Origin: Thomasclavelia spiroformis DSM 1552
Lineage (GTDB): Bacteria; Bacillota_I; Bacilli_A; Erysipelotrichales; Coprobacillaceae
DNA: 64,000 bases
Direction: 5' to 3'
NCBI RefSeq assembly: GCF_025149465.1
Contig: NZ_CP102275.1
Span: 992,001 to 1,056,000 of the forward strand
Below, in pieces: positions 1-64,000 of this stretch. Position numbers and translations under genes: made by a program. How positions within the stretch are numbered: the first letter of the stretch is position 1; every line of letters starts with the position of its first letter. The notes under the pieces were generated by a model, which did no database searches, was not told the origin of the DNA, and was given only the letters and a program-made list of their open reading frames with translations.

Positions 1-1
1 G

Positions 2-397
2 GACTTCAATGTTTCCCTGGACTATCTGCCCGAAAATGAATATTTTAAATCTGAGCAGGAGTGCAGGTTTTATATGGAAACCAAGCTCATGCAGTATATC
101 AGCAATTACATTACCAATGAGGTTGTGGAGCTGGAAGAACTTATGGAAATCAAGCAGTTGATACAGCGTCAGAAGCTAGAACGTGTTATGAGGGTACATA
201 AGGAAATGCGTGGGTTAGACCGATACCGAGAACAGCCAAAAGAGTACAAATATCATAGTCCATATGACGACAGGATATTCCGTCAACTTGCGGATATAGA
301 CAGAAGAAACAACATTCCAAACACTTCACCCGAATTAGATTTTGATGAAATGGAATTTGAAGACTATATGAAAGACAAGTGGAACAGAGGACTGTGA
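2..397 (+). CDS. C-terminal part of a mobile-element protein, cut by the window edge
   Basis: The reading frame is open from base 2 and ends with TGA at 397, so the real start lies upstream of the window; the first internal ATG (74) has no ribosome-binding site and should not be taken as the start. The visible 131 residues are charged and mostly helical (runs such as EVVELEELMEIKQLI) with an acidic tail. I do not recognise the family. The neighbours downstream (XRE-AbrB regulator, ABC exporter, Tn916-like orf7/orf8) suggest it belongs to an integrative conjugative element, perhaps a mobilisation or replication protein, but that is inference from context. Base composition is less AT-rich than the chromosomal genes further on, which fits transfer. 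Confidence 0.6.
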   Translation, partial: DFNVSLDYLPENEYFKSEQECRFYMETKLMQYISNYITNEVVELEELMEIKQLIQRQKLERVMRVHKEMRGLDRYREQPKEYKYHSPYDDRIFRQLADIDRRNNIPNTSPELDFDEMEFEDYMKDKWNRGL

Positions 398-427
398 TTT
401 TCCTCTTGCATGGAAGATACAGCAAAC

Positions 428-490
428 AAAAAGCCCGATCAAGAGTGCAAGCACCACCTATGGTGACAATGCTCTTGACAGGGCTTTTTC
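428..490 (+). terminator. Rho-independent terminator
   Basis: Arms AAAAAGCCC (428-436) and GGGCTTTTT (481-489) flank complementary inner segments (ATCAAGAG and CTCTTGA), ending in a T-rich tract. It closes the truncated first gene. Confidence 0.75.
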
Positions 491-701
491 TTTTCTGTTC
501 GTGGTGGACAAGAGAAAATAAGGATATGCATGCTGAAGCTCCATAAGGATAGTAACTGAAAAATCATAAAATAATTGAAAGTGTGCATTTCTATATAGAT
601 TTGCGTGCTTATGTAACTAAGAATAACAAAAACTGGTATGTGCAGTTGGTTGAAATCAATATTTACGGTTATATAATGGAAATAGAGGAGGAATGAAAAA
701 T

Positions 702-1175
702 ATGAATAATAAGAAAATAAATCTTCATTCAAATCTTATATTTTTGCGAAAAGCAAATAATATGACATTAGAAGAAGTTGCAAATGAAATCAATGTATCA
801 AGGCAGGCGGTTGCAAAATGGGAAAACGGAGATAGTGTTCCCGATTTAATAAACTGTGTTGCATTAGCAGATTTATATGATGTTTCCGTCGATGATTTAT
901 TGCATTATGACGGAGAAAAAGAAGAAGCCAGTATAGCACCAAAAGGTAAGCATTTATTTGGAACAACAGTAATCGGAGAACGGGGACAAATTGTAATTCC
1001 GAAACAAGCTCGTGATTTATTAGGATTGAAAGCTGGAGATACATTAGTTGTTCTTGGAGATGAAAACCCTAGTACCAGAGGAATTGCATTATTACCGAGT
1101 GAACTTTTTATGAAAGCTACTCAAGAAGTTATGGAAGCATTTTATCCAAAAACAAACAAGGAGAATAGAAAATGA
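702..1175 (+). CDS. XRE-type HTH regulator fused to a SpoVT/AbrB domain
   Basis: Residues about 10-65 form an HTH_3 (Cro/CI) domain with the motif NVSRQAVAKWENGDSVPD; residues about 90-130 form a swapped-hairpin AbrB-type DNA-binding domain (GERGQIVIPKQARDLLGLKAGD). Two DNA-binding domains in one chain are typical of local regulators of ABC exporters in Firmicutes mobile elements. I chose the ATG at 702 because GAGGAGG at 685-691 lies 10 bases upstream; the ATG at 693 sits almost on top of that site. The stop codon overlaps the ATG of the next gene (ATGA), so it is cotranscribed with the transporter it probably controls. Confidence 0.85.
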   Translation: MNNKKINLHSNLIFLRKANNMTLEEVANEINVSRQAVAKWENGDSVPDLINCVALADLYDVSVDDLLHYDGEKEEASIAPKGKHLFGTTVIGERGQIVIPKQARDLLGLKAGDTLVVLGDENPSTRGIALLPSELFMKATQEVMEAFYPKTNKENRK

Positions 1176-2092
1176 AAAAAATATTGATAGAAACCGATAG
1201 CCTTACAAAACACTATGGTAAATTCATTGCTTTGGATAATGTATGCGTTCAACTGAAAGAGGGAGAAATATATGGACTGATTGGAAAAAATGGGGCAGGT
1301 AAAACAACACTAATGAGAACGTTAGTGGGGTTGAGTATTCCTACCGCTGGACGCATTATTTTGTTTGGTAAGGAACATGAAAAGAACATACAGATAGAAC
1401 GAAAAAATATTGGGTGCATGATTGAAAATCCCAGTATTATTCCTTATATGACAGCAAAGCAGAATTTACAATTGCATCAAACATTAAGAGGAATTAGAAA
1501 AACTGATTGCAAAGCAGAATTAGAGCTTGTTGGTTTATCCGCAGATTTAAAGAAAAAGGCAAAGGACTTTTCGTTAGGAATGAAACAAAGACTAGGTATT
1601 GCTATTGCTTTATTAGGTAATCCCCAAATACTTATTTTAGACGAGCCTATAAATGGATTAGACCCTATCGGGGTTACTGAAATAAGAAATTTAATTATAG
1701 ACCTTTGTAAAAATAAAAATATAACGATATTGATATCCAGCCATAATTTACCAGAATTGTATCAAGTTGCTACACAGTATATCTTTATTGATAGCGGAAA
1801 AATTGTTAACTCAATGAGTCTTGAAGAGCTGGAAAAAGAAAGCAATCCACATTTGTTAATTGGTTGCAAGCAACTAGAGAATCTGATAAAAGTCTTAAAA
1901 TCTATTTTGCATACAGATAATTATAAAGTAATATCTGACACCGAACTGGAATTATATGATTATTTGACAGATATAGAATATGTGTCAAGAGTTTTAAGTG
2001 AAAATGATATAGTAGTTACAAATTTGAGCTATCAAGAAGAAACATTAGAAAACTATTTCTTATCACTTGTGGGAGGTGTAAAAAATGCTTGA
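1172..2092 (+). CDS. ABC transporter ATP-binding protein, bacitracin/lantibiotic-immunity type
   Basis: A 306-residue ATPase that should power the membrane protein encoded next. Walker A is GKNGAGKTT near residue 40, the signature is FSLGMKQRLGIA near 133, and Walker B is ILILDEPINGLDP near 150, followed by the SSHNLPEL switch histidine. The extra 70-80 residues at the C terminus are usual in the BcrA/LanF group. It starts inside the stop of the XRE-AbrB gene and overlaps the permease by 8 bases, giving a tight three-gene operon. The role as an antimicrobial-peptide exporter or immunity pump is inferred from family and gene order. Confidence 0.88.
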   Translation: MKKILIETDSLTKHYGKFIALDNVCVQLKEGEIYGLIGKNGAGKTTLMRTLVGLSIPTAGRIILFGKEHEKNIQIERKNIGCMIENPSIIPYMTAKQNLQLHQTLRGIRKTDCKAELELVGLSADLKKKAKDFSLGMKQRLGIAIALLGNPQILILDEPINGLDPIGVTEIRNLIIDLCKNKNITILISSHNLPELYQVATQYIFIDSGKIVNSMSLEELEKESNPHLLIGCKQLENLIKVLKSILHTDNYKVISDTELELYDYLTDIEYVSRVLSENDIVVTNLSYQEETLENYFLSLVGGVKNA

Positions 2093-2858
2093 TTTGATTA
2101 AGGTAGATATTTATAAAATGGCAAAATCTTCACTTATAAAAATAGTATTTGTTCTCTCTGTATTAAGTGCGGGTTTAATGCTCTTATTTGCACATTTAAC
2201 GGCAACGGGCGATATGAATATTCAAAACACAGGTATTATGTCATTGTTTGCTGACAGTGAAATTTTTACTCTATTAGGCTGTGTTATTATTGGTATGTTT
2301 TTGTGCAATGATTTTGAGTATAAAATCATAGAAAACGCTATTTCAAGCGGACACAAACGAAGTACGATTGTTTTCAGTAAAATGCTTTCGCTTGTAATAC
2401 TAATTGCAATTATGACATTGCCATATATTATTGCTATCATATTTTCTGTCTGTACTAACTTAGAAATGAATGTATATATGCCAACTGCATACTTAACTAT
2501 TATTAATTTTGCTATTGGGGGTACAGACATAGTGAATATAGTTGCCTTTATTATTCTGGCAATACTAACATATTCAGCCCAGTTAAGCATTGGCATATTT
2601 ATTATGTTTTTAGTTAAAAAGCCTGTCATTGTACTTGCGTTATCATATATAACTCTGTTATTGCTTGGACCAGTTTTAGAACTAAACGAAGTAACTAAAG
2701 GCATTATGGAACATACGCCGTTTGGAATAGACTATACAGATTTAGTAGTAAATTTTGAACTTGTTAATTTAGTGAAATCATGTTCTGTCGGGCTAATCTT
2801 TATTTTGACTTTTACATTTTTATCAATAGTGGCATTTAGAAAATGTGAAGTAAAATAG
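2085..2858 (+). CDS. ABC-2 type permease partner
   Basis: A 257-residue integral membrane protein with about six hydrophobic helices, for example residues 16-37, 60-80, 103-124, 150-175 and 180-195, plus a last helix near 230-250. It overlaps the ATPase gene by 8 bases and has GGGAGGTG just upstream of its ATG. Length and layout match the BcrB/LanE-G permeases that pair with BcrA-like ATPases. The substrate cannot be read from sequence. It is the last gene of the operon. Confidence 0.8.
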   Translation: MLDLIKVDIYKMAKSSLIKIVFVLSVLSAGLMLLFAHLTATGDMNIQNTGIMSLFADSEIFTLLGCVIIGMFLCNDFEYKIIENAISSGHKRSTIVFSKMLSLVILIAIMTLPYIIAIIFSVCTNLEMNVYMPTAYLTIINFAIGGTDIVNIVAFIILAILTYSAQLSIGIFIMFLVKKPVIVLALSYITLLLLGPVLELNEVTKGIMEHTPFGIDYTDLVVNFELVNLVKSCSVGLIFILTFTFLSIVAFRKCEVK

Positions 2859-2984
2859 TTGTTGATAAAAAAATACAAGAGGTACTAAAATGATTGGACT
2901 AAAAAACGAGATGTGAAAAAAATCTTAAAGGCTGGTGCAAAAGAAATTTCATAGTAAAAAGGAAGTATTATAAGCAGGGTCAAT

Positions 2985-3024
2985 AAAGGCTCATACAAAC
3001 AATATGTTTTGTATGGGCTTTTTT
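2985..3024 (+). terminator. Rho-independent terminator
   Basis: AAAGGCTCATACAAAC pairs with GTTTTGTATGGGCTTTTTT around a short loop, followed by T residues. It separates the exporter operon from the sigma-like gene. Confidence 0.75.
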
Positions 3025-3119
3025 CATACCCTCTTTCTTTGCTGTTCTTCACAACAAAGATATAAACAGTCTGTTTGACGTTTATATAATTCAGCATTCA
3101 GCAGAGAGGGGGTGAGATT

Positions 3120-3539
3120 ATGAAACTATCTTCTTTTGAGGAAATCATCAAGTTACAGTTTAATGCTTATATGATGATAACGATTAAAGGCATTGTCCGT
3201 TATCGCAGAAAGCAACGCACAAAGCGTTTGGAGCATGAAGCATTGTTTTGTGAAATTCCAGAAATAAAGCAAAACAATCAAGGGAACTATGATAGATATT
3301 CTTTTGAATTTTCTGTATTTCAAGTATGGAATTTCTCAATCAAGGTATCTGACGAAAAATTGGGTACGGCTTTACGCAAACTGTCTGAAAAGCAACGTAA
3401 TTATATCTTGTTGTGCTATTTTCAAGATATGCGGGACAGAGAGATTGCGGAGCTTTATCATGTATCACGTTCTTCTGTAAGCTGTACGAGAAACAGAGGA
3501 TTGCAAAAACTACAAACGTTGATGAATGAAAGGAAGTAA
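3120..3539 (+). CDS. Sigma-70 region 4-like protein, Tn916 Orf7 type
   Basis: A 139-residue protein whose C-terminal half is a sigma-70 region 4 fold: LSEKQRNYILLCYFQDMRDREIAELYHVSRSSV, with the helix-turn-helix DREIAELYHVSRSSVS near residues 104-120. GAGAGGGGG upstream gives a strong ribosome-binding site. The paired gene 6 bases downstream is the Orf8-like small protein, and this pair is a standard module at the right end of Tn916/Tn1549-type conjugative elements. Normally xis and int follow; neither is present here. Confidence 0.85.
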   Translation: MKLSSFEEIIKLQFNAYMMITIKGIVRYRRKQRTKRLEHEALFCEIPEIKQNNQGNYDRYSFEFSVFQVWNFSIKVSDEKLGTALRKLSEKQRNYILLCYFQDMRDREIAELYHVSRSSVSCTRNRGLQKLQTLMNERK

Positions 3540-3544
3540 AGGAA

Positions 3545-3781
3545 ATGGCAAAAGATTATGGTTATCCTGCTTATGAGAAGATTGTCAATGCATCCAACGG
3601 TAACGAACAGGCAATCAAAGAAATTTTGAGGTTTTATGACGGGTACATATCAAAATTATGCTTGCGTCCATTCTACCATGAAAACGGTAAAGTTAGCATG
3701 AGGATAGACGAGGAATTAAAAGGCGAAGTGCAAACGGAGCTTATGAAAGCCATGCTGAAATTTGAACCTAAAGTGAAGTAG
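3545..3781 (+). CDS. Tn916 Orf8-like helix-turn-helix small protein
   Basis: A 78-residue protein (MAKDYGYPAYEKIVNASNGN...) matching the short conserved protein that follows the Orf7-like sigma gene in Tn916/Tn1549 elements. It contains an N-terminal helical segment that can be read as a partial sigma region 2 or HTH. It lies 6 bases after the previous stop, preceded by AAAGGAA. Its own function is unknown. The expected excisionase and integrase do not follow, which marks this as a decayed or rearranged element end. Confidence 0.75.
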   Translation: MAKDYGYPAYEKIVNASNGNEQAIKEILRFYDGYISKLCLRPFYHENGKVSMRIDEELKGEVQTELMKAMLKFEPKVK

Positions 3782-3796
3782 AAATGTAACCATGAA

Positions 3797-3839
3797 AAGG
3801 GAGATACACGGTCTTTGGGCAATCTCCCTTGCTCTTTTT
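3797..3839 (+). terminator. Rho-independent terminator
   Basis: AAGGGAGAT (3797-3805) pairs with ATCTCCCTT (3822-3830) and is followed by GCTCTTTTT. It ends the Orf7/Orf8-like operon. Confidence 0.75.
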
Positions 3840-4212
3840 CTGTCATATCAAGGCTCACTCAATCATGGTAAATTCGTGGTAAAATGGTTGTTTTTTTAGT
3901 TGATAAATAGTCCTTAAATACTGTATTTATGCGTATAATCTAAGTTTCTATATCAAGTTTCTAATAAATTGAAAATAATGTAAAAAAATCTAAAAGTATT
4001 ATTGAAAATAAAAAAATAACTTTTCAAAATAATTATTTAAATCGTGTCAAGGCAATAGATTTTATTTTGTCATCTAAATCTGATTTTAGAACTATTCAAA
4101 GTTTAAAACAAATTAAACAATTAATGAATATAGAATATATACATATTATTAAATTATCTTCCCAGTTTAAGGTAGATTTATTTTATTGACATTTGTTATT
4201 TGCATATGATAC

Positions 4213-4340
4213 GCTTATAAAGCGGTTACAGTCGCTTAGTACGTACTAAAGATGAGGTTAGGTTTTATTTTATCGTAAAATTGATCAAAGATAAAAACAC
4301 CCCAATTATTTTAGCTAGGTAATTTTAATCCTCATCGCTA
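4213..4340 (+). promoter_or_regulatory. Structured leader and palindrome upstream of the GH84 gene
   Basis: The 580-base gap before the GH84 gene is very AT-rich and mostly featureless up to about 4185. A TTGACA lies at 4186-4191, but its nearest TATGAT is only 13 bases away, so I do not call a promoter there. From 4213 come a small hairpin (AAGCG...CGCTT), a perfect 14-base palindrome TTAGTACGTACTAA (4236-4249), and GATGAGG (4251-4257) that can pair with CCTCATC (4330-4336), enclosing about 70 bases. This looks like a structured 5' untranslated region or an operator; no known riboswitch class is recognised. Confidence 0.35.
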
Positions 4341-4363
4341 AAAATTAATTCAAAAGGAAATTT

Positions 4364-7300
4364 ATGGAGAGAAAAATGAAAAAGAAACAAGTAGGTTTAA
4401 CAACCTTAGCAGCAACTTTAATGATATCAGGGATGACACTAACACAGGTAAATGCAAAAGATGAACTTAAAGTTACTATGCCGGTAATTAATCCAACCCC
4501 TAAAACAGTAAATACACTTGGAAATGGGATGGAAATAAGTAGTTTTGTTAATTTGATTGGTGCAGATGTAGCTGATCAAGATGCTGTTGAAGAATTAAAA
4601 AGATTCTTAAAAGAAAACAACATTATAATTAATGAAACTAACAATGAAAATGATACTACTATTATGCTTGGTGAAGCAGAAGATAATGTAGCTGAAATTA
4701 ATGATATGGCTAGTACATTAAAACTTCCTGATGCTAAAGAGCAAAAAGAAGAAGGGTATGTACTTGCTGCAAACGACAATCAAATTATGATTGAAGGTGC
4801 TGATGAGTCTGGAACATATTATGGTGTTAAGACTTTAAAGGCAATGTTACAGAAAAAAGATGGTAAAAATGTTTTACCAGAAGCTTCAATAATTGATGAA
4901 CCAGATATGGAAGAACGTGGAATTGTTGAAGGGTTCTATGGAACACCATGGTCTCATGAAGACCGTTTAAATCAATTGAAATTTTATGGTGAACAAAAAT
5001 TAAATCTTTATATTTATGCACCAAAGGATGATCCATATCATCGTAACCAATGGAGAGATCCATATCCACCTGAAGAAATGGCACGTATGCAAGAATTAAT
5101 TAATACAGCAAAAGCGAACAAAGTAGATTTTGTATTTGCTATTTCTCCTGGAATTGATATTCGTTTTGACGGAAAAGAAGGAGAAGAAGACATTCAAGCA
5201 TTGATTGATAAAGCACAATCAATGTATGATATGGGTGTTAGAAGTTTTGCAATCTATTTTGATGATATTGCAGATAGAAGCGGAGATAAACAAGCAAATG
5301 TATTAAATCAATTCAATGAACGTTTTATTAAAACACATGAAGATGTAAAACCATTAATAACTGTTCCAACAGAATATTTTTATAGTGGAATGATGCAAAA
5401 TGGTAATAAATCTCCATATACAGCAGCATTTTCAGAAAATCTAGATAAAGATATTCAAGTTATGTGGACTGGAAATGAAGTAGTATCTCAAGGAGTTTCT
5501 ACAGAAGATGCAAAAAATGCATACAATGTATTTGAAAGAAAAATGGCACTATTCTGGAATTATCCAGTAAATGACTATAATACAAAAAAATTAGCATTAG
5601 GACCAATTTATGGATTGTCATCAGAAGTGGAAGATACAATTTCTACATTGGCAATGAATCCAATGGAATTTGCAGAAACTTCAAAAATCAGTATTTATAC
5701 AGGTGCTGATTATAGCTGGAATTTAAAAGCATATGATCCAGAAACATCATTTAAAAATGCTGTAAATGAATTATATGGTGAAAATGCAGAAGATTTCTAT
5801 TATTTTGCAAACCACACAACACGTGTAGATAATGGTAGACCAGATGCTCCTGAAATGCAGGCATTAGTGGATACTTATTTTACAAAAGTTCTTTCTGGTA
5901 AAGATGTTTCTTTTGAACGTACAGCTTTAATTGGTGAATTTGAAAAAATGGAAGAAGTTTCAAAAAGATTAAAAACAAATTTACCAAAAGAAGTTTTAGA
6001 AGAAACAAGTAAACAGCTTGATGCTTTTGCAACAAATGCTAAATATGCTAAAGAAGCAATGGAAATGATGGATGCAATCTTATCAAATGATGTTGTTTCG
6101 TGGTGGGAATTAAAACAATCTAGTTTAGAACATCAAGATGCTATGTTAAATGCCAATGCACAAGTGTCTAATGTAGTAAAAAATTTCATTGCTCAAGCAC
6201 ATGAAGCAGGAAATAAATTGTATGATAATACAATTCCTAAAGATAGAAAAGAAGTTATTGATTACAAAGGTAGTGCAAGCATGGAAGCACAACAATATAG
6301 TGAGTGGTGGTATACTGCAAAACCTTATGAAGCTTCAAACTTTGCAATTGATAATACTGACAAAGCATACATGTCAAAAGATAATGTAGAAAAAGATTCT
6401 TATGTCCAAATTGATTTAGGAAAAGAAATGGATGTATATTCTATTTATCTATTACAAGGAAGAACTGAAACAGATAAAACAGTATCTGGTAAATTCTCAT
6501 ATTCTATTGATGGTCAAAATTGGATTGAATTAGGTAAAGAAGTTTCTGATTATGAAACAATTCTTACTAATTTAAATATTAAAGCACAATATATAAGATT
6601 TACTGCATCTAAAGCAGAAGATTTCCAATGGTTTGTACGTGACTTTAAAGTAAATAAAGATATTTCTAATGAAATTGCATCTTCTAGTATAGAAGGATAT
6701 ACAGGAGAAGTAGTACGTAAAATTGAAGAATCAAGTGATGGAACAGCACCGGTGGTATTAGCGCATTATAATGATAAAATTGAAGTAAAAGCCGGAGATA
6801 CATTTACGCTTTCTTTACGTGACTTTAAATATATCAAAGATGTAAAAGCTGATTTTGGTGTAAAGGGTGTTGTTGAATTTACACGTAACGATGTAGATTG
6901 GGTAATGGCAACACAAGATCAATTAGCTTCTCATCCTATTGCAACGCGCGTACGTTTTCGTGCAACTGAAAATGGAATGATTAAAAATGCTACTTTAAAA
7001 GTAACAAATGAAGAAAGAAATCCAGGAACATATACAAGTAACTATACATTCCGTGATGGATATGGATTGGATCGTATCAACAATTTTGACATTGCATCAA
7101 ATGCTGTATCAGTAACAACAGAAGCAGGACAATATTTACAATTGGATTTAGGAAGAGTTACTCATGTACGTGATTTGAAACTAATCTTTAATGAAAGTTA
7201 TAGTGGAGACCGTCCTACTGATGTTACGCTATCTTATTCTATAGATGGTGAAGAATGGATAAATCTTCCTTATAATATCTATAGCTGGTACAATGAATTT

Positions 7301-8158
7301 ACAAATGTAAATGTTGATGCTCGTTATTTAAAATATACTGTAAATCAAACACGTGGAGGAACATGGACACGTATTGGAGAATTTAGTGTAAATACTTCTG
7401 CTCCTGAAACAGTTTGGGAAGCAAGTGTTAATGGTAAACAGCCAACTAACAGAGTAACAAATATGAATGATTATGATCTTTCAACTAATTATTCTCCAGT
7501 ATCAAATATTAAAGCTGGAGATACGATTGTATATCACTTTAATAAAGATCGTGATTTAAAACGTTTGCATGTATTACAAAGTAGTAAAAATATTACTGAA
7601 GCAAAAGTAATTGCAAGAACTGTTGATCGTAAAGAAATTGTATTAGGTACTTTAGATAAAGGATATACAATTTTAGATATGCCAAAACAAGTAGATGTAG
7701 AATCTATTAAAATTGAATTTACAAAAGATTTTACTGTAGATGAAAATAATCCAGTAGAAATTTATGAGGTAACTCCTGAATTCTATACGTTGGATGAAAT
7801 CAAAGAACAGGCAAAAGCTTTAATCAAAGAAGCAAAAGAATTATTAAAAACACCAACAAATAAAAAAGATGGAAAAGAAGTTCTTGAATCAGCAATTTCT
7901 TCTTTAGAAGCGCTAGTAGATTCATCAACTGATCGTCATGAAATTACAAATGGAATTAATGAATTAAAAGCTGCTATGGAATATTATAAATCTGGAAATA
8001 GCGGTGAAGATAATGGAAATAATAATGGTGATAATGGTGCTATAAAACCAGATAGTCCTGATACTGGTGAAAGCACAAATACAACATTATTTGCAACAAT
8101 GTTAATGGCTTCTGCAGCGATGTTAACATTCTTGAAAAGAAAAAAACGTGAAGATTAA
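4364..8158 (+). CDS. Secreted, cell-wall-anchored GH84 beta-N-acetylglucosaminidase (hyaluronidase/O-GlcNAcase family)
   Basis: A 1264-residue surface enzyme expected to remove N-acetylglucosamine from host glycans such as mucin. Residues 1-32 are a signal peptide ending VNAKD. An N-terminal GH20b-like domain precedes the GH84 barrel, which starts near residue 183 with GIVEGFYGTPWSHEDR and carries the paired catalytic aspartates in FAIYFDDIAD near residue 299. The middle holds helices, then discoidin-type (CBM32, F5/8C) modules near 645-760 and 900-1015, and a FIVAR-like helical repeat near 1150-1220. The C terminus has SPDTGE, a hydrophobic stretch and KRKKRED, a sortase signal variant. M1 follows AAAAGGA; M5 after GGAGAG is an equally good start. 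Confidence 0.93.
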   Translation: MERKMKKKQVGLTTLAATLMISGMTLTQVNAKDELKVTMPVINPTPKTVNTLGNGMEISSFVNLIGADVADQDAVEELKRFLKENNIIINETNNENDTTIMLGEAEDNVAEINDMASTLKLPDAKEQKEEGYVLAANDNQIMIEGADESGTYYGVKTLKAMLQKKDGKNVLPEASIIDEPDMEERGIVEGFYGTPWSHEDRLNQLKFYGEQKLNLYIYAPKDDPYHRNQWRDPYPPEEMARMQELINTAKANKVDFVFAISPGIDIRFDGKEGEEDIQALIDKAQSMYDMGVRSFAIYFDDIADRSGDKQANVLNQFNERFIKTHEDVKPLITVPTEYFYSGMMQNGNKSPYTAAFSENLDKDIQVMWTGNEVVSQGVSTEDAKNAYNVFERKMALFWNYPVNDYNTKKLALGPIYGLSSEVEDTISTLAMNPMEFAETSKISIYTGADYSWNLKAYDPETSFKNAVNELYGENAEDFYYFANHTTRVDNGRPDAPEMQALVDTYFTKVLSGKDVSFERTALIGEFEKMEEVSKRLKTNLPKEVLEETSKQLDAFATNAKYAKEAMEMMDAILSNDVVSWWELKQSSLEHQDAMLNANAQVSNVVKNFIAQAHEAGNKLYDNTIPKDRKEVIDYKGSASMEAQQYSEWWYTAKPYEASNFAIDNTDKAYMSKDNVEKDSYVQIDLGKEMDVYSIYLLQGRTETDKTVSGKFSYSIDGQNWIELGKEVSDYETILTNLNIKAQYIRFTASKAEDFQWFVRDFKVNKDISNEIASSSIEGYTGEVVRKIEESSDGTAPVVLAHYNDKIEVKAGDTFTLSLRDFKYIKDVKADFGVKGVVEFTRNDVDWVMATQDQLASHPIATRVRFRATENGMIKNATLKVTNEERNPGTYTSNYTFRDGYGLDRINNFDIASNAVSVTTEAGQYLQLDLGRVTHVRDLKLIFNESYSGDRPTDVTLSYSIDGEEWINLPYNIYSWYNEFTNVNVDARYLKYTVNQTRGGTWTRIGEFSVNTSAPETVWEASVNGKQPTNRVTNMNDYDLSTNYSPVSNIKAGDTIVYHFNKDRDLKRLHVLQSSKNITEAKVIARTVDRKEIVLGTLDKGYTILDMPKQVDVESIKIEFTKDFTVDENNPVEIYEVTPEFYTLDEIKEQAKALIKEAKELLKTPTNKKDGKEVLESAISSLEALVDSSTDRHEITNGINELKAAMEYYKSGNSGEDNGNNNGDNGAIKPDSPDTGESTNTTLFATMLMASAAMLTFLKRKKRED

Positions 8159-8200
8159 AATATTAATAATCGACCGTTTTTAAAATAAATTATAAGATAT

Positions 8201-8236
8201 AAAAGCTTGATTTCTTATTTGAAGTCAAGCTTTTTT
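8201..8236. terminator. Bidirectional terminator between convergent genes
   Basis: AAAAGCTTGA (8201-8210) pairs with TCAAGCTTTTTT (8225-8236). A-rich and T-rich flanks on the two sides let it serve the GH84 gene and the convergent permease gene. Confidence 0.8.
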
Positions 8237-8249
8237 AAGATAATGAAAA

Positions 8250-10256
8250 TTATTTAATAACTCTTTTACAACTTAAATATGATACTAAGAAATAACCACC
8301 ATATATTACTATTATCATTCCTGCAGTAATTATAATTGATTGTAAAAGTGCATCAGAATTGTAAATTTCCAACATTATATTACAAACTTGAATTCCAAAA
8401 ATAGAATGGATGATGGCTAAAAGTAGTGGAAATCCAAAGAACACCAACATTTGTTTAAATAATGCATTATTTATTTTTTGATTCGAAGTACCAATTTTTC
8501 TTAGTATTTCATATTTACCTTTATTATCAATTGCATCAGACATTTCTTTTAAAGCAAGAAGTGCTGCTCCAGAAATCATAAAGATAAAACCTAAATACAA
8601 TGAAACAAAGATAATTACGCCACTAGAGCCGATACTTTCATCATATAAATCTGTTTGACTGCTGATTAAAACATGTTGCCATTTATTATTTTCGGGATTA
8701 ATCGTTTGATCAAATTTTGAACTAGAAATATATTTATTATTTTCATCGCTCATTTTTGGTACAAGTAAATAATTGGTGCTATAGTTTAGATTACTTAAAT
8801 CAAATTCATCAGGAACAATGATGAAACCAAAACAATCTTCACCAAAGCAAGCATTATTATTCATCATTAAAAATCCATCAATAGTACGATTATATTTTGC
8901 ATGTAATGTCTGATTCATAAAAGTGATAGTTTGATTACCTTGTTTTAAAGCATCATTAAATATTTCACTGTTTCCAACGAGTTGATACTCGTCTTTATTT
9001 AAATTAACTGTTTTATTATTGTAGAGCTTAGCTGCTTTATTATAAGTACTTTCATTAAGGATTGGTAACTTAGTAGCAAAATATTCTTCCATAGTAGGAT
9101 CTAAGTTAAGCATTTGTATGCTATAATTTCCTAATATTGAACCAATTGTAGTTTCTAAAGATGTATAAGTATAAAAATCATAACTATTTTTATATATAGA
9201 AGCATCTATTCCTTGTTTATTAAAGATTTCTTTGATACTGTAAGAATCATCCATTTTCTTTGAAAAAGATGCAGAAATAGGGGCGGTATCTTTAAGACTA
9301 TCTTCTTTAAAGTTTTTTAGAGAAAATGATGAAGATAATAAACAGATAGTCATAAATAAAAGTAAACAAATAATACTTCCAGAAATAACAGTAGAATTAA
9401 TTTTATTTCCAATTTCCGATACAACAAAAGAATTTAATTGACGATGATAAATATTAGGGATTTTTTTAATTATCGCTAAAACAAAACCAGAGATTGAATA
9501 AAAAATTAAAAAAGTACCGATAATTCCTAAAATAATTTGAATTAAAATATCACTTTTACTAGTAAGCATGTTATATCTAACAGTAACATTATAATATGCA
9601 TATGATAGCATTAAGCAAGCAATGATAAATAAAATAAAGCTAAGATAAGGGTTTTTGATTATGTTTTTTTCTTTTTTGTAATGAGCTGTAAGTAAATCAA
9701 TAAGTTTAGCTTTACTTACAATGATTAAATCCATAATTGTTACAAAAATAAAAATCAAAATAAAATATAAAATAGTTTTGATAATAGCCTTACTAGAAAC
9801 AACAAAAACAAATTTTTGCATATTCGCTTCAAACAAACTAGCAACAAATAAAGACATAAATTGTGATAAACTGATTCCTAAAATCAAACCAATTACTAAA
9901 GAAATAAAACCAATAATAACTGTTTCAAAAAAGATGATCATACAAACATTGATCTTTTTCATTCCTAATAATAGATATAATCCAAATTCTTTTTTTCTTT
10001 TCTTAATCAAAAATTGACTTGCATAAGCAATCAAAAAACCTAAGATAAATGATACTAATACACTCATAGCTTCTAATGCAGTGTTCATTACATCGATGAT
10101 TTGTGATTTTGTTTGTGAGAGTTCCATCATTGAAGTTTGAGATTCAACGGCATTAAAAATATAAAATACTGCGATACCCAAAATAAGAGTGAAGAAATAA
10201 ATTGAATAATCTTTAATACTCTTTTTTTGATTTTTAATAGATAATCTAAATAACAC
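8250..10256 (-). CDS. BceB-type FtsX-like ABC permease of an antimicrobial-peptide detoxification system
   Basis: A 668-residue membrane protein with the BceB layout: one N-terminal helix (about 18-36), FtsX-type helix groups near 55-80, 105-135, 150-175, 200-220, 230-270 and 280-310, a roughly 220-residue extracellular domain (about 310-530), and three C-terminal helices (about 545-660). BceB proteins sense and release peptide antibiotics from lipid II cycle intermediates and signal to a partner kinase. It overlaps the ATPase gene by 11 bases and lies in the same orientation as the kinase/regulator pair, as in canonical Bce modules. The antibiotic substrate is unknown. Confidence 0.9.
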   Translation of the reverse strand: MLFRLSIKNQKKSIKDYSIYFFTLILGIAVFYIFNAVESQTSMMELSQTKSQIIDVMNTALEAMSVLVSFILGFLIAYASQFLIKKRKKEFGLYLLLGMKKINVCMIIFFETVIIGFISLVIGLILGISLSQFMSLFVASLFEANMQKFVFVVSSKAIIKTILYFILIFIFVTIMDLIIVSKAKLIDLLTAHYKKEKNIIKNPYLSFILFIIACLMLSYAYYNVTVRYNMLTSKSDILIQIILGIIGTFLIFYSISGFVLAIIKKIPNIYHRQLNSFVVSEIGNKINSTVISGSIICLLLFMTICLLSSSFSLKNFKEDSLKDTAPISASFSKKMDDSYSIKEIFNKQGIDASIYKNSYDFYTYTSLETTIGSILGNYSIQMLNLDPTMEEYFATKLPILNESTYNKAAKLYNNKTVNLNKDEYQLVGNSEIFNDALKQGNQTITFMNQTLHAKYNRTIDGFLMMNNNACFGEDCFGFIIVPDEFDLSNLNYSTNYLLVPKMSDENNKYISSSKFDQTINPENNKWQHVLISSQTDLYDESIGSSGVIIFVSLYLGFIFMISGAALLALKEMSDAIDNKGKYEILRKIGTSNQKINNALFKQMLVFFGFPLLLAIIHSIFGIQVCNIMLEIYNSDALLQSIIITAGMIIVIYGGYFLVSYLSCKRVIK

Positions 10257-11013
10257 TGTTCAATTCACCTCCAAGAAGTGAAACAACATCAATTATTTTT
10301 TCAAAAAAATCTTTACGATTTTCATTTCCTCTTCTAATTTCATTGAAGATTTTACCATCTTTAATAAATATTACTCTAGAAGCATAACTAGCTGAAAAAG
10401 GATCATGAGTAACCATTAAAATAGTAGCATCAATGTCTTTATTTAATTGATTAAAGCTTTCAAGTAATGCTTTTGAACTTTTTGAATCTAAAGCGCCGGT
10501 TGGTTCATCGGCTAATATAATTTTAGGGTTAGTAATAATAGCTCTAGCTGAAGCAACTCTTTGTTTTTGACCTCCGGACATTTGATATGGGTATTTATCT
10601 AAAACATCAGTGATGTCTAGTTTTTTTGCTATATTAATTACTTTTTCTTTGATTTTTGTTGGTTTACATTTTTGGATTTGTAAAGCTAAAGCAATATTAT
10701 CATATGCTGTTAATGTATCAAGTAAATTAAAATCTTGAAAAATAAAACCTAACTGATTTCTTCGAAAATCTGCTAATTTATTTCGCTTAAGTTTCGTTAT
10801 GTTAGTTTGATCCACGATGATTTCACCACTAGTAACGCGATCAATCGTTGAAATACAGTTTAATAAAGTAGTTTTTCCTGAACCACTTGAACCCATAATG
10901 GCAACAAATTCACCTTTATCAACTGATAAAGAAATATTATCAATAGCTTTAGTTAAAGATGATTTGTTTCCATAATATTTTGAAATATTGTTGATTTGTA
11001 AAATGTTATTCAT
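10246..11013 (-). CDS. BceA-type ABC transporter ATPase
   Basis: A 255-residue ATPase with Walker A GSSGSGKTT near residue 42, Q-loop IFQDFNLLD, signature MSGGQKQRVASARA near 145 and Walker B ILADEPTGALD near 166, all typical of the MacB/LolD/BceA class. TAGGAGG lies just upstream of the ATG. It overlaps bceB and is separated from the kinase gene by a strong terminator, so it has its own promoter: an extended TATAAT is visible on the minus strand around 11040, as expected for a promoter activated by the BceR-type regulator. Confidence 0.92.
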   Translation of the reverse strand: MNNILQINNISKYYGNKSSLTKAIDNISLSVDKGEFVAIMGSSGSGKTTLLNCISTIDRVTSGEIIVDQTNITKLKRNKLADFRRNQLGFIFQDFNLLDTLTAYDNIALALQIQKCKPTKIKEKVINIAKKLDITDVLDKYPYQMSGGQKQRVASARAIITNPKIILADEPTGALDSKSSKALLESFNQLNKDIDATILMVTHDPFSASYASRVIFIKDGKIFNEIRRGNENRKDFFEKIIDVVSLLGGELNSVI

Positions 11014-11078
11014 ATTTTTTCCTCCTATCTACAATCAAATTATAAAACATGCTAATTTTTATAAACATCGAATATTAT

Positions 11079-11105
11079 TAAAAAACCTTACAGCGCTGTA
11101 AGGTT
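11079..11105 (-). terminator. Terminator after the Bce-type kinase gene
   Basis: A 22-base perfect palindrome at 11084-11105 (arms AACCTTACAGC and GCTGTAAGGTT) is followed on the minus strand by a run of T. It separates the two-component genes from the transporter genes. Confidence 0.8.
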
Positions 11106-11108
11106 AGT

Positions 11109-12101
11109 TTATTTTTGTAGAGTAATGATTATGCGAGTGAATTTATTTTTAACTGATTCAATTTCAATATCATGTCCTAATTCTAAACAAAGTGATTTAC
11201 ATAAATATAGGCCCATTCCAGTTGAGGCTTTATATGTTCTACCGTTATATCCGGTAAATGATTTTTCAAAGACTCTAGGTAAATCTTCTTCAATGATACC
11301 AATGCCATTGTCTTCAATAATTAATTTAACTTTTTTTTCTAATTGTTTAGTTGAAAAGATGATTTGATGATCGTTTTTATTAGCGTATTTAATAGCATTG
11401 TTAATGATTTGACCGATCATAAATGATAACCATTTTTCATCGGTTAGAATAATTGTATCTTCAATTTCTTCAATGATTGAAAAATGATTGAGAATTAAAG
11501 AGTCTTTATTAGCATTGATGGAAGAATCAACGATCTTTTTTAAACTATATTGACCAATTATATAGTCATTTTGAGGAACTTCACTTCTAATATAATATAA
11601 AACTTGTTCTACATAAGAATCAATTTTAATTAATTGAGATTTTAGTTTTCTTGAAGCTTTATCGTGATGATTATGAATTAGTAGTTTTAAAGCAAAGATA
11701 GGAATTTTAATTTCATGTACCCATGTTTCAATATAACGTTTTAATTCATTACTTGTTCTTACATATTCTTCAATTTTATCATTCATTGATTTACAAATAT
11801 CAACTAAACTATCGTATAAGTATTTGCCTTCAATAAAAGTAGGACGCTCAAGCATTTCAATAATTAAGAATTTATCATCAAGGGAATCAAGTTTATTTTT
11901 CATATCATTATAAAAAGATTTTTTACGATTATAATCATATAAAATAATAATTATTGCAAATAAAATAAGAAGAAAATGAATAAAGATGTGAAGTGTATAA
12001 ACAGTATCAAAAAGAATTAAGACAATTTCAATACTAATTAATAAACAAAAAAATAAACTAAGATGCACAAGCTTATCTTTTAAATAATTAGTTAATTTCA
12101 T
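11109..12101 (-). CDS. BceS-type intramembrane-sensing histidine kinase
   Basis: A 330-residue kinase with two N-terminal membrane helices (about 11-32 and 36-54) separated by only a few residues, so there is no external sensor domain; such kinases are told of antibiotic flux by their ABC permease. The phosphorylation site is in ETWVHEIKIPIFALKL near residue 130. The ATP-binding lid shows N (IGQIINNAIKYA), G1 (EDNGIGI) and G2 (STGMGLYLCKSLC) motifs. The start overlaps the regulator stop by 4 bases. It should pair with the 8.2-11.0 kb transporter. Confidence 0.92.
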   Translation of the reverse strand: MKLTNYLKDKLVHLSLFFCLLISIEIVLILFDTVYTLHIFIHFLLILFAIIIILYDYNRKKSFYNDMKNKLDSLDDKFLIIEMLERPTFIEGKYLYDSLVDICKSMNDKIEEYVRTSNELKRYIETWVHEIKIPIFALKLLIHNHHDKASRKLKSQLIKIDSYVEQVLYYIRSEVPQNDYIIGQYSLKKIVDSSINANKDSLILNHFSIIEEIEDTIILTDEKWLSFMIGQIINNAIKYANKNDHQIIFSTKQLEKKVKLIIEDNGIGIIEEDLPRVFEKSFTGYNGRTYKASTGMGLYLCKSLCLELGHDIEIESVKNKFTRIIITLQK

Positions 12102-12775
12102 AATAATATATATCCTTGCTTTCTTCTTGTCTCAATAGAATCTAAAATACCTAAATTTTTCATTTTCTTTCTTAAACGATTAATATTTACAGTTAACGTA
12201 TTATCATCAACAAAATCACTATAGTCCCATAAGTGGTCCATTAATTCGTCTCGAGATACAATTTTACCATGATTTTTAATTAAATAGTATAAAATTGTCA
12301 ATTCATTTTTTGAAAGAATTATTTCATTATCTTTATATGTTAAAGTACTTTTAAGTAAATTAATCGTCATTTGATTATATTCGATTTGATCATTTGATCC
12401 TTGATCATCAAGATGTCTAAATAATGTTTCAATTCTAAGTAATAAAAGAGTAGGGTTATATGGCTTAGTAATATAATCATCAGCACCATAGCTCATTGAC
12501 ATTATTTCATTTATATCACCAGTTTTGCTTGTCAGCATAATAACTGGTAGATTAGACTCTTTACGTATTTCTTTTAAAATTGTTTGACCATTAGTACCTG
12601 GTAAAACAATATCTAATAAAACTAAATCAGGATCAAATTCAATAATCTTTTTTGCTACTTGATGAAAATTAAATAGTTGATAGCTATCATAGCCATTATC
12701 ATCAAGTAATATTTTTAATTCATCACTAATAGTTTTATCATCTTCAATAATTAATATTTTTTTCAACTTGCTCAC
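12098..12775 (-). CDS. BceR-type OmpR/PhoB-family response regulator
   Basis: A 225-residue regulator. The receiver domain (1-118) has the acidic pair EDD near residue 11, the phosphoacceptor aspartate in DLVLLDIVLPG near 55 and lysine in YITKPYNP near 104. The winged-helix domain (about 130-225) includes LSKNELTILYYLIKNHGKIVSRDELMDHLW and ends IETRRKQGYILL. It forms an operon with the overlapping kinase gene and probably activates the bceAB-type promoter downstream of the terminator at 11.08 kb. Confidence 0.93.
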   Translation of the reverse strand: MSKLKKILIIEDDKTISDELKILLDDNGYDSYQLFNFHQVAKKIIEFDPDLVLLDIVLPGTNGQTILKEIRKESNLPVIMLTSKTGDINEIMSMSYGADDYITKPYNPTLLLLRIETLFRHLDDQGSNDQIEYNQMTINLLKSTLTYKDNEIILSKNELTILYYLIKNHGKIVSRDELMDHLWDYSDFVDDNTLTVNINRLRKKMKNLGILDSIETRRKQGYILL

Positions 12776-12830
12776 ATCCTTTACTTAATTTTAAATTTTA
12801 TCATCCTAAATAAAATATCACAATAATAAA

Positions 12831-12860
12831 ATAACTCTAGATTACAAACTCTAGAGTTAT
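12831..12860 (-). terminator. Terminator overlapping the stop codon of the ABC permease gene
   Basis: ATAACTCTAGA (12831-12841) and TCTAGAGTTAT (12850-12860) form an 11-base perfect stem, with T-rich sequence following on the minus strand. Confidence 0.75.
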
Positions 12861-13507
12861 GAATTTTTAATTGAATATATTTTTACACAAGCATAAAAAC
12901 TAATAATATTTAAAATAATTGCAATAAGAGTCTCAAACATAAGTAGTGTAGGGGTAGTGAGTTCAACGATTGTTTCAATTCCAATAAAAATATTTGAACA
13001 AACATAACTTATAGCTACCACAATAATAAAAATAACAAAAACAATCGTACCTTTTTTATTACCAAGTGAAAAAAGTCCAATGTTATTGATAGCTGTCATA
13101 ATAAATGTCAAAATAAAGCCAAATAACCAAATTAATAAAGCGGTGTCAAGATTTGTAGTTTGATAAATAAAAGTGTAAATAAAGGTAATTGGTAATGAAA
13201 TTAATAAGTTAATTGAAAATGATAGGATTAAAGTTGAAATTATTTTTGCTTTAACGATTTCTTTTTTAGTAAGGGGAAATGTTAAAAGAATCTTATTGTA
13301 ATTAGAAATTTCGTCTTGTTCGGTTGAATATTGTAAAGTAGAAGTACCCATCATTGGTAAAGTTATACCTACGATTAGGATAAATGAATATAGGTTTTTC
13401 ATTAACATGACTAATACAATAAGTGCTGTAAATGCAAAAATCATGCTAATTAGATTCTTTTTAAGACAAAAGCTTTCATAATAATCTTTGATAATAATTC
13501 CTAACAT
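12857..13507 (-). CDS. ABC-2 type permease of a YtrA-regulated transporter
   Basis: A 216-residue membrane protein with about six helices (residues 18-50, 75-115, 120-145, 155-178 and 185-210). The segment TLQYSTEQDEISNYNKILLTFPLTKKEIVKAK is the conserved cytoplasmic loop of the small ABC2_membrane permeases found with YtrA/YtrB-type loci. It overlaps the ATPase gene by 7 bases. The export substrate is not deducible; related operons respond to cell-wall antibiotics. Confidence 0.8.
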   Translation of the reverse strand: MLGIIIKDYYESFCLKKNLISMIFAFTALIVLVMLMKNLYSFILIVGITLPMMGTSTLQYSTEQDEISNYNKILLTFPLTKKEIVKAKIISTLILSFSINLLISLPITFIYTFIYQTTNLDTALLIWLFGFILTFIMTAINNIGLFSLGNKKGTIVFVIFIIVVAISYVCSNIFIGIETIVELTTPTLLMFETLIAIILNIISFYACVKIYSIKNS

Positions 13508-14367
13508 GTTTTATTCACTCCTTTTGCATAAAATAACATAATTTCTTCAATCGTTGGACGAATGATTTCTAAATCAGGAATTATTTTTTGAATTGCATAA
13601 CGATTGTTAACTAAAATAGAGTAACTGTATGGCTTTTTAATATAGGCAATGATATCATCTTCATTTAATGTTTCAAGAGTATCTTTATTGCCATTGATAA
13701 TACCATAATCTTCAATAATTTTATCGTATGGTTTAAAAAATAATAGTTTTCCTTCATGAATATAGGCTATATAATCAGAAATTTTATCAAGATCACTAGT
13801 AATATGCGAAGATATTAAAACAGTATGATTTTCTTCTTCTGTAAATTCACGAATGATTTCTAATATTTCTTCACGAATAATTGGGTCTAAACCACTAGTT
13901 GCTTCATCTAAAATTAGTAATTTTGCATGATGGCTAAAAGCAATTGCAAATTCTAATTTCATTTTCATCCCACATGAAAATGTTTTTAGTTTCTTTTTTA
14001 AAGGAAGATTAAAACGTTTTAAATATTGACAATAAATATCATTGTCCCAATTTTTATAAGTTTTAGATAAAATTAAACCAATGAATTTAGGAGTAAACTC
14101 TAAATTAAAATGTGTTGTATCAAAAATAACTGCTAGATCTTCTTTAATTTCTTTTTCATTATCTTTGTATTCTTTACCAAAATACTTTAATGAACGATAA
14201 TTTGCATCAATTATTCCTAGAATTGAATTGATCATAGTAGACTTACCAGCACCATTTTCACCAATTAATCCTACAACTGTTCCTTTAGCGATTGAAAAAG
14301 AGATTTTATCTAAAGTAAAATCATGATATTTTTTTGATAAATTATTGATTTCGATTGCATATTCCAT
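13501..14367 (-). CDS. ABC transporter ATPase of a YtrA-regulated transporter
   Basis: A 288-residue ATPase: Walker A GENGAGKST near residue 37, signature FSCGMKMKLEFAIA near 132, Walker B LLILDEATSGLDP near 150, and switch SSHITSDL. The signature is CGMKM instead of SGGQ, as is usual in this branch. It lies 2 bases from the GntR gene and overlaps the permease, making a three-gene operon on the minus strand. Confidence 0.9.
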   Translation of the reverse strand: MEYAIEINNLSKKYHDFTLDKISFSIAKGTVVGLIGENGAGKSTMINSILGIIDANYRSLKYFGKEYKDNEKEIKEDLAVIFDTTHFNLEFTPKFIGLILSKTYKNWDNDIYCQYLKRFNLPLKKKLKTFSCGMKMKLEFAIAFSHHAKLLILDEATSGLDPIIREEILEIIREFTEEENHTVLISSHITSDLDKISDYIAYIHEGKLLFFKPYDKIIEDYGIINGNKDTLETLNEDDIIAYIKKPYSYSILVNNRYAIQKIIPDLEIIRPTIEEIMLFYAKGVNKTC

Positions 14368-14369
14368 AA

Positions 14370-14744
14370 TTATATCTCCTCAAAAATTATTTCAAGAGTT
14401 GTCATTAACTCTTTTTTTGAAATCCCATTTTGTTTTGCAAGAGTGCAAGCATCAAGAAGTATTTTTTCAATTCTACGACGATTTTCTTCTTGAATAAAAT
14501 CTTTATTTTGGGTTGCAACAAATGCTCCTTTAGCTGGGATAACTACAATAAAGCCATCATTTGATAATTCATCATAGGCTCTTTGAGTTGTAATAATACT
14601 AACATGAAGATCTTTTGCCAACTTGCGCATAGAAGGTAAAGGATCATTTGGTTTTAATTTGCCTTGCATAATCAGTTCTTTGATTTGAATGACAATTTGT
14701 TCATAAATTGGTTTTGAACTTGAATTGCTAAGTATAATTTCCAT
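14370..14744 (-). CDS. GntR-family regulator, YtrA subfamily
   Basis: A 124-residue repressor: winged HTH at residues 10-75 (KPIYEQIVIQIKELIMQGKL, then LPSMRKLAKDLHVSIITTQRAYDEL) and a short C-terminal helical dimerisation tail, the size that defines YtrA proteins. It heads the operon with the ABC transporter genes. A long inverted repeat with TATACTGTATAT/ATATACAGTATA lies 23-53 bases upstream of its ATG, so autorepression is very likely. The ribosome-binding site on the minus strand is GAGGTG. Confidence 0.93.
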   Translation of the reverse strand: MEIILSNSSSKPIYEQIVIQIKELIMQGKLKPNDPLPSMRKLAKDLHVSIITTQRAYDELSNDGFIVVIPAKGAFVATQNKDFIQEENRRRIEKILLDACTLAKQNGISKKELMTTLEIIFEEI

Positions 14745-14766
14745 GAATATTCACCTCGTAACATAA

Positions 14767-14839
14767 TATACTGTATATATCTTACATATACAGTATAACG
14801 ATATTTAGTAATGCTGTCAATATCTTATATATACAGTAT
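14767..14839. promoter_or_regulatory. Operator of the YtrA-type GntR regulator
   Basis: TATACTGTATAT (14767-14778) and ATATACAGTATA (14786-14797) are perfect 12-base inverted arms with a 7-base spacer; a third half-site ATATACAGTAT is at 14829-14839. They sit in the divergent gap between the GntR gene and the CHAP gene, so binding could affect both. YtrA-family operators have this kind of spaced inverted repeat. Confidence 0.8.
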
Positions 14840-14912
14840 TGATAAAATTATGAATGAATAGTAAAAGCATACTAAAGCTTAAAATTCTAAATGAATAAGA
14901 TAAATTAGGGAG

Positions 14913-16001
14913 GTGATTAAAATATCAAATGTTGAAATATTATTAAAATATGCAAGATCTTGGATTGGATTGAATGAAAAAGATGGTTCATATAAACAAA
15001 TTATTGATGTTTATAATAACCATCTTCCTCGAGCTAGAGGCTATAAAGTAAATTATAATGATTATTGGTGTGCAGTCTTTGTTAGTGCTTGTGTAATTAA
15101 AGCTAATTTAACTAAATTTATTCCACTTGAATGTTCGTGTGGTGAAATGATTGAATTAGCTAAACAGATGAATATTTGGAATGAAGATGGTAAACGTAGT
15201 CCTAATGTTGGGGATATTATTATGTATGATTGGGATAATCAAGATGGTTGGCCAGAGCATGTAGGAATTGTTGAAAGTGTTACAAATAATCAAATTACAG
15301 TTATCGAAGGTAATAAAAGTAATGCTGTAGGTCGTAGAGTTATTAATGTGGGAAATGCAAGTATTAGAGGTTATATTCAACCTAACTATGATGGAAGTGT
15401 TACAAATAATCAGCCATCAAAACCAATAAGTAATGAAAAAGCTGTAAATTATCAAGTTAAGGTAAATACTAAAAGTGGTGTTAATTGTCGCAAAGAACCA
15501 AGTGTTAGCAGTGCTAAAATTACTGCTTATGCAAATGGTACCCAATTAACTATCACTAAAGAAAAAAATGGCTGGGGTTATGCTAATAGTACTGGTTGGG
15601 TTGATTTAGAATATTGCATTAATGTATCATCGAATACTTCATGGAAAGGCGATGAAAAATATTATTTAGAAAATAGTGAGGTAGGAAAATGGCAAGAAGC
15701 AATGAATAAAGGTTTTGATACAAATGAATTAGAAGTTGATAATAAGTTTGGTAAAGCTAGTCAGGATTTTGCAAAAAATCATTTATTATGGAAAGGACAA
15801 AGTCATAATTGTCCTACAGCAATTAGTTGGTTACAAAATCGATTACGTTATTTTGGATTTAGTAAACTTGAAGTAAATGGAAAGTGGAGTAAGTATCTAG
15901 ATACTTGTGTTATGACATTTCAAAGTAACCGAAATTTACAAAAAGATGCTAAAGTTGGATTAGATACAACATATCATCTTTTAAAAGGAGAAATTAAATA
16001 A
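14913..16001 (+). CDS. CHAP-domain peptidoglycan hydrolase with SH3b domain, lysin-like
   Basis: Residues about 5-150 are a CHAP/NlpC-like amidase with catalytic Cys in NDYWCAVFVSAC and His in WPEHVGIVE, followed by VIEGN. A bacterial SH3 domain spans about 175-230 (KSGVNCRKEPSVSSAKI, then NGWGYANSTGWVDLEYC), and the last 60 residues look like a peptidoglycan-binding domain (WLQNRLRYFGF...VMTFQSNRNL). There is no signal peptide, as in phage endolysins. The start is odd: the only GTG (14913) lies inside the ribosome-binding site AGGGAGGTG, while the well-spaced codon is ATA at 14922, before SNVEILLKYARSWIGLNEK. It may be a non-standard start or a start-codon mutation. Confidence 0.8.
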   Translation: MIKISNVEILLKYARSWIGLNEKDGSYKQIIDVYNNHLPRARGYKVNYNDYWCAVFVSACVIKANLTKFIPLECSCGEMIELAKQMNIWNEDGKRSPNVGDIIMYDWDNQDGWPEHVGIVESVTNNQITVIEGNKSNAVGRRVINVGNASIRGYIQPNYDGSVTNNQPSKPISNEKAVNYQVKVNTKSGVNCRKEPSVSSAKITAYANGTQLTITKEKNGWGYANSTGWVDLEYCINVSSNTSWKGDEKYYLENSEVGKWQEAMNKGFDTNELEVDNKFGKASQDFAKNHLLWKGQSHNCPTAISWLQNRLRYFGFSKLEVNGKWSKYLDTCVMTFQSNRNLQKDAKVGLDTTYHLLKGEIK

Positions 16002-16004
16002 GTT

Positions 16005-16044
16005 AAAATATCTGTAATGTTATTTAACGTTACAGATATTTTTT
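16005..16044 (+). terminator. Terminator of the CHAP gene, target of the group II intron
   Basis: AAAATATCTGTAA (16005-16017) pairs with TTACAGATATTTTTT (16030-16044). The intron begins two bases after the T-tract. Confidence 0.85.
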
Positions 16045-16045
16045 A

Positions 16046-17936
16046 GTGTGCCACGCATGACATAAGACTAGGTGGTGAAAGTCCACTGTGGGGGTTTCGT
16101 ACTACCAACCACTAGCCGAAGACAAGGTATCCATCGTAAGGTGTGAACGGGAGGAAGTTGGAGGCAAAGTCCTGACCCAAGGAATACGAACTATTTTAGG
16201 CAGAAGCTTATCGGATGAGATTGCTAAACAAATCGAAGTCCAATAGTACGACGGAATAAGCAGTGTAAAGATAGTGGGTACATAGGATGAAAGTGTTATG
16301 TCTTACCGTGGGAGGTCCTAGGAACATGATGAAAATGTAATCATGGTGGAAACGTTTGTCCTAGGAAGTCAGCCGAGGTCATAGTAGTGATGATGATAAC
16401 TGTAATGGTTATCTAGCGAAGGACCGAACATAAGGAGGTGAACTGGAAATGAAAGATACTCAAGATAAAATAGGATACTGTCAACTATCATTAGGCTTAC
16501 TCTATGAAGATAGTACGGGATACGACAATAGTGGAGAAGTGTATCCTACATCAAAACAAGAGATATCACATACGAAGAACACCAATAGATTTGTAGTACA
16601 TGAGAAGTTACTTGAAACAATTATGGAGGATGCCAATATAGAAAAGGCAATCCAAAGGGTTATGAGTAATAAGGGAAGTGGTGGTGTAGATAAAATGCAA
16701 GTCGCAGAAGTTCGTACGCATTTCGCACAACACTGGTCTTATCTAAAGAAACTTATCATGGAGGGACATTATAGTCCACAAGCCGTTAAAAGAGTAGAAA
16801 TACCAAAAGATAACGGAAAGAAAAGAGAGTTAGGAATTCCAACAGTGACGGATAGGGTCATACAACAGGCGATAGTACAGGTACTGACACCAATATTTGA
16901 ACCCCAATTCAGTGACAATAGTTATGGGTTCCGACCAAGAAGAAATGCCCATCAAGCAGTAAGAAAAGTAGTCGAATACGCCAATGAAGGATATCGATAT
17001 ACAGTAGACCTAGATTTAGAGAAGTACTTTGATACAGTCAACCATTCAAGACTTATACAGATATTGTCACAAACTATTAAAGACGGAAGAGTTATATCAC
17101 TCATACATAAATATCTCAATGCAGGAGTCATAGTAAAACATAAGTTTGAAGAAACTACAAAAGGAGTACCCCAAGGTGGGCCACTCAGCCCATTATTATC
17201 AAATATATATCTTAATGAATTTGATAAAGAAATGGAAAGAAGAGGAAATCGATTTGTAAGGTACGCAGATGACTGTGTCATACTATTCAAAAGTAAAAGA
17301 AGTGCAATGAGAGTCAAAGAAACAGTGACAAGATATTTAGAAGAGAAATTATTTGTAAAAGTGAACCAAGAGAAGACAAAGGTAGCCTATATTACTGATA
17401 TAAAATTCTTGGGCTTTGGATTTTATATAGAGAAGAGTGGTAATGTACGAATCACTGTTCACAAGAAATCTAAAGAAAAGATGAAAAAGAGAATAAAGGA
17501 AATCACCAAAAGGAACCGACCAATATCAAGTAAGGAATTAGCTAAAGAGTTAAAAGAATACATTACAGGTTGGGTGAATTACTATAGGATAGCGAATATG
17601 AGTAAACATCTAAGGGAAATAGACTCATGGATGAGAAGAAGAATACGAATGATATATTGGAAAAGATGGAAGTTAGTAAGAACAAGGTATAGAAATTTAC
17701 AAAAACTAGGTATTAATAAAAGTAAGGCATGGGAATGGGCAAACACAAGAAAAAGCTACTGGCACATCGCCAATAGCTTCATACTAAAAAGGACACTTAC
17801 AAATGAAGTATTAAAAATATACGGATTTATAAGTGCACTAGATTATTACAACTCTATAAACTTATGAAACGCCGTGTAGGGAACCCTACGCACGGTGTTG
17901 TGAAAGGGGCGAAAGATTTTAATTCTTAGCCCCTAT
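16046..17936 (+). mobile_element. Group II intron, class C-like, full-length copy
   Basis: The 5' end GTGTG matches the group II GUGYG consensus. About 400 bases of highly structured RNA precede the reverse transcriptase, and after it come a domain V-like hairpin (GCCGTGTAGGG and CCCTACGCACGGTG, from about 17869) and a domain VI-like hairpin (GGGGC...GCCCC, 17906-17933, with a candidate bulged A). The predicted 3' end is near 17936. Insertion immediately after a terminator stem is the known habit of bacterial class C introns. A nearly identical copy starts at 47223 with the same 5' boundary, which fixes this end. Confidence 0.88.
16449..17867 (+). CDS. ltrA: Group II intron reverse transcriptase/maturase
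   Basis: A 472-residue intron-encoded protein: RT domains from about residue 60 to 330 with GIPTVTDRVIQQAIVQVL, NSYGFRPRRNAHQAV, DLDLEKYFDTVNH, GVPQGGPLSPLLSNIYL and the catalytic FVRYADDCVI; a group II maturase domain (X) follows at about 350-450 (ITGWVNYYRIANMSKHLREIDSW). No C-terminal HNH domain is visible, as expected for class C. It has its own GGAGGTG ribosome-binding site inside intron domain IV. The protein splices the intron RNA and carries out retrohoming. Confidence 0.95.
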   Translation: MKDTQDKIGYCQLSLGLLYEDSTGYDNSGEVYPTSKQEISHTKNTNRFVVHEKLLETIMEDANIEKAIQRVMSNKGSGGVDKMQVAEVRTHFAQHWSYLKKLIMEGHYSPQAVKRVEIPKDNGKKRELGIPTVTDRVIQQAIVQVLTPIFEPQFSDNSYGFRPRRNAHQAVRKVVEYANEGYRYTVDLDLEKYFDTVNHSRLIQILSQTIKDGRVISLIHKYLNAGVIVKHKFEETTKGVPQGGPLSPLLSNIYLNEFDKEMERRGNRFVRYADDCVILFKSKRSAMRVKETVTRYLEEKLFVKVNQEKTKVAYITDIKFLGFGFYIEKSGNVRITVHKKSKEKMKKRIKEITKRNRPISSKELAKELKEYITGWVNYYRIANMSKHLREIDSWMRRRIRMIYWKRWKLVRTRYRNLQKLGINKSKAWEWANTRKSYWHIANSFILKRTLTNEVLKIYGFISALDYYNSINL

Positions 17937-18001
17937 TCAATTTTAAATATTTTAAAGCAGTTTATTTTTCTGTATTGTAAAAGATATTAGGAGGTGAGAA
18001 T

Positions 18002-18208
18002 ATGAACTTAGAGCAAAAAGAAAAGTTAGAAACAATTACAGCAAATCTAGATTCTATAATTGAAATTTTATTTGCTTTACAATTATTAGATCTTCATTGT
18101 CAAAGCGAACTAAATGCATTAAAAATTTCTGATTTTTTTAGAAATGCCAATCGAATCATTGACAGAAATCAAAAATCAAATAAAGGACCTATAAAAAGGT
18201 CCTTTTAA
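18002..18208 (+). CDS. Small protein of unknown function
   Basis: A 68-residue reading frame with a strong ribosome-binding site (AGGAGGTGAGAAT then ATG). The first 50 residues are likely helical (LEQKEKLETITANLDSIIEILFALQLLDL). No family is recognised. Its last codons overlap a rho-independent terminator, which also supports it as a real short transcript end. It lies just downstream of the intron and upstream of the convergent tRNA gene; it may originally have followed the CHAP gene. Confidence 0.6.
   Translation: MNLEQKEKLETITANLDSIIEILFALQLLDLHCQSELNALKISDFFRNANRIIDRNQKSNKGPIKRSF
18182..18206 (+). terminator. Rho-independent terminator
   Basis: AAAGGACC pairs with GGTCCTTTT around a six-base loop, overlapping the 3' end of the small gene. 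Confidence 0.75.
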
Positions 18209-18249
18209 ACTGTTGTTTTAAATTTTTACTACATGATAGTTTTTGTTTA

Positions 18250-18278
18250 TAAAAAAACCACGTATTTATGCGGGTTTA
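18250..18278 (-). terminator. Terminator of the tRNA-Arg gene
   Basis: On the minus strand AAACCCGC and a near-complementary CGTGGTTTTTTT form a hairpin with a T-tract 8-35 bases after the tRNA 3' end. Confidence 0.6.
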
Positions 18279-18285
18279 AAATCTA

Positions 18286-18360
18286 TGGTATCCCCAGTAG
18301 GAATCGAACCTACAATTCAACCTCCGGAGGGTTGCGTGATATCCATTTCACTATGGAGAC
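18286..18360 (-). tRNA. tRNA-Arg (anticodon CCG)
   Basis: On the minus strand the sequence folds as a cloverleaf: acceptor GTCTCCA with TGGGGAT, D-stem GTGA/TCAC, anticodon stem CAACC/GGTTG with loop CTCCGGA (anticodon CCG, reading CGG), and T-arm GTAGG-TTCGATT-CCTAC. Discriminator A and an encoded CCA follow. It reads rare CGG arginine codons. No mobile element uses its 3' end as an attachment site as far as I can see. Confidence 0.93.
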
Positions 18361-18406
18361 ATTGCTAATTCATTATAGCATTGTTAAATTCAAAAATAAA
18401 TCTCTT

Positions 18407-18934
18407 TTATAAAAAACTAAAAATAAAAAATAATTGACTAGGTAAATAAAAAATCCAGATAAAAATAAAGCACATAGGATCTACTATTTCTAAAAATACT
18501 AATCCAATTGTAATATCACAAAGCAGCAATAATAAAATTGAAGTAAAAAAACTTTTAGAGATAGGATAACTATGATATAGATTTAATAGACTAAAACATA
18601 AGTATATTAAGACTAATGTAATTAATGGATCAACAAAAATAAAGATTAGTAAACATAAAGGTAAATAGTTATGATAATTTAAAAGATGCATATATGTTAT
18701 TTGGACTAAGATAAATAAAATTATGCCTAAGATATATAAATCACTAAATAATAGAAAATAATCAGCAATAAAAGCAAAGGCCATTGCTAGAATTACATAA
18801 ATATTAGCTCTTTTAATGATTAGATAGGCTAAAGAATTAAAACTTACTAGATATTTAAGTAAGTTACTATTATATCCTAGTAGGTCAAAACAAATGAATA
18901 GAAGTCCAATTATGATATTGATAAAATAGATCAT
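18407..18934 (-). CDS. Putative YhhN (TMEM86-like) family membrane protein
   Basis: A 175-residue, very hydrophobic protein with about eight short membrane helices. AFIADYFLLFSDLYILGIILF and LLLLCDITIGLVF resemble the repeated aspartate-containing helices of YhhN/TMEM86 lysoplasmalogenases, and YLPSQLFFI resembles their C terminus; similarity is weak. I chose the ATG at 18934 because AGGTGGTG lies 6 bases before it; the longer GTG start at 18946 is inside that site. It is divergent from the lipid kinase gene, so a lipid role is possible but unproven. Confidence 0.6.
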   Translation of the reverse strand: MIYFINIIIGLLFICFDLLGYNSNLLKYLVSFNSLAYLIIKRANIYVILAMAFAFIADYFLLFSDLYILGIILFILVQITYMHLLNYHNYLPLCLLIFIFVDPLITLVLIYLCFSLLNLYHSYPISKSFFTSILLLLLCDITIGLVFLEIVDPMCFIFIWIFYLPSQLFFIFSFL

Positions 18935-19021
18935 GAAGATCACCACCTAATCTTATTTTACCAAATTTAAAAATTATTTTCATTGAATAAATAATTTGTT
19001 AAAATATGTAAGGTGGTATAA

Positions 19022-19882
19022 ATGCATAAAAAACATATTTTTATTATGAAACCTAATTTAAAAGATACCAAAATTGAAACAATGATTGTTTCAACCATGC
19101 AAGGTTATCATTATGAAATTAAATATACAAAGTATTCACGTCATGCAATAAAAATTGCTAAAGAATGTCATAACTGTAGAATTTATGCAGTTGGTGGTGA
19201 TGGTTTAATTCATGAAATAGTTCAGGGAATAGTAGGTAGTGATAATGAATTAGTCGTTATTCCTGCTGGAACGGGTAATGATTTTATTAGAAGTATTGCT
19301 GATAGTAAAGATCCAGGTGTGCTTTTAAAAAAGTCATTGAGTTTAAAAGCTCAACCAATTGATTTGATTAAAGCTAATGATATTTATTGTATTAATGTGT
19401 TATGTTGCGCTTTTGATAGTGACATTGCAAATAATGTTCATAATTATCATAAGATTAAGTTTTTACCTAAGACGTTGCAGTATGTTAATGTTTTAATTAA
19501 ACGAATCTCTAAATATCGTTTTTATCCAACTAAGGTGACTAGTAATAATAAGGTTATTTATAATGGTGATTTAGTTGTTTGTGCTTTTTGTAATGGTAGA
19601 TATTTTGGTGGTGGGTTTGAAATTGGTAAAGATGCTAATGTTCAAGATGGCTTTATTGATTTGAATTTTGTTTCGACGTTACCAAAAAGATTGATTTTGT
19701 ATTATATTTTTTTGATGCTGAAAAAGAGGTTAGATTTGGGTAAGTTATACTTTCATGATAAGTTAAAGAGTGTTGATTTGATAACTAGGCAGGAAGTTAA
19801 TATTGATGGGGAAACTTATCAGCCTGGTCGTTATCATTTGGAGATTGTTAGTGATTTGATCAAGGTTGTTATATATAAGTAA
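19022..19882 (+). CDS. Diacylglycerol kinase-family lipid kinase
   Basis: A 286-residue protein of the DagK/YegS family. The catalytic domain shows the nucleotide-binding GGDG in RIYAVGGDGLIHEIVQGI near residue 60 and IPAGTGNDFIRS near residue 80; the second domain includes VVCAFCNGRYFGGGFEIGKDANVQDGFIDL near residue 180. It phosphorylates diacylglycerol or a related lipid in membrane phospholipid turnover. AAGGTGG precedes the ATG. Its 3' end is partly repeated, in decayed form, 2.9 kb downstream. Confidence 0.9.
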   Translation: MHKKHIFIMKPNLKDTKIETMIVSTMQGYHYEIKYTKYSRHAIKIAKECHNCRIYAVGGDGLIHEIVQGIVGSDNELVVIPAGTGNDFIRSIADSKDPGVLLKKSLSLKAQPIDLIKANDIYCINVLCCAFDSDIANNVHNYHKIKFLPKTLQYVNVLIKRISKYRFYPTKVTSNNKVIYNGDLVVCAFCNGRYFGGGFEIGKDANVQDGFIDLNFVSTLPKRLILYYIFLMLKKRLDLGKLYFHDKLKSVDLITRQEVNIDGETYQPGRYHLEIVSDLIKVVIYK

Positions 19883-19945
19883 TACTTATATTAAAATGAT
19901 GATATATTAATTTTACTGATAACTATACTATATTTTCAATTTAAA
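19680..19945 (+). repeat. Parent copy of a duplicated segment (lipid-kinase 3' end)
   Basis: This stretch, covering the last 200 bases of the lipid kinase gene and 60 bases beyond, reappears at 22636-22815 with substitutions and an internal deletion. Shared runs include GAAAAAGAGGTTAGATTT and AAAATGATGATATATTAATT. Confidence 0.75.
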
Positions 19946-20819
19946 TACATTTTGAATTAAAAAAATGTCTATGTTCTCTATTTTTTGGTTTGTTTACAAA
20001 TTTTTTCTTATTATTTTAAAGTTGACTCTAAAGTCAAATTTATCATGTAAATCATCAGATAAATTTGCTTGTATATAATTATATGGGAATATGTATCAAG
20101 TATATTTTTTACTGTTTTTATATAGTTGAAATCTTTTTTATAAAAGGCGTATTCTATATGTTGATATTCAAATTTTAGTTACTCTAATAATTTCTTAGAT
20201 AATCTAGGCTTGGAAGCGAGGAATAGAATACTTGGGTAAATGAGTTTGGATAGAATATCATTTAAGTCGAACTTAAATTGATATTTATTAGTGATGTTTT
20301 TACAAATATCATTTAAATGTAGTTTGTAATATAAAAAGTAGTAAATATTGAAAGAAACTTGAACGTTCTATGAACGTTCTATTCGGATTTTTTTATAAAT
20401 ACTGTAAAGAATCTTTCTTTTGTTTTTTGAATTCAGTAACATATTCATTTAATTAGACAAAAATCCTTATTTTCTACACAAGTTTTAATTTATCATAATT
20501 ATCATTGATTTTAATGCCATAGATAACAGTTTTTAAATTTAGTTATTTTAACACATACTCTTATATAATAATTACATCAAAGTATGCATAACATATGCAA
20601 TATAAATAAAATTGACAAAAAAAACTATTTTACAATGATTTTAAAGTTTTTGTGATTGAAAATGTGTTTAAGTTTCATTTTGTTTAACATTTTTAATTTT
20701 TTAGTTGTTAGTTTTAACAAAGCATACTTTAAAAAAATTATAAAAGTGAATGATTTATGCTATTTCAATCGTATTATTAGTGAAAAGGGTTAAATTTATT
20801 AAATAATCAAGGAGGGATT
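19946..20819. other. Long AT-rich intergenic region
   Basis: No gene is visible over about 870 bases. It contains the tandem pair GAACGTTCTAT-GAACGTTCTAT (about 20362-20383), each half holding the palindrome GAACGTTC, and a very AT-rich stretch before the ribosome-binding site AAGGAGGGA of the Cys/His-rich gene. Promoters of that operon should lie here, but I cannot place them confidently. Confidence 0.4.
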
Positions 20820-20822
20820 TTG

Positions 20823-21194
20823 ATGAAAAAAATTATTATTAGTCTATTAACTGGAATAGGATTATTAGGGTTTGGTGTTAATGTGATAATGGCTGATGCT
20901 CCTGCTAGTGACAATACTAGAGCTATTGATACAGCAGTGCCAGAAATTGCTAACGTTAATTGTAATCATATTGATAATGATGGAAATGGTATTTGTGATA
21001 ACTGTAATATAAATTGTGATGATAATCAAAAATGTCGTAATTGCCAGTGGAATTATTATGATGAAAATGGTGATGGTATTTGTGATAATTGCAATGTAAA
21101 TTGTCCAAGTTATAGTGCTAATGGTTATTCAAATAATTGTGGTCATCACAATGATGGAAATAGTCATCATGCCAGAAATCACGGACATCATTAA
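20823..21194 (+). CDS. Small secreted Cys/His-rich protein with EF-hand-like repeats
   Basis: A 123-residue protein with a signal peptide (KKIIISLLTGIGLLGFGVNV, cleavage near MADAP). The mature part repeats DNDGNGICDNCN, a shorter DDNQKCRNC and DENGDGICDNCN, combining EF-hand/dockerin-like Asp-Gly loops with CxxC pairs; the tail is rich in His (CGHHNDGNSHHARNHGHH). It looks like an exported metal-binding protein. The ATG at 20823 fits the ribosome-binding site better than the TTG before it. It is followed after 13 bases by a sigma factor gene and then an anti-sigma gene whose tail is also His-rich, so the three are probably one operon. Confidence 0.75.
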   Translation: MKKIIISLLTGIGLLGFGVNVIMADAPASDNTRAIDTAVPEIANVNCNHIDNDGNGICDNCNINCDDNQKCRNCQWNYYDENGDGICDNCNVNCPSYSANGYSNNCGHHNDGNSHHARNHGHH

Positions 21195-21207
21195 TTAGGA
21201 TGTTTTA

Positions 21208-21690
21208 ATGCGTAGTGAACAAGAATTAAATCGAGTAATTGATCAATATGGTGATACTGTTAGACGGATTTGTCTTCTTTATTTAAAAAATGAAGCAGAT
21301 AGTGAAGATATTTTTCAAACTGTTTTTTTGAAGTATATTACTAGTAAGATCAAATTTAATAGTACAGAACATGAAAAAGCCTGGATCATTCGAGTTACTA
21401 TTAATAGCTGTAAAGATTTACTCAGAAGTTTCTTTCGAAAAAAAACTATACCACTAGATGATTTACTTGAAAAACCGCAATTTTTAAGTAATGATCATCG
21501 TGAAGTTATCGAGGCGGTATTATCTTTATCACAGAAATATCGTGATGTAATATATTTACATTATTACGAAGGTTATACAGCATCGGAAATTAGTCAAATT
21601 CTTGGTAAAAATGTTAATACTATTTATACCCTCCTGACTCGTTCTAAAAAAATGTTACGAGATCAATTAGGGGGTGAATATAATGAATAA
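21208..21690 (+). CDS. ECF-type RNA polymerase sigma factor
   Basis: A 160-residue sigma-70 family factor. Region 2 is at residues about 8-75 (RVIDQYGDTVRRICLLYLKNEADSEDIFQTVFLKYI) and region 4 at 100-150 (VLSLSQKYRDVIYLHYYEGYTASEISQILGKNVNTIYTLLTRSKKML). It directs RNA polymerase to a small regulon, probably including this operon. The gene overlaps the next one by 8 bases, the usual layout for a sigma/anti-sigma pair. Confidence 0.9.
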   Translation: MRSEQELNRVIDQYGDTVRRICLLYLKNEADSEDIFQTVFLKYITSKIKFNSTEHEKAWIIRVTINSCKDLLRSFFRKKTIPLDDLLEKPQFLSNDHREVIEAVLSLSQKYRDVIYLHYYEGYTASEISQILGKNVNTIYTLLTRSKKMLRDQLGGEYNE

Positions 21691-22411
21691 AAAAATTAAA
21701 GAAGCTTTTGATCAAATCCAGATGGAAGATCAATTAAAAGATAAAACAAAAGCATATATATCAAAAAAGACTAGGAATTATACTAAAGCTAAGCAATTTC
21801 ATTTCTTTCGTTTAATACCGGCTACGATATGTTTATTGTTGCTTTTGATTGGGGGATATTGGTTGTATTTTACACCAACAGTAGCTATTAGTGTTGATAT
21901 TAATCCGTCTATTGAACTGGGTATTAATCGTTTTAATCAAGTTGTTTCAATTGATAGTTATAATGAAGATGGTAAATTACTATTAGATACATTAGAAATT
22001 AAATATTTAAATTATCAAGAAGCTATTGATCAGATTGTCAATAATGATCAAGTGATGGCATATTTGTCCAATGATGAAGTTATGACTATTTGTGTAATTG
22101 GTGATGAAAATAAGCAATCTAATCAAATTTTAACTAATATTGAAACAGTTGTAGAAAATCAAAGTAATACTTATTGTTATCATACTAATCATCATGAAGT
22201 TAATAGAGCACATGAAGTAGGATTATCTTATGGTAAGTATCAGGCTTATTTACAATTACAAGAGCTTGATCCTACTATAACTGTAAGTGATGTTCAAAAT
22301 ATGACAATGAAGGAAATACATCATTTAATTGAATCATTGACTTCAAGTAATCAAGATAATAATTATAAAAACAATGAACATGGTCATCGTCATGGTTATC
22401 ATCATGAATAG
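21683..22411 (+). CDS. RsgI-like membrane anti-sigma factor with His-rich tail
   Basis: A 242-residue single-pass membrane protein. The cytoplasmic N terminus (about 1-45) should bind the sigma factor; a membrane helix is at about 45-65; the outer part starts VAISVDINPSIELGINRFNQVVSI, the hallmark of the RsgI family. The end is Asn/His-rich (NNEHGHRHGYHHE), resembling the tail of the small secreted protein upstream. I start at ATG 21683 because AGGGGGTG lies 6 bases before it; the GTG at 21674 is inside that site. The sensed signal could be a metal or the state of the secreted partner; this is inference. Confidence 0.82.
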   Translation: MNKKIKEAFDQIQMEDQLKDKTKAYISKKTRNYTKAKQFHFFRLIPATICLLLLLIGGYWLYFTPTVAISVDINPSIELGINRFNQVVSIDSYNEDGKLLLDTLEIKYLNYQEAIDQIVNNDQVMAYLSNDEVMTICVIGDENKQSNQILTNIETVVENQSNTYCYHTNHHEVNRAHEVGLSYGKYQAYLQLQELDPTITVSDVQNMTMKEIHHLIESLTSSNQDNNYKNNEHGHRHGYHHE

Positions 22412-22442
22412 GGGGTTTCAAATAAAATTGAAATCCTTTTTT
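22412..22442 (+). terminator. Rho-independent terminator
   Basis: GGGTTTCAA pairs with TTGAAATCC around ATAAAA, followed by a T-tract, directly after the anti-sigma stop. Confidence 0.75.
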
Positions 22443-22635
22443 AATAAACATTGATTAAAAATATATAATAGTATTTGATTGAAGATAAGTCATAAATTTA
22501 AGTAACTAGAAAAATATAAATTAATTAAGAAAATCATCAATTAATGTATATTTATTTATTTAAGTAAGCTAGTAAATTTTAATTGTATGGATTGTCTATG
22601 TTTTGAAATTATAAATTTAGTAGTATGTTGTTTGG

Positions 22636-22815
22636 TGCCAAAAAAACCGATTTTTTATTATGTTTTTTGATGTTGAAAAAGAGGTTAGATTTAGGTAACT
22701 TATATTTTTATGATAAGTTAAAGAATGTTGACTTGATCAAGATTTATATATATAAGTAGTACTTATATCAAAATGATGATATATTAATTTTACTAATAGC
22801 TTAGACTATACTATA
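22636..22815 (+). pseudogene. Decayed duplicate of the lipid-kinase 3' end
   Basis: The stretch resembles the 3' end and downstream flank of the gene at 19022-19882 but lacks about 65-70 internal bases and carries frame-breaking changes. With the parent copy it brackets the sigma/anti-sigma operon as an imperfect direct repeat. The surrounding 22443-22900 region has no other gene. Confidence 0.75.
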
Positions 22816-22919
22816 ATTAGTTAGTAATTAAGATTAACTCATATATTAGATTACTTTTTTAATGCATTTTATTTATTAATTGTATATAATGTAAGAGTAA
22901 ATAAGAAAGGATGAAATTT

Positions 22920-24197
22920 ATGGCAGGTGTTGTTGTAGTAGGAAGTATGTGGGGAGATGAAGGTAAAGGTAAAGTTACTGATTATCTTGCCCAAAAAGCC
23001 GATGTTGTAGTTCGTTATGCCGGAGGTAATAATGCTGGGCATACGATTGTTTATGATGGAAAGAAGTTTGCGTTGAAATTAATTCCTTCAGGTATTTTTA
23101 GTGGGCATGAAGTAATTATGGCAAATGGAATGGTTGTTAATCCTAAGGCCTTTTTAGAAGAAGTTAAGTATTTAAATGAGGCTGGGATTGATACAAGTAA
23201 GATTAAAGTAAGTGATCGTTGTCATGTTATTTTACCTTATCATTTAGAAATTGATGAAATTCAAGAAAAACGTAAAGGTGCTAATAGTATCGGGACTACA
23301 AAAAAAGGAATTGGTCCTACATATATTGATAAATACAGTCGTATTGGGATTCGTATGGGTGAGTTTATTGATGAAGAGTTATTTTTAGAAAGATTAAAAG
23401 AAACTTTCCCAATGAAGTTAATGGAATATCCAGAGTTAAAAGATAAGTTTACGGTTGAAAGTATTTTTGAAGAATATAAAGAATATGCAAAACAAATTAA
23501 ACCATTAGTTTGTGATACAGGAATATTATTGGATCAATATTTACAAGAAGATAAAAAGGTTTTATTTGAAGGTGCTCAAGGAGCAATGTTGGATATTGAT
23601 TATGGTACATATCCGTTTGTTACAAGTTCTCATCCAGGTGCTAATGGTGTTAGTGAAGGAACTGGAATAGGTCCTTTATATATTAAAGAATCAATTGGAA
23701 TTATTAAAGCGTATACTACTAGAGTAGGAGCTGGGCCTTTTCCAACTGAGTTAAATGATGAAGTTGGTGAATTGATTCGTCAAAGAGGTCATGAATATGG
23801 TACCGTTACTAAGCGTGCTAGAAGAACAGGATGGTTTGATGCAGTTGTAGTAAATCAATCAAGAAGAATGTCTTCTTTAACTGGTATTAGTTTAATGTTA
23901 TTAGATGTTTTAAGTGGTTTTGAAACTTTAAAAATTTGTACTGCTTATAAATATAAAGGTGAAATTATTCATGGTTTACCAGCAACAGTAAAAGGAATTG
24001 AAGAAGTTGAACCTGTTTATGAAGAAATGCCAGGATGGAATGAAGATATTACTAATGTAAAATCTTTTGAGGAATTACCTGTTAATTGTCAAAATTATAT
24101 TAGAAGAATTGAAGAATTAATTCATTGTCCAATTGTAATGTTTTCAGTTGGTCCTGATCGTAATCAAACTGTTGTTTTAAAAGAAATTGAATTTTAA
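22920..24197 (+). CDS. purA: Adenylosuccinate synthetase
   Basis: A 425-residue enzyme that converts IMP and aspartate to adenylosuccinate with GTP, the first step from IMP to AMP. The N terminus GSMWGDEGKGKVTDYLA holds the P-loop and catalytic Asp; NNAGHT contains the catalytic His; IGTTKKGIGPTY and RVGAGPFPTEL are family signatures. I chose ATG 22920 because AGAAAGG (22904-22910) is 9 bases upstream; the ATG at 22911 is too close. It is 12 bases from guaA, so both purine branches from IMP are encoded together. Confidence 0.97.
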   Translation: MAGVVVVGSMWGDEGKGKVTDYLAQKADVVVRYAGGNNAGHTIVYDGKKFALKLIPSGIFSGHEVIMANGMVVNPKAFLEEVKYLNEAGIDTSKIKVSDRCHVILPYHLEIDEIQEKRKGANSIGTTKKGIGPTYIDKYSRIGIRMGEFIDEELFLERLKETFPMKLMEYPELKDKFTVESIFEEYKEYAKQIKPLVCDTGILLDQYLQEDKKVLFEGAQGAMLDIDYGTYPFVTSSHPGANGVSEGTGIGPLYIKESIGIIKAYTTRVGAGPFPTELNDEVGELIRQRGHEYGTVTKRARRTGWFDAVVVNQSRRMSSLTGISLMLLDVLSGFETLKICTAYKYKGEIIHGLPATVKGIEEVEPVYEEMPGWNEDITNVKSFEELPVNCQNYIRRIEELIHCPIVMFSVGPDRNQTVVLKEIEF

Positions 24198-24209
24198 GGA
24201 GGTTAGTGC

Positions 24210-25757
24210 GTGAAAAGAGAGTTAGTTATTGTTATTGACTTTGGTGGGCAATATAATCAGTTAGTTGCTCGTCGTGTTCGTGAGTGTAATGTTTATTGTG
24301 AAATTTATTCATATAAAACTGATTTAGAAAAGATCAAAGAAATGAATCCTAAGGGAATTATTTTAACTGGTGGGCCAAATAGTTGTTATTTAGAAGATTC
24401 TCCTACATATCAAAAAGAATTATTTGAATTAGGTATTCCAGTACTTGGGTTATGTTATGGAGCTCAATTGATGCAACATGTTTTAGGTGGTAAAGTAGAA
24501 CGTGCTGATGTAAGAGAGTATGGTAAATCAAATCTTATTATTAGTAAAACTGATTCTAAGTTGTTTAAAGATGTACCTAAAGAAAGTATTTGTTGGATGA
24601 GTCACTTTGATTATATTTCTAAGATTGCGCCAGGTTTTGAAATTACATCTTATACTAAAGATTGTCCAGTTGCATCTTGTGAAAATGAAGAGCAAAAATT
24701 GTATGCAATTCAATTCCATCCTGAAGTATTACATACTGAGCATGGTAAAAATATTTTATCTAATTTCGTAATGGATGTATGTAATTGTTCTGGTGATTGG
24801 CGTATGGATTCATTTGTTGAAGAACAAGTTAAAGCTATTAGAGAAAAAGTTGGTAATGGTAAGGTATTATGTGCTTTATCTGGTGGTGTTGATTCATCAG
24901 TTGCAGCAGTGCTTTTATCAAAAGCTATTGGTAATCAGTTAACTTGTGTATTTGTTGATCATGGATTACTTCGTAAAAATGAAGGTGATGAAGTTGAAGA
25001 AGTATTTGGACCAAATGGACATTATGAATTAAACTTCATTAGAGTAAATGCTCAACAAAGATATTATGATAAGTTAAAGGGAATTGAAGAACCAGAAGCT
25101 AAACGTAAGATTATTGGTGAAGAATTTATTCGTGTTTTTGAAGAAGAAGCTAAAAAGATTGGTACTGTTGATTTCTTAGTTCAAGGAACTATCTATCCAG
25201 ATGTTGTTGAAAGTGGATTAGGTGGAGAATCTGCAGTTATTAAATCACATCATAATGTTGGTGGTTTACCAGATGCTGTTGATTTTAAAGAAATCATTGA
25301 ACCATTACGTGATCTTTTCAAAGATGAAGTGCGTAAAGTTGGTTTAGAATTAGGAATTCCTGAATACTTAGTATTTAGACAACCATTTCCAGGACCGGGT
25401 TTAGGTATCAGAATTATTGGTGAAGTTACTGAAGAAAAAGTTAAAATTGTACAAGATGCTGATGCAATCTATCGTGAAGAAATTGCAAAAGCTGGTCTTG
25501 ATAAAACAATTGGTCAATACTTTGCAGCTCTTACAAACATGCGTTCAGTAGGAGTTATGGGTGATGAAAGAACATATGATTATGCAATTGCTTTACGTGC
25601 AGTAAACACAATTGATTTCATGACAGCTGAAGCTGCTCAAATCCCATATGAAGTATTGAATAAAGTTATGTCTCGTATTATAAATGAAGTTCGTGGGGTA
25701 AATCGAGTAATGTATGATATTACATCAAAACCACCAGGAACAATCGAGTTCGAATAG
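24210..25757 (+). CDS. guaA: GMP synthase (glutamine-hydrolysing)
   Basis: A 515-residue bifunctional enzyme that aminates XMP to GMP. The glutamine amidotransferase domain (about 1-190) has the nucleophile in [12 protein letters not shown] and the His-Glu pair in [14 protein letters not shown]. The ATP-pyrophosphatase domain starts near 215 with [12 protein letters not shown], and the C-terminal dimerisation domain ends [17 protein letters not shown]. The start is GTG preceded by AAGGAGG. It lies directly after purA. Confidence 0.97.
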
Positions 25758-25780
25758 TACTGAGTGGTTTAGACGTATTG

Positions 25781-25808
25781 AAAAAGTGCCTGTTTAAGGC
25801 ACTTTTTT
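25781..25808 (+). terminator. Terminator of the purA-guaA operon
   Basis: AAAAAGTGCC and GGCACTTTTTT form a 10-base stem with a T-tract. Confidence 0.85.
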
Positions 25809-25943
25809 GTATATTTATCTATAAAAATATATAATGTTAAATTATTTGATAAATATAAGTAAATGAAAAAAGGGGTATTAATTAAACAAAATTTGCCATT
25901 GAATGAAAGCTATGAGTGAAAATGAATAAGATGGGACTGAAAA

Positions 25944-26087
25944 ATGAGAGATTTAAGTGCTATTAAAAAATTAAAATTGGAAATCAATGCTGGTGATAAT
26001 ATTCGAGATAGAAGTTTCAATGATGATGTAGAATTCACCGCAAGGCAGAAAATAAAACAAGGGATAAGTCTCGTTAAAAGTAAATGA
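25944..26087 (+). CDS. Short reading frame of unknown origin beside a TnpV relic
   Basis: A 47-residue frame (MRDLSAIKKLKLEINAGDN...) without a clear ribosome-binding site. It precedes a broken tnpV gene and may be the relic of another transposon gene. No family is recognised, and it is unlikely to be functional. Confidence 0.25.
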   Translation: MRDLSAIKKLKLEINAGDNIRDRSFNDDVEFTARQKIKQGISLVKSK

Positions 26088-26101
26088 AAGAAATTAAATA
26101 G

Positions 26102-26434
26102 ATTCAAGTAAGAGGCTGTGAATTTCCAGTTTTAAAACAAGAAGAATTGTTAATAAATTTAACAAAATTTGGACGAATATATTTGAAACATTTGAAAGAA
26201 AATTATAAAGCACATTATCTAGCTTTATTTGTAGAAAATATGTTGAATGATGAACTGTTATCAGTGGATCAGCAGATGAATGATAGATATGACTTGTTAG
26301 TAAAGCAACTTATGGAAGAAAGATATTAATGAAGAATTAAAAGAAAAAATCAAATGAGCTAGGTACAGGAGATGAATTTCGTCAGAAATGTTGCAGAGAA
26401 AAATATAATTAAAGAGGTAATTGAAGTGGGATAA
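26102..26434 (+). pseudogene. Broken TnpV-like transposon gene
   Basis: The frame FGRIYLKHLKENYKAHYLAL, then VDQQMNDRYDLLVKQLMEERY matches the middle of TnpV, a small protein of Firmicutes transposons. After a frameshift near 26330, the expected C terminus appears as VQEMNFVRNVAEKNIIKEV with a TAG where a Trp codon is usual. Frameshifts plus a stop make it a relic. It marks the left edge of the accessory island. Confidence 0.65.
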
Positions 26435-26695
26435 TCTCACTTTTTTGAATATATTTTTTCAATAAAAGTGTGTAAGTAATTTTATTGTATTTTACATTTT
26501 TTATTAAAATAATTATTTAGTTTGATTTTCATTGAGAGTTTATGTGTATAGAAGTATAATTATAATACGCGATTTTTTATTTAAAGTTGCATCGTGAAAT
26601 TTTTGTTAATGCAGAGATACGTATGGTCGTAATATAATTTTTATATTAAATTAAATTATATAGGATGAGTCAAAAAACAGAATGGAGGTATAATT
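26435..26695. other. AT-rich leader region of the gmrSD-like gene
   Basis: No gene is visible. GGAGG at 26684-26688 serves the TTG start of the next gene. Confidence 0.4.
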
Positions 26696-29221
26696 TTGAA
26701 AGGTTCAGAATGTAGATTGATTGAATATATGGATGGTTCAAAGAAACGTTTTATAATTCCTGTCTATCAGCGAAATTATGATTGGAAGACTGAAAATTGT
26801 AAGCAGCTTTATGATGATTTAGTAAAGGTTGTTAAAAATCGCAGAAATAATCATTTTTTTGGTAGCTTAGTATCAGTATATGAGTCTTCTGGTAGAAATA
26901 CTGAGTTTCTTGTTATTGATGGTCAACAGCGTTTAACAACTGTTTCGTTGTTGCTTTTGGCAATGTATAACCTAATTTCAAAAGGATTAGTGGTAGTTGA
27001 GGAAAAAACATTAGCAAATCAAATTTATGAAGACTTTTTGGTTGATAAATATCAGCCAGAAGAAACACGTATTAAATTAAAACCAGTTAAGAATGATAGA
27101 GAAGCATTTGATAAGTTGTTTAATAGTGAAGATGAATATATACGCGATTCAAATCTAACTACGAATTACAATTATTTTTATGATCGCATAAAAAAACAAG
27201 AGGTTACAGTTGATGAATTATTCGATGCTATTTGCAAGCTTGAAATTATTAATATCACACTTAGCAATGATGATAATCCTCAATTGATTTTTGAGAGTTT
27301 GAACTCTACTGGACTAGATCTTAGTGAAGGAGATAAAATTCGCAACTTTATTTTAATGGGATTACCAGCAAATGTTCAAAATGAATATTATGAGAAGTAT
27401 TGGAATAAAATTGAAATTTGTACTAAATATGATGTTAGTTCTTTTATTAGAGATTACTTAAGTATTAAACAACAAGCAATTCCATCTCAAAAAAAAGTGT
27501 ATATTAATTTTAAAGAATTTGTTGAATATACAAAAATTGAAACAGAAGAACTATTAAAAGATATGTTGGCATATGCCAAAAGATATCAAGTGCTTCTAAA
27601 CGGGAATAATGTTGATAAAATGTTGAATGCTTGTATCTACAGATTGAATCGTTTAGAAACAACAGTAACGAGACCGTTTTTTTTGGAAGTTTTAAGATTA
27701 TTTGATGAAAATAAATTGAATATTGATGATGTTTCGGATATTTTTATAACAACTGAAAATTATTTGTTTAGAAGAAATATTTGTGATTTACCAACAAATG
27801 CTTTAAATAAAATTTTTTTGATGTTGCATAGAGAAATTATTCGATATGATGGAACTGATAATGATTACGTATCTAAATTTAAATATACATTATTATCCAA
27901 AAAAGATAGAGCATGTTTTCCTAATAATGATGAATTCGCTCGTGATTTTACCGAACGACAAATTTATTCAATGAATAGTAAAAATAAAATCTATATCCTA
28001 GAACGTATTGAAAATTTTGGTACTGTTGAGGATAAGGATATTTATGGTCATTGTGATTATGGAACATATTCAATTGAACATATAATGCCTCAACATCTTA
28101 CTCCATTATGGCAAAAAGAACTTGGTGAAAATTATGAATTAATTCACGCGGAGTGGCTTCATAGAATTGCAAATTTGACTTTGACTGCTTATAACTCAAA
28201 ATATAGTAATAGCTCTTTTGTAGAAAAGAAAAATATGCAAAATGGTTTTTTAGACAGTGGAATACGAATGAATACTTATATTGCTCAAAAGGATAAATGG
28301 ACATTAGCTGAACTTAAAGATAGGAGTGATTATTTAAAAGATAAAGCATTACAAATATGGTCTGCACCTACAACAGATTATTTACCTGCTGAAAAACAGA
28401 TGGATAGTGTTACGTTAGGAGAAGATATTTCTTTAAGTGGAAGACAAATTGTTCGATTTAGTTTTAAAAAAGCTGAACAGCCAGTAACAAGTTGGGTAGA
28501 CATGTATGAAAGAGTTGTAAAGTTGCTACACGCTGATGAAAAATCAGTATTAAATCACTTAGTAGCACAAAAAGGAGATTATGATTTATCGGTATATTTT
28601 AGTGATAATAAAAATACGTTAAGATCTGCGCTACAAATTGATGAAAATATCTATACAGAGAAAAACACAAGTACTGATATGAAACTATCTATTTTACGCA
28701 GGTTAGTTAAATTGTATGATGTCGATCCTGATGATTTTGTGTTTTATTTAAGAGATGAAAACGAGGAGAATGAAGATGAACCGGGCAGCCGTTTCGAATT
28801 GAGAAGACGCTATTGGACTTATGCACTTGATTTTATTCATGAAGCACATGGAGATAAATCTTTTAGCAATGTTAATGCAACGATAGAAAATTATATTTCT
28901 GGATTTATAGGTGTTAGTGGTTTTTCAATTAATTGTGTTGCTAATTATGATTCTGCGAGAGTGGAAATGTATTTAGGAAAATCTGATAAAGAGATTAATA
29001 AGAAAACTTTTGATATGCTAATTGTAAATAAAGAGAAAATTGAAGCGGGCTTAGGAATTTCTTTGAGTTGGAATAGGAACGATGAAGCAAAGGCGTCGAA
29101 GATTTTTTATCAATTGAATAATGTAAGTATTGAAAATGAAGTGGATTGGCTTCAAATGGCAAGATTTCATGCTGAATGGAGTAAAAAATTCTATGATGTA
29201 ATTGTTCCATACTTGCGCTAA
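26696..29221 (+). CDS. Single-chain GmrSD-type (type IV) restriction protein, DUF262-DUF1524 plus DUF4268-like tail
   Basis: An 841-residue protein likely to restrict invading modified DNA. The DUF262 (GmrS-like) domain begins RFIIPVYQRNYDWK and has the diagnostic VIDGQQRLTTVSLLLLA near residue 80. The DUF1524 (GmrD-like) HNH nuclease domain has YSIEHIMPQHLTPLWQ and HRIANLTLT...NSKYSN near 460-510, with His and Asn residues of the His-Me finger. The last 150 residues, from ELRRRYWTYALDF, match DUF4268. The start is TTG with GGAGG 7 bases before it. A fragment of a second copy lies at 45.35 kb. Confidence 0.88.
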   Translation: MKGSECRLIEYMDGSKKRFIIPVYQRNYDWKTENCKQLYDDLVKVVKNRRNNHFFGSLVSVYESSGRNTEFLVIDGQQRLTTVSLLLLAMYNLISKGLVVVEEKTLANQIYEDFLVDKYQPEETRIKLKPVKNDREAFDKLFNSEDEYIRDSNLTTNYNYFYDRIKKQEVTVDELFDAICKLEIINITLSNDDNPQLIFESLNSTGLDLSEGDKIRNFILMGLPANVQNEYYEKYWNKIEICTKYDVSSFIRDYLSIKQQAIPSQKKVYINFKEFVEYTKIETEELLKDMLAYAKRYQVLLNGNNVDKMLNACIYRLNRLETTVTRPFFLEVLRLFDENKLNIDDVSDIFITTENYLFRRNICDLPTNALNKIFLMLHREIIRYDGTDNDYVSKFKYTLLSKKDRACFPNNDEFARDFTERQIYSMNSKNKIYILERIENFGTVEDKDIYGHCDYGTYSIEHIMPQHLTPLWQKELGENYELIHAEWLHRIANLTLTAYNSKYSNSSFVEKKNMQNGFLDSGIRMNTYIAQKDKWTLAELKDRSDYLKDKALQIWSAPTTDYLPAEKQMDSVTLGEDISLSGRQIVRFSFKKAEQPVTSWVDMYERVVKLLHADEKSVLNHLVAQKGDYDLSVYFSDNKNTLRSALQIDENIYTEKNTSTDMKLSILRRLVKLYDVDPDDFVFYLRDENEENEDEPGSRFELRRRYWTYALDFIHEAHGDKSFSNVNATIENYISGFIGVSGFSINCVANYDSARVEMYLGKSDKEINKKTFDMLIVNKEKIEAGLGISLSWNRNDEAKASKIFYQLNNVSIENEVDWLQMARFHAEWSKKFYDVIVPYLR

Positions 29222-29411
29222 AAATCATTAGTTCATTTAGTAACTTTTTTATTGGTTAGAAAGACAAACAGATAAATTTAATGATATAGCAGAAAAAATA
29301 TTTAAGGAAATGAAATTGTTTCTTATCTTTGAGTATCATTAAGAGAAATAATTTTAAATGTTTTATTTAAAAATAATTAATATTAAATACGTATAGTTGG
29401 AGGGGACAGCA

Positions 29412-30515
29412 ATGAAAGATGTTGAGTTCACTAATTTTAAATTAAATAACATTGATAAAGAAATAATAGAAAAAGATAAAATTAAATACAAAAAGAAAAT
29501 AAATCAAGTTGTATCTAAAGCAAGAAGGACTTCTAAAAAAAGTAGATGTTTGATATGTGGAGGAGAAGTAGACAGTTTTTGCAATTCTCATAGTATACCT
29601 GCGTTTTGTTTAAAACAAATTGCAAATCAAGGAAAGGTATATTATTCTAATAAATTAATAGATTTACCATTTATAGATACAGAAAAAGGAATTAAAAATT
29701 CTGGAACTTTTCATTTGATATGTCAAAAATGTGATAATACAGCCTTTCAAACATACGAGAATCCTATTAACTATAATGATAAAATCAGTGGAAAAATGTT
29801 AGCTGAAATCGCCATGAAGAATTATTTGAAACAAATAGATAAAAGAAATATTGAACTTGAAATGCCTAAAGCATCTAGAGAATTAGGAATTAATTATCCT
29901 ATCGAAATTGAAAGACTATATGAAGAAGTGAAAATGTTAGATTTGAAAGAATATTTGTCTTGTTTTTACAAGGCGAAGCGGTTAAGTCAAAAGAAAGATA
30001 ATACAGAATATTATTTGTTTAGTCGTATTAAATTGGACTATACAGTTCCTATTGCATTTCAAGGTACTGTGGCTTTAATAACAGATTTAGATGGATCAAT
30101 TATAAATAATATTTATAATAAAGATTGTAAATATAAAATTGCAAACTTACACATTTGTATTTTCCCTTTTGAAAGCAAAACAGAGATTTTAATGTTTGTA
30201 GAAAATACACATAAGAGATATAGAAAGTTTTATAAAAGATTTAATGAACAGCCTCTTGAATTAAAGCTATCAATCATTAATTACATTATATTTTTATATA
30301 CTGAAGATTATTTTATTTCAAAAAGTGTTAGAGATGATATTATAAAAAATGAATCATTGAGAAATGTCTCTCTACAATCATTTAATGCGTTAGTTACTTC
30401 TCCTGATATTAATCTAATAGAGGAAGCAAAGAAAATTTTCGATTTAAATAATCATGATACAATTCCTAATATCCTATCAATTGAATTTGCAATTAAAAAT
30501 GACAATGCAAAATAA
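29412..30515 (+). CDS. Cys/His HNH-like protein in the defence island, function unknown
   Basis: A 367-residue protein with a treble-clef-like metal site near the N terminus: CLICGG (46-49), FCNSHSIPAFC (57-66) and HLICQKCDNTAF (101-112), resembling an HNH nuclease core (CxxC, His, CxxC, then Asn). The rest is helical with no recognised domain. I start at ATG 29412, 6 bases after GGAGGGG; the frame extends back to a TTG at 29397 that lies in that site. It directly follows the GmrSD gene, separated by about 190 bases, and may be an independent or partner defence gene. Confidence 0.65.
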   Translation: MKDVEFTNFKLNNIDKEIIEKDKIKYKKKINQVVSKARRTSKKSRCLICGGEVDSFCNSHSIPAFCLKQIANQGKVYYSNKLIDLPFIDTEKGIKNSGTFHLICQKCDNTAFQTYENPINYNDKISGKMLAEIAMKNYLKQIDKRNIELEMPKASRELGINYPIEIERLYEEVKMLDLKEYLSCFYKAKRLSQKKDNTEYYLFSRIKLDYTVPIAFQGTVALITDLDGSIINNIYNKDCKYKIANLHICIFPFESKTEILMFVENTHKRYRKFYKRFNEQPLELKLSIINYIIFLYTEDYFISKSVRDDIIKNESLRNVSLQSFNALVTSPDINLIEEAKKIFDLNNHDTIPNILSIEFAIKNDNAK

Positions 30516-30584
30516 ATATATATTATAAGACATAAATTGAAATTTGAATATTTCATAATATATATTATAAACATCTATTAATCA

Positions 30585-30790
30585 TGACCTAAAATTGACC
30601 TTATTATATTATGAAGTAAGAATTTTTATAGGAATTAATGAATTTAGAGAAATAAAGCTTATATCTTAATTTTAAAAGGTTAGTAAATTTATATGAATTC
30701 AAGGAGTTTGAATAGCATATAAAATGTCAAAAAGTGGCTCTATGTCAAGAGTGGAGGATTAAGGAATAGCTAAAGCATAGCGATAGCTGT
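30585..30790 (+). repeat. Island dispersed repeat, copy 1
   Basis: This non-coding stretch (CTAAAATTGACCTTATTATATTATGAA...) resembles 37815-37975, and its end (30735-30790, TGGCTCTATGTCAAGA...) is repeated with one difference at 47157-47212. These look like ends of eroded insertion elements. The rest of 30516-31028 holds no gene. Confidence 0.65.
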
Positions 30791-31028
30791 GAGAGTGTAA
30801 AATTGTTTGGCATTAAAATTGATAATTGAATATTGATAGGCGAATTATTTTAGATTATTTTATTTAAATTAACTAGTTTTTGGAATTCTTTTCTGTAAAT
30901 TAGTCATGATAAGCATTTATTTTTAATAACTTTATTCAAATTATTTTAATTTATATATTATAAAAAACAGTCTGATCAGATATATCCCGTATCTAATTTC
31001 AGATTGTTCATATTTCATAATTTATTAT

Positions 31029-31223
31029 CTACAATTGATTCGGCCAAATCTTTTTCACGACCAGTTGATTTTTTAAATACATGGCTATATCACTGAGACT
31101 GTTGTCAATGCTGCTCAATACTCTATACAGATCAATTTCAGAGCATTCATCTTTTGAAATATAATTGTCATTTATATATTCTGCTATTTCGATAAAATCT
31201 TCTGCGTTCATTTTATATGTCAT
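31029..31223 (-). CDS. Small protein of unknown function
   Basis: A 64-residue acidic, helical reading frame (MTYKMNAEDFIEIAEYINDNY...) on the minus strand with a weak GAGAAG before it. No family is recognised. It is embedded in debris beside the first IS3 copy and may be a relic. Confidence 0.35.
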   Translation of the reverse strand: MTYKMNAEDFIEIAEYINDNYISKDECSEIDLYRVLSSIDNSLSDIAMYLKNQLVVKKIWPNQL

Positions 31224-31796
31224 CTTCTCGTATCATATTCATAAAAGTTATATGCTCGCCATTCGTTTATCCGATCTCATCTGCTGTCTCCATTATAGTA
31301 TTATTATCGATCATCATCATGATTTCTGTTGCTTCTATTATCAAACAAAGGGTCATCAGATTGTTTTTCTTGATGATCCCTGACTTGTATTGGCCAACAC
31401 CATCAATACTTCTGATAACACCAGTGGTTTATTATGTCCGACCTTTTTATTTTTATATTAATATAATTTTTAACAGCTTTCTCATTCATCACTGTTGTTT
31501 TATACTGGATCACGACTTTTTTTGAATGCTTAGTGGACTACTCTGTTGATGGTGTGATTCAGTACGGGTGTTCCTGTCAGGATCAGTATCACATAGTTGT
31601 GTGAATCAAAATTGAAGTTTAAATGCAAACGAATATATTTTACACGTTTTCTTGAACGACATACATTGATACTTAATGCATTTGACATCCAGGTCTTTTA
31701 AGTGGTTATGTGCATGAATTAATGGTGCATTTCGAATAAATTCTATATTTTAAAGCGGTGCTTAAACTGTGTATCAGTGGTGCATAACGCATGAAA
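31224..31796. other. Degenerate mobile-element DNA left of the IS3 copy
   Basis: All frames are broken. On the minus strand short coding-like pieces appear (for example ILILTGTPVLNHTINRVVH and GVIRSIDGVGQYKSGII) in different frames, with GC content higher than the surrounding AT-rich spacers. It looks like a decayed gene, but I cannot name the family. Confidence 0.4.
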
Positions 31797-31843
31797 TGGT
31801 ACTATGTCAAGAAAAAGTACCAGTTAAATAGAAATTTTTCTAT

Positions 31844-32713
31844 TTAACTTCGACATTTGAAAAATTCTGATTCATAATTATTTGGACTCATATAACCGCA
31901 ATGATTATGAATTCTTACTGTGTTATAAAATGTTTCAATATATTCAAATATTAATTGATATGTTTGACCATAATCCATTATTTTGAAGCGATTTAGCCAT
32001 TCTCTTTTTATCAGTGAATGAAACGATTCTATACATGCATTATCCCATGGTGTTCCCTTTTGTGAATAGCTTCTTTTCATTTTTATCGTTATTTTTTGAT
32101 ATTCTTCACTTGTAAACTGCACTCCACGATCGCTATGGATCACAAGCGGTTTTTCAATATTTCTTCGTACTTTTGCAATATTTATTGCTTCTATTATCGA
32201 TTCGGCTTTCATATCTTTAGTTAATACCCAGGATATGATTTTTCTTGAATATAAATCCATTACACTTGTTAAATAAACAAAACCCTCATCATAGGTCCAG
32301 ATATAGGTTATGTCTGTACACCAGAAAGCATTTGGCCTGTCTGGATTGAATTCTCTTTTAAGCAGATTTTTTAAATCTGCAGTGAAATTTTTAGAAATCG
32401 TTGTTTTTGTCCAGTGTTTTATATAGCAGGCTTTTATTCCCATCTCACGCATATAATTACTGACTGTTTTCATGCTTATCTTTATTCCTTTTTGCCGCAG
32501 GATATAGGTGATTTTTGGTGCTCCATAAATTTCTTTGTTTTCATGATAAATAGTTAGAATCATTTCTTTGATTCGTTCTTTGTGCAGTTGCCGATGGGAT
32601 TTTTTACGATGCTTCCATGATTTAAAACCGCTTCTGGAAATATTTAATATTTTGGTTACTGCTCTAATCGAAACCTTATTAGAATCGGCATCTTTATCAA
32701 TATATTCGTCCAA
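31844..32713 (-). CDS. IS3-family transposase OrfB (DDE integrase), copy A
   Basis: A 289-residue catalytic part: an HTH_21 segment (KEIYGAPKITYILRQKGIKIS), then an rve integrase core with the DDE residues in FWCTDITYIWTYDEG, VIHSDRGVQFTSEEY and PWDNACIESFHSLIKREW. No good ribosome-binding site or ATG precedes it; it is most likely made as an OrfAB fusion by -1 frameshifting on the A-run (TTAAAAAAAGC in the sense strand) near the end of OrfA. Confidence 0.93.
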   Translation of the reverse strand: MDEYIDKDADSNKVSIRAVTKILNISRSGFKSWKHRKKSHRQLHKERIKEMILTIYHENKEIYGAPKITYILRQKGIKISMKTVSNYMREMGIKACYIKHWTKTTISKNFTADLKNLLKREFNPDRPNAFWCTDITYIWTYDEGFVYLTSVMDLYSRKIISWVLTKDMKAESIIEAINIAKVRRNIEKPLVIHSDRGVQFTSEEYQKITIKMKRSYSQKGTPWDNACIESFHSLIKREWLNRFKIMDYGQTYQLIFEYIETFYNTVRIHNHCGYMSPNNYESEFFKCRS

Positions 32714-32730
32714 TGCTCTATAAAGAATAC

Positions 32731-33033
32731 TTACTGGCTGTTGAGAATGTTCATAGCTTTTTTTAATATTTCAACAGCGTCTCTTAAATCCCTGTTTTCT
32801 TTTTTTAATCTTGCCAGTTCTTTAGCATCATCACTGGAATAATTACCAGAACCTCTAAATACCTTGCTTTCATCATCGCTGTTTGATGAATATTCTTTAA
32901 TCCAGCGATGAATAGAACTTAATGAGATTCCAAGATTATTAGCTACTTCAGCCATGGTAAGTTCAGGATGATGCTTCCTATAATTAACAGCATCAATTTT
33001 AAATTGTTTATCGATTTGTTTCTTTTTAGCCAT
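32731..33033 (-). CDS. IS3-family transposase OrfA (HTH), copy A
   Basis: A 100-residue DNA-binding protein with an HTH_28/Tnp8 domain (LTMAEVANNLGISLSSIHRWIKEY) and a leucine-zipper-like C terminus (LARLKKENRDLRDAVEILKKAMNIL). A GGGGTAGAG ribosome-binding site precedes it. The A-run slippery sequence near its end allows the frameshift into OrfB. Confidence 0.93.
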   Translation of the reverse strand: MAKKKQIDKQFKIDAVNYRKHHPELTMAEVANNLGISLSSIHRWIKEYSSNSDDESKVFRGSGNYSSDDAKELARLKKENRDLRDAVEILKKAMNILNSQ

Positions 33034-33196
33034 ATAACTCTACCCCTTATTTATAATTTGATTATTGATTAATATAGATTACATCTGTTATCAGTATTAA
33101 TCAATACTGTTTTCATTTTATTGACATTTCTCTATTTAACTGGACCTAAATATATACTAGCATCAAAATAATCAATTCTAGAAAGGAAAACCAAAA

Positions 33197-33277
33197 ATAA
33201 AAATCGTCATAGTACTGTGTGATGACGACATTAAACAAGTAACACTATTTGATTTTTTAAGTGAAATATTCAGATAA
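33197..33277 (+). pseudogene. Possible relic of a LytTR-type response regulator start
   Basis: A 26-residue frame (KIVIVLCDDDIKQVTLFDFLSE) looks like the first strand and acidic pair of an AgrA/LytR-type receiver domain. AGAAAGGA lies upstream, but the start would be ATA and the frame closes at once. It is probably a fragment. Confidence 0.3.
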
Positions 33278-33386
33278 ACTCTTTACTATTATTCTTTCTA
33301 ACGTTTGAGAGCTTTTTCAATAATGAATTTCATATCATAAAGCATTTTCACACTATTAAAACAGTGTTGAAAGTACACTAAATCAT

Positions 33387-34397
33387 TTAAATATTTTTAT
33401 AATTATTTAATGTTTCCTTATATTCCTCTATTATTTTAATTCTGACTTCCTCAGGCTCTAAAACAATTACCTCATTAAGAAACGGAGCAAAATATGATTT
33501 AAATTGTAGTTCTGAACAGTTGAAGTAATAAATTCCTTTTTTTTGATCACTTTTCGATAATGGTATAGGTCTTTCTAGATATCTAGAATCGAATAAATCT
33601 TTACCCCTGTCTGTTAATAGGACTTTATAAATTGTATTATTATTAATCGAAAACTGAACACCATTTAATTTCATTTTTTTGAATTGTTCTTCTATATAAG
33701 TTTGAAATGTTCGAACACTTGCATCAAGATACACACTTGTAATATTATATATATGTATTGTGCTAGCAAAATATTTATTCGTTTCTTCTTTATAACCTTG
33801 ATATAAAAGATAATTATATAGCCCTTCTTTAGAAGTGCAAATTTCTTTTGGACTAATAAATATTTTCTTTCCCGATTTTGTTTTTATACGGATATTTTGA
33901 TTATTTTTGATTGCATCATTAATTTTATTTATTACTTTTTTATAAATAATTTTTTCTCTCTCACATTGGGGTTCTTTTAGATATGAGTAAATAATATTAG
34001 CTAAATATTCAGACTCACTTGCATTTTTTGGACAGGCATCAAGTATAAAGTCTAATTCATCATCGTTTTTATTTTTTCTTATGTGTATCTTTTTTTTTCG
34101 ATTTCGTTTGCTTTCACCATCTAAAAATGATGTTTCAGATATATATTTAGTAATTTTCCATGCAATATTTTGATAACTTATTTCACTAAAATCTTGAACA
34201 TTACTTTCAATTGTGATTGCCTCCTGTATTTTCTGTTTTAAAGAATTTATATTATGGTTATAGTTTGAATAATGATTTATTATTATTTTTTTTATTATAT
34301 CTGACTTATTTTTTCCTGTTTTAAATAATTTTTGATCTTCAATTATTTTCTCATAAGCAATAGGATCTAAGTATATGGTAATTTGATTATCTGTCAT
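33387..34397 (-). CDS. Ribbon-helix-helix/WYL-domain transcriptional regulator
   Basis: A 336-residue protein. The N terminus (NQITIYLDPIAYEKIIEDQKL, then KSDIIKKIIINHY) fits a ribbon-helix-helix DNA-binding domain; the middle (about 185-225, NIRIKTKSGKKIFISPKEICTSKEGLYNYLLYQGY) is a WYL domain, which commonly binds a ligand such as a nucleotide or nucleic acid. RHH-WYL proteins of this kind are known next to defence systems. I start at ATG 34397 after AAAGGAGA rather than at 34418. It is divergent from the two tiny genes and the Thoeris-like operon, with two identical 12-base sites in the gap. Confidence 0.8.
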   Translation of the reverse strand: MTDNQITIYLDPIAYEKIIEDQKLFKTGKNKSDIIKKIIINHYSNYNHNINSLKQKIQEAITIESNVQDFSEISYQNIAWKITKYISETSFLDGESKRNRKKKIHIRKNKNDDELDFILDACPKNASESEYLANIIYSYLKEPQCEREKIIYKKVINKINDAIKNNQNIRIKTKSGKKIFISPKEICTSKEGLYNYLLYQGYKEETNKYFASTIHIYNITSVYLDASVRTFQTYIEEQFKKMKLNGVQFSINNNTIYKVLLTDRGKDLFDSRYLERPIPLSKSDQKKGIYYFNCSELQFKSYFAPFLNEVIVLEPEEVRIKIIEEYKETLNNYKNI

Positions 34398-34419
34398 TTC
34401 TTTCTCCTTTCCACTCATA

Positions 34420-34486
34420 TTTTGTAGGTGCTTATATATACTATTTTATCTAATTATTATATTTATTCAATATGTTTTGTAGGTGC
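34420..34486. promoter_or_regulatory. Paired direct repeats, candidate operator of the RHH-WYL regulator
   Basis: TTTTGTAGGTGC occurs exactly at 34420-34431 and 34475-34486, 55 bases apart (about five helical turns), each preceded by AT(G)-rich DNA. They lie in the divergent gap just before the regulator gene. Ribbon-helix-helix proteins often bind such repeated short sites. Confidence 0.6.
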
Positions 34487-34572
34487 ATTGAAAATATAAA
34501 TAACCATATTAATATTATTTTAAATAAAATATAATATAGGTATAAACATTCTTAAAGAAAGGAGGATAATAA

Positions 34573-34698
34573 ATGGCGACACATCATGGCGGGAAGGTTG
34601 GAAAAGCAGCTAAGACTTTAGCGAATAAAAAAAGTAGTAAATCTGCAAAATCTAAAGCTGGGACTACTTTAGCTAACCACAAGCATAAATGTCATTAG
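34573..34698 (+). CDS. Tiny basic Lys/His/Ser-rich protein
   Basis: A 41-residue protein, starting MATHHGGKVGKAAKTLANKK and ending ANHKHKCH, preceded by GAAAGGAGG with good spacing. It is strongly basic with His at both ends and many Ser, Lys and Ala residues. Similar tiny proteins are, to my recollection, common as unnamed neighbours in Firmicutes defence regions; the function is unknown. A TATAATATAGG promoter-like stretch lies about 45 bases upstream. Confidence 0.7.
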   Translation: MATHHGGKVGKAAKTLANKKSSKSAKSKAGTTLANHKHKCH

Positions 34699-34733
34699 AC
34701 GTATTATTTTTAAGGAAAGAGAGGTGATTGATT

Positions 34734-34874
34734 GTGTATAAAACAGGAGAAAAGCCAGGTAAGGGAACTTATGTCTGTATAAAATGTGACACAGTTGTGA
34801 TATTAGATGATACTAATGATACTTTACCACCATGTCCAAAATGTAATAATGTAACCTATCGTAAAATATCATAA
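34734..34874 (+). CDS. Tiny zinc-ribbon protein
   Basis: A 46-residue protein starting at GTG with GAGAGGTG upstream. It has YKTGEKPGKGTYVCIKC and, 18-20 residues later, PPCPKCNN, two CxxC knuckles that should hold a zinc ion. It is very close to the preceding tiny gene (35-base gap), so the two are probably cotranscribed. The family is widespread but without an assigned role. Confidence 0.75.
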   Translation: MYKTGEKPGKGTYVCIKCDTVVILDDTNDTLPPCPKCNNVTYRKIS

Positions 34875-34940
34875 GGCAACTCATTTGTATGGATATAGTA
34901 AAAACATTATTAATTCTTTAACAATAACTAACTAATTTAT

Positions 34941-35018
34941 TTATGTTTTACCCTATACTTTATGTAAAGTTTCTTTTTATAGGTAGCTTTGTTGATAATA
35001 GTATTGGGTAAAACATAA
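34941..35018. repeat. Long inverted repeat between the tiny genes and thsA
   Basis: Arms 34941-34959 (TTATGTTTTACCCTATACT) and 35000-35018 are complementary at 18 of 19 positions around a 40-base loop. There is no strong T-tract after it, so it is not an ordinary terminator. It could be a structured RNA, an attenuator or a miniature mobile element. The rest of 34875-35229 shows no gene. Confidence 0.65.
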
Positions 35019-35229
35019 CCCTGAATATATAGATTAGGATTTAAAGATTGTGAATGCTAATTTTTGGTATAATAGTTCTAATTTATAGGAACGTTAATTG
35101 CTAAAAACAGCAGTATGTCCTGGTTAGTCATATTGATATACATATTTATAAAGAAGTGGTATTAATACTGTTAAATTTATGAAAGAATAATCTTTTTATA
35201 AATTTTATATTAAAATTAAGGAGATAAGA

Positions 35230-36078
35230 ATGAGAAAGATATATAAATGGTACAGTAAATTAACAAAACGAGTAAAAGATAGTATTATTATTACTATGTC
35301 TTCAATAGGAGTAATATCTACTTTTCTATCTGTGTTAGGTCTATCGTTGGCGGATATAGAGACGTTAACTATTTGGTTAAGGATAGTTATAAGTGTATTT
35401 GCTTTCATTGTATTATATATAATTATATATATGTTGATAGGTAGAATATTTAAAGATTCTGTTAGTACCACGATTCATCAAACATCTGTAACTGTTGTTT
35501 GTGGTGATATATTTGAAGTTCCAGAATTTAGAGTGATAGGTTGTGATACAAATTTTAGAACCGAAATTGATGATGTAATTATATCGAAAAAATCTTTACA
35601 TGGACAATTGATTTTAAATCATGGGGTACCAGATGAGATTAATGCAGTAATTGAATCGGAAGCAAAACGTTTAGGATTACATAAAAATGATGAGGGATTA
35701 TATGATTTTCCACTTGGTACGATAATTCGTTATGATAGCAGTGTTGATAATCATACATATTTGATGTTGGCTATGACAGAATTGAATAGTAATTATGAGA
35801 GTCATACAAATATGGCTAAATTTGAATATATGCTAATGAGAATGTGGAAGGAAATTAACAGGGTTTATGCAGGAAACGATATTGCTCTTCCTTTGTTGGG
35901 ATCGGGTATTTCAAGATTTGATGATGGTCCAAAAGAATATGGAGCGTTATTAAGATGCATGTTGTGCACTCTTAATGGTAGTGGAGTAACTTTTAATTCA
36001 AATATTAAGATTCTTATATATGGAAATATAAAGGATATTCCCTTATACGAATATAAAGATATATTTAATATAGTTTAA
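35230..36078 (+). CDS. thsA: ThsA-type effector of type II Thoeris: two membrane helices plus macro domain
   Basis: A 282-residue protein. Two membrane helices lie at about 15-40 (SIIITMSSIGVISTFLSVLG) and 49-72 (RIVISVFAFIVLYIIIYMLI). From about 88 on is a macro-like domain of the DUF6430 type: VVCGDIFEVPEFRVIGCD, then FPLGTIIRYD and LPLLGSGISRF. In type II Thoeris, the TIR protein makes an ADP-ribose-type signal that this macro domain binds, which triggers membrane damage. AAGGAGATAAG precedes the ATG. It is 16 bases upstream of two TIR genes, which supports the assignment. Confidence 0.88.
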   Translation: MRKIYKWYSKLTKRVKDSIIITMSSIGVISTFLSVLGLSLADIETLTIWLRIVISVFAFIVLYIIIYMLIGRIFKDSVSTTIHQTSVTVVCGDIFEVPEFRVIGCDTNFRTEIDDVIISKKSLHGQLILNHGVPDEINAVIESEAKRLGLHKNDEGLYDFPLGTIIRYDSSVDNHTYLMLAMTELNSNYESHTNMAKFEYMLMRMWKEINRVYAGNDIALPLLGSGISRFDDGPKEYGALLRCMLCTLNGSGVTFNSNIKILIYGNIKDIPLYEYKDIFNIV

Positions 36079-36094
36079 AGGAGATAGAAGTATT

Positions 36095-36748
36095 ATGGGA
36101 CACAAATGTTTTATTAGTTTCAAAAAAGAAGATGATTATTACAAAAATGAAATCTCTAAAATATTGGAGGAAGGGCAAATTCAAGGAAAATCGCTTGATA
36201 AGTGGATAGATTCTGAAGATATTGACTATGTTATGCAGGTAATTCGCTCTCAATATATGAAGAATACTTCTGTAACACTTTTCTTAATAGGAGAACATTC
36301 TTCAGAAAATGAAGGATTCGAATATAGTTGGTCAGATGGATGCTATTATAATAAACAAAATTTCATTATTAGAGAATTAAAAGCTACACTTTATGATGGA
36401 AAAGGTAACAGACGAAGTGGATTATTGGGAATAGTTTTACCAAATATGTATGATACTGTATATGGTGGAAGTTATACATGTTCACATTGTGGTAAAGAGG
36501 TTAACGTGGTTAATATTAATTCAAATACAGTAATTAAGGAATTTTCAGAAAACTATTATCTAAACCCAAACTGTAATGATGGACATTGTGACGAAACAGG
36601 GCGTTATTGTGTTTTGGTAAAGTATGATGATTTTATTAAAAATCCTAATGTGTATATAGATATGGCATATGATAAAACAAATGAAGAAATAAGCGATTTT
36701 GTTCATTGGAAAGATATTAAACATGAATATAAGAAAACGTATTTATGA
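36095..36748 (+). CDS. thsB: ThsB-type TIR-like sensor (MTH538/DUF1863 fold)
   Basis: A 217-residue protein with the short ThsB-type TIR domain at its N terminus: HKCFISFKKEDDYYKNEISK, LDKWIDSEDIDYVMQVIRSQYMKNTSVTLFLIG, then NFIIRELKATLYDG with the Glu likely catalytic. The second half (about 128-180) has CSHC and later Cys/His residues (CNDGHCDETGRYC), perhaps a zinc-stabilised insert. ThsB enzymes sense infection and make a nucleotide signal from NAD+. AAGGAGATAG lies upstream; it is in an operon with thsA and a second TIR gene. Confidence 0.87.
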   Translation: MGHKCFISFKKEDDYYKNEISKILEEGQIQGKSLDKWIDSEDIDYVMQVIRSQYMKNTSVTLFLIGEHSSENEGFEYSWSDGCYYNKQNFIIRELKATLYDGKGNRRSGLLGIVLPNMYDTVYGGSYTCSHCGKEVNVVNINSNTVIKEFSENYYLNPNCNDGHCDETGRYCVLVKYDDFIKNPNVYIDMAYDKTNEEISDFVHWKDIKHEYKKTYL

Positions 36749-36768
36749 TAATTTAGAGGAAGATTTTT

Positions 36769-37623
36769 ATGTATAGATGTTTTAAATTGTCTCTAGACCA
36801 GTGGGAATTTAAAAATAATCATAAGCAATTTTTAGATAATTGTAAGACATGTGGGATAGAACTGAAAGAAAATCTTGTTAATGCTTTTGATTCAATACTA
36901 AATGCATCAATTGATGGTAATGGTGTGATAAGTGGAGAAAATTTTATTGATAGTTGGTTTCCGATTGATAACTATGATGTGTTTCTTTCATATTCTCATG
37001 ATGATGAAGAACTAGCTTTGCTATTGGCAGGATTCTTAAAATACCAATTTGGATTGAGAGTGTTTATAGATGAACTGTTTTGGGGAAGTGCTGATGATTT
37101 GCTTCATAAGCTTGATGATAAATATTGTAAAACTAAAGAAGGAAATTACGATTATAGAAAACGAAATTTTACAACTACCCATGTACATGCTATGTTATCA
37201 ACTGCTATTGCAAGAACAATCAATAATTCAGAAGTTATAATTTTCCTTAATTCAGAAAAGTCGATATATAAAGTAAGAGAAGAAGTGAATGTGGGCCAAA
37301 CTCTTTCTCCTTGGATTTATGAAGAAATTATTTTCACAACTGTTATTGGTGAAAGAGAATGGTATGAACATAGACTAGATGAGTTAAAAGAGTCAACTAT
37401 TAATTTTCAGAAATCAATGGAAATATCATATTTAGTTCCGAATGAACATCTAATACCTATTCAGTATAATGATTTATGCGAGTGGATCAAATTGTGGGAG
37501 GAGAGAAAAGATAATGGTAATGGACCCTATGGAAATATCTGCCTTAAACCTAATGAAAAGATACGTCATCCGTTGAATGTTTTGTATGATTTCAAATGTG
37601 GATATGATATAAAATGTAGCTAA
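36769..37623 (+). CDS. Second Thoeris TIR-domain protein with an N-terminal extension
   Basis: A 284-residue protein. Residues about 1-65 are an extension with no recognised fold; a TIR domain follows, from YDVFLSYSHDDEELALLLAGFLKYQFGLRVFID, with the catalytic Glu probably in LSPWIYEEIIFTT near residue 185. The C-terminal 80 residues are helical. Multiple TIR sensors with one effector are known in Thoeris loci, each responding to different triggers. GAGGAAG lies 7-13 bases upstream of the ATG, 20 bases after thsB. Confidence 0.85.
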   Translation: MYRCFKLSLDQWEFKNNHKQFLDNCKTCGIELKENLVNAFDSILNASIDGNGVISGENFIDSWFPIDNYDVFLSYSHDDEELALLLAGFLKYQFGLRVFIDELFWGSADDLLHKLDDKYCKTKEGNYDYRKRNFTTTHVHAMLSTAIARTINNSEVIIFLNSEKSIYKVREEVNVGQTLSPWIYEEIIFTTVIGEREWYEHRLDELKESTINFQKSMEISYLVPNEHLIPIQYNDLCEWIKLWEERKDNGNGPYGNICLKPNEKIRHPLNVLYDFKCGYDIKCS

Positions 37624-38100
37624 TCGTTAATTTCGTTGATTACAAATAAATATTTTAAAAGATTTTTAATGTCTTATTGTGTACAATGAGTGCTTAATTA
37701 TACTTATTTGCTACATCTATTTTATAAAGAATAAAAAGAAATGAAATATTAAACTGTATAAATTGATAAACGATATACTAAAAGCTGCTATTCATTTTCA
37801 TAAATTTATTATGAAACTACTGACCTTAAATTGACCTTATTATATGTTGAAATATATATTTTATAAGAAATTTGTGAATTAAGAGAAGTAAATCACATAT
37901 CTTAATTTATAAAGGTTAGTAAAAATGTATGAATTCATGGAGTTCGAATAGCAAATAAAATGTCAAAAAGGGGTAATTAAATAATTTAGGGGGCAACTTT
38001 AGGGGGATGCTCACTAATAGATACCCTAAAAAAGATCGAAAGAAACGCAAATATATCATAAAGAATATGTTCCTTTTTTGTGCCTAGATGTTCATATTTT
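37624..38100. repeat. Island dispersed repeat, copy 2, and ISL3 end
   Basis: No gene. It resembles copy 1 (GACCTTAAATTGACCTTATTATAT near 37820) and, further on, 47087-47155 and 50695-50780 (TAATTAAATAATTTAGG..., then TGCTCACTAATAGATA). The end adjoins an ISL3 transposase relic, so it is probably the element's eroded terminal region. Confidence 0.6.
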
Positions 38101-38731
38101 CTATTTGTTTTTTGATCTGTGTCTATAAACTTCTTCTTTGGATTTTGGTGTAGAAAGTATTGCTTCGTTTTTTCTGCTAGACCATATCAGTCGAGTACGG
38201 GCATATTCAAAATTACTTAATCCTCTTGAATTTCTTTTAAAGTCTTTTGGTATTCGATTAAAACCTTCAATCGGTCTGTTGGAAATACGTCTTTGTTTTC
38301 CACTGGCATCGTTTATATAAATAAAGGAATTGATTATTTCCTGTTTATGCGTATCTAATAGTACGGAAAACTCTCTGAATACTGATATTGCAGATTTTGA
38401 ATATTCGTCAGTGAGCTCTTTGAGAACTGTATTTAATTTTACCTGATCTGTTTCATGAGAAGAATTAAATTCAATATATTTTTCTTTTAGTTTTCTGATG
38501 ATTTTCAAATGATCATCAATTTCAAAAAAACATCTTTTCATAGTCGTAGGTATTCAGATATATCTTCAGCTTATGATTATATTTGGCTTTGATTTGATTA
38601 TCAATATGACCCTGATTTTTTAAAAGAAGCCATCGATAGTTATTCAGAAGGTAAACTTCTTTGGAAATCGGGATATTTTGACTAATCAAGTCATCAGATG
38701 GTGTTTTATTCCTTTTTTTCAGTATTTCCAT
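38101..38731 (-). pseudogene. ISL3-family transposase relic
   Basis: The C-terminal part (RISNRPIEGFNRIPKDFKRNSRGLSNFEYARTRLIW) matches the conserved end of ISL3 transposases. The preceding part (about 38522-38731, YLLNNYRWLLLKNQGH) is in another frame, and the N-terminal half is missing. A shorter relic of a similar gene lies at 50830-51000. Confidence 0.8.
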
Positions 38732-38799
38732 GTAATTTTTTCTATCTCTATCCTGAAATTTCTTTTTGAGACTGATGCTAGTACCAGACCATTAAGATA

Positions 38800-39447
38800 A
38801 ATAATGATTTGATTGATAGAGCTAGTATTGAAGATTTGGAAATGATACGTATTAAGATTCGTAATTTAATTAAATATATTCCTAAAAAGATGATTCAATA
38901 CGAAACAAATCTTAATGATGATATTCTTTCAATCGATTGGCACGAATCAAATTTAGAGAATGATGATTTAAAAAATAATCGCGAACAGATTGAATTTTAT
39001 ATTCGAGAACACCAACAAGATACTGAAGTAATGATGCTAGTAATAAATAAACTGAAAATGAATACTCCATTGTCAAAAGATGATGTTTCAAGATTAGAAG
39101 ATATTATCTGGCATGACTTGGGTACAAAAGAACAATATTATGCTGAATACGGAGAAAAACCGTAAGGCGAATTTGTACGTGAAATTGTTGGATTAGATAT
39201 GAATGTTGCGAAACATGCTTTCTCTAGTTATCTAAATTCTAATAACTTAAATGCAGATCAGATTTATTTTGTCAATCAGATAGTGGAATTTGTTGTTAGA
39301 AATGGATTGTTAAAAGATTTTACTGTTTTACAAGAAGCACCATTTACAGATAGAGGAAGTATTGTTGATGTTTTTCCTGATTTATCCGTATGGGCCGGAA
39401 TAAAAAATGTAATTGATGGTATAAATGTTAATGCACTTTACTTATAG
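38800..39447 (+). pseudogene. C-terminal relic of a type I restriction HsdR subunit
   Basis: The frame reads LIDRASIEDLEMIRIKIRNLIKYIPK, then LEDIIWHDLGTKEQYYAEYG and GLDMNVAKHAFSSYLN, ending APFTDRGSIVDVFPDLSVWAGIKNVIDGINVNA, a typical HsdR C terminus. An in-frame TAA at 39163-39165 interrupts it and the front is lost at the ISL3 boundary. It is not related at this end to the intact HsdR at 56.5 kb, so the island has lost an earlier type I system. Confidence 0.78.
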
Positions 39448-39577
39448 TGAAAAAATGTGGGGTTTGTAGAGTGAATTTTGAGTTGATTAAAATAGTTTAA
39501 ACTTAATTTTGAATCTAAAAAATAAAATTAAGTATTATTTAAATTTTAAGGTTGTACAAAAGGAGGTAGTCTTTACA

Positions 39578-40579
39578 ATGAAATTAAAAAAACAATTTCA
39601 AGATTTTCATGATTATATTAAATCACCTTTAACAGATCAATTAAAAGAAAAAAGAGCAATGTTTGAAGATGAGATAAAGAATAATTTTTCGACAGTATGT
39701 GATGAAAAAGGAATAGAAATAAAAAAATCTGATCTGAATTTCTTTATGCAAGGCTCATACTCTATTTCAACAGCAATAGATGCATATGACAGTTCTGTAG
39801 ATTTGGATTTGGCAGTAGCTTTTGAGTTTAATGTTGAGGACAATAGTGATTGTCGAGAGATAAAGGGATATATGAGAGATAGCATAGATAATTATAATAG
39901 GACAATTGATTATAAAATTCCTTGCATTACAGTAACATATTTTGAAGATGGTGAAGAGTCATATCATATTGATTTTCCTATATATGCAATTCACAATAAT
40001 CAGTATTATTTAGCTAAAGGAAAAGAATATAGTAGTGACTATAAATGGGAATTATCAGATCCAAAAGGACTGAAGAAATATTTAGAAAGTTATTTAGCAA
40101 ATAATTCTCAATTAAGAAGAGTAGTAAGATATTTAAAATGTTGGAAGCTTAATGCTTTTGATAGAAATAATGGGAATGAAGTGCCACCAAGTATTGCATT
40201 AACATTATTAGCGTGTAAATATTTTGAAGAGAAGAAAGAAGACAACCAAGATTATGATTTAGAGGCATTGTATAATGTTGTGAAAAAAATCAAAGATTCT
40301 ATAGATAGTTATAGTGACGATCCTTACTATTATGTAAATTTACCAGTGGTTCCTTATACAGATACTATGTTTAAAATTAACTCAAATTCTTCATACAGAA
40401 AGAAATTTAAGAGTAAAATTTATGATTTTGAATTGCAGTTGAGAAATGCAAAAAATGCTGGAGATGAACATACAGCTGGAGAATATGTACGCAAAGTACT
40501 AGGAGAGGAATTTGAAGTTCCAGAAAAGCAGGTAGATGCAGGTGAAAATAAGTTTAGAAGAACAAGTCAATTTGGATAA
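39578..40579 (+). CDS. CBASS CD-NTase (cyclic oligonucleotide synthase)
   Basis: A 333-residue nucleotidyltransferase. Active site: QGS (58-60), DLD (75-77) and a third Asp in YHIDFPIY (132), the GS-DxD-D pattern of CD-NTases. It makes a cyclic di- or trinucleotide alarm on phage infection. ATG 39578 follows AGGAGGT; the frame extends back to a TTG at 39509 without a site. The last residues are TSQFG, and a C-terminal glycine is what a Cap2 enzyme needs to conjugate the CD-NTase. The gene overlaps cap2 by 44 bases. Confidence 0.92.
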   Translation: MKLKKQFQDFHDYIKSPLTDQLKEKRAMFEDEIKNNFSTVCDEKGIEIKKSDLNFFMQGSYSISTAIDAYDSSVDLDLAVAFEFNVEDNSDCREIKGYMRDSIDNYNRTIDYKIPCITVTYFEDGEESYHIDFPIYAIHNNQYYLAKGKEYSSDYKWELSDPKGLKKYLESYLANNSQLRRVVRYLKCWKLNAFDRNNGNEVPPSIALTLLACKYFEEKKEDNQDYDLEALYNVVKKIKDSIDSYSDDPYYYVNLPVVPYTDTMFKINSNSSYRKKFKSKIYDFELQLRNAKNAGDEHTAGEYVRKVLGEEFEVPEKQVDAGENKFRRTSQFG

Positions 40580-42203
40580 AAAGTTTGTTGAGAGTAAGCT
40601 TTTAGAATTTTCGCATATTGTTAAGGTGGAAGAAAAATTTATTCAATTTGAGTACAAGAATGAAACATTTTATTTATTACTAAATTTCGGTGGTATTCCA
40701 GATATTTGCGTTTTGACGGATCAAATAAAATCATATCCACATTTTTGTTTGCATAAAAGTTTGCAGATGGGAGATTTAAATTTTTATTCTATATGTTTAT
40801 ATGTGAGAGATGAAATTTCATTTTATAATGCAACTTATCAGGAAAAATGTGAATTTGTTCTTGAACAATTTAAAAGATTGATGAATTTAAATACTTATGA
40901 ATTAGAAAAAGAAGTTGTTAGTGAGTATAAATACCATTGGAATAAAAAATCTATGTTATTAGTATATTCAAATATTTCTCCGGCAGATTCAATTAAAGGG
41001 ATTCATATGTTTGAGTATAGAAGGAAAAAGGATAAGAAACCTATAAACAACTATGTTCTTTCAAAAAAATTTCCTTTTAAGTCTTCTATATATAGCTATA
41101 CTCAAATGAATTGTTTGTATCTTAATGTTATCGATATAAAAGGAATCCTACCTCCACCTTTTAAAATGTGGGATACTAAATTATTAAAAGAATTGTTATT
41201 TAGTCTAAAAAGAAAACGTTTTGACGAAAAAACTTGCAGATTATTAGCGCGTTGTTATGTTAGAGATAAGATATTCATTTTTTTGCGTTTTCCACAACTC
41301 AATAATTTAGAGATAGGAATAAAGATACTTTTTTCAAATAATATAAAAGGAAAATTGAAAGAAAAAATAAGTCACATAATATCAATTACTTTTATTGAAG
41401 TTTCAAATAGAAATATTGAAACAAGTATAATTAGAAATGGTGGGAATCTTATTGAATGTAAAAAAGTATTGGTTATAGGGTGCGGATCTTTAGGATCATA
41501 TATTGTTAGAGAATTACCAAAGATTGGGGTTAGCAATCTAACAATTGTTGATGGAGATAACTTGGAATATTGTAATCTATCTAGACATACATTGGGGGAA
41601 ATGTTTGTTGGAACCAATAAAGCTACTGCGATGTGTGAATTACTCTCTGCTGAATACGGGAATATGAAATTCAATGCTATTAATGAATATGTGTTGGATC
41701 ATAATTTTTCTGAAATCATCAATGATGAATCTGACTACGACTTGATTATCATTACTACAGGAAATGAAGATTTACAGTATATGTTCAATAATCGATTAAT
41801 AAAATTGAAGAAATATATTCCAACAATTTTTTGTTGGTTAGAATCCTATTCAATAGGTTTTCATGCATTGGTTATGAAAAATCCATCTGATGGATGTTAT
41901 AGCTGTGTTTTGAATTCTAATTTCAACTATATTGTAAATCATGAAAAACAAATTAAGTATAATGGATGTGGTGGAGTTTATTCTCAATATGGAATCAATA
42001 TTCTTTTAAATACGACATCATTAATTATTGACATAATTAATGCATGGCCCTCAATTAACTCCAATATTTTGTATTCTTATAAAACAAAAAGCATTAATAA
42101 TCATATAGATGATTTACAATTTACAAAACGTTATTACGAAGATGATTATGGAATAAATAAAGTTGAAAATTTAAAGGTTAAGGAATGTGATTGTTGTGAT
42201 TGA
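40536..42203 (+). CDS. cap2: Cap2: E2-E1 fusion ubiquitin-transfer-like enzyme of type II CBASS
   Basis: A 555-residue protein. The N-terminal E2-like domain (about 1-150) has conserved Cys/His residues around SYPHFCLHKSLQMGDLNFYSICLY. The E1/ThiF domain starts near residue 310 with VLVIGCGSLGSYIVREL, then IVDGDNLEYCNLSRHTL and later DLIIITTGNEDLQ; a catalytic Cys candidate is in PSDGCYSCVL. It charges the CD-NTase C terminus and attaches it to targets, which primes the synthase. It overlaps the synthase gene by 44 bases and cap3 by 17. Confidence 0.9.
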   Translation: MQVKISLEEQVNLDKKFVESKLLEFSHIVKVEEKFIQFEYKNETFYLLLNFGGIPDICVLTDQIKSYPHFCLHKSLQMGDLNFYSICLYVRDEISFYNATYQEKCEFVLEQFKRLMNLNTYELEKEVVSEYKYHWNKKSMLLVYSNISPADSIKGIHMFEYRRKKDKKPINNYVLSKKFPFKSSIYSYTQMNCLYLNVIDIKGILPPPFKMWDTKLLKELLFSLKRKRFDEKTCRLLARCYVRDKIFIFLRFPQLNNLEIGIKILFSNNIKGKLKEKISHIISITFIEVSNRNIETSIIRNGGNLIECKKVLVIGCGSLGSYIVRELPKIGVSNLTIVDGDNLEYCNLSRHTLGEMFVGTNKATAMCELLSAEYGNMKFNAINEYVLDHNFSEIINDESDYDLIIITTGNEDLQYMFNNRLIKLKKYIPTIFCWLESYSIGFHALVMKNPSDGCYSCVLNSNFNYIVNHEKQIKYNGCGGVYSQYGINILLNTTSLIIDIINAWPSINSNILYSYKTKSINNHIDDLQFTKRYYEDDYGINKVENLKVKECDCCD

Positions 42204-42732
42204 ATATAGAAATGAGTTAATTAAGGTACAGTCAAAAAGGTACAAGACAGTTATTAATATCTCAGACAAGGTAATTTCAAATATGGCAATGTATGTACAA
42301 AATAGGTCTTTTATTAATGAATCTGGTGGTGTTTTACTTGGTTACAAAGTGAAGGAACAAAATGTAATAATAATAGATGATTTGTCATTACCAGATAAAG
42401 AAGATGAAAGTAGCATGATTAAATTTGTTAGAAAATCAATCTCACACATTTTGAAAATCAATAAATCTTCTTTGAATAATTCATTTTGCATAGGTAATTG
42501 GCATACTCATCCTGTTTCAAATCCCACTCCTTCGTTAATTGATTTATCAACTTGGAAAAAAGAATTATCTGAGTGTAAAAGTTCTTTTGGGTTTCAAGTG
42601 TATATTATTTGCGGTATAGATGGGTTTAAAGTATGGCTAGGAGAAGAGAATACAGAAAATATTGCCGAATGTTTTGAATGTGAAAAGAGTGAAGGAATAT
42701 ATATAGATAAGTTTAAATGTATTGAGAGGTAA
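42187..42732 (+). CDS. cap3: Cap3: JAMM/JAB deconjugating peptidase of type II CBASS
   Basis: A 181-residue metalloprotease-like protein. Glu45 in NESGGVLLGY and GNWHTHPVSNPTPSLID (His106, His108, Ser116, Asp119) make a full JAMM metal site (E, HxH, Sx2D). It should cleave CD-NTase conjugates made by Cap2. The start is GTG inside the end of cap2, suggesting translational coupling. Confidence 0.9.
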   Translation: MIVVIEYRNELIKVQSKRYKTVINISDKVISNMAMYVQNRSFINESGGVLLGYKVKEQNVIIIDDLSLPDKEDESSMIKFVRKSISHILKINKSSLNNSFCIGNWHTHPVSNPTPSLIDLSTWKKELSECKSSFGFQVYIICGIDGFKVWLGEENTENIAECFECEKSEGIYIDKFKCIER

Positions 42733-42736
42733 TTTG

Positions 42737-43582
42737 ATGATAAAATTGATTAAAATAATTAAAAATAAAATAGTTGATTCAGGGAGAGAATATTTACAGA
42801 TACTATTATTATTTATTAGTTTTATGTTTCCTCTATTTGTTAATATGTCAGAAATAATTAGAACTATACTAGGGGGACAAAAACCAAATTTTGATAATGC
42901 CAAATATTATTATTTAATGCTTTCAGGCAATAATGTTATTGGTTTATTGTTTGTTTTATATGTATTATTTAATTTTATACGTAAAGTAAATAAAGAAACT
43001 ATTTTAAACAAAGGAAATGTTTATCATAATCATACATATGCGTGGTATTGGTTTTGTTCAAAGATACTAGGGTATGATAAGTGTAACTTAGTGTTAGTAC
43101 CGATACAAATGCAATTTAAATTGGTAGTAAGAGACACCTTTAAAGAATACCCATTTTTTGAAAATATGTTTCCAAATGAAGATTGTTGCCAAGTACAAGT
43201 GACAAAAAAAAGTGTTGATAATCATTGTAATGAATTTACTTTAATAATTGAAGATACCTATCCTATAAAAGAAAAACAGATACCAGAAAAGTATTTAAAT
43301 ATACCTTTGATTAAATTAACTCGATCTTGTAATACGGTTGGGAAAAGAGTTTATAATGAAAAATTTATTGATGCTATAGTTCAAGAGATTAGGTTACTTC
43401 CAGAAGATTCAATTATAAATATTTTTGCAACAACAAATCCAAAGAATACATATGAAATTGCAAAAAAGGGATTATTTTTAGCGGAGAGAAGTAATATTAT
43501 TATGGTAAATGTATTTCAACAAGAAGGAAGTGGAGAAAGGCTGTTTAAAGATAAACCTTATACAGTAATAAATAGAAAATAA
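42737..43582 (+). CDS. Candidate CBASS effector: two membrane helices and an unrecognised C-terminal domain
   Basis: A 281-residue protein. Helices lie at about 19-40 (YLQILLLFISFMFPLFVNM) and 68-87 (NVIGLLFVLYVLFNFI). The remaining 190 residues are soluble, with DTYPIKEKQIPEKYLNIPLI, then SIINIFATTNPKNTYEIAKKG and NVFQQEGSGERLF; I do not recognise the fold and it is neither a clear SAVED nor a NUDIX domain. As the last gene of the operon and the only membrane protein, it is the likely effector, with the soluble part the ligand sensor. ATG 42737 after GAGAGGT is the better start (TTG 42722 is not supported). Confidence 0.72.
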   Translation: MIKLIKIIKNKIVDSGREYLQILLLFISFMFPLFVNMSEIIRTILGGQKPNFDNAKYYYLMLSGNNVIGLLFVLYVLFNFIRKVNKETILNKGNVYHNHTYAWYWFCSKILGYDKCNLVLVPIQMQFKLVVRDTFKEYPFFENMFPNEDCCQVQVTKKSVDNHCNEFTLIIEDTYPIKEKQIPEKYLNIPLIKLTRSCNTVGKRVYNEKFIDAIVQEIRLLPEDSIINIFATTNPKNTYEIAKKGLFLAERSNIIMVNVFQQEGSGERLFKDKPYTVINRK

Positions 43583-44129
43583 TAATAAAGGATGTGTTTA
43601 ATTAAATGATAGGACTACTTAATTATTTTTGCGTCTTATTACTAATAATATCAAAAAATATAACTTATGATTTTCGATTTATATGAGATGAAATTAATCA
43701 ACTTTATTCTGCTAAGTTAAAAAAGATAACTGGTAGTGGCGAACTACATTTAGAACAAAAACGTTTGAACTTGTGAAAAATTAGATGAAATGAATATTTT
43801 TATAAATTGAATTCTTGTATGGATATTGAATTGGATTTGAGTAATAAAATGAGTATAATTTTACAATGAATGGTTACTATAATATCTGTCATTAATGCTG
43901 TGACTACATATTTATTGTGATATTCTTCTATGTTTGTGCTACCGCTTTGATACCATGATAGTTAAAAGAACTAATAAACAAAATAAATTAAAATGAAAAT
44001 AGCTAAATTTCGATATGTAATGTTAACAAATATGTTCACTATAATCGTGTTATTTCGGAGTTCGAATAAAAAGGCAACTTAAAAATAGCTGATAAATAAA
44101 GCATATTTTGAATATTAAAAAGAAAATGA
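43583..44129. other. Non-coding debris after the CBASS operon
   Basis: No intact gene in about 550 bases. A short broken frame (INQLYSAKLKKITGSGELH) near 43695-43750 hints at a lost gene. Near 44055 and 44128 pieces of the island dispersed repeat recur (GGAGTTCGAATA and GACCTTAAATTGACCTTA). Confidence 0.4.
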
Positions 44130-45186
44130 CCTTAAATTGACCTTAAAAAAGTCTCCTTCTTTGATCATATCGGTAACATACCCAGATTCGTCAAGAACCC
44201 ATTCTTTGAATTCCTTGTCATCACCACGTACCGACTGTCCATAAACATAACCATCCATATGATGATCCTTATCTTCATTCTTATCGGCTAAAAAGTAAAT
44301 ATTGTCAGAAGTGTTCAATCCTCTATCTGCAACAACTATTATTTTATCGATACCAAAATTAGCTTTTGTTTTCTTGAGCAATAGTCTTAGTGATAATTTT
44401 CCTGATTCGTTGCTTAGAAATATATCATATGCCGTTGGTATATTTTTAGAATCCATCAACAGTCCCATCTCAATGATGGAATCAGGTCTTCTGTTTTTTT
44501 CAGGACCTCTTTCTCTTAAGTCTTTTCTTTTATTTCGCCACTATCATCAATAACGTTATCGTCATTATATTCAATTTTAAAATAATAATTAGTACAATCA
44601 TAATATCTGGTAGAGCATCTACGGTCATAGCTGTTTCTAGTATTTTCCCAGATGATTCTTTGAATATCAGATTTATATTTATAAAAATAATCAAGACAGC
44701 GGTAAGTAGAATTCTTAGTGATACCCTCATCAAAGGGTTCAAAAAAGTTTTTACGATTTTCATAAGTAGATTTTTTGAAGCAGGATACAGGATTCTCGAG
44801 AAGACCTGAAGTTCCATGTTCTTATTAAGAGAATAATCGATATTGAGTTTTCACTGTTTATTTTTGAAGAATTCATTCAACATAAGCTCGTTATAGACAG
44901 CTTTTAAGACCACATATCCAACATTAAAGAGATTATAAGAAGAATCGATAGGAAAAGAAAGATCAATAACCAAATCAGTAGAAGAATTAGTTTTGACCTT
45001 ACTGATCATAGATTTGGCTAATTTGATGAAGTGATCAATAGGATCATCGAATTGATCAACAAGTTCATTCAGATAACCCATTTTCTTGATAGTGCGCTGT
45101 TTAGGTTTACCGATATCATCTCTGTAAGATTCGACGATAGAAAGGAAAGTGGGGTCATTAGAATAAGTACACTTTTTAAGGAACAT
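44130..45186 (-). pseudogene. IS1634-family transposase relic
   Basis: Three pieces on the minus strand in different frames: the N terminus at 44851-45186 (MFLKKCTYSNDPTFLSIVESYRDD...IKKMGYLNEL), a middle at about 44530-44817 that only reads as transposase after a frame change (LQVFSRILYPASK), and a segment at 44130-44468 with KIIVVADRGLNTSDNIYFLAD holding one catalytic Asp. The C terminus is missing, cut by repeat sequence. The element is dead. Confidence 0.82.
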
Positions 45187-45348
45187 AAGAGAACACCTCT
45201 ATAGAGATTTTATAATATACATCGGGATATTACGCTACATTATACTACATAAAAAAGCAAATTTCTCGACGCAAAAAATCACCTGAATCTCTGATGATTA
45301 CTAGGGGTTGGAATTTATAGTATTTAATATTTGCTGCGAAACTCGGGT

Positions 45349-45526
45349 GAAAATGAAGTGGATTGGTTTCAAATGGCAAGATTTCATGCTGAATGGAGTA
45401 AAAAATTCTATGATTTAATTGTTCCTTATTTGTGCTAGAAATCACTAATTCATTAAGAAATTTTTTTACTAGTTAGAAGGACAAACTGGTAAATTTAATG
45501 ATATACTAAGAAAAATATTTAAAGAA
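45349..45526 (+). pseudogene. 3' fragment of a second gmrSD-like gene
   Basis: Bases 45349-45437 encode ENEVDWFQMARFHAEWSKKFYDLIVPYLC, nearly identical to the end of the GmrSD protein at 29221, and the following 90 bases match its downstream flank. The two copies form a direct repeat around 16 kb of defence genes. The rest of 45187-45747 has no gene. Confidence 0.85.
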
Positions 45527-45747
45527 ACAAAGATTGAAAAAAATTTGCAAAGTTTAATAAGTTGTAATATACTTTACACAAGATGAACACCTCTATTCTT
45601 GTAAATACATTGGGTTCACTTCAGGTTTATCCCTTTGTTAATTAAAGGGTGAAAAATAACTTAAAGATAAAATAAATTTAGAAGTAGTGTATTTATATTA
45701 AAATGAGTGATTTTTGACACTACCAAAATAAAACAGGGAGAGAAAAT

Positions 45748-46797
45748 ATGAAAATTAATGATTTTATACATGTATATAAGAGAACTATTTGTAGAGTTCG
45801 TACATATATGAATGATAATAAAAAATATATTTTATTAACTGAATTAGATGAAAATCAAGGTCCTTCTGTCACAAATTCCATTGAATACTTAATTCAGTCT
45901 CTTATTAATCAAGGACATGCTGAATTAACAGATACTTTTATAGAACATTATCCTAAGATTCAATTTTTTTCAGAAGAATTTGATGAAGTAAAATTAGATG
46001 AATTTAATTTTCCAACTTGGCATGGTCGAAGCAAAGAGAAAGTGATGCTATTAATTAATGAAAATCCAGATGATTTTGATACTGATACAAAAAAAGATCA
46101 AAAAAGCAAAATAGATATTTTAAAAAATAAATATGAAGATTTAAAATTTATGGATAATAAATTTATAGAAGATCCTTCTATAACAGCTCGTAGAGAGAAA
46201 ATAAGAAAAAATATGATAACTAAAGAGTATTTAAGAAATCTAATTAATTCTAAACCTAAAGAGTCGGAAATAGGAAGCATACTAAAGAAAGATTTATCAA
46301 TTTTTGCTGAAGTTTATGCTAGTCCAGAAGATGAATATATTTGTTTTTCGGAATTTCCTTTTTTTTCAAAGAGAATAGATTTTGTTGTATTTACAGGTAG
46401 ATCATCAATGAAGATATATTTAATTGAGATTAAAGGGGCTGATAAAAAAATATTGGTAAATAATTCTTATCAACCATTTACTAGTAAGTTTTTTGAAGGA
46501 GTTACACAATTACACAACGAATTTGATTATATACATAACAATAAAGAGATGGTAAGAAAAGAAATGCATAGGATTAGACAAGCAGCTATAAATGATGAAA
46601 TACCTTGTTTTAAGGGACCTAAATACGATTTGCAAGTTGATTCAAATAAAAGTGTTAAATTTTATGGTGTTTTGATTTGTGGATATACAAACGATGATTT
46701 AGCTGAAAGCAATAAGCGACATTCTCTGGAAGATAGATATAATGATAATTATATTATTGAAACTTGGGATAGCTTTATTAATAAATTAACTCGATAA
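45748..46797 (+). CDS. sduA: Shedu-type nuclease (SduA, DUF4263)
   Basis: A 349-residue protein. The N-terminal 180 residues are variable, mostly helical, and probably the regulatory domain. The C-terminal DUF4263 domain (about 185-345) shows the PD-(D/E)xK nuclease core: FFSKRIDFVVFTG (Asp), YLIEIKGADKKIL (ExK), then FEGVTQLHNEFDYI. Shedu proteins act alone as oligomeric nucleases against phage. CAGGGAGAG precedes the ATG. It stands alone between relics, as expected of this one-gene system. Confidence 0.85.
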   Translation: MKINDFIHVYKRTICRVRTYMNDNKKYILLTELDENQGPSVTNSIEYLIQSLINQGHAELTDTFIEHYPKIQFFSEEFDEVKLDEFNFPTWHGRSKEKVMLLINENPDDFDTDTKKDQKSKIDILKNKYEDLKFMDNKFIEDPSITARREKIRKNMITKEYLRNLINSKPKESEIGSILKKDLSIFAEVYASPEDEYICFSEFPFFSKRIDFVVFTGRSSMKIYLIEIKGADKKILVNNSYQPFTSKFFEGVTQLHNEFDYIHNNKEMVRKEMHRIRQAAINDEIPCFKGPKYDLQVDSNKSVKFYGVLICGYTNDDLAESNKRHSLEDRYNDNYIIETWDSFINKLTR

Positions 46798-47183
46798 GTT
46801 AAAGGTAATTTGATAAATATTAATTTCTAATAAGCATATAATTATATATTTGCAGTTTATTAAATTGTTTTAAAGTATTTATGATTAGTTTTGGTCGTTA
46901 TGATTTATAAGAGGGGTACTTCTAGAATAATTTAAAATTTAACCTTATATTAACTTTATAAGAAATTTATTAACTAAGAGAATTAGTATTTATATCTTGA
47001 GTCAAAAATTTTAGTAAATTTATTTGAGTTTGATGTGTTCACATAGTATATAAGAAAATGTCTTTAAATGACTTTTTTATTTAAGAGTAATCAAATAATT
47101 TAGGGGAACGCTAGATTCTTTAGAGTGATGCTCAATGATAGATATCCTAAAAAAGATGGCTCTATGTCAAGAATGGAGGATTA
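46798..47183. repeat. Island dispersed repeat, copy 3
   Basis: No gene. Bases 47087-47155 resemble copies 2 and 4 (AATCAAATAATTTAGGGG..., AATGATAGATATCCTAAAAAA), and 47157-47212 match 30735-30790 with one difference. Confidence 0.6.
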
Positions 47184-47221
47184 AGGAATAGCTAAAGCAT
47201 AGCGATAGCTGTTCCTTTTTT
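47184..47221 (+). terminator. Terminator used as target by the second intron copy
   Basis: AGGAATAGCTA (47184-47194) and TAGCTGTTCCTTTTTT (47205-47220) form a stem with a T-tract; the intron begins at 47223. At 30756-30790 the same stem sequence occurs without the T-tract or intron. Confidence 0.75.
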
Positions 47222-47222
47222 A

Positions 47223-48398
47223 GTGTGCCACGCATGACATAAGACTAGGTGGTGAAAGTCCACTGTGGGGGTTTCGTACTACCAACCACTAGCCGAAGAC
47301 AAGGTATCCATCGTAAGGTGTGAACGGGAGGAAGTTGGAGGCAAAGTCCTGACCCAAGGAATACGAACTATTTTAGGCAGAAGCTTATCGGATGAGATTG
47401 CTAAACAAATCGAAGTCCAATAGTACGACGGAATAAGCAGTGTAAAGATAGTGGGTACATAGGATGAAAGTGTTATGTCTTACCGTGGGAGGTCCTAGGA
47501 ACATGATGAAAATGTAATCATGGTGGAAACGTTTGTCCTAGGAAGTCAGCCGAGGTCATAGTAGTGATGATGATAACTGTAATGGTTATCTAGCGAAGGA
47601 CCGAACATAAGGAGGTGAACTGGAAATGAAAGATACTCAAGATAAAATAGGATACTGTCAACTATCATTAGGCTTACTCTATGAAGATAGTACGGAATAC
47701 GACAATAGTGGAGAAGTGTATCCTACATCAAAACAAGAGATATCACATACGAAGAACACCAATAGATTTGTAGTACATGAGAAGTTACTTGAAACAATTA
47801 TGGAGGATGCCAATATAGAAAAGGCAATCCAAAGGGTTATGAGTAATAAGGGAAGTGGTGGTGTAGATAAAATGCAAGTCGCAGAAGTTCGTACGCATTT
47901 CGCACAACACTGGTCTTATCTAAAGAAACTTATCATGGAGGGACATTATAGTCCACAAGCCGTTAAAAGAGTAGAAATACCAAAAGATAACGGAAAGAAA
48001 AGAGAGTTAGGAATTCCAACAGTGACGGATAGGGTCATACAACAGGCGATAGTACAGGTACTGACACCAATATTTGAACCCCAATTCAGTGACAATAGTT
48101 ATGGGTTCCGACCAAGAAGAAATGCCCATCAAGCAGTAAGAAAAGTAGTCGAATACGCCAATGAAGGATATCGATATACAGTAGACCTAGATTTAGAGAA
48201 GTACTTTGATACAGTCAACCATTCAAGACTTATACAGATATTGTCACAAACTATTAAAGACGGAAGAGTTATATCACTCATACATAAATATCTCAATGCA
48301 GGAGTCATAGTAAAACATAAGTTTGAAGAAACTACAAAAGGAGTACCCCAAGGTGGGCCACTCAGCCCATTATTATCAAATATATATCTTAATGAATT
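47223..48398 (+). mobile_element. Group II intron, 3'-truncated copy
   Basis: Nearly identical to the intron at 16046 from the GTGTG start through the RT domain (a G-to-A change turns residue 23 from Gly to Glu). It stops at the IS3 border at 48399, so the maturase domain and ribozyme domains V and VI are gone and it cannot splice or move by itself. Confidence 0.9.
47626..48398 (+). pseudogene. Truncated intron reverse transcriptase
   Basis: Residues 1-257 match the full protein at 16449; reading then runs into the IS3 left end and stops at 48432 after about ten foreign residues (ASIYLGPVK). The catalytic YADD motif is lost, so the protein is inactive. Confidence 0.92.
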
Positions 48399-48530
48399 TG
48401 ATGCTAGTATATATTTAGGTCCAGTTAAATAGAGAAATGTCAATAAAATGAAAACAGTATTGATTAATACTGATAACAGATGTAATCTATATTAATCAAT
48501 AATCAAATTATAAATAAGGGGTAGAGTTAT

Positions 48531-48833
48531 ATGGCTAAAAAGAAACAAATCGATAAACAATTTAAAATTGATGCTGTTAATTATAGGAAGCATCATCCTG
48601 AACTTACCATGGCTGAAGTAGCTAATAATCTTGGAATCTCATTAAGTTCTATTCATCGCTGGATTAAAGAATATTCATCAAACAGCGATGATGAAAGCAA
48701 GGTATTTAGAGGTTCTGGTAATTATTCCAGTGATGATGCTAAAGAACTGGCAAGATTAAAAAAAGAAAACAGGGATTTAAGAGACGCTGTTGAAATATTA
48801 AAAAAAGCTATGAACATTCTCAACAGCCAGTAA
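48531..48833 (+). CDS. IS3-family transposase OrfA, copy B
   Basis: Identical over its 100 residues to OrfA of copy A, with an HTH near residues 24-47 and a coiled-coil tail. It ends after the slippery A-run that allows -1 frameshifting into OrfB. Confidence 0.93.
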   Translation: MAKKKQIDKQFKIDAVNYRKHHPELTMAEVANNLGISLSSIHRWIKEYSSNSDDESKVFRGSGNYSSDDAKELARLKKENRDLRDAVEILKKAMNILNSQ

Positions 48834-48850
48834 GTATTCTTTATAGAGCA

Positions 48851-49720
48851 TTGGACGAATATATTGATAAAGATGCCGATTCTAATAAGGTTTCGATTAG
48901 AGCAGTAACCAAAATATTAAATATTTCCAGAAGCGGTTTTAAATCATGGAAGCATCGTAAAAAATCCCATCGGCAACTGCACAAAGAACGAATCAAAGAA
49001 ATGATTCTAACTATTTATCATGAAAACAAAGAAATTTATGGAGCACCAAAAATCACCTATATCCTGCGGCAAAAAGGAATAAAGATAAGCATGAAAACAG
49101 TCAGTAATTATATGCGTGAGATGGGAATAAAAGCCTGCTATATAAAACACTGGACAAAAACAACGATTTCTAAAAATTTCACTGCAGATTTAAAAAATCT
49201 GCTTAAAAGAGAATTCAATCCAGACAGGCCAAATGCTTTCTGGTGTACAGACATAACCTATATCTGGACCTATGATGAGGGTTTTGTTTATTTAACAAGT
49301 GTAATGGATTTATATTCAAGAAAAATCATATCCTGGGTATTAACTAAAGATATGAAAGCCGAATCGATAATAGAAGCAATAAATATTGCAAAAGTACGAA
49401 GAAATATTGAAAAACCGCTTGTGATCCATAGCGATCGTGGAGTGCAGTTTACAAGTGAAGAATATCAAAAAATAACGATAAAAATGAAAAGAAGCTATTC
49501 ACAAAAGGGAACACCATGGGATAATGCATGTATAGAATCGTTTCATTCACTGATAAAAAGAGAATGGCTAAATCGCTTCAAAATAATGGATTATGGTCAA
49601 ACATATCAATTAATATTTGAATATATTGAAACATTTTATAACACAGTAAGAATTCATAATCATTGCGGTTATATGAGTCCAAATAATTATGAATCAGAAT
49701 TTTTCAAATGTCGAAGTTAA
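48851..49720 (+). CDS. IS3-family transposase OrfB, copy B
   Basis: Identical to OrfB of copy A, with all three catalytic acidic residues present, so the element could still be active. The only in-frame start near the front is TTG without a ribosome-binding site, which supports synthesis as an OrfAB frameshift fusion. Confidence 0.93.
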   Translation: MDEYIDKDADSNKVSIRAVTKILNISRSGFKSWKHRKKSHRQLHKERIKEMILTIYHENKEIYGAPKITYILRQKGIKISMKTVSNYMREMGIKACYIKHWTKTTISKNFTADLKNLLKREFNPDRPNAFWCTDITYIWTYDEGFVYLTSVMDLYSRKIISWVLTKDMKAESIIEAINIAKVRRNIEKPLVIHSDRGVQFTSEEYQKITIKMKRSYSQKGTPWDNACIESFHSLIKREWLNRFKIMDYGQTYQLIFEYIETFYNTVRIHNHCGYMSPNNYESEFFKCRS

Positions 49721-49767
49721 ATAGAAAAATTTCTATTTAACTGGTACTTTTTCTTGACATAGTACCA

Positions 49768-50600
49768 CCATTTATGGAGAAGTATTATCAGGCATATGGA
49801 GAATACCCAGGAAAAACACCAGCAGATGCCGGATATGGAAGTTATGATAATTACATGTTCTGTGAAAAACATGAGATAGATTTATATATGAAATATTCGG
49901 GATATTATAAAGAGCAGGAAAAAAAGACAGAAAAGAATCAGTTCAAGGTATCTCAGATGAGGCAGGAAGATGGAAGTTATATATGCCCGCAGGGATATAA
50001 ATTTGAATTAGTGAAAGAAACGGTCAATACCAAAGGGCGATATAAGAAAGTAAATCAGATACTGGAAAATAAACATTGCGAAGGATGCCCTTTAAAATCA
50101 AAGTGTACAAAAAGCAAAGGGAACCGAAAAATAACCAATAATGAAAAATTAAATCAGATGAAGAAGGAAGTAAGAAATAATCTGGCTAGTGAAGCAGGAA
50201 AAGAATACATAAAATGGAGACAGATATATTCAGAAGGAGTATTTGGGATATTGAAGGAAGATCATCATTACTCAAAATTAAGAAGAAGAGGAGAATCTGG
50301 AGTCAAATTAGAGATAATGCTGGTCGCGATAGGATTTAATATTAGAAAATATCATAAAATGATGATGGAGAAGCGAAAAAAAGAAGCTCTAATAAATTAA
50401 AAAGATCCAAAAAGTCCTTGAAAAAAAAACTGATTTTGAAACAGATACCCTTATTGCGCCCAAAAAGGCTTTTTTTTATGCAAAAATTAATTAAAAATAG
50501 CAAAAAAATTAAATTTTCCAAAATATAATCTTCAAAACAAAAAAAAAGAAGCTGTAACGCTTCATTAAGATTTAAAAAAACCTCTTTTCGTTACAGCCCC
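49768..50600 (+). pseudogene. 3' half of an IS1182-family element with its right end
   Basis: The frame 49774-50400 encodes the C-terminal part of an IS1182-type transposase: PADAGYGSYDNYMFCEKHEIDLYMKY (the second catalytic Asp region), a Cys cluster (CEGCPLKSKC) and EGVFGILKEDHHYSKLRRRG with the catalytic Glu. The N-terminal half is missing at the IS3 border. GGGGCTGTAACGAAAAGAGG at 50581-50600 (minus strand) resembles an IS1182-type terminal repeat, and GCTGTAACG at 50551 is its inverted partner. Confidence 0.82.
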
Positions 50601-50689
50601 TTAAAATATTTACAGAAGAAAAGTAAAATTAAAGTTAATTATGAATTATAATATTAAAGTTATAAAGAGTCTATGACTGAAATTATTTT

Positions 50690-51000
50690 TTTGGTAATTA
50701 AATAATTTAGAAGTGATTATTGATTCTTTAGGGAAACTTTATAGCGGAATGTTCACTAATAGATATTTTAAAAATAGCTTAAAAGGAACACAAATATGAA
50801 TAATAAATGTGCTCCTTTTTATCTAGTTAATCATATTTTTATCTATATCTATAAACTTTTCTTTTTGGGTAAAATATTGCCTTGTAATTTTAGGACATAT
50901 CAGTCGATTGCAGGCATATTCAAAATAACCTAATCCTCTTGAAATTCTTTTAAAAGCTTTTGGTAACTGCTTAAAATTCTCAATTGATTCGTTAGAAACA
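50690..51000. repeat. Island dispersed repeat, copy 4, with a second ISL3 relic
   Basis: Bases 50695-50780 resemble copies 2 and 3. Then AAGGAACACAAAT...ATGTGCTCCTTTTT forms a terminator-like hairpin, and 50830-51000 matches, on the minus strand, the C-terminal part of the ISL3 relic at 38101-38320. The remainder up to 51330 has no gene. Confidence 0.65.
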
Positions 51001-51333
51001 TGATAATGAAATGTTGAGTCTAAATTTGTAATCTATGATAAAATGGTTGAGAATACATTTACTTGTTTAAAATATTTATATAAATTGTAAAATTAATTGT
51101 GACAGACTCATACTTACCGTTCTTAAGTTTTAATCATAATATTGATTGCTAGAAATGTGAATGATATACTATAAATGATGTTTTATACCTTATGTATAAG
51201 TATTAAAACGAATGAATAATTGGATTTTATAAAAGTGTGAACATCAAATAGGATTACAACAACCGTGGAAGATTTTTATTAATAGAATAATTTTTAAAAC
51301 TTAGATGTGATTAGTAATTGGAGTTGTAATGAT

Positions 51334-51429
51334 ATGCTCGCAAAGATTGATAAAGATGAAGCTGTTAATCTTGGCACATTTGTAAAAATAGCATTATACT
51401 TCGATTATGGAATTGATGAGAAGTTTTGA
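51334..51429 (+). pseudogene. C-terminal relic of an XRE-type regulator
   Basis: The 31-residue frame MLAKIDKDEAVNLGTFVKIA, continuing to YFDYGIDEKF, matches the last helices of small Cro/CI-type regulators. It ends just before hsdM and may be the rest of the control gene of the type I system. Confidence 0.45.
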
Positions 51430-51461
51430 ATTTGAAAGAGAAAGTGAAGGAGATAAATAAA

Positions 51462-53066
51462 ATGGCAGAAGCAGAAAACAGTAAAGACCTTATAAGTGTA
51501 TTATGGAGTGGAGCGGACATTCTTCGATCAAAAATGGATGCAAATGAATATAAAGACTATTTATTAGGAATTGTCTTTTATAAATATTTATCAGATTCTT
51601 TTTTGATTAAAGTATATGATCTAATCAATGATGAAAAACCTTCATCATTAAAAGAAGCATTGGAAGAATACCGAGAAGCATTAAAAGATGAAAGTGCTGA
51701 TGAGTTGATGGAAGAAATCAAATCTGCTTGTCACTATGTTATTGAACCTGATTTGACATATACTTATTTTGCTGATGCAGCTAGAAATAATTCATTTAAC
51801 AGAGAGTATTTACAAAAAGCGTTTAATAATATTGAACAAAGTAACCCACTATTCGCTGATTTATTTACTGATATTGATTTATATTCTAATCGTTTAGGAA
51901 CTGGTGACCAAAAACAAAGTGATACTATTTCAAATTTAATCAAGGAAATCGATAAAGCAGATTTATTAAATACTGATGCTGATATTTTAGGAAATGCCTA
52001 TGAATATTTAATCGGGCAATTTGCATCAGAAACCGGAAAGAAAGCAGGGGAATTTTATACCCCTCAAGCAGTTTCTAAAATTTTAACAAAAATTGCAATT
52101 GCTGGACAGGAGAATAAAAAAGGGTTATCTGTATATGATCCTTGTATGGGGTCTGGCTCATTACTTTTGAATGCAAAGAAGTATTCTAAGGATCCAAGAA
52201 ATATAAAATACTATGGTCAGGAACTTATGACCTCAACATATAATTTAGCAAGAATGAACATGTTTTTGCACGGTGTTGTTCCAGAAAACCAGAAATTAAG
52301 AAATGGTGATACATTAGATGCGGACTGGCCAACTGATGAAGAAACAAATTTTGATATGGTTCTTATGAATCCACCATATTCAGCTAAGTGGAGTGCAGCT
52401 GCTGGATTTTTACAAGATGAACGTTTCAGTGATTTTGGTGTATTAGCACCTAAATCAAAAGCAGATTATGCATTCTTGTTACATGGACTTTACCATTTGA
52501 AAAATAGTGGAACTATGGCAATCGTATTACCACACGGTGTTCTTTTTAGAGGTGTTGCTGAAGGTAAAATAAGAGAAAAATTACTTCGGTCAGGAAATAT
52601 TTATGCTGTTATTGGATTACCAGCAAACTTATTCTACAATACATCTATTCCAACTTGTATTGTTGTTTTGAAAAAGCATAGAGATGGACGAGATGTACTA
52701 TTTATTGATGCGTCTAAGAAATTTAACAAAGGAAAAAAACAAAATGAAATGACAGATGAACATATTGAATCTGTAATAGATTTATATATGAAAAGAGAAA
52801 CTGTTGATAAAGAATCTTATCTTGCCAGTTTTGAAGATATTGAAAAGAATGCTTTCAACTTAAATATTCCTCGATATGTAGATAACTTTGAAAAAGAAGA
52901 ACCTGTTGATATTAATGCACTTTTAACAGAAATGAAACAAACAGATGATGAAATTCAAAAAGTACAAAATGATTTTGTATCATTATTACATGAATTAACC
53001 AGCACTGATGAAAGCATAATGGCATCTTTAAATGAGTACATTAAGATGGTTGAGGAGGGATTATAG
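51462..53066 (+). CDS. hsdM: Type I restriction-modification DNA methyltransferase subunit
   Basis: A 534-residue N6-adenine methyltransferase. An HsdM N-terminal helical domain (about 1-140) is followed by the catalytic domain: GEFYTPQAVSKILTKI near 205, the SAM-binding VYDPCMGSGSLLLNA near 225 and the catalytic MNPPYSAKW near 295. ATG 51462 follows GAAGGAG; the frame reaches back to a TTG at 51426. It overlaps hsdS by one base. With HsdS it methylates adenines at a bipartite site. Confidence 0.95.
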   Translation: MAEAENSKDLISVLWSGADILRSKMDANEYKDYLLGIVFYKYLSDSFLIKVYDLINDEKPSSLKEALEEYREALKDESADELMEEIKSACHYVIEPDLTYTYFADAARNNSFNREYLQKAFNNIEQSNPLFADLFTDIDLYSNRLGTGDQKQSDTISNLIKEIDKADLLNTDADILGNAYEYLIGQFASETGKKAGEFYTPQAVSKILTKIAIAGQENKKGLSVYDPCMGSGSLLLNAKKYSKDPRNIKYYGQELMTSTYNLARMNMFLHGVVPENQKLRNGDTLDADWPTDEETNFDMVLMNPPYSAKWSAAAGFLQDERFSDFGVLAPKSKADYAFLLHGLYHLKNSGTMAIVLPHGVLFRGVAEGKIREKLLRSGNIYAVIGLPANLFYNTSIPTCIVVLKKHRDGRDVLFIDASKKFNKGKKQNEMTDEHIESVIDLYMKRETVDKESYLASFEDIEKNAFNLNIPRYVDNFEKEEPVDINALLTEMKQTDDEIQKVQNDFVSLLHELTSTDESIMASLNEYIKMVEEGL

Positions 53067-54259
53067 TGAAAAAGCCTAAAATCAGATTTAAAGGTTTTAA
53101 TGATGATTGGGAACAGCGTAAGCTGGGAGAAATATTCAAATATGAGCAACCACAAGCATATATTGTTGAAAGTACTGATTATGATGAGAAAAATAATATA
53201 CCGGTTTTAACTGCAGGACAAAGTTTTATTTTGGGTTATACAAATGAACAATTTGGTATAAAAGAAGCAAGTGGGAGAAATCCTGTAATCATTTTTGACG
53301 ACTTTACAACTTCTTCGCATTATGTGGATTTTCCTTTTAAAGTTAAGAGTTCTGCGATAAAATTACTTAGTTTAAATAATCCTAACGACAATATGCACTG
53401 TGCTTATAATGTATTGCAGTGTATCGGTTATTTGCCTGTTAGTCATGAACGACATTGGATCTCCATTTTTTCAAAATTTGATGTTTTGTTACCTAAAAGT
53501 ATTGATGAACAGGAACAAATAGGACAATATTTAGCTAATCTTGACAATCTCATCACTCTTCACCAGCGTAAGTGCGATGAAATCAAAAAATTAAAAAAAT
53601 ATATGCTTCAAAATATGTTTCCACAAAATGGTGAAAAGGCTCCTAAAATTAGATTTGATGGGTTTACTGATGATTGGGAACAGCGTAAGCTATCTGAGAT
53701 TGCTACAATGCATGCAAGAATTGGATGGCAAAATTTACGAACATCAGAGTTTTTGGAAAACGGCGATTACATGCTTATCACGGGAACAGACTTTGTTGAT
53801 GGATCGATTAACTATTCTACTTGTTACTTTGTTAACAAAGAACGATACGAACAGGATAAAAATATACAGATAAAAAATGGAAGTATTTTGATAACAAAAG
53901 ACGGAACTCTTGGAAAAGTTGCGTTAGTTCAAGGATTATCAATGCCTGCGACACTTAATGCAGGGATATTCAATATTGAAATCAAAAATGAATTGGAGAT
54001 AGATAATAAATATCTCTTTCAATATCTAAAAGCACCGTTTTTACTAGACTATGTAAAAAAAAGAGCAACTGGTGGAACTATTAAACATTTAAATCAAAAT
54101 ATACTTGTAAACTTTCCTGTATTAACGCCTCAAAAATTGGAGCAAACTAAAATCGGACAATATTTTTCAAATCTTGACAATCTCATCACTCTTCACCAAC
54201 GTAAGTGTGATGAATTAAAAAATATGAAGAAATTCATGCTTCAAAATATGTTTGTATAG
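53066..54259 (+). CDS. hsdS: Type I specificity subunit, expressed copy
   Basis: A 397-residue protein with two target-recognition domains (about 10-155 and 210-370), each introduced by DDWEQRKL and closed by the coiled-coil segment LDNLITLHQRKCDE...KKYMLQNMF. It sets the DNA sequence read by the complex. The GTG start overlaps the hsdM stop, with GGAGGG upstream. The conserved segments are repeated three more times downstream in the same orientation, giving material for reassortment. Confidence 0.93.
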   Translation: MKKPKIRFKGFNDDWEQRKLGEIFKYEQPQAYIVESTDYDEKNNIPVLTAGQSFILGYTNEQFGIKEASGRNPVIIFDDFTTSSHYVDFPFKVKSSAIKLLSLNNPNDNMHCAYNVLQCIGYLPVSHERHWISIFSKFDVLLPKSIDEQEQIGQYLANLDNLITLHQRKCDEIKKLKKYMLQNMFPQNGEKAPKIRFDGFTDDWEQRKLSEIATMHARIGWQNLRTSEFLENGDYMLITGTDFVDGSINYSTCYFVNKERYEQDKNIQIKNGSILITKDGTLGKVALVQGLSMPATLNAGIFNIEIKNELEIDNKYLFQYLKAPFLLDYVKKRATGGTIKHLNQNILVNFPVLTPQKLEQTKIGQYFSNLDNLITLHQRKCDELKNMKKFMLQNMFV

Positions 54260-56106
54260 AAAAAAATATGAATTCAAGATATCAAAATTTTTCTATTTCT
54301 GATATCTTGAATTTTCATTAGTAAGGTTTAAATGTTTAATGGCTTACGATGTTTATCACCAAAAGCCAACAATATCATTTTTAATAGATTTTATTAATAA
54401 AAATAAAATTTTACATTAAATACATTTGACTATTTAGGAAAAAAATCGCATGAATTTAAAATTTTGACTTTTGTTTGGGAACAGCGTAAGCTGGGAGAAA
54501 TAGGATCAGCAAGTTCTGGAGTTGGATTTCCTAACAGCGAACAAGGTGGTAAAGAAGGAATTCCTTTTTATAAGGTTTCAGATATGAATTTAGAAGGTAA
54601 TGAAATTGAAATGACTGTTTCAAATAATTACGTCACTAAAGAGCAAATTGCTAGAAAAAAATGGTCACCTTTAAATGATGTACCAGCAATGTATTTTGCA
54701 AAGGTTGGAGCAGCAGTAATGCTTAATCGTAAGCGTTTATGCCGTTTTCCGTTCTTGTTTGATAATAATACCATGGCTTATTCATTGAATAAAGAATATT
54801 GGGATATAAACTTTGCAAAAGCAGAGTTTGCAAAGATAGATTTGACTAAATTAGTTCAAGTTGGAGCATTGCCATCATATAATGCAAATGATGTTGAAAG
54901 TATTAAAATTATGATTCCTTCCCTATTTGAACAAAGCAAGATTGGGAATTATTTTGATGAGTTGGATCGTCTCATCACTCTTCACCAGCGAAAAATATTA
55001 TTGGACAAATATTTTTTAACAATAGATTGGGAACAGCGTAAGCTTGGAGATTGCACATTTTTATCTGGAAAAAAGAATAAAAATAATTTAAATTTAGAAC
55101 CATATGCAATAACAAACGAACATGGATTTATACCACAAAATAAAGCGCATGACGAGTTTGGGTATATGAAAGATACTGATAGAAGAGCCTATAATATTGT
55201 ATCTAAAAATTCATTTGCATATAATCCTGCAAGAATAAATATAGGATCAATAGGTTATTATAAGGGAACTGAAAACGTGATTATAAGTTCACTTTATGAG
55301 GTGTTTCAGACTGTCGATTCAGTTTATGACCCTTTTTTATGGCAATGGTTTAAAACAAAAGATTTCCAGAATTGGATTATACGTTTACAAGAGGGTAGCG
55401 TTCGATTATATTTTTATTATGATAAGTTGTGTGAATGTATAATAAGAATGCCAAAATTGGAAGAACAGATTAAAATAGCAAATTATTTTGAGGCCTTAGA
55501 CAACCTCATCACTCTTCACCAGTGGAAGTGTATGATTTCTAGAAAAAATATAGTGTACGCTTGGGAACAGCGTAAGCTGGGAAAAATATTTGTTAGCATG
55601 CAAAATAATACACTCTCAAGAGCTGATTTATCTTATGATAGTGGGGTTGCTATGAATGTTCACTATGGTGATATTTTGGTGAAATTTGGTGAAGTGCTAG
55701 ATATAAAATCGGAGCGACTTCCTATGATCGTGGATGAGACTGTTCTTGATAAATATAAGTCGTCATTTTTGAAAAATGGTGATATCATTATTGCAGACAC
55801 TGCAGAAGATGAAACGGTTGGAAAGTGTACTGAAATAGCAGGTTTGAGTGACGAATATGTCATTTCAGGACTTCATACAATTCCCTACCGTCCATTACAA
55901 AAATTTGCTTTTGGATATCTTGGATATTATATGAATTCTACTTCCTATCACAATCAACTATTACCACTAATGCAGGGAATAAAGGTTACTTCAATTTCAA
56001 AGGTATCATTACAAAATACGGTTATTATATATCCAAAATCAAAAGTTGAACAAGCAGCTATTGGAAAATATTTTTATAACCTCGATAACCTAATTACTCT
56101 TCACCA
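53108..56106 (+). repeat. Shuffling repeats of the hsdS locus
   Basis: TGGGAACAGCGTAAGCT starts at 53108, 53675, 54476, 55028 and 55562. CTCATCACTCTTCACCA starts at 53549, 54182, 54971 and 55505, with a degenerate copy at 56090. All are in direct orientation and each pair encloses one target-recognition domain. I saw no inverted copies in the window. Confidence 0.9.
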
Positions 56107-56407
56107 GTGGGAGTGTATAGTTTGTACAAAAATAAAGGTAAATACTTCGATACAGTGTAAGTTCATAAAAATAGGTGTTAAATTACAAAAATGTATACTT
56201 CTAAGTATCATTTTATTGTTTAAGCGAAGAAAAATAAGTTGTATTTTCTATGTGAATATTTTATTACGATTTATTAAAGTAATAGAATTGGAAATTGAAT
56301 TGATTTTTGGTATTATAGATGGAACTATAATTGTAATATTTTATTTAAAAATCAGATGTTTATATTTAAATATATTTTGTACATTTATATTTAAGTTCAA
56401 TAAATGA
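54464..56407 (+). pseudogene. Silent array of three hsdS target-recognition cassettes
   Basis: One open frame of 647 codons holds three half-specificity units: about residues 5-180, 187-345 and 366-545, each starting WEQRKLG and ending LITLHQ. Linker segments between units are short and unlike a normal HsdS, and the last 100 residues are hydrophobic/basic read-through of AT-rich DNA. There is no ribosome-binding site at the TTG start, and 204 non-coding bases separate it from hsdS. It is best seen as a store of recognition domains rather than an expressed subunit. Confidence 0.75.
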
Positions 56408-56494
56408 ACATATGATTATTGGATATTTATTAGAGATATATTAATAAATTAATTTTTTTAGAAATCAGATTTAGTAACAAAGGAGATGATGATT

Positions 56495-59470
56495 ATGCCA
56501 GAATTAGAAGCATTAATAGAACAAAAATTGATAGATCAACTGGTTTACGGAGAATCTCAGTGGACATACAGGAAGGATTTAAAAACAGAAGAAGATCTTT
56601 GGAAGAATTTCAAATATATACTGGAACAAAATAACAAAGATAGATTGAATGGTGAAGGTCTTTCTGATGCTGAATTTGATCAGGTGAAAAACCAGTTACA
56701 GTTTTCTTCTTTTTATAAAGCTGGAGAATGGCTGGTTGGTGAAAATGGTAAAGTGATGGTTCATGTGCAAAGGAATACAGAAAAGTTACATCTTGTGGTT
56801 ATGAATCATGAGCATATTGCTGGAGGCAGCAGTGTGTATGAAGTTATCAATCAATATCGTGCTTTAGATACTGATGGAAGTAATATACCTGAACGAGATC
56901 GTCGTTTTGATGTTACCCTTATGATTAATGGTTTACCAATGATTCATATTGAACTTAAAAATAAACAACATTCTTATATGGATGGTTTCTGGCAAATTAA
57001 GAAATATATTGGTGAGGGGAAGTTTACCGGAATCTTTTCTGCTGTTCAGATGTTTGTTATTAGTAACGGTGTAGATACAAAGTATTTTTCTGCAGCTAGT
57101 GATACCGAATTAAACCCTAAATTTATTAGTGGCTGGCTTGATAGTGATAATAATCCAGTATGTGATTATCTTGATTTTGCAAGATGTGTTCTTCGTATTC
57201 CAGAAGCCCACGAGATGATTGCTAGATATACCGTTCTTGATGAAGAGTCTAAGCGATTGATTTTATTAAGACCGTATCAGATTCATGCAATTGAGGCTAT
57301 TCGTGATGCTTCTAAAATAGGTAATTCAGGATTTGTATGGCATACGACAGGTTCAGGGAAAACATTAACCTCATATAAAGCTACAAGAAATCTTTTGATG
57401 GATATTCCATCACTCGATAAAACAATTTTCTTGATTGATAGAAAAGATCTTGATGCTCAAACTACCCTGGCATTTCAGGCATATGCAAATAATGATTTAA
57501 TTGATGTTGACGAAACAAGTAATGTAAATGATTTAAAAAATAAGTTAAAATCTAGTGATCGACAAGTAATTGTAACAACAATACAAAAGCTTCAAAGATT
57601 GATTACAAAACGTTTGCAGGAAGATACACCAGAATATAAAAAAATAAAAAATTTAAAAATAGCTTTTGTTGTTGATGAATGCCATCGAGCAGTAAGTCCA
57701 ACTACAAAAAGAGAAATAGAAAGATTTTTTAGTAATTCTATGTGGTATGGATTTACAGGAACACCGAGATTTGCGGAAAATCCTTATCCAAAATTGGGTG
57801 ATTTACCTAGGACAACAGAAAAATTGTATGGCAAATGTCTGCATAAATATACTATTCAAAATGCTATTCATGATAATGCGGTACTTGGATTTCAAGTGGA
57901 GCATAACGGGCCAAAAAATATGATTGATGAAACGAATGTGGCTATGTATGATAACGAAGTACATATGTTAAAAGTTTTAGATGTTATTTTAAATAAATCA
58001 TATCATAAACTTGGTTTTCAAAATGGAAAAGGAATGACTTATGAAGGAATTTTAACTACAAGTTCAATTCAGATGGCACAAAAGTATTATGAACTTTTGA
58101 AAAAAGTAAAAAACGGAGAAACAGATCTTGTTATTGATGAAAAAATGAAACAGGTTCTTCCTGATTTTCCTAAATTTGCAATTACATATTCTGTATCAGA
58201 AAATGAAGAAGGATCAACTGTAAATCAAGATAAGATGAAAGTATCATTGAATGACTATAATAAAATGTTTGGAACAAAATTTGATATGTCTCAAATTCAA
58301 AGTTATAATAGTAATTTAAATGATCGTCTGGCAAGAAAAAAGGTTAAATATAAAAGTAGAAGTGAGCAACTTGATTTAGTTATCGTAGTAGATAGACTAT
58401 TGACTGGATTTGATGCACCTTGCATGTCTACGATGTATATTGATAGACAACCAATGGGACCTCATGATTTGATTCAAGCATTTTCAAGAACTAATCGTAT
58501 CTTTGATAAAAATAAAACTTATGGACAAATTGTAACGTTCCAGGCACCGATACTTTTTAAAGAAGCAGTTGATACTGCAGTTAAATTATATTCTGCTGGT
58601 GGTACAAAAGATGCTTTAATGGCAGAATGGGATGAAATTGAATCAGCTTTTAGAAAAGCGCTAACAACTTTAAGAGCATTTGCAAGTACACCTGAAGAAG
58701 TTGTAAATATGTCTATTAAAGAAAAGGAAATGTTTGCGAAGATTTTTCAGAATTTTGATAGATTATTCGCTCAATTAAAGTCATTTACTTGTTATGATGA
58801 TTCTATGTTAGACGAATATAAGATAACTCAGGAAGAATATGATAATTATGCAGCACATTATTATAATGTAATAGAAGAGTTAAAAGAGTATAGGTCAAAT
58901 ATTGATAAAGGTGATGATCCTGCAAATATAGTTATTGATTCAGATTATGAACTGATGGCATACAGTCATACTAAAATTGATTATGAATATATCATCAACT
59001 TAATTCAAAATATTGTTAATCAAGACAGTGCAGATGGAGAAATTACATTTGAAATAAGGCAAAAGAAAATTGATGAAGTAAAACAATATATTGAGGAATT
59101 AAGAAAAGATAATTCTAAAGTTGCTGATATTATGGCTAATATTGTTTATGAAATTGAATTAGATGAAAATAAATATCGGGGACAGTCGATATTGAATATT
59201 ATCGAAAGTACTAAGCAAGAATGTATTGAACAAGTAGTTAACGATTTTTGTGATGCTTGGTATGTATCTGAAGAGGAAGTAAAATATGCAGCCACTCATT
59301 ATCGAAATGGTGTGATTCCAAATGAAAGTGCAATTAAGGAAACAGCAAATTTTGCAAGTTATAAACAATCTCAAGAAAAGACTGTTCCAAAATTTAAATA
59401 TTACTCTAAGATGATGGCTGAACTTAGAAAATTAATGGAAGAAGAAATAAAGCCACTTATAATACGTTAA
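56495..59470 (+). CDS. hsdR: Type I restriction endonuclease/translocase subunit
   Basis: A 991-residue motor-nuclease. The N-terminal PD-(D/E)xK nuclease shows RRFDVTLMINGLPMIHIELKNKQ near 150. The SF2 helicase has Walker A VWHTTGSGKTLTSYK near 285, motif II VVDECHRAV near 395, TGTPRF near 425, and motif VI QAFSRTNRIFDKN near 665; a helical C-terminal domain follows. It cuts unmodified DNA after translocation. ATG 56495 is 9 bases after AAAGGAG and is preferred to 56486. Confidence 0.95.
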   Translation: MPELEALIEQKLIDQLVYGESQWTYRKDLKTEEDLWKNFKYILEQNNKDRLNGEGLSDAEFDQVKNQLQFSSFYKAGEWLVGENGKVMVHVQRNTEKLHLVVMNHEHIAGGSSVYEVINQYRALDTDGSNIPERDRRFDVTLMINGLPMIHIELKNKQHSYMDGFWQIKKYIGEGKFTGIFSAVQMFVISNGVDTKYFSAASDTELNPKFISGWLDSDNNPVCDYLDFARCVLRIPEAHEMIARYTVLDEESKRLILLRPYQIHAIEAIRDASKIGNSGFVWHTTGSGKTLTSYKATRNLLMDIPSLDKTIFLIDRKDLDAQTTLAFQAYANNDLIDVDETSNVNDLKNKLKSSDRQVIVTTIQKLQRLITKRLQEDTPEYKKIKNLKIAFVVDECHRAVSPTTKREIERFFSNSMWYGFTGTPRFAENPYPKLGDLPRTTEKLYGKCLHKYTIQNAIHDNAVLGFQVEHNGPKNMIDETNVAMYDNEVHMLKVLDVILNKSYHKLGFQNGKGMTYEGILTTSSIQMAQKYYELLKKVKNGETDLVIDEKMKQVLPDFPKFAITYSVSENEEGSTVNQDKMKVSLNDYNKMFGTKFDMSQIQSYNSNLNDRLARKKVKYKSRSEQLDLVIVVDRLLTGFDAPCMSTMYIDRQPMGPHDLIQAFSRTNRIFDKNKTYGQIVTFQAPILFKEAVDTAVKLYSAGGTKDALMAEWDEIESAFRKALTTLRAFASTPEEVVNMSIKEKEMFAKIFQNFDRLFAQLKSFTCYDDSMLDEYKITQEEYDNYAAHYYNVIEELKEYRSNIDKGDDPANIVIDSDYELMAYSHTKIDYEYIINLIQNIVNQDSADGEITFEIRQKKIDEVKQYIEELRKDNSKVADIMANIVYEIELDENKYRGQSILNIIESTKQECIEQVVNDFCDAWYVSEEEVKYAATHYRNGVIPNESAIKETANFASYKQSQEKTVPKFKYYSKMMAELRKLMEEEIKPLIIR

Positions 59471-59533
59471 AAAAATATAATAAAAGTTTCTTTGTCTATA
59501 TCAGTGTGGGCAATTGGTAGATGGAGGTCGCTT

Positions 59534-60460
59534 ATGTTAAACGATATAAACAAGGAAACTTTATTTTGTGAATATTATAAACAATGGATAGAGGTATATA
59601 AAAGAGGTGCCATTAGAGATGCGACAATGGCAAAATATTTGATGACACATAAATGGGTTGAAAGACTTATTCCTGATTTAAAAATAAAGGAATTGACTAG
59701 AACAGCATATCAACAACTTTTAAATGATTATGCTAAGGAACATGAAAGGCAAACAACACTAGATTTTCATCATCAATTAAAAGGGGCAATTTTAGATGCA
59801 ATTGATGAGGGGTTGTTAAGTAGAGATCCTACCAGAAAAGCAATTATTAAGGGTAAGACACCTAAGGTAAAGAAAATTAAATTTTTAAATCAATTTGAGC
59901 TACATACCTTACTTGCAAATCTTGATTTAAAAGAAACTGTGAATTGGGATTGGTTTATTTTACTTGTCGCCAAAACAGGAATGAGATTTTCAGAAGCCTT
60001 AGCAATTACACCGGAGGATTTTGACTTTTCAAGACAAATGTTGTCTATTAGTAAAACCTGGGATTATAAAGGAGAAGGAGGTTTTTTACCAACAAAGAAC
60101 AAATCATCTGTAAGAAAGATACAAATTGACTGGCAAATTGTAGTTAAGTTCTCTGAACTCATTAAAACATTGCCAAAAGATAAGCCTATTTTTGTTGGTG
60201 AAAATAAAATATATAATTCGACAGTTAATGATGTTTTAACAAGGCATTGTAAAGAATGTGGCATTTCAATAATATCTATTCACGGTTTAAGACATACACA
60301 TGCTTCACTGCTATTATTTGCAGGTGTATCGATTGCCAGTGTAGCAAGGAGATTAGGTCATGCTAGTATGACAACAACACAAAAAACATATTTACATATT
60401 ATACAAGAACTTGAAAATAAAGATGTTGATCTCGTAATGAGAACATTATCAGGATTATAA
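59534..60460 (+). CDS. Tyrosine recombinase beside the type I locus
   Basis: A 308-residue phage-integrase-family enzyme. A SAM-like core-binding domain covers about 5-110; the catalytic domain has Arg in AKTGMRFSEALAI, HGLRHTHASLLL (HxxR) and RRLGHASMTTTQKTYLHI (His and nucleophilic Tyr). GGAGG lies 6 bases before ATG 59534. Such recombinases next to hsdS genes drive specificity switching, and the repeated hsdS segments at 53.1-56.1 kb are natural substrates. It could alternatively be the integrase of the island. Confidence 0.9.
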   Translation: MLNDINKETLFCEYYKQWIEVYKRGAIRDATMAKYLMTHKWVERLIPDLKIKELTRTAYQQLLNDYAKEHERQTTLDFHHQLKGAILDAIDEGLLSRDPTRKAIIKGKTPKVKKIKFLNQFELHTLLANLDLKETVNWDWFILLVAKTGMRFSEALAITPEDFDFSRQMLSISKTWDYKGEGGFLPTKNKSSVRKIQIDWQIVVKFSELIKTLPKDKPIFVGENKIYNSTVNDVLTRHCKECGISIISIHGLRHTHASLLLFAGVSIASVARRLGHASMTTTQKTYLHIIQELENKDVDLVMRTLSGL

Positions 60461-61056
60461 TTAATAAAATAGAAAATTGCTTGCACTGATAGTATGTAAA
60501 TAGAGATTAATTTTAAGAAAAATTATGAACGGCAGATTTTTAAAGCTATTCAAGGATAAATAATAAATTATATTGTTTAATACTAGAACACAATGATATT
60601 GTACAATTAATATTATATTCATTATGTTGAATTGATATTATTAAGATGATTGAAAATATTATTATAGTGATATACAAAATGCATTGAGCTTTATTTCATC
60701 AGCATTAAGTGGTTGATATGATTTAATAGTTTTAAAAGAATATCAAGCTACGACTGAAATTTCAAGTCAAATATTAAAGTTAAAATACTATATAGTTTTT
60801 TATCAAGTCAAAGGCGATACTGTTTATATTGAAAGGTAAAAAATTAATTAAGAAATACGAAATTACACAGAATCAATGTTCTTTGGATTAACTACACAAC
60901 AATACATATTTTCATTTTTGTCAGTTTATTTATATGTAGAAAAAATAGTATCATGGTTCTAGGTTTTTGTAGGAGAACTATTTGCTACATTATATTAGAT
61001 TTTTGATAGTTGACAAATAATTAAAATTTTAATAAACTTTAATAGAATTAAATAAA
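60461..61056. other. AT-rich spacer with no visible gene
   Basis: About 600 bases of AT-rich DNA with only short broken frames. It forms the right border of the defence island before the riboswitch. I see no attachment-site repeat. Confidence 0.5.
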
Positions 61057-61092
61057 CTGGTTCGAAAGCCAAACCCAGTATAAAAAACTAAG
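61057..61092 (+). promoter_or_regulatory. PreQ1-I riboswitch aptamer
   Basis: The 36-base stretch forms stem CTGG(G)/CCCAG with an internal TTCGAAAGCC loop, followed by the A-rich pseudoknot tail ATAAAAAACTAAG, the consensus of the preQ1-I class. It lies about 75 bases before a queT gene, its usual client. Binding of preQ1 should favour the terminator that follows. Confidence 0.88.
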
Positions 61093-61102
61093 AATAATAA
61101 TG

Positions 61103-61125
61103 AAAGTGGCTTTGCCACTTTTTAT
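61103..61125 (+). terminator. Riboswitch-controlled terminator
   Basis: AAAGTGGC pairs with GCCACTTTTT around TTT, then T/A-rich sequence. It stands between the preQ1 aptamer and queT and is the likely expression platform. Confidence 0.85.
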
Positions 61126-61166
61126 TATTATTTGGCTTCAAACTGTAATTTTGGAGAGGTAAGAAA

Positions 61167-61649
61167 ATGAAAAAAAGAAAAGATTTAATTAAGATGATTA
61201 CTTTAAATGCAATGGTCGCTACTATTTATGCAGTGTTAACTTTGATGATTCAACCACTGGCATATCGAGAATTGCAATTAAGGTTATCAGAGATTGTTGT
61301 ATTATTAGCGTTTTATAACAAAAAACTAATACCAGGGCTAGCAATAGGATGCTTTATAGCAAATATTCCTTCACCTTTAGGGGTTATTGATTGGATTGTT
61401 GGTCCTTTAAGTACATTAGTTGTATGCTATTTTATGAATAGAGTAACGAATATTTATCTTTCGGCTTTAATTGGATCAATAGCAACAGGATCAATTGTTG
61501 GTGGGGAATTGTGTTTAGTTTATCATATCCCTTATTTAATTAATGCACTGTATGTTTTTATTGGTGAAGCAATTGTATTATATTTAGGAACAGTTGTTTT
61601 TAAACGATTAGAAAAGAATGTTAAGTTTATAGAATATATTAAGGAGTAA
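61167..61649 (+). CDS. queT: QueT-type ECF substrate-binding (S) component
   Basis: A 160-residue membrane protein with five to six helices (residues 13-35, 42-60, 62-95, 96-115, 125-150). RELQLRLSEIVVLLAFY and NIPSPLGVIDWIVGPLSTL are hallmarks of QueT, the S component that imports queuosine precursors using a shared ECF energising module (encoded elsewhere). GGAGAGG precedes the ATG. It is under the preQ1 riboswitch and 2 bases from the next gene. Confidence 0.93.
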   Translation: MKKRKDLIKMITLNAMVATIYAVLTLMIQPLAYRELQLRLSEIVVLLAFYNKKLIPGLAIGCFIANIPSPLGVIDWIVGPLSTLVVCYFMNRVTNIYLSALIGSIATGSIVGGELCLVYHIPYLINALYVFIGEAIVLYLGTVVFKRLEKNVKFIEYIKE

Positions 61650-61651
61650 TT

Positions 61652-62341
61652 ATGGAGCGTTATAGTCATATCTTAGAAAAAGATAAAAGAGAAATAGTTT
61701 TATTAAAGTCAAGACCATGTATATGGGGTAAGTGTTCGTTTTGTGATTATATTGAAGATAACGACGTTGATCAAAAAGAAAATCAGAAGATTAATGATGA
61801 AGTATTGAATAAGATAACTGGTCAATATGGAGTATTAGAAGTTATTAATTCAGGTAGTTTTTTTGAATTACCTGATGAAACAATAGAAAGAATATATAAA
61901 ATTATTGGTGAAAAAAAGATAAAGAGATTATATATAGAAGCTCATTATTTATATAAAAAGAAGATAAAAGCTTTAAGAGAAAAATTTAAAATAGAGATTA
62001 TCGTAAAAACTGGTATCGAAACTTTTAATGATGAAATGAGAAACAATGTTTTAAATAAAAATATTCATTTTGATAAAATCGAAGAAATATTAGAAGATTT
62101 TGATTCACCTTGTTTAATGGTAGGTATCCAAGGTCAAACTAAAGAGATGATTAGAAAAGATATTGAAATACTAACCAAATATTTTGATCATGGAACAATT
62201 AATATATATCGTAATAATTCTACACCAATAAAAAGAGATGAAGAATTAATAAAATGGTTTGATGAAGAATATCATGATTTAAAAAATAATAGAAAATATG
62301 ATTATTTAGGAATCCCTACTGATTTTGGGGTTGGAGATTAA
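61652..62341 (+). CDS. Radical SAM-like enzyme, probable queuine lyase (QueL-like)
   Basis: A 229-residue protein with an unusual cluster motif, SRPCIWGKCSFCDY (CxxxxCxxC instead of CxxxCxxC), followed by the INSGSFFELPDETI segment and a short radical SAM half-barrel. Queuine lyase, which converts salvaged queuine to preQ1, is a non-canonical radical SAM enzyme encoded with queT in gut Firmicutes; the riboswitch, gene order and motif all fit. It begins 2 bases after queT (AAGGAG inside queT's end). Assignment is by context and recollection of the family. Confidence 0.75.
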   Translation: MERYSHILEKDKREIVLLKSRPCIWGKCSFCDYIEDNDVDQKENQKINDEVLNKITGQYGVLEVINSGSFFELPDETIERIYKIIGEKKIKRLYIEAHYLYKKKIKALREKFKIEIIVKTGIETFNDEMRNNVLNKNIHFDKIEEILEDFDSPCLMVGIQGQTKEMIRKDIEILTKYFDHGTINIYRNNSTPIKRDEELIKWFDEEYHDLKNNRKYDYLGIPTDFGVGD

Positions 62342-62651
62342 AATTTAGATATAAATTAAATACTGATAGACATATACCAAGAGCATAATTTCTTTAGACT
62401 AAAAAAATAGTGGATTGTATATTGGTGGTTTCTTTAAAAGAATTATTAATATTTCTTTATGACAATTATATCTTATTAGCGTTAAAATATGGTTGTTTTA
62501 TTAATGAAACTTATGGTTAGATTAAAAGAAGAAGCTATATTAAAGAACTTACTAAAGAAAAACAAGAATACTAGCACATTGTATCTTGAGGAATTAGTAT
62601 AAAATTGATAAAATAGGTATGTAAAAAATATTTAGATTAGGAGTTGAATGT
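62342..62651. other. Intergenic region before efp
   Basis: About 310 bases without a gene; a TAGGAG ribosome-binding site for efp lies at its end. I see no clear structure. Confidence 0.4.
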
Positions 62652-63209
62652 ATGGCTATTTTAGCAGGTGATTTTAAAACAGGGTTAACTTTAATTGTTG
62701 ATGGTGATCCTTGTCAAGTTTTAGATTTTCAACATGTAAAACCAGGTAAAGGAGCGGCTATCTTAAAAACAAAGATGAGAAACTTAAAAACTGGTGCAAT
62801 TCAAGAAAGAAATTTTAATGCTTCTACAAAGTTTGAAGCAGCAAACATTTCTAGAAAAGCAGCACAATATTCATATGAAGCAGATGGTACATATTATTTT
62901 ATGGATATGGAAACATATGAAACATATGAATTAGCAGAGGAACAAGTAGGGGATACTAAATACTATATTATTGAAGGTTCAGAGGTATCATTAATGTTCT
63001 TTGAAGGATTATTATTATCTGTATCAGTTCCAGAAAAAGTGGAATTAACAGTTGTAGAAACAGATCCAGCAATCAAAGGAGCACCATCTAACCAAACAAA
63101 AGATGCTGTTACTGATACTGGATTATCATTACGAGTTCCTCAATTCATTGAACCTGGAGAAAAAATTGTAGTGTTTACAGCTGATGGTAAATATGCAGGA
63201 AGAGCTTAA
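62652..63209 (+). CDS. efp: Translation elongation factor P
   Basis: A 185-residue protein that rescues ribosomes stalled on proline runs. The N-terminal KOW-like domain has the tip loop HVKPGKGAAIL with the Lys at the modification position (K32); two OB-fold domains follow, with the C-terminal signature DTGLSLRVPQFIEPGEKI and the ending GKYAGRA. The length is standard. Its stop codon lies in the terminator stem. Confidence 0.97.
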   Translation: MAILAGDFKTGLTLIVDGDPCQVLDFQHVKPGKGAAILKTKMRNLKTGAIQERNFNASTKFEAANISRKAAQYSYEADGTYYFMDMETYETYELAEEQVGDTKYYIIEGSEVSLMFFEGLLLSVSVPEKVELTVVETDPAIKGAPSNQTKDAVTDTGLSLRVPQFIEPGEKIVVFTADGKYAGRA

Positions 63210-63223
63210 TTAAGCTCTTTTTT
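63201..63223 (+). terminator. Terminator overlapping the end of efp
   Basis: AGAGCTTAATTAAGCTCT is a perfect 18-base palindrome followed by TTTTT. It overlaps the efp stop and ends 7 bases before the next ATG. Confidence 0.8.
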
Positions 63224-63229
63224 AAAATT

Positions 63230-63976
63230 ATGAATAAGGTTGTATTAATTACAGGTGGAGCTCAGGGAATTGGGAAGGCAATTGCCTTAGAACTTGGAAA
63301 ACAAGGTTATGATATTGTTATAAATTATTTAACATCAAAAAAAGAAGCTGAAATATTAAAAGATAAAATTATCAAGGATTATGGGGTACGATGTATAGCG
63401 ATTCAATGTGATGTTTCTAAGGAAAATGAAGTAGATAAAATGATATCTACTATTGAAGCAAAACTTGGTGGTGTTGATATTTTAATCAATAATGCTGCAA
63501 TTGATTTATCAAACTTATTTCATTTAAAAAATGCTGATGAATTTAAAAAAACATTAGATGTAAATGTAGTAGGGGCATTTAATTGTAGTAAGCGAGTATA
63601 TCGTCATATGATCGATCAAGAATATGGAAGAATAATAAATATTTCTTCGACTAATGGGATTAATACTTATTATCCAATGTGCATTGATTATGATGCAAGT
63701 AAAGCAGCGTTAATTTCAATGACGCATAATCTGGCTTTCGAATTTGCACCATATGTTAATGTAAATTGTATTGCCCCAGGATTCATTGGTACTGAAAATG
63801 AATTGGATGGATATGATGAAGAGTTTTTAAAGGAAGAAACAGAAAAAATAATGGTTAACCGTTATGGTAAACCAGAAGAAGTAGCTTATTTAGTTAAGTT
63901 TTTAATTAGTGATGAAGCAAATTTTATCAATAATACGATTATTCGTATTGATGGTGGACAAAAGGGAAGCTGTTAA
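63230..63976 (+). CDS. Short-chain dehydrogenase/reductase, FabG-like
   Basis: A 248-residue NAD(P)-dependent oxidoreductase. Cofactor loop TGGAQGIGKAIALEL (residues 8-22), LINNAAID near 85, catalytic Ser in IINISSTNG and Tyr-Lys in YDASKAAL, and the C-terminal NNTIIRIDGGQKG. Sequence fits 3-oxoacyl-ACP reductase or a related SDR; the substrate cannot be fixed. The ATG lies only 7 bases after the T-tract of the efp terminator and has no Shine-Dalgarno sequence, so expression probably depends on read-through. Confidence 0.88.
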   Translation: MNKVVLITGGAQGIGKAIALELGKQGYDIVINYLTSKKEAEILKDKIIKDYGVRCIAIQCDVSKENEVDKMISTIEAKLGGVDILINNAAIDLSNLFHLKNADEFKKTLDVNVVGAFNCSKRVYRHMIDQEYGRIINISSTNGINTYYPMCIDYDASKAALISMTHNLAFEFAPYVNVNCIAPGFIGTENELDGYDEEFLKEETEKIMVNRYGKPEEVAYLVKFLISDEANFINNTIIRIDGGQKGSC

Positions 63977-64000
63977 AAATTGTTTAAGATTTATAAATTT

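Follow-up and report, generated by a model that had tools for sequence, protein, structure and literature searches.

A WYL1-type regulator with paired direct sites and two phage-type tiny genes probably forms a local switch next to the Thoeris genes of Thomasclavelia spiroformis

In the 64,000-nucleotide stretch of Thomasclavelia spiroformis DSM 1552 DNA analyzed here (the window), a ribbon-helix-helix (RHH) regulator with WYL and WCX parts is encoded divergently from two tiny genes, and the gap between them carries two 12-base direct repeats. We propose, with a probability of about 0.72, that this locus is a local switch in which a regulator dimer occupies two same-facing sites, represses its own gene, and adjusts tiny-gene transcription to a ligand sensed by the WYL domain. 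It is probably a real local gene switch, and not one for the neighboring Thoeris genes. The most informative result, judged from sequence comparison, is that paired, spaced direct sites appear to be a trait of the WYL1-type family.

The regulator gene lies at 33387-34397 on the minus strand and encodes 336 residues from its likely ATG at 34397. The reading frame extends over 33387-34418, and the ATG at 34397, which is preceded by an AGGAG ribosome site, is more likely to be the start than the opening of the frame at 34418. The protein has no match in Pfam or NCBIfam and is labeled WYL by PADLOC (E = 8e-8). A four-row profile of the regulator retrieved one solved structure, RspWYL1 (PDB 6OAW; E = 7e-26, positions 7-336), which was also found with the regulator sequence alone (E = 8e-7) as its sole clear sequence relative in the PDB. 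When a predicted structure built with 17 relatives (pLDDT 89) was used in a fold search, the top match was again 6OAW (E = 7e-16, TM 0.66), with PafBC, DriD, and BrxR next. The model places putative RHH strands at residues 5-10 and 102-107, with two helices after each, the order described for RspWYL1 (PMC6547453). Based on the sequence match, the fold match, and two RHH motifs per chain, the regulator is a full-length, WYL1-type homolog of RspWYL1, and the first-pass annotation was right to label it RHH-WYL.

In RspWYL1, the two RHH strands of each chain fold as a pseudo-dimer, and the C-terminal domains form the real dimer (PMC6547453). By analogy, an RHH pseudo-dimer of this kind should read an asymmetric site, because its two strands differ. 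In the window the strands are NQITIY and IHIRKN, as opposed to EKIKIY and IS-KPTK in distant relatives.

The 175-bp gap contains, as the first-pass annotation had claimed, two exact copies of a 12-base sequence, TTTTGTAGGTGC, 55 bp apart from start to start (site 1, 34420-34431; site 2, 34475-34486; both on the plus strand). These are the only exact copies in the window (0.01 expected); two copies were found in none of 100 shuffles of the 64 kb, and such a repeat was found in none of 60 shuffles of the gap. The sites are non-palindromic direct repeats that read GCACCTACAAAA on the regulator strand, where they begin 34 and 89 bases before the ATG. Across the 2.53-Mb genome there are two further copies, widely separated, one within a 482-aa frame (L004) and the other in an apparent long coding stretch (L001); the paired arrangement is present a single time here and a single time in the genome of Longicatena caecimuris. 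The possibility that TTTTGTAGGTGC is a genome-wide regulon site was rejected on the grounds that both other genomic copies are unpaired.

Candidate promoters were called on both sides of the gap. That of the regulator, TTGAAT-16-TAAAAT (34443-34470, minus strand), is a weak consensus match, and the candidate -10 element of the tiny-gene operon, TATAAT (34530-34535, plus strand), has a poor -35; consensus calls are unreliable in this DNA, with 14 found versus 7.6 expected. The candidate transcription start of the regulator is near 34436 (minus strand), with site 1 immediately beyond it. The tiny-gene transcript is predicted to begin near 34542 (plus strand), which centers site 2 at about -61, a usual activator position.

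A search of 98 genomes yielded one close relative of the regulator (64% identity), in Longicatena caecimuris DSM 29481 (G058), which belongs to another family and carries the three genes arranged as in the window. Recurrence of the gene order and conservation of the 12-base sites had been set as checks, and Longicatena provides both. Its sites, TTTTGTAAGTGT (site 1) and TTTTGTAAGTGG (site 2), share a G-to-A change at position 8 and are 66 bp apart, 11 more than in the window. In both genomes TATAAT follows the start of site 2 by exactly 55 bases, the block AATATAATATAGGTATA at this -10 element is identical, and the regulator promoter has the version TTGAGT-17-TATTAT. The Longicatena cassette is followed by a terminator-like hairpin with a T-run and then an unrelated 181-aa frame, and a SIR2-STAND gene is on its other side. 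Among 316 genomes of the order, there were five matches to the 41-aa family, four of them strong, and two strong matches to the zinc ribbon; strong matches to both coincide only in the two genomes with a close regulator, and these are the only two from which the full cassette is known. Extending the search for the 41-aa protein to the whole class brought in no additional genome, and no DNA similarity to phages and plasmids was found.

The tiny genes encode a Lys/His-rich basic protein of 41 aa (34573-34698, plus strand) and a zinc-ribbon protein of 46 aa (34734-34874, plus strand), and their divergent arrangement with the regulator is as first described. Both frames are very likely translated, because third codon positions account for 18 of the 24 differences between the window and Longicatena in the 41-aa gene and are the largest class, with 17 of 36, in the 46-aa gene. 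The 46-aa protein has two cysteine knuckles and a PPC block and matches the end of DUF1451 (PF07295) at 37.5 bits, above the curated cut-off of 26.1, over the last 41 of 146 positions only. This zinc ribbon is common in prophages and was found in 64 viral contigs, a Streptococcus phage, and Mollicutes and Acinetobacter plasmids. The 41-aa protein has no Pfam or NCBIfam match and none by tblastn against phages and plasmids, and its family matches phrog_20619 and phrog_5079, both phage families of unknown function. The tiny proteins look like phage-type cargo, and our guess from their charge and the zinc ribbon is that they may bind nucleic acids. Relatives of the regulator were not found in viral contigs.

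The occurrence of these tiny families in prophages also fits a regulator that simply represses a pair of toxin-antitoxin-like or phage-immunity genes, with ligand sensing by the WYL domain incidental. In the viral contig L118, a 41-aa-like gene and a zinc-ribbon gene are adjacent within a repressor region, and an Acinetobacter plasmid has an Arc-type RHH gene near a zinc ribbon. However, the zinc ribbon is present in many phages without the 41-aa partner, which argues against an obligate pair, and the WYL and WCX parts are conserved throughout the regulator family, so we consider this explanation unlikely. Other settings of the tiny genes were also recorded. At 3736-4133 of L118, the zinc-ribbon gene after the 41-aa-like gene reads in two frames, perhaps from a frameshift or sequencing error. 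A lone 41-aa homolog (L051, from G038) follows CapP-like (ImmA-type) and PIN-like genes and precedes a macro-domain-like gene, in a mobile or defense setting. Small Mollicutes plasmids (L018 and related; H6, H9, and H10) encode the zinc ribbon at two to four places each.

Distant relatives of the regulator, about 23-34% identical, were collected from 29 further genomes. They are often divergent from DUF6847 (15 loci by one query, plus one by a second query) and/or RtcB (10 loci), which suggests WYL-controlled RNA repair at these loci. Those of Erysipelotrichaceae and Clostridia in which WYL1-type regulators are divergent from DUF6847/RtcB RNA-ligase genes (L021-L047, e.g. L047, L026, and L039) often have a TTTACA-17-GATAAT promoter. 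An unseeded repeat search in the gaps of the relatives repeatedly gave one motif. When a leave-one-out matrix, seeded from a pattern noticed by eye in those repeat results, was applied, two direct, same-strand asymmetric sites G[AC]CC[AC]CTTTT were found in all 23 scorable loci, most of which have DUF6847/RtcB genes divergent from the regulator (second-site P <= 0.005 versus shuffles). Whole-locus scans (4-17 kb) with the matrix recovered no further pair of this kind, and 15 of the 23 loci had no matches at that score apart from the two gap sites.

The geometry of these pairs is also regular. In 18 of the 23 loci, 51-52 bp separate the center of the distal site from the divergent -10, and in most loci the start of the proximal site precedes the -10 of the regulator promoter by 15 bp. 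The two sites are spaced by 43, 55-56, 66-68, 78, 86-88, or 96 bp, classes that are weakly periodic (p = 0.03). Spacing changes between sister branches (11, 32, 9, 9, and 11 bp) are near whole helical turns at p about 0.003, in a test with few counts, some weakly supported branches, and pairs picked by the analyst. On this comparative evidence, having two spaced direct sites is characteristic of the WYL1-type family. A partial literature search returned no paper naming DUF6847 and none describing paired direct sites for RHH-WYL proteins.

The window sites resemble the 55-bp class of relatives in their offsets from the ATG (26-41 and 81-96 bases in that class). The site GCACCTACAAAA itself receives a negative score from the family matrix and has no more than CACYT in common with the GACCACYT subtype, and the distal site is a few bp closer to the -10 than in the family. 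We read the window sites as the family's layout with a changed specificity, a comparison that claims shared site geometry only and no sequence homology of the sites.

The regulator might instead act like RspWYL1 on RNA or a partner protein, leaving the repeats as sites of another protein. As a full-length homolog it could share the behavior of RspWYL1, which prefers single-stranded RNA and binds Cas13d (PMC6547453). However, the paired sites accompany the regulator gene in 23 distant loci, where their geometry relative to the promoters is fixed and the neighbors differ, as autoregulation predicts, and no Cas13d-like gene adjoins the regulator in the window; we regard this alternative as quite improbable.

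Under the proposed switch, the locus would be a self-contained, probably mobile cassette that pairs a WYL1-type regulator with a divergent operon for two tiny, phage-type proteins. The two RHH strands of one chain would together read one asymmetric site, and because each chain should do so, a regulator dimer could occupy both of the asymmetric direct repeats from one side of the helix. The autorepression operator would be site 1, where the regulator transcript begins, and at site 2, ~61 bp upstream of the tiny-gene start, the dimer would contact RNA polymerase or close a loop. The WYL ligand, most likely a single-stranded nucleic-acid fragment from infection or damage, would flip the complex and turn the tiny genes on. 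The sequence comparisons show the anatomy of the locus, its recurrence, the conserved and family-wide site pairs, and the fixed promoter geometry; we infer the DNA binding, the autorepression, the loop or contact, the ligand, and the role of the tiny proteins. Activation is slightly favored as the regulatory sign on the tiny genes. Counting for the switch are the recurrence of the cassette in another family with both sites changed together, the coincidence of the two tiny genes with the close regulator only, the site pairs of the 23 distant loci with their fixed distances and near-helical spacing changes, and the RspWYL1 fold with two RHH strands per chain. Counting against it are window sites that depart from the family consensus, the reported preference of RspWYL1 for single-stranded RNA (PMC6547453), a full cassette in two genomes only, weak promoter calls, and the shorter distal-site distance.

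The first-pass annotation had noted that the tiny genes precede a Thoeris-like operon, which is true by position, and had offered two roles for the locus: a switch for the Thoeris genes or a small independent module. The downstream operon consists of ThsA_Macro and two TIR genes, 355 bp beyond the tiny genes and in the same direction, so that the regulator could be its switch, with the tiny genes as leader genes. Control of defense operons by WYL regulators is known for BrxR and CapW (PMC9122601, PMC9122588), and the interval between the tiny genes and thsA gave no canonical terminator call. However, the operons are separated by a strong hairpin (34938-35021; single-copy, 19-nt arms, 95% paired, z -5, no T-run), there is no copy of the sites near thsA, the Longicatena cassette occurs without thsA, and the other six of the seven genomes of the order with ThsA relatives (316 searched) have no tiny genes. 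An Rfam search over 31000-38500, which includes the hairpin, returned no match. Co-occurrence of the regulator, the tiny genes, and thsA, which had also been set as a check, was seen in the window genome only, 1 of the 316. Because the Longicatena cassette has no thsA and the other ThsA genomes have no cassette, we conclude that the cassette is independent of Thoeris and that a Thoeris link is unlikely; control of the Thoeris operon by this regulator is, in our estimate, distinctly unlikely. The independent-module option is well supported by the Longicatena cassette, which keeps its sites without thsA, and by the family-wide paired direct sites.

The surroundings of the cassette (26696-59470) read as a defense island, most of whose genes were named by eye from reading frames: a DUF262-like gene, Thoeris with two TIR genes, an apparent type II CBASS (CD-NTase-like at 39509, ThiF-like at 40536, and JAB-like at 42187), type I restriction genes, group II intron reverse transcriptases, and IS3-type transposases.

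More broadly, the WYL1 family may at root consist of DNA-binding regulators that use two asymmetric direct sites on one helix face, mostly at DUF6847/RtcB operons, with the cassette a branch that has a changed site and a phage-type tiny-gene output and with the Cas13d helper another recruit; we hold this view tentatively, at a little under even odds. The present results provide a testable operator layout for WYL1-type proteins, a group studied through a CRISPR helper that binds RNA. If this layout is right, it would link the WYL1 family to both RNA-repair control and a phage-derived two-gene cassette, and studies of WYL sensing could draw on its DNA probes, on spacing variants that occur naturally, and on a natural change of specificity (GACCCCTTTT versus GCACCTACAAAA sites).

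Among known systems, the WYL activators PafBC and DriD have WYL-WCX halves that match the regulator model. They are winged HTH proteins of DNA-damage responses and, unlike the window regulator, are not known to be divergent from tiny phage-type genes. Thoeris (ThsA macro and two ThsB TIR proteins) adjoins the cassette in the window and is unlinked to it elsewhere; the two coincide in 1 of the 316 genomes, so the cassette does not recur in Thoeris loci. BrxR and CapW, which regulate BREX and CBASS, are WYL-WCX regulators near defense or mobile genes that act on the gap upstream of their targets, but they bind palindromic sites through winged HTH domains (PMC9122601, PMC9122588), whereas an RHH protein and two spaced direct repeats are found here. 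In Anabaena, the autoregulated RHH protein TrcR represses rtcB and the trn operon (PMC10272220), and the distant relatives probably control rtcB in a comparable way; TrcR is described as an RHH protein with no mention of a WYL domain, and the window genome has no RtcB. RspWYL1, an accessory of type VI-D CRISPR-Cas13d (PMC6547453), shares tandem RHH, WYL, and C-terminal dimerization domains with the regulator over its full length. It is described as an RNA-binding booster and not as a transcription factor, whereas the window regulator, with no cas13d adjoining it, is divergent from small genes and has paired DNA sites.
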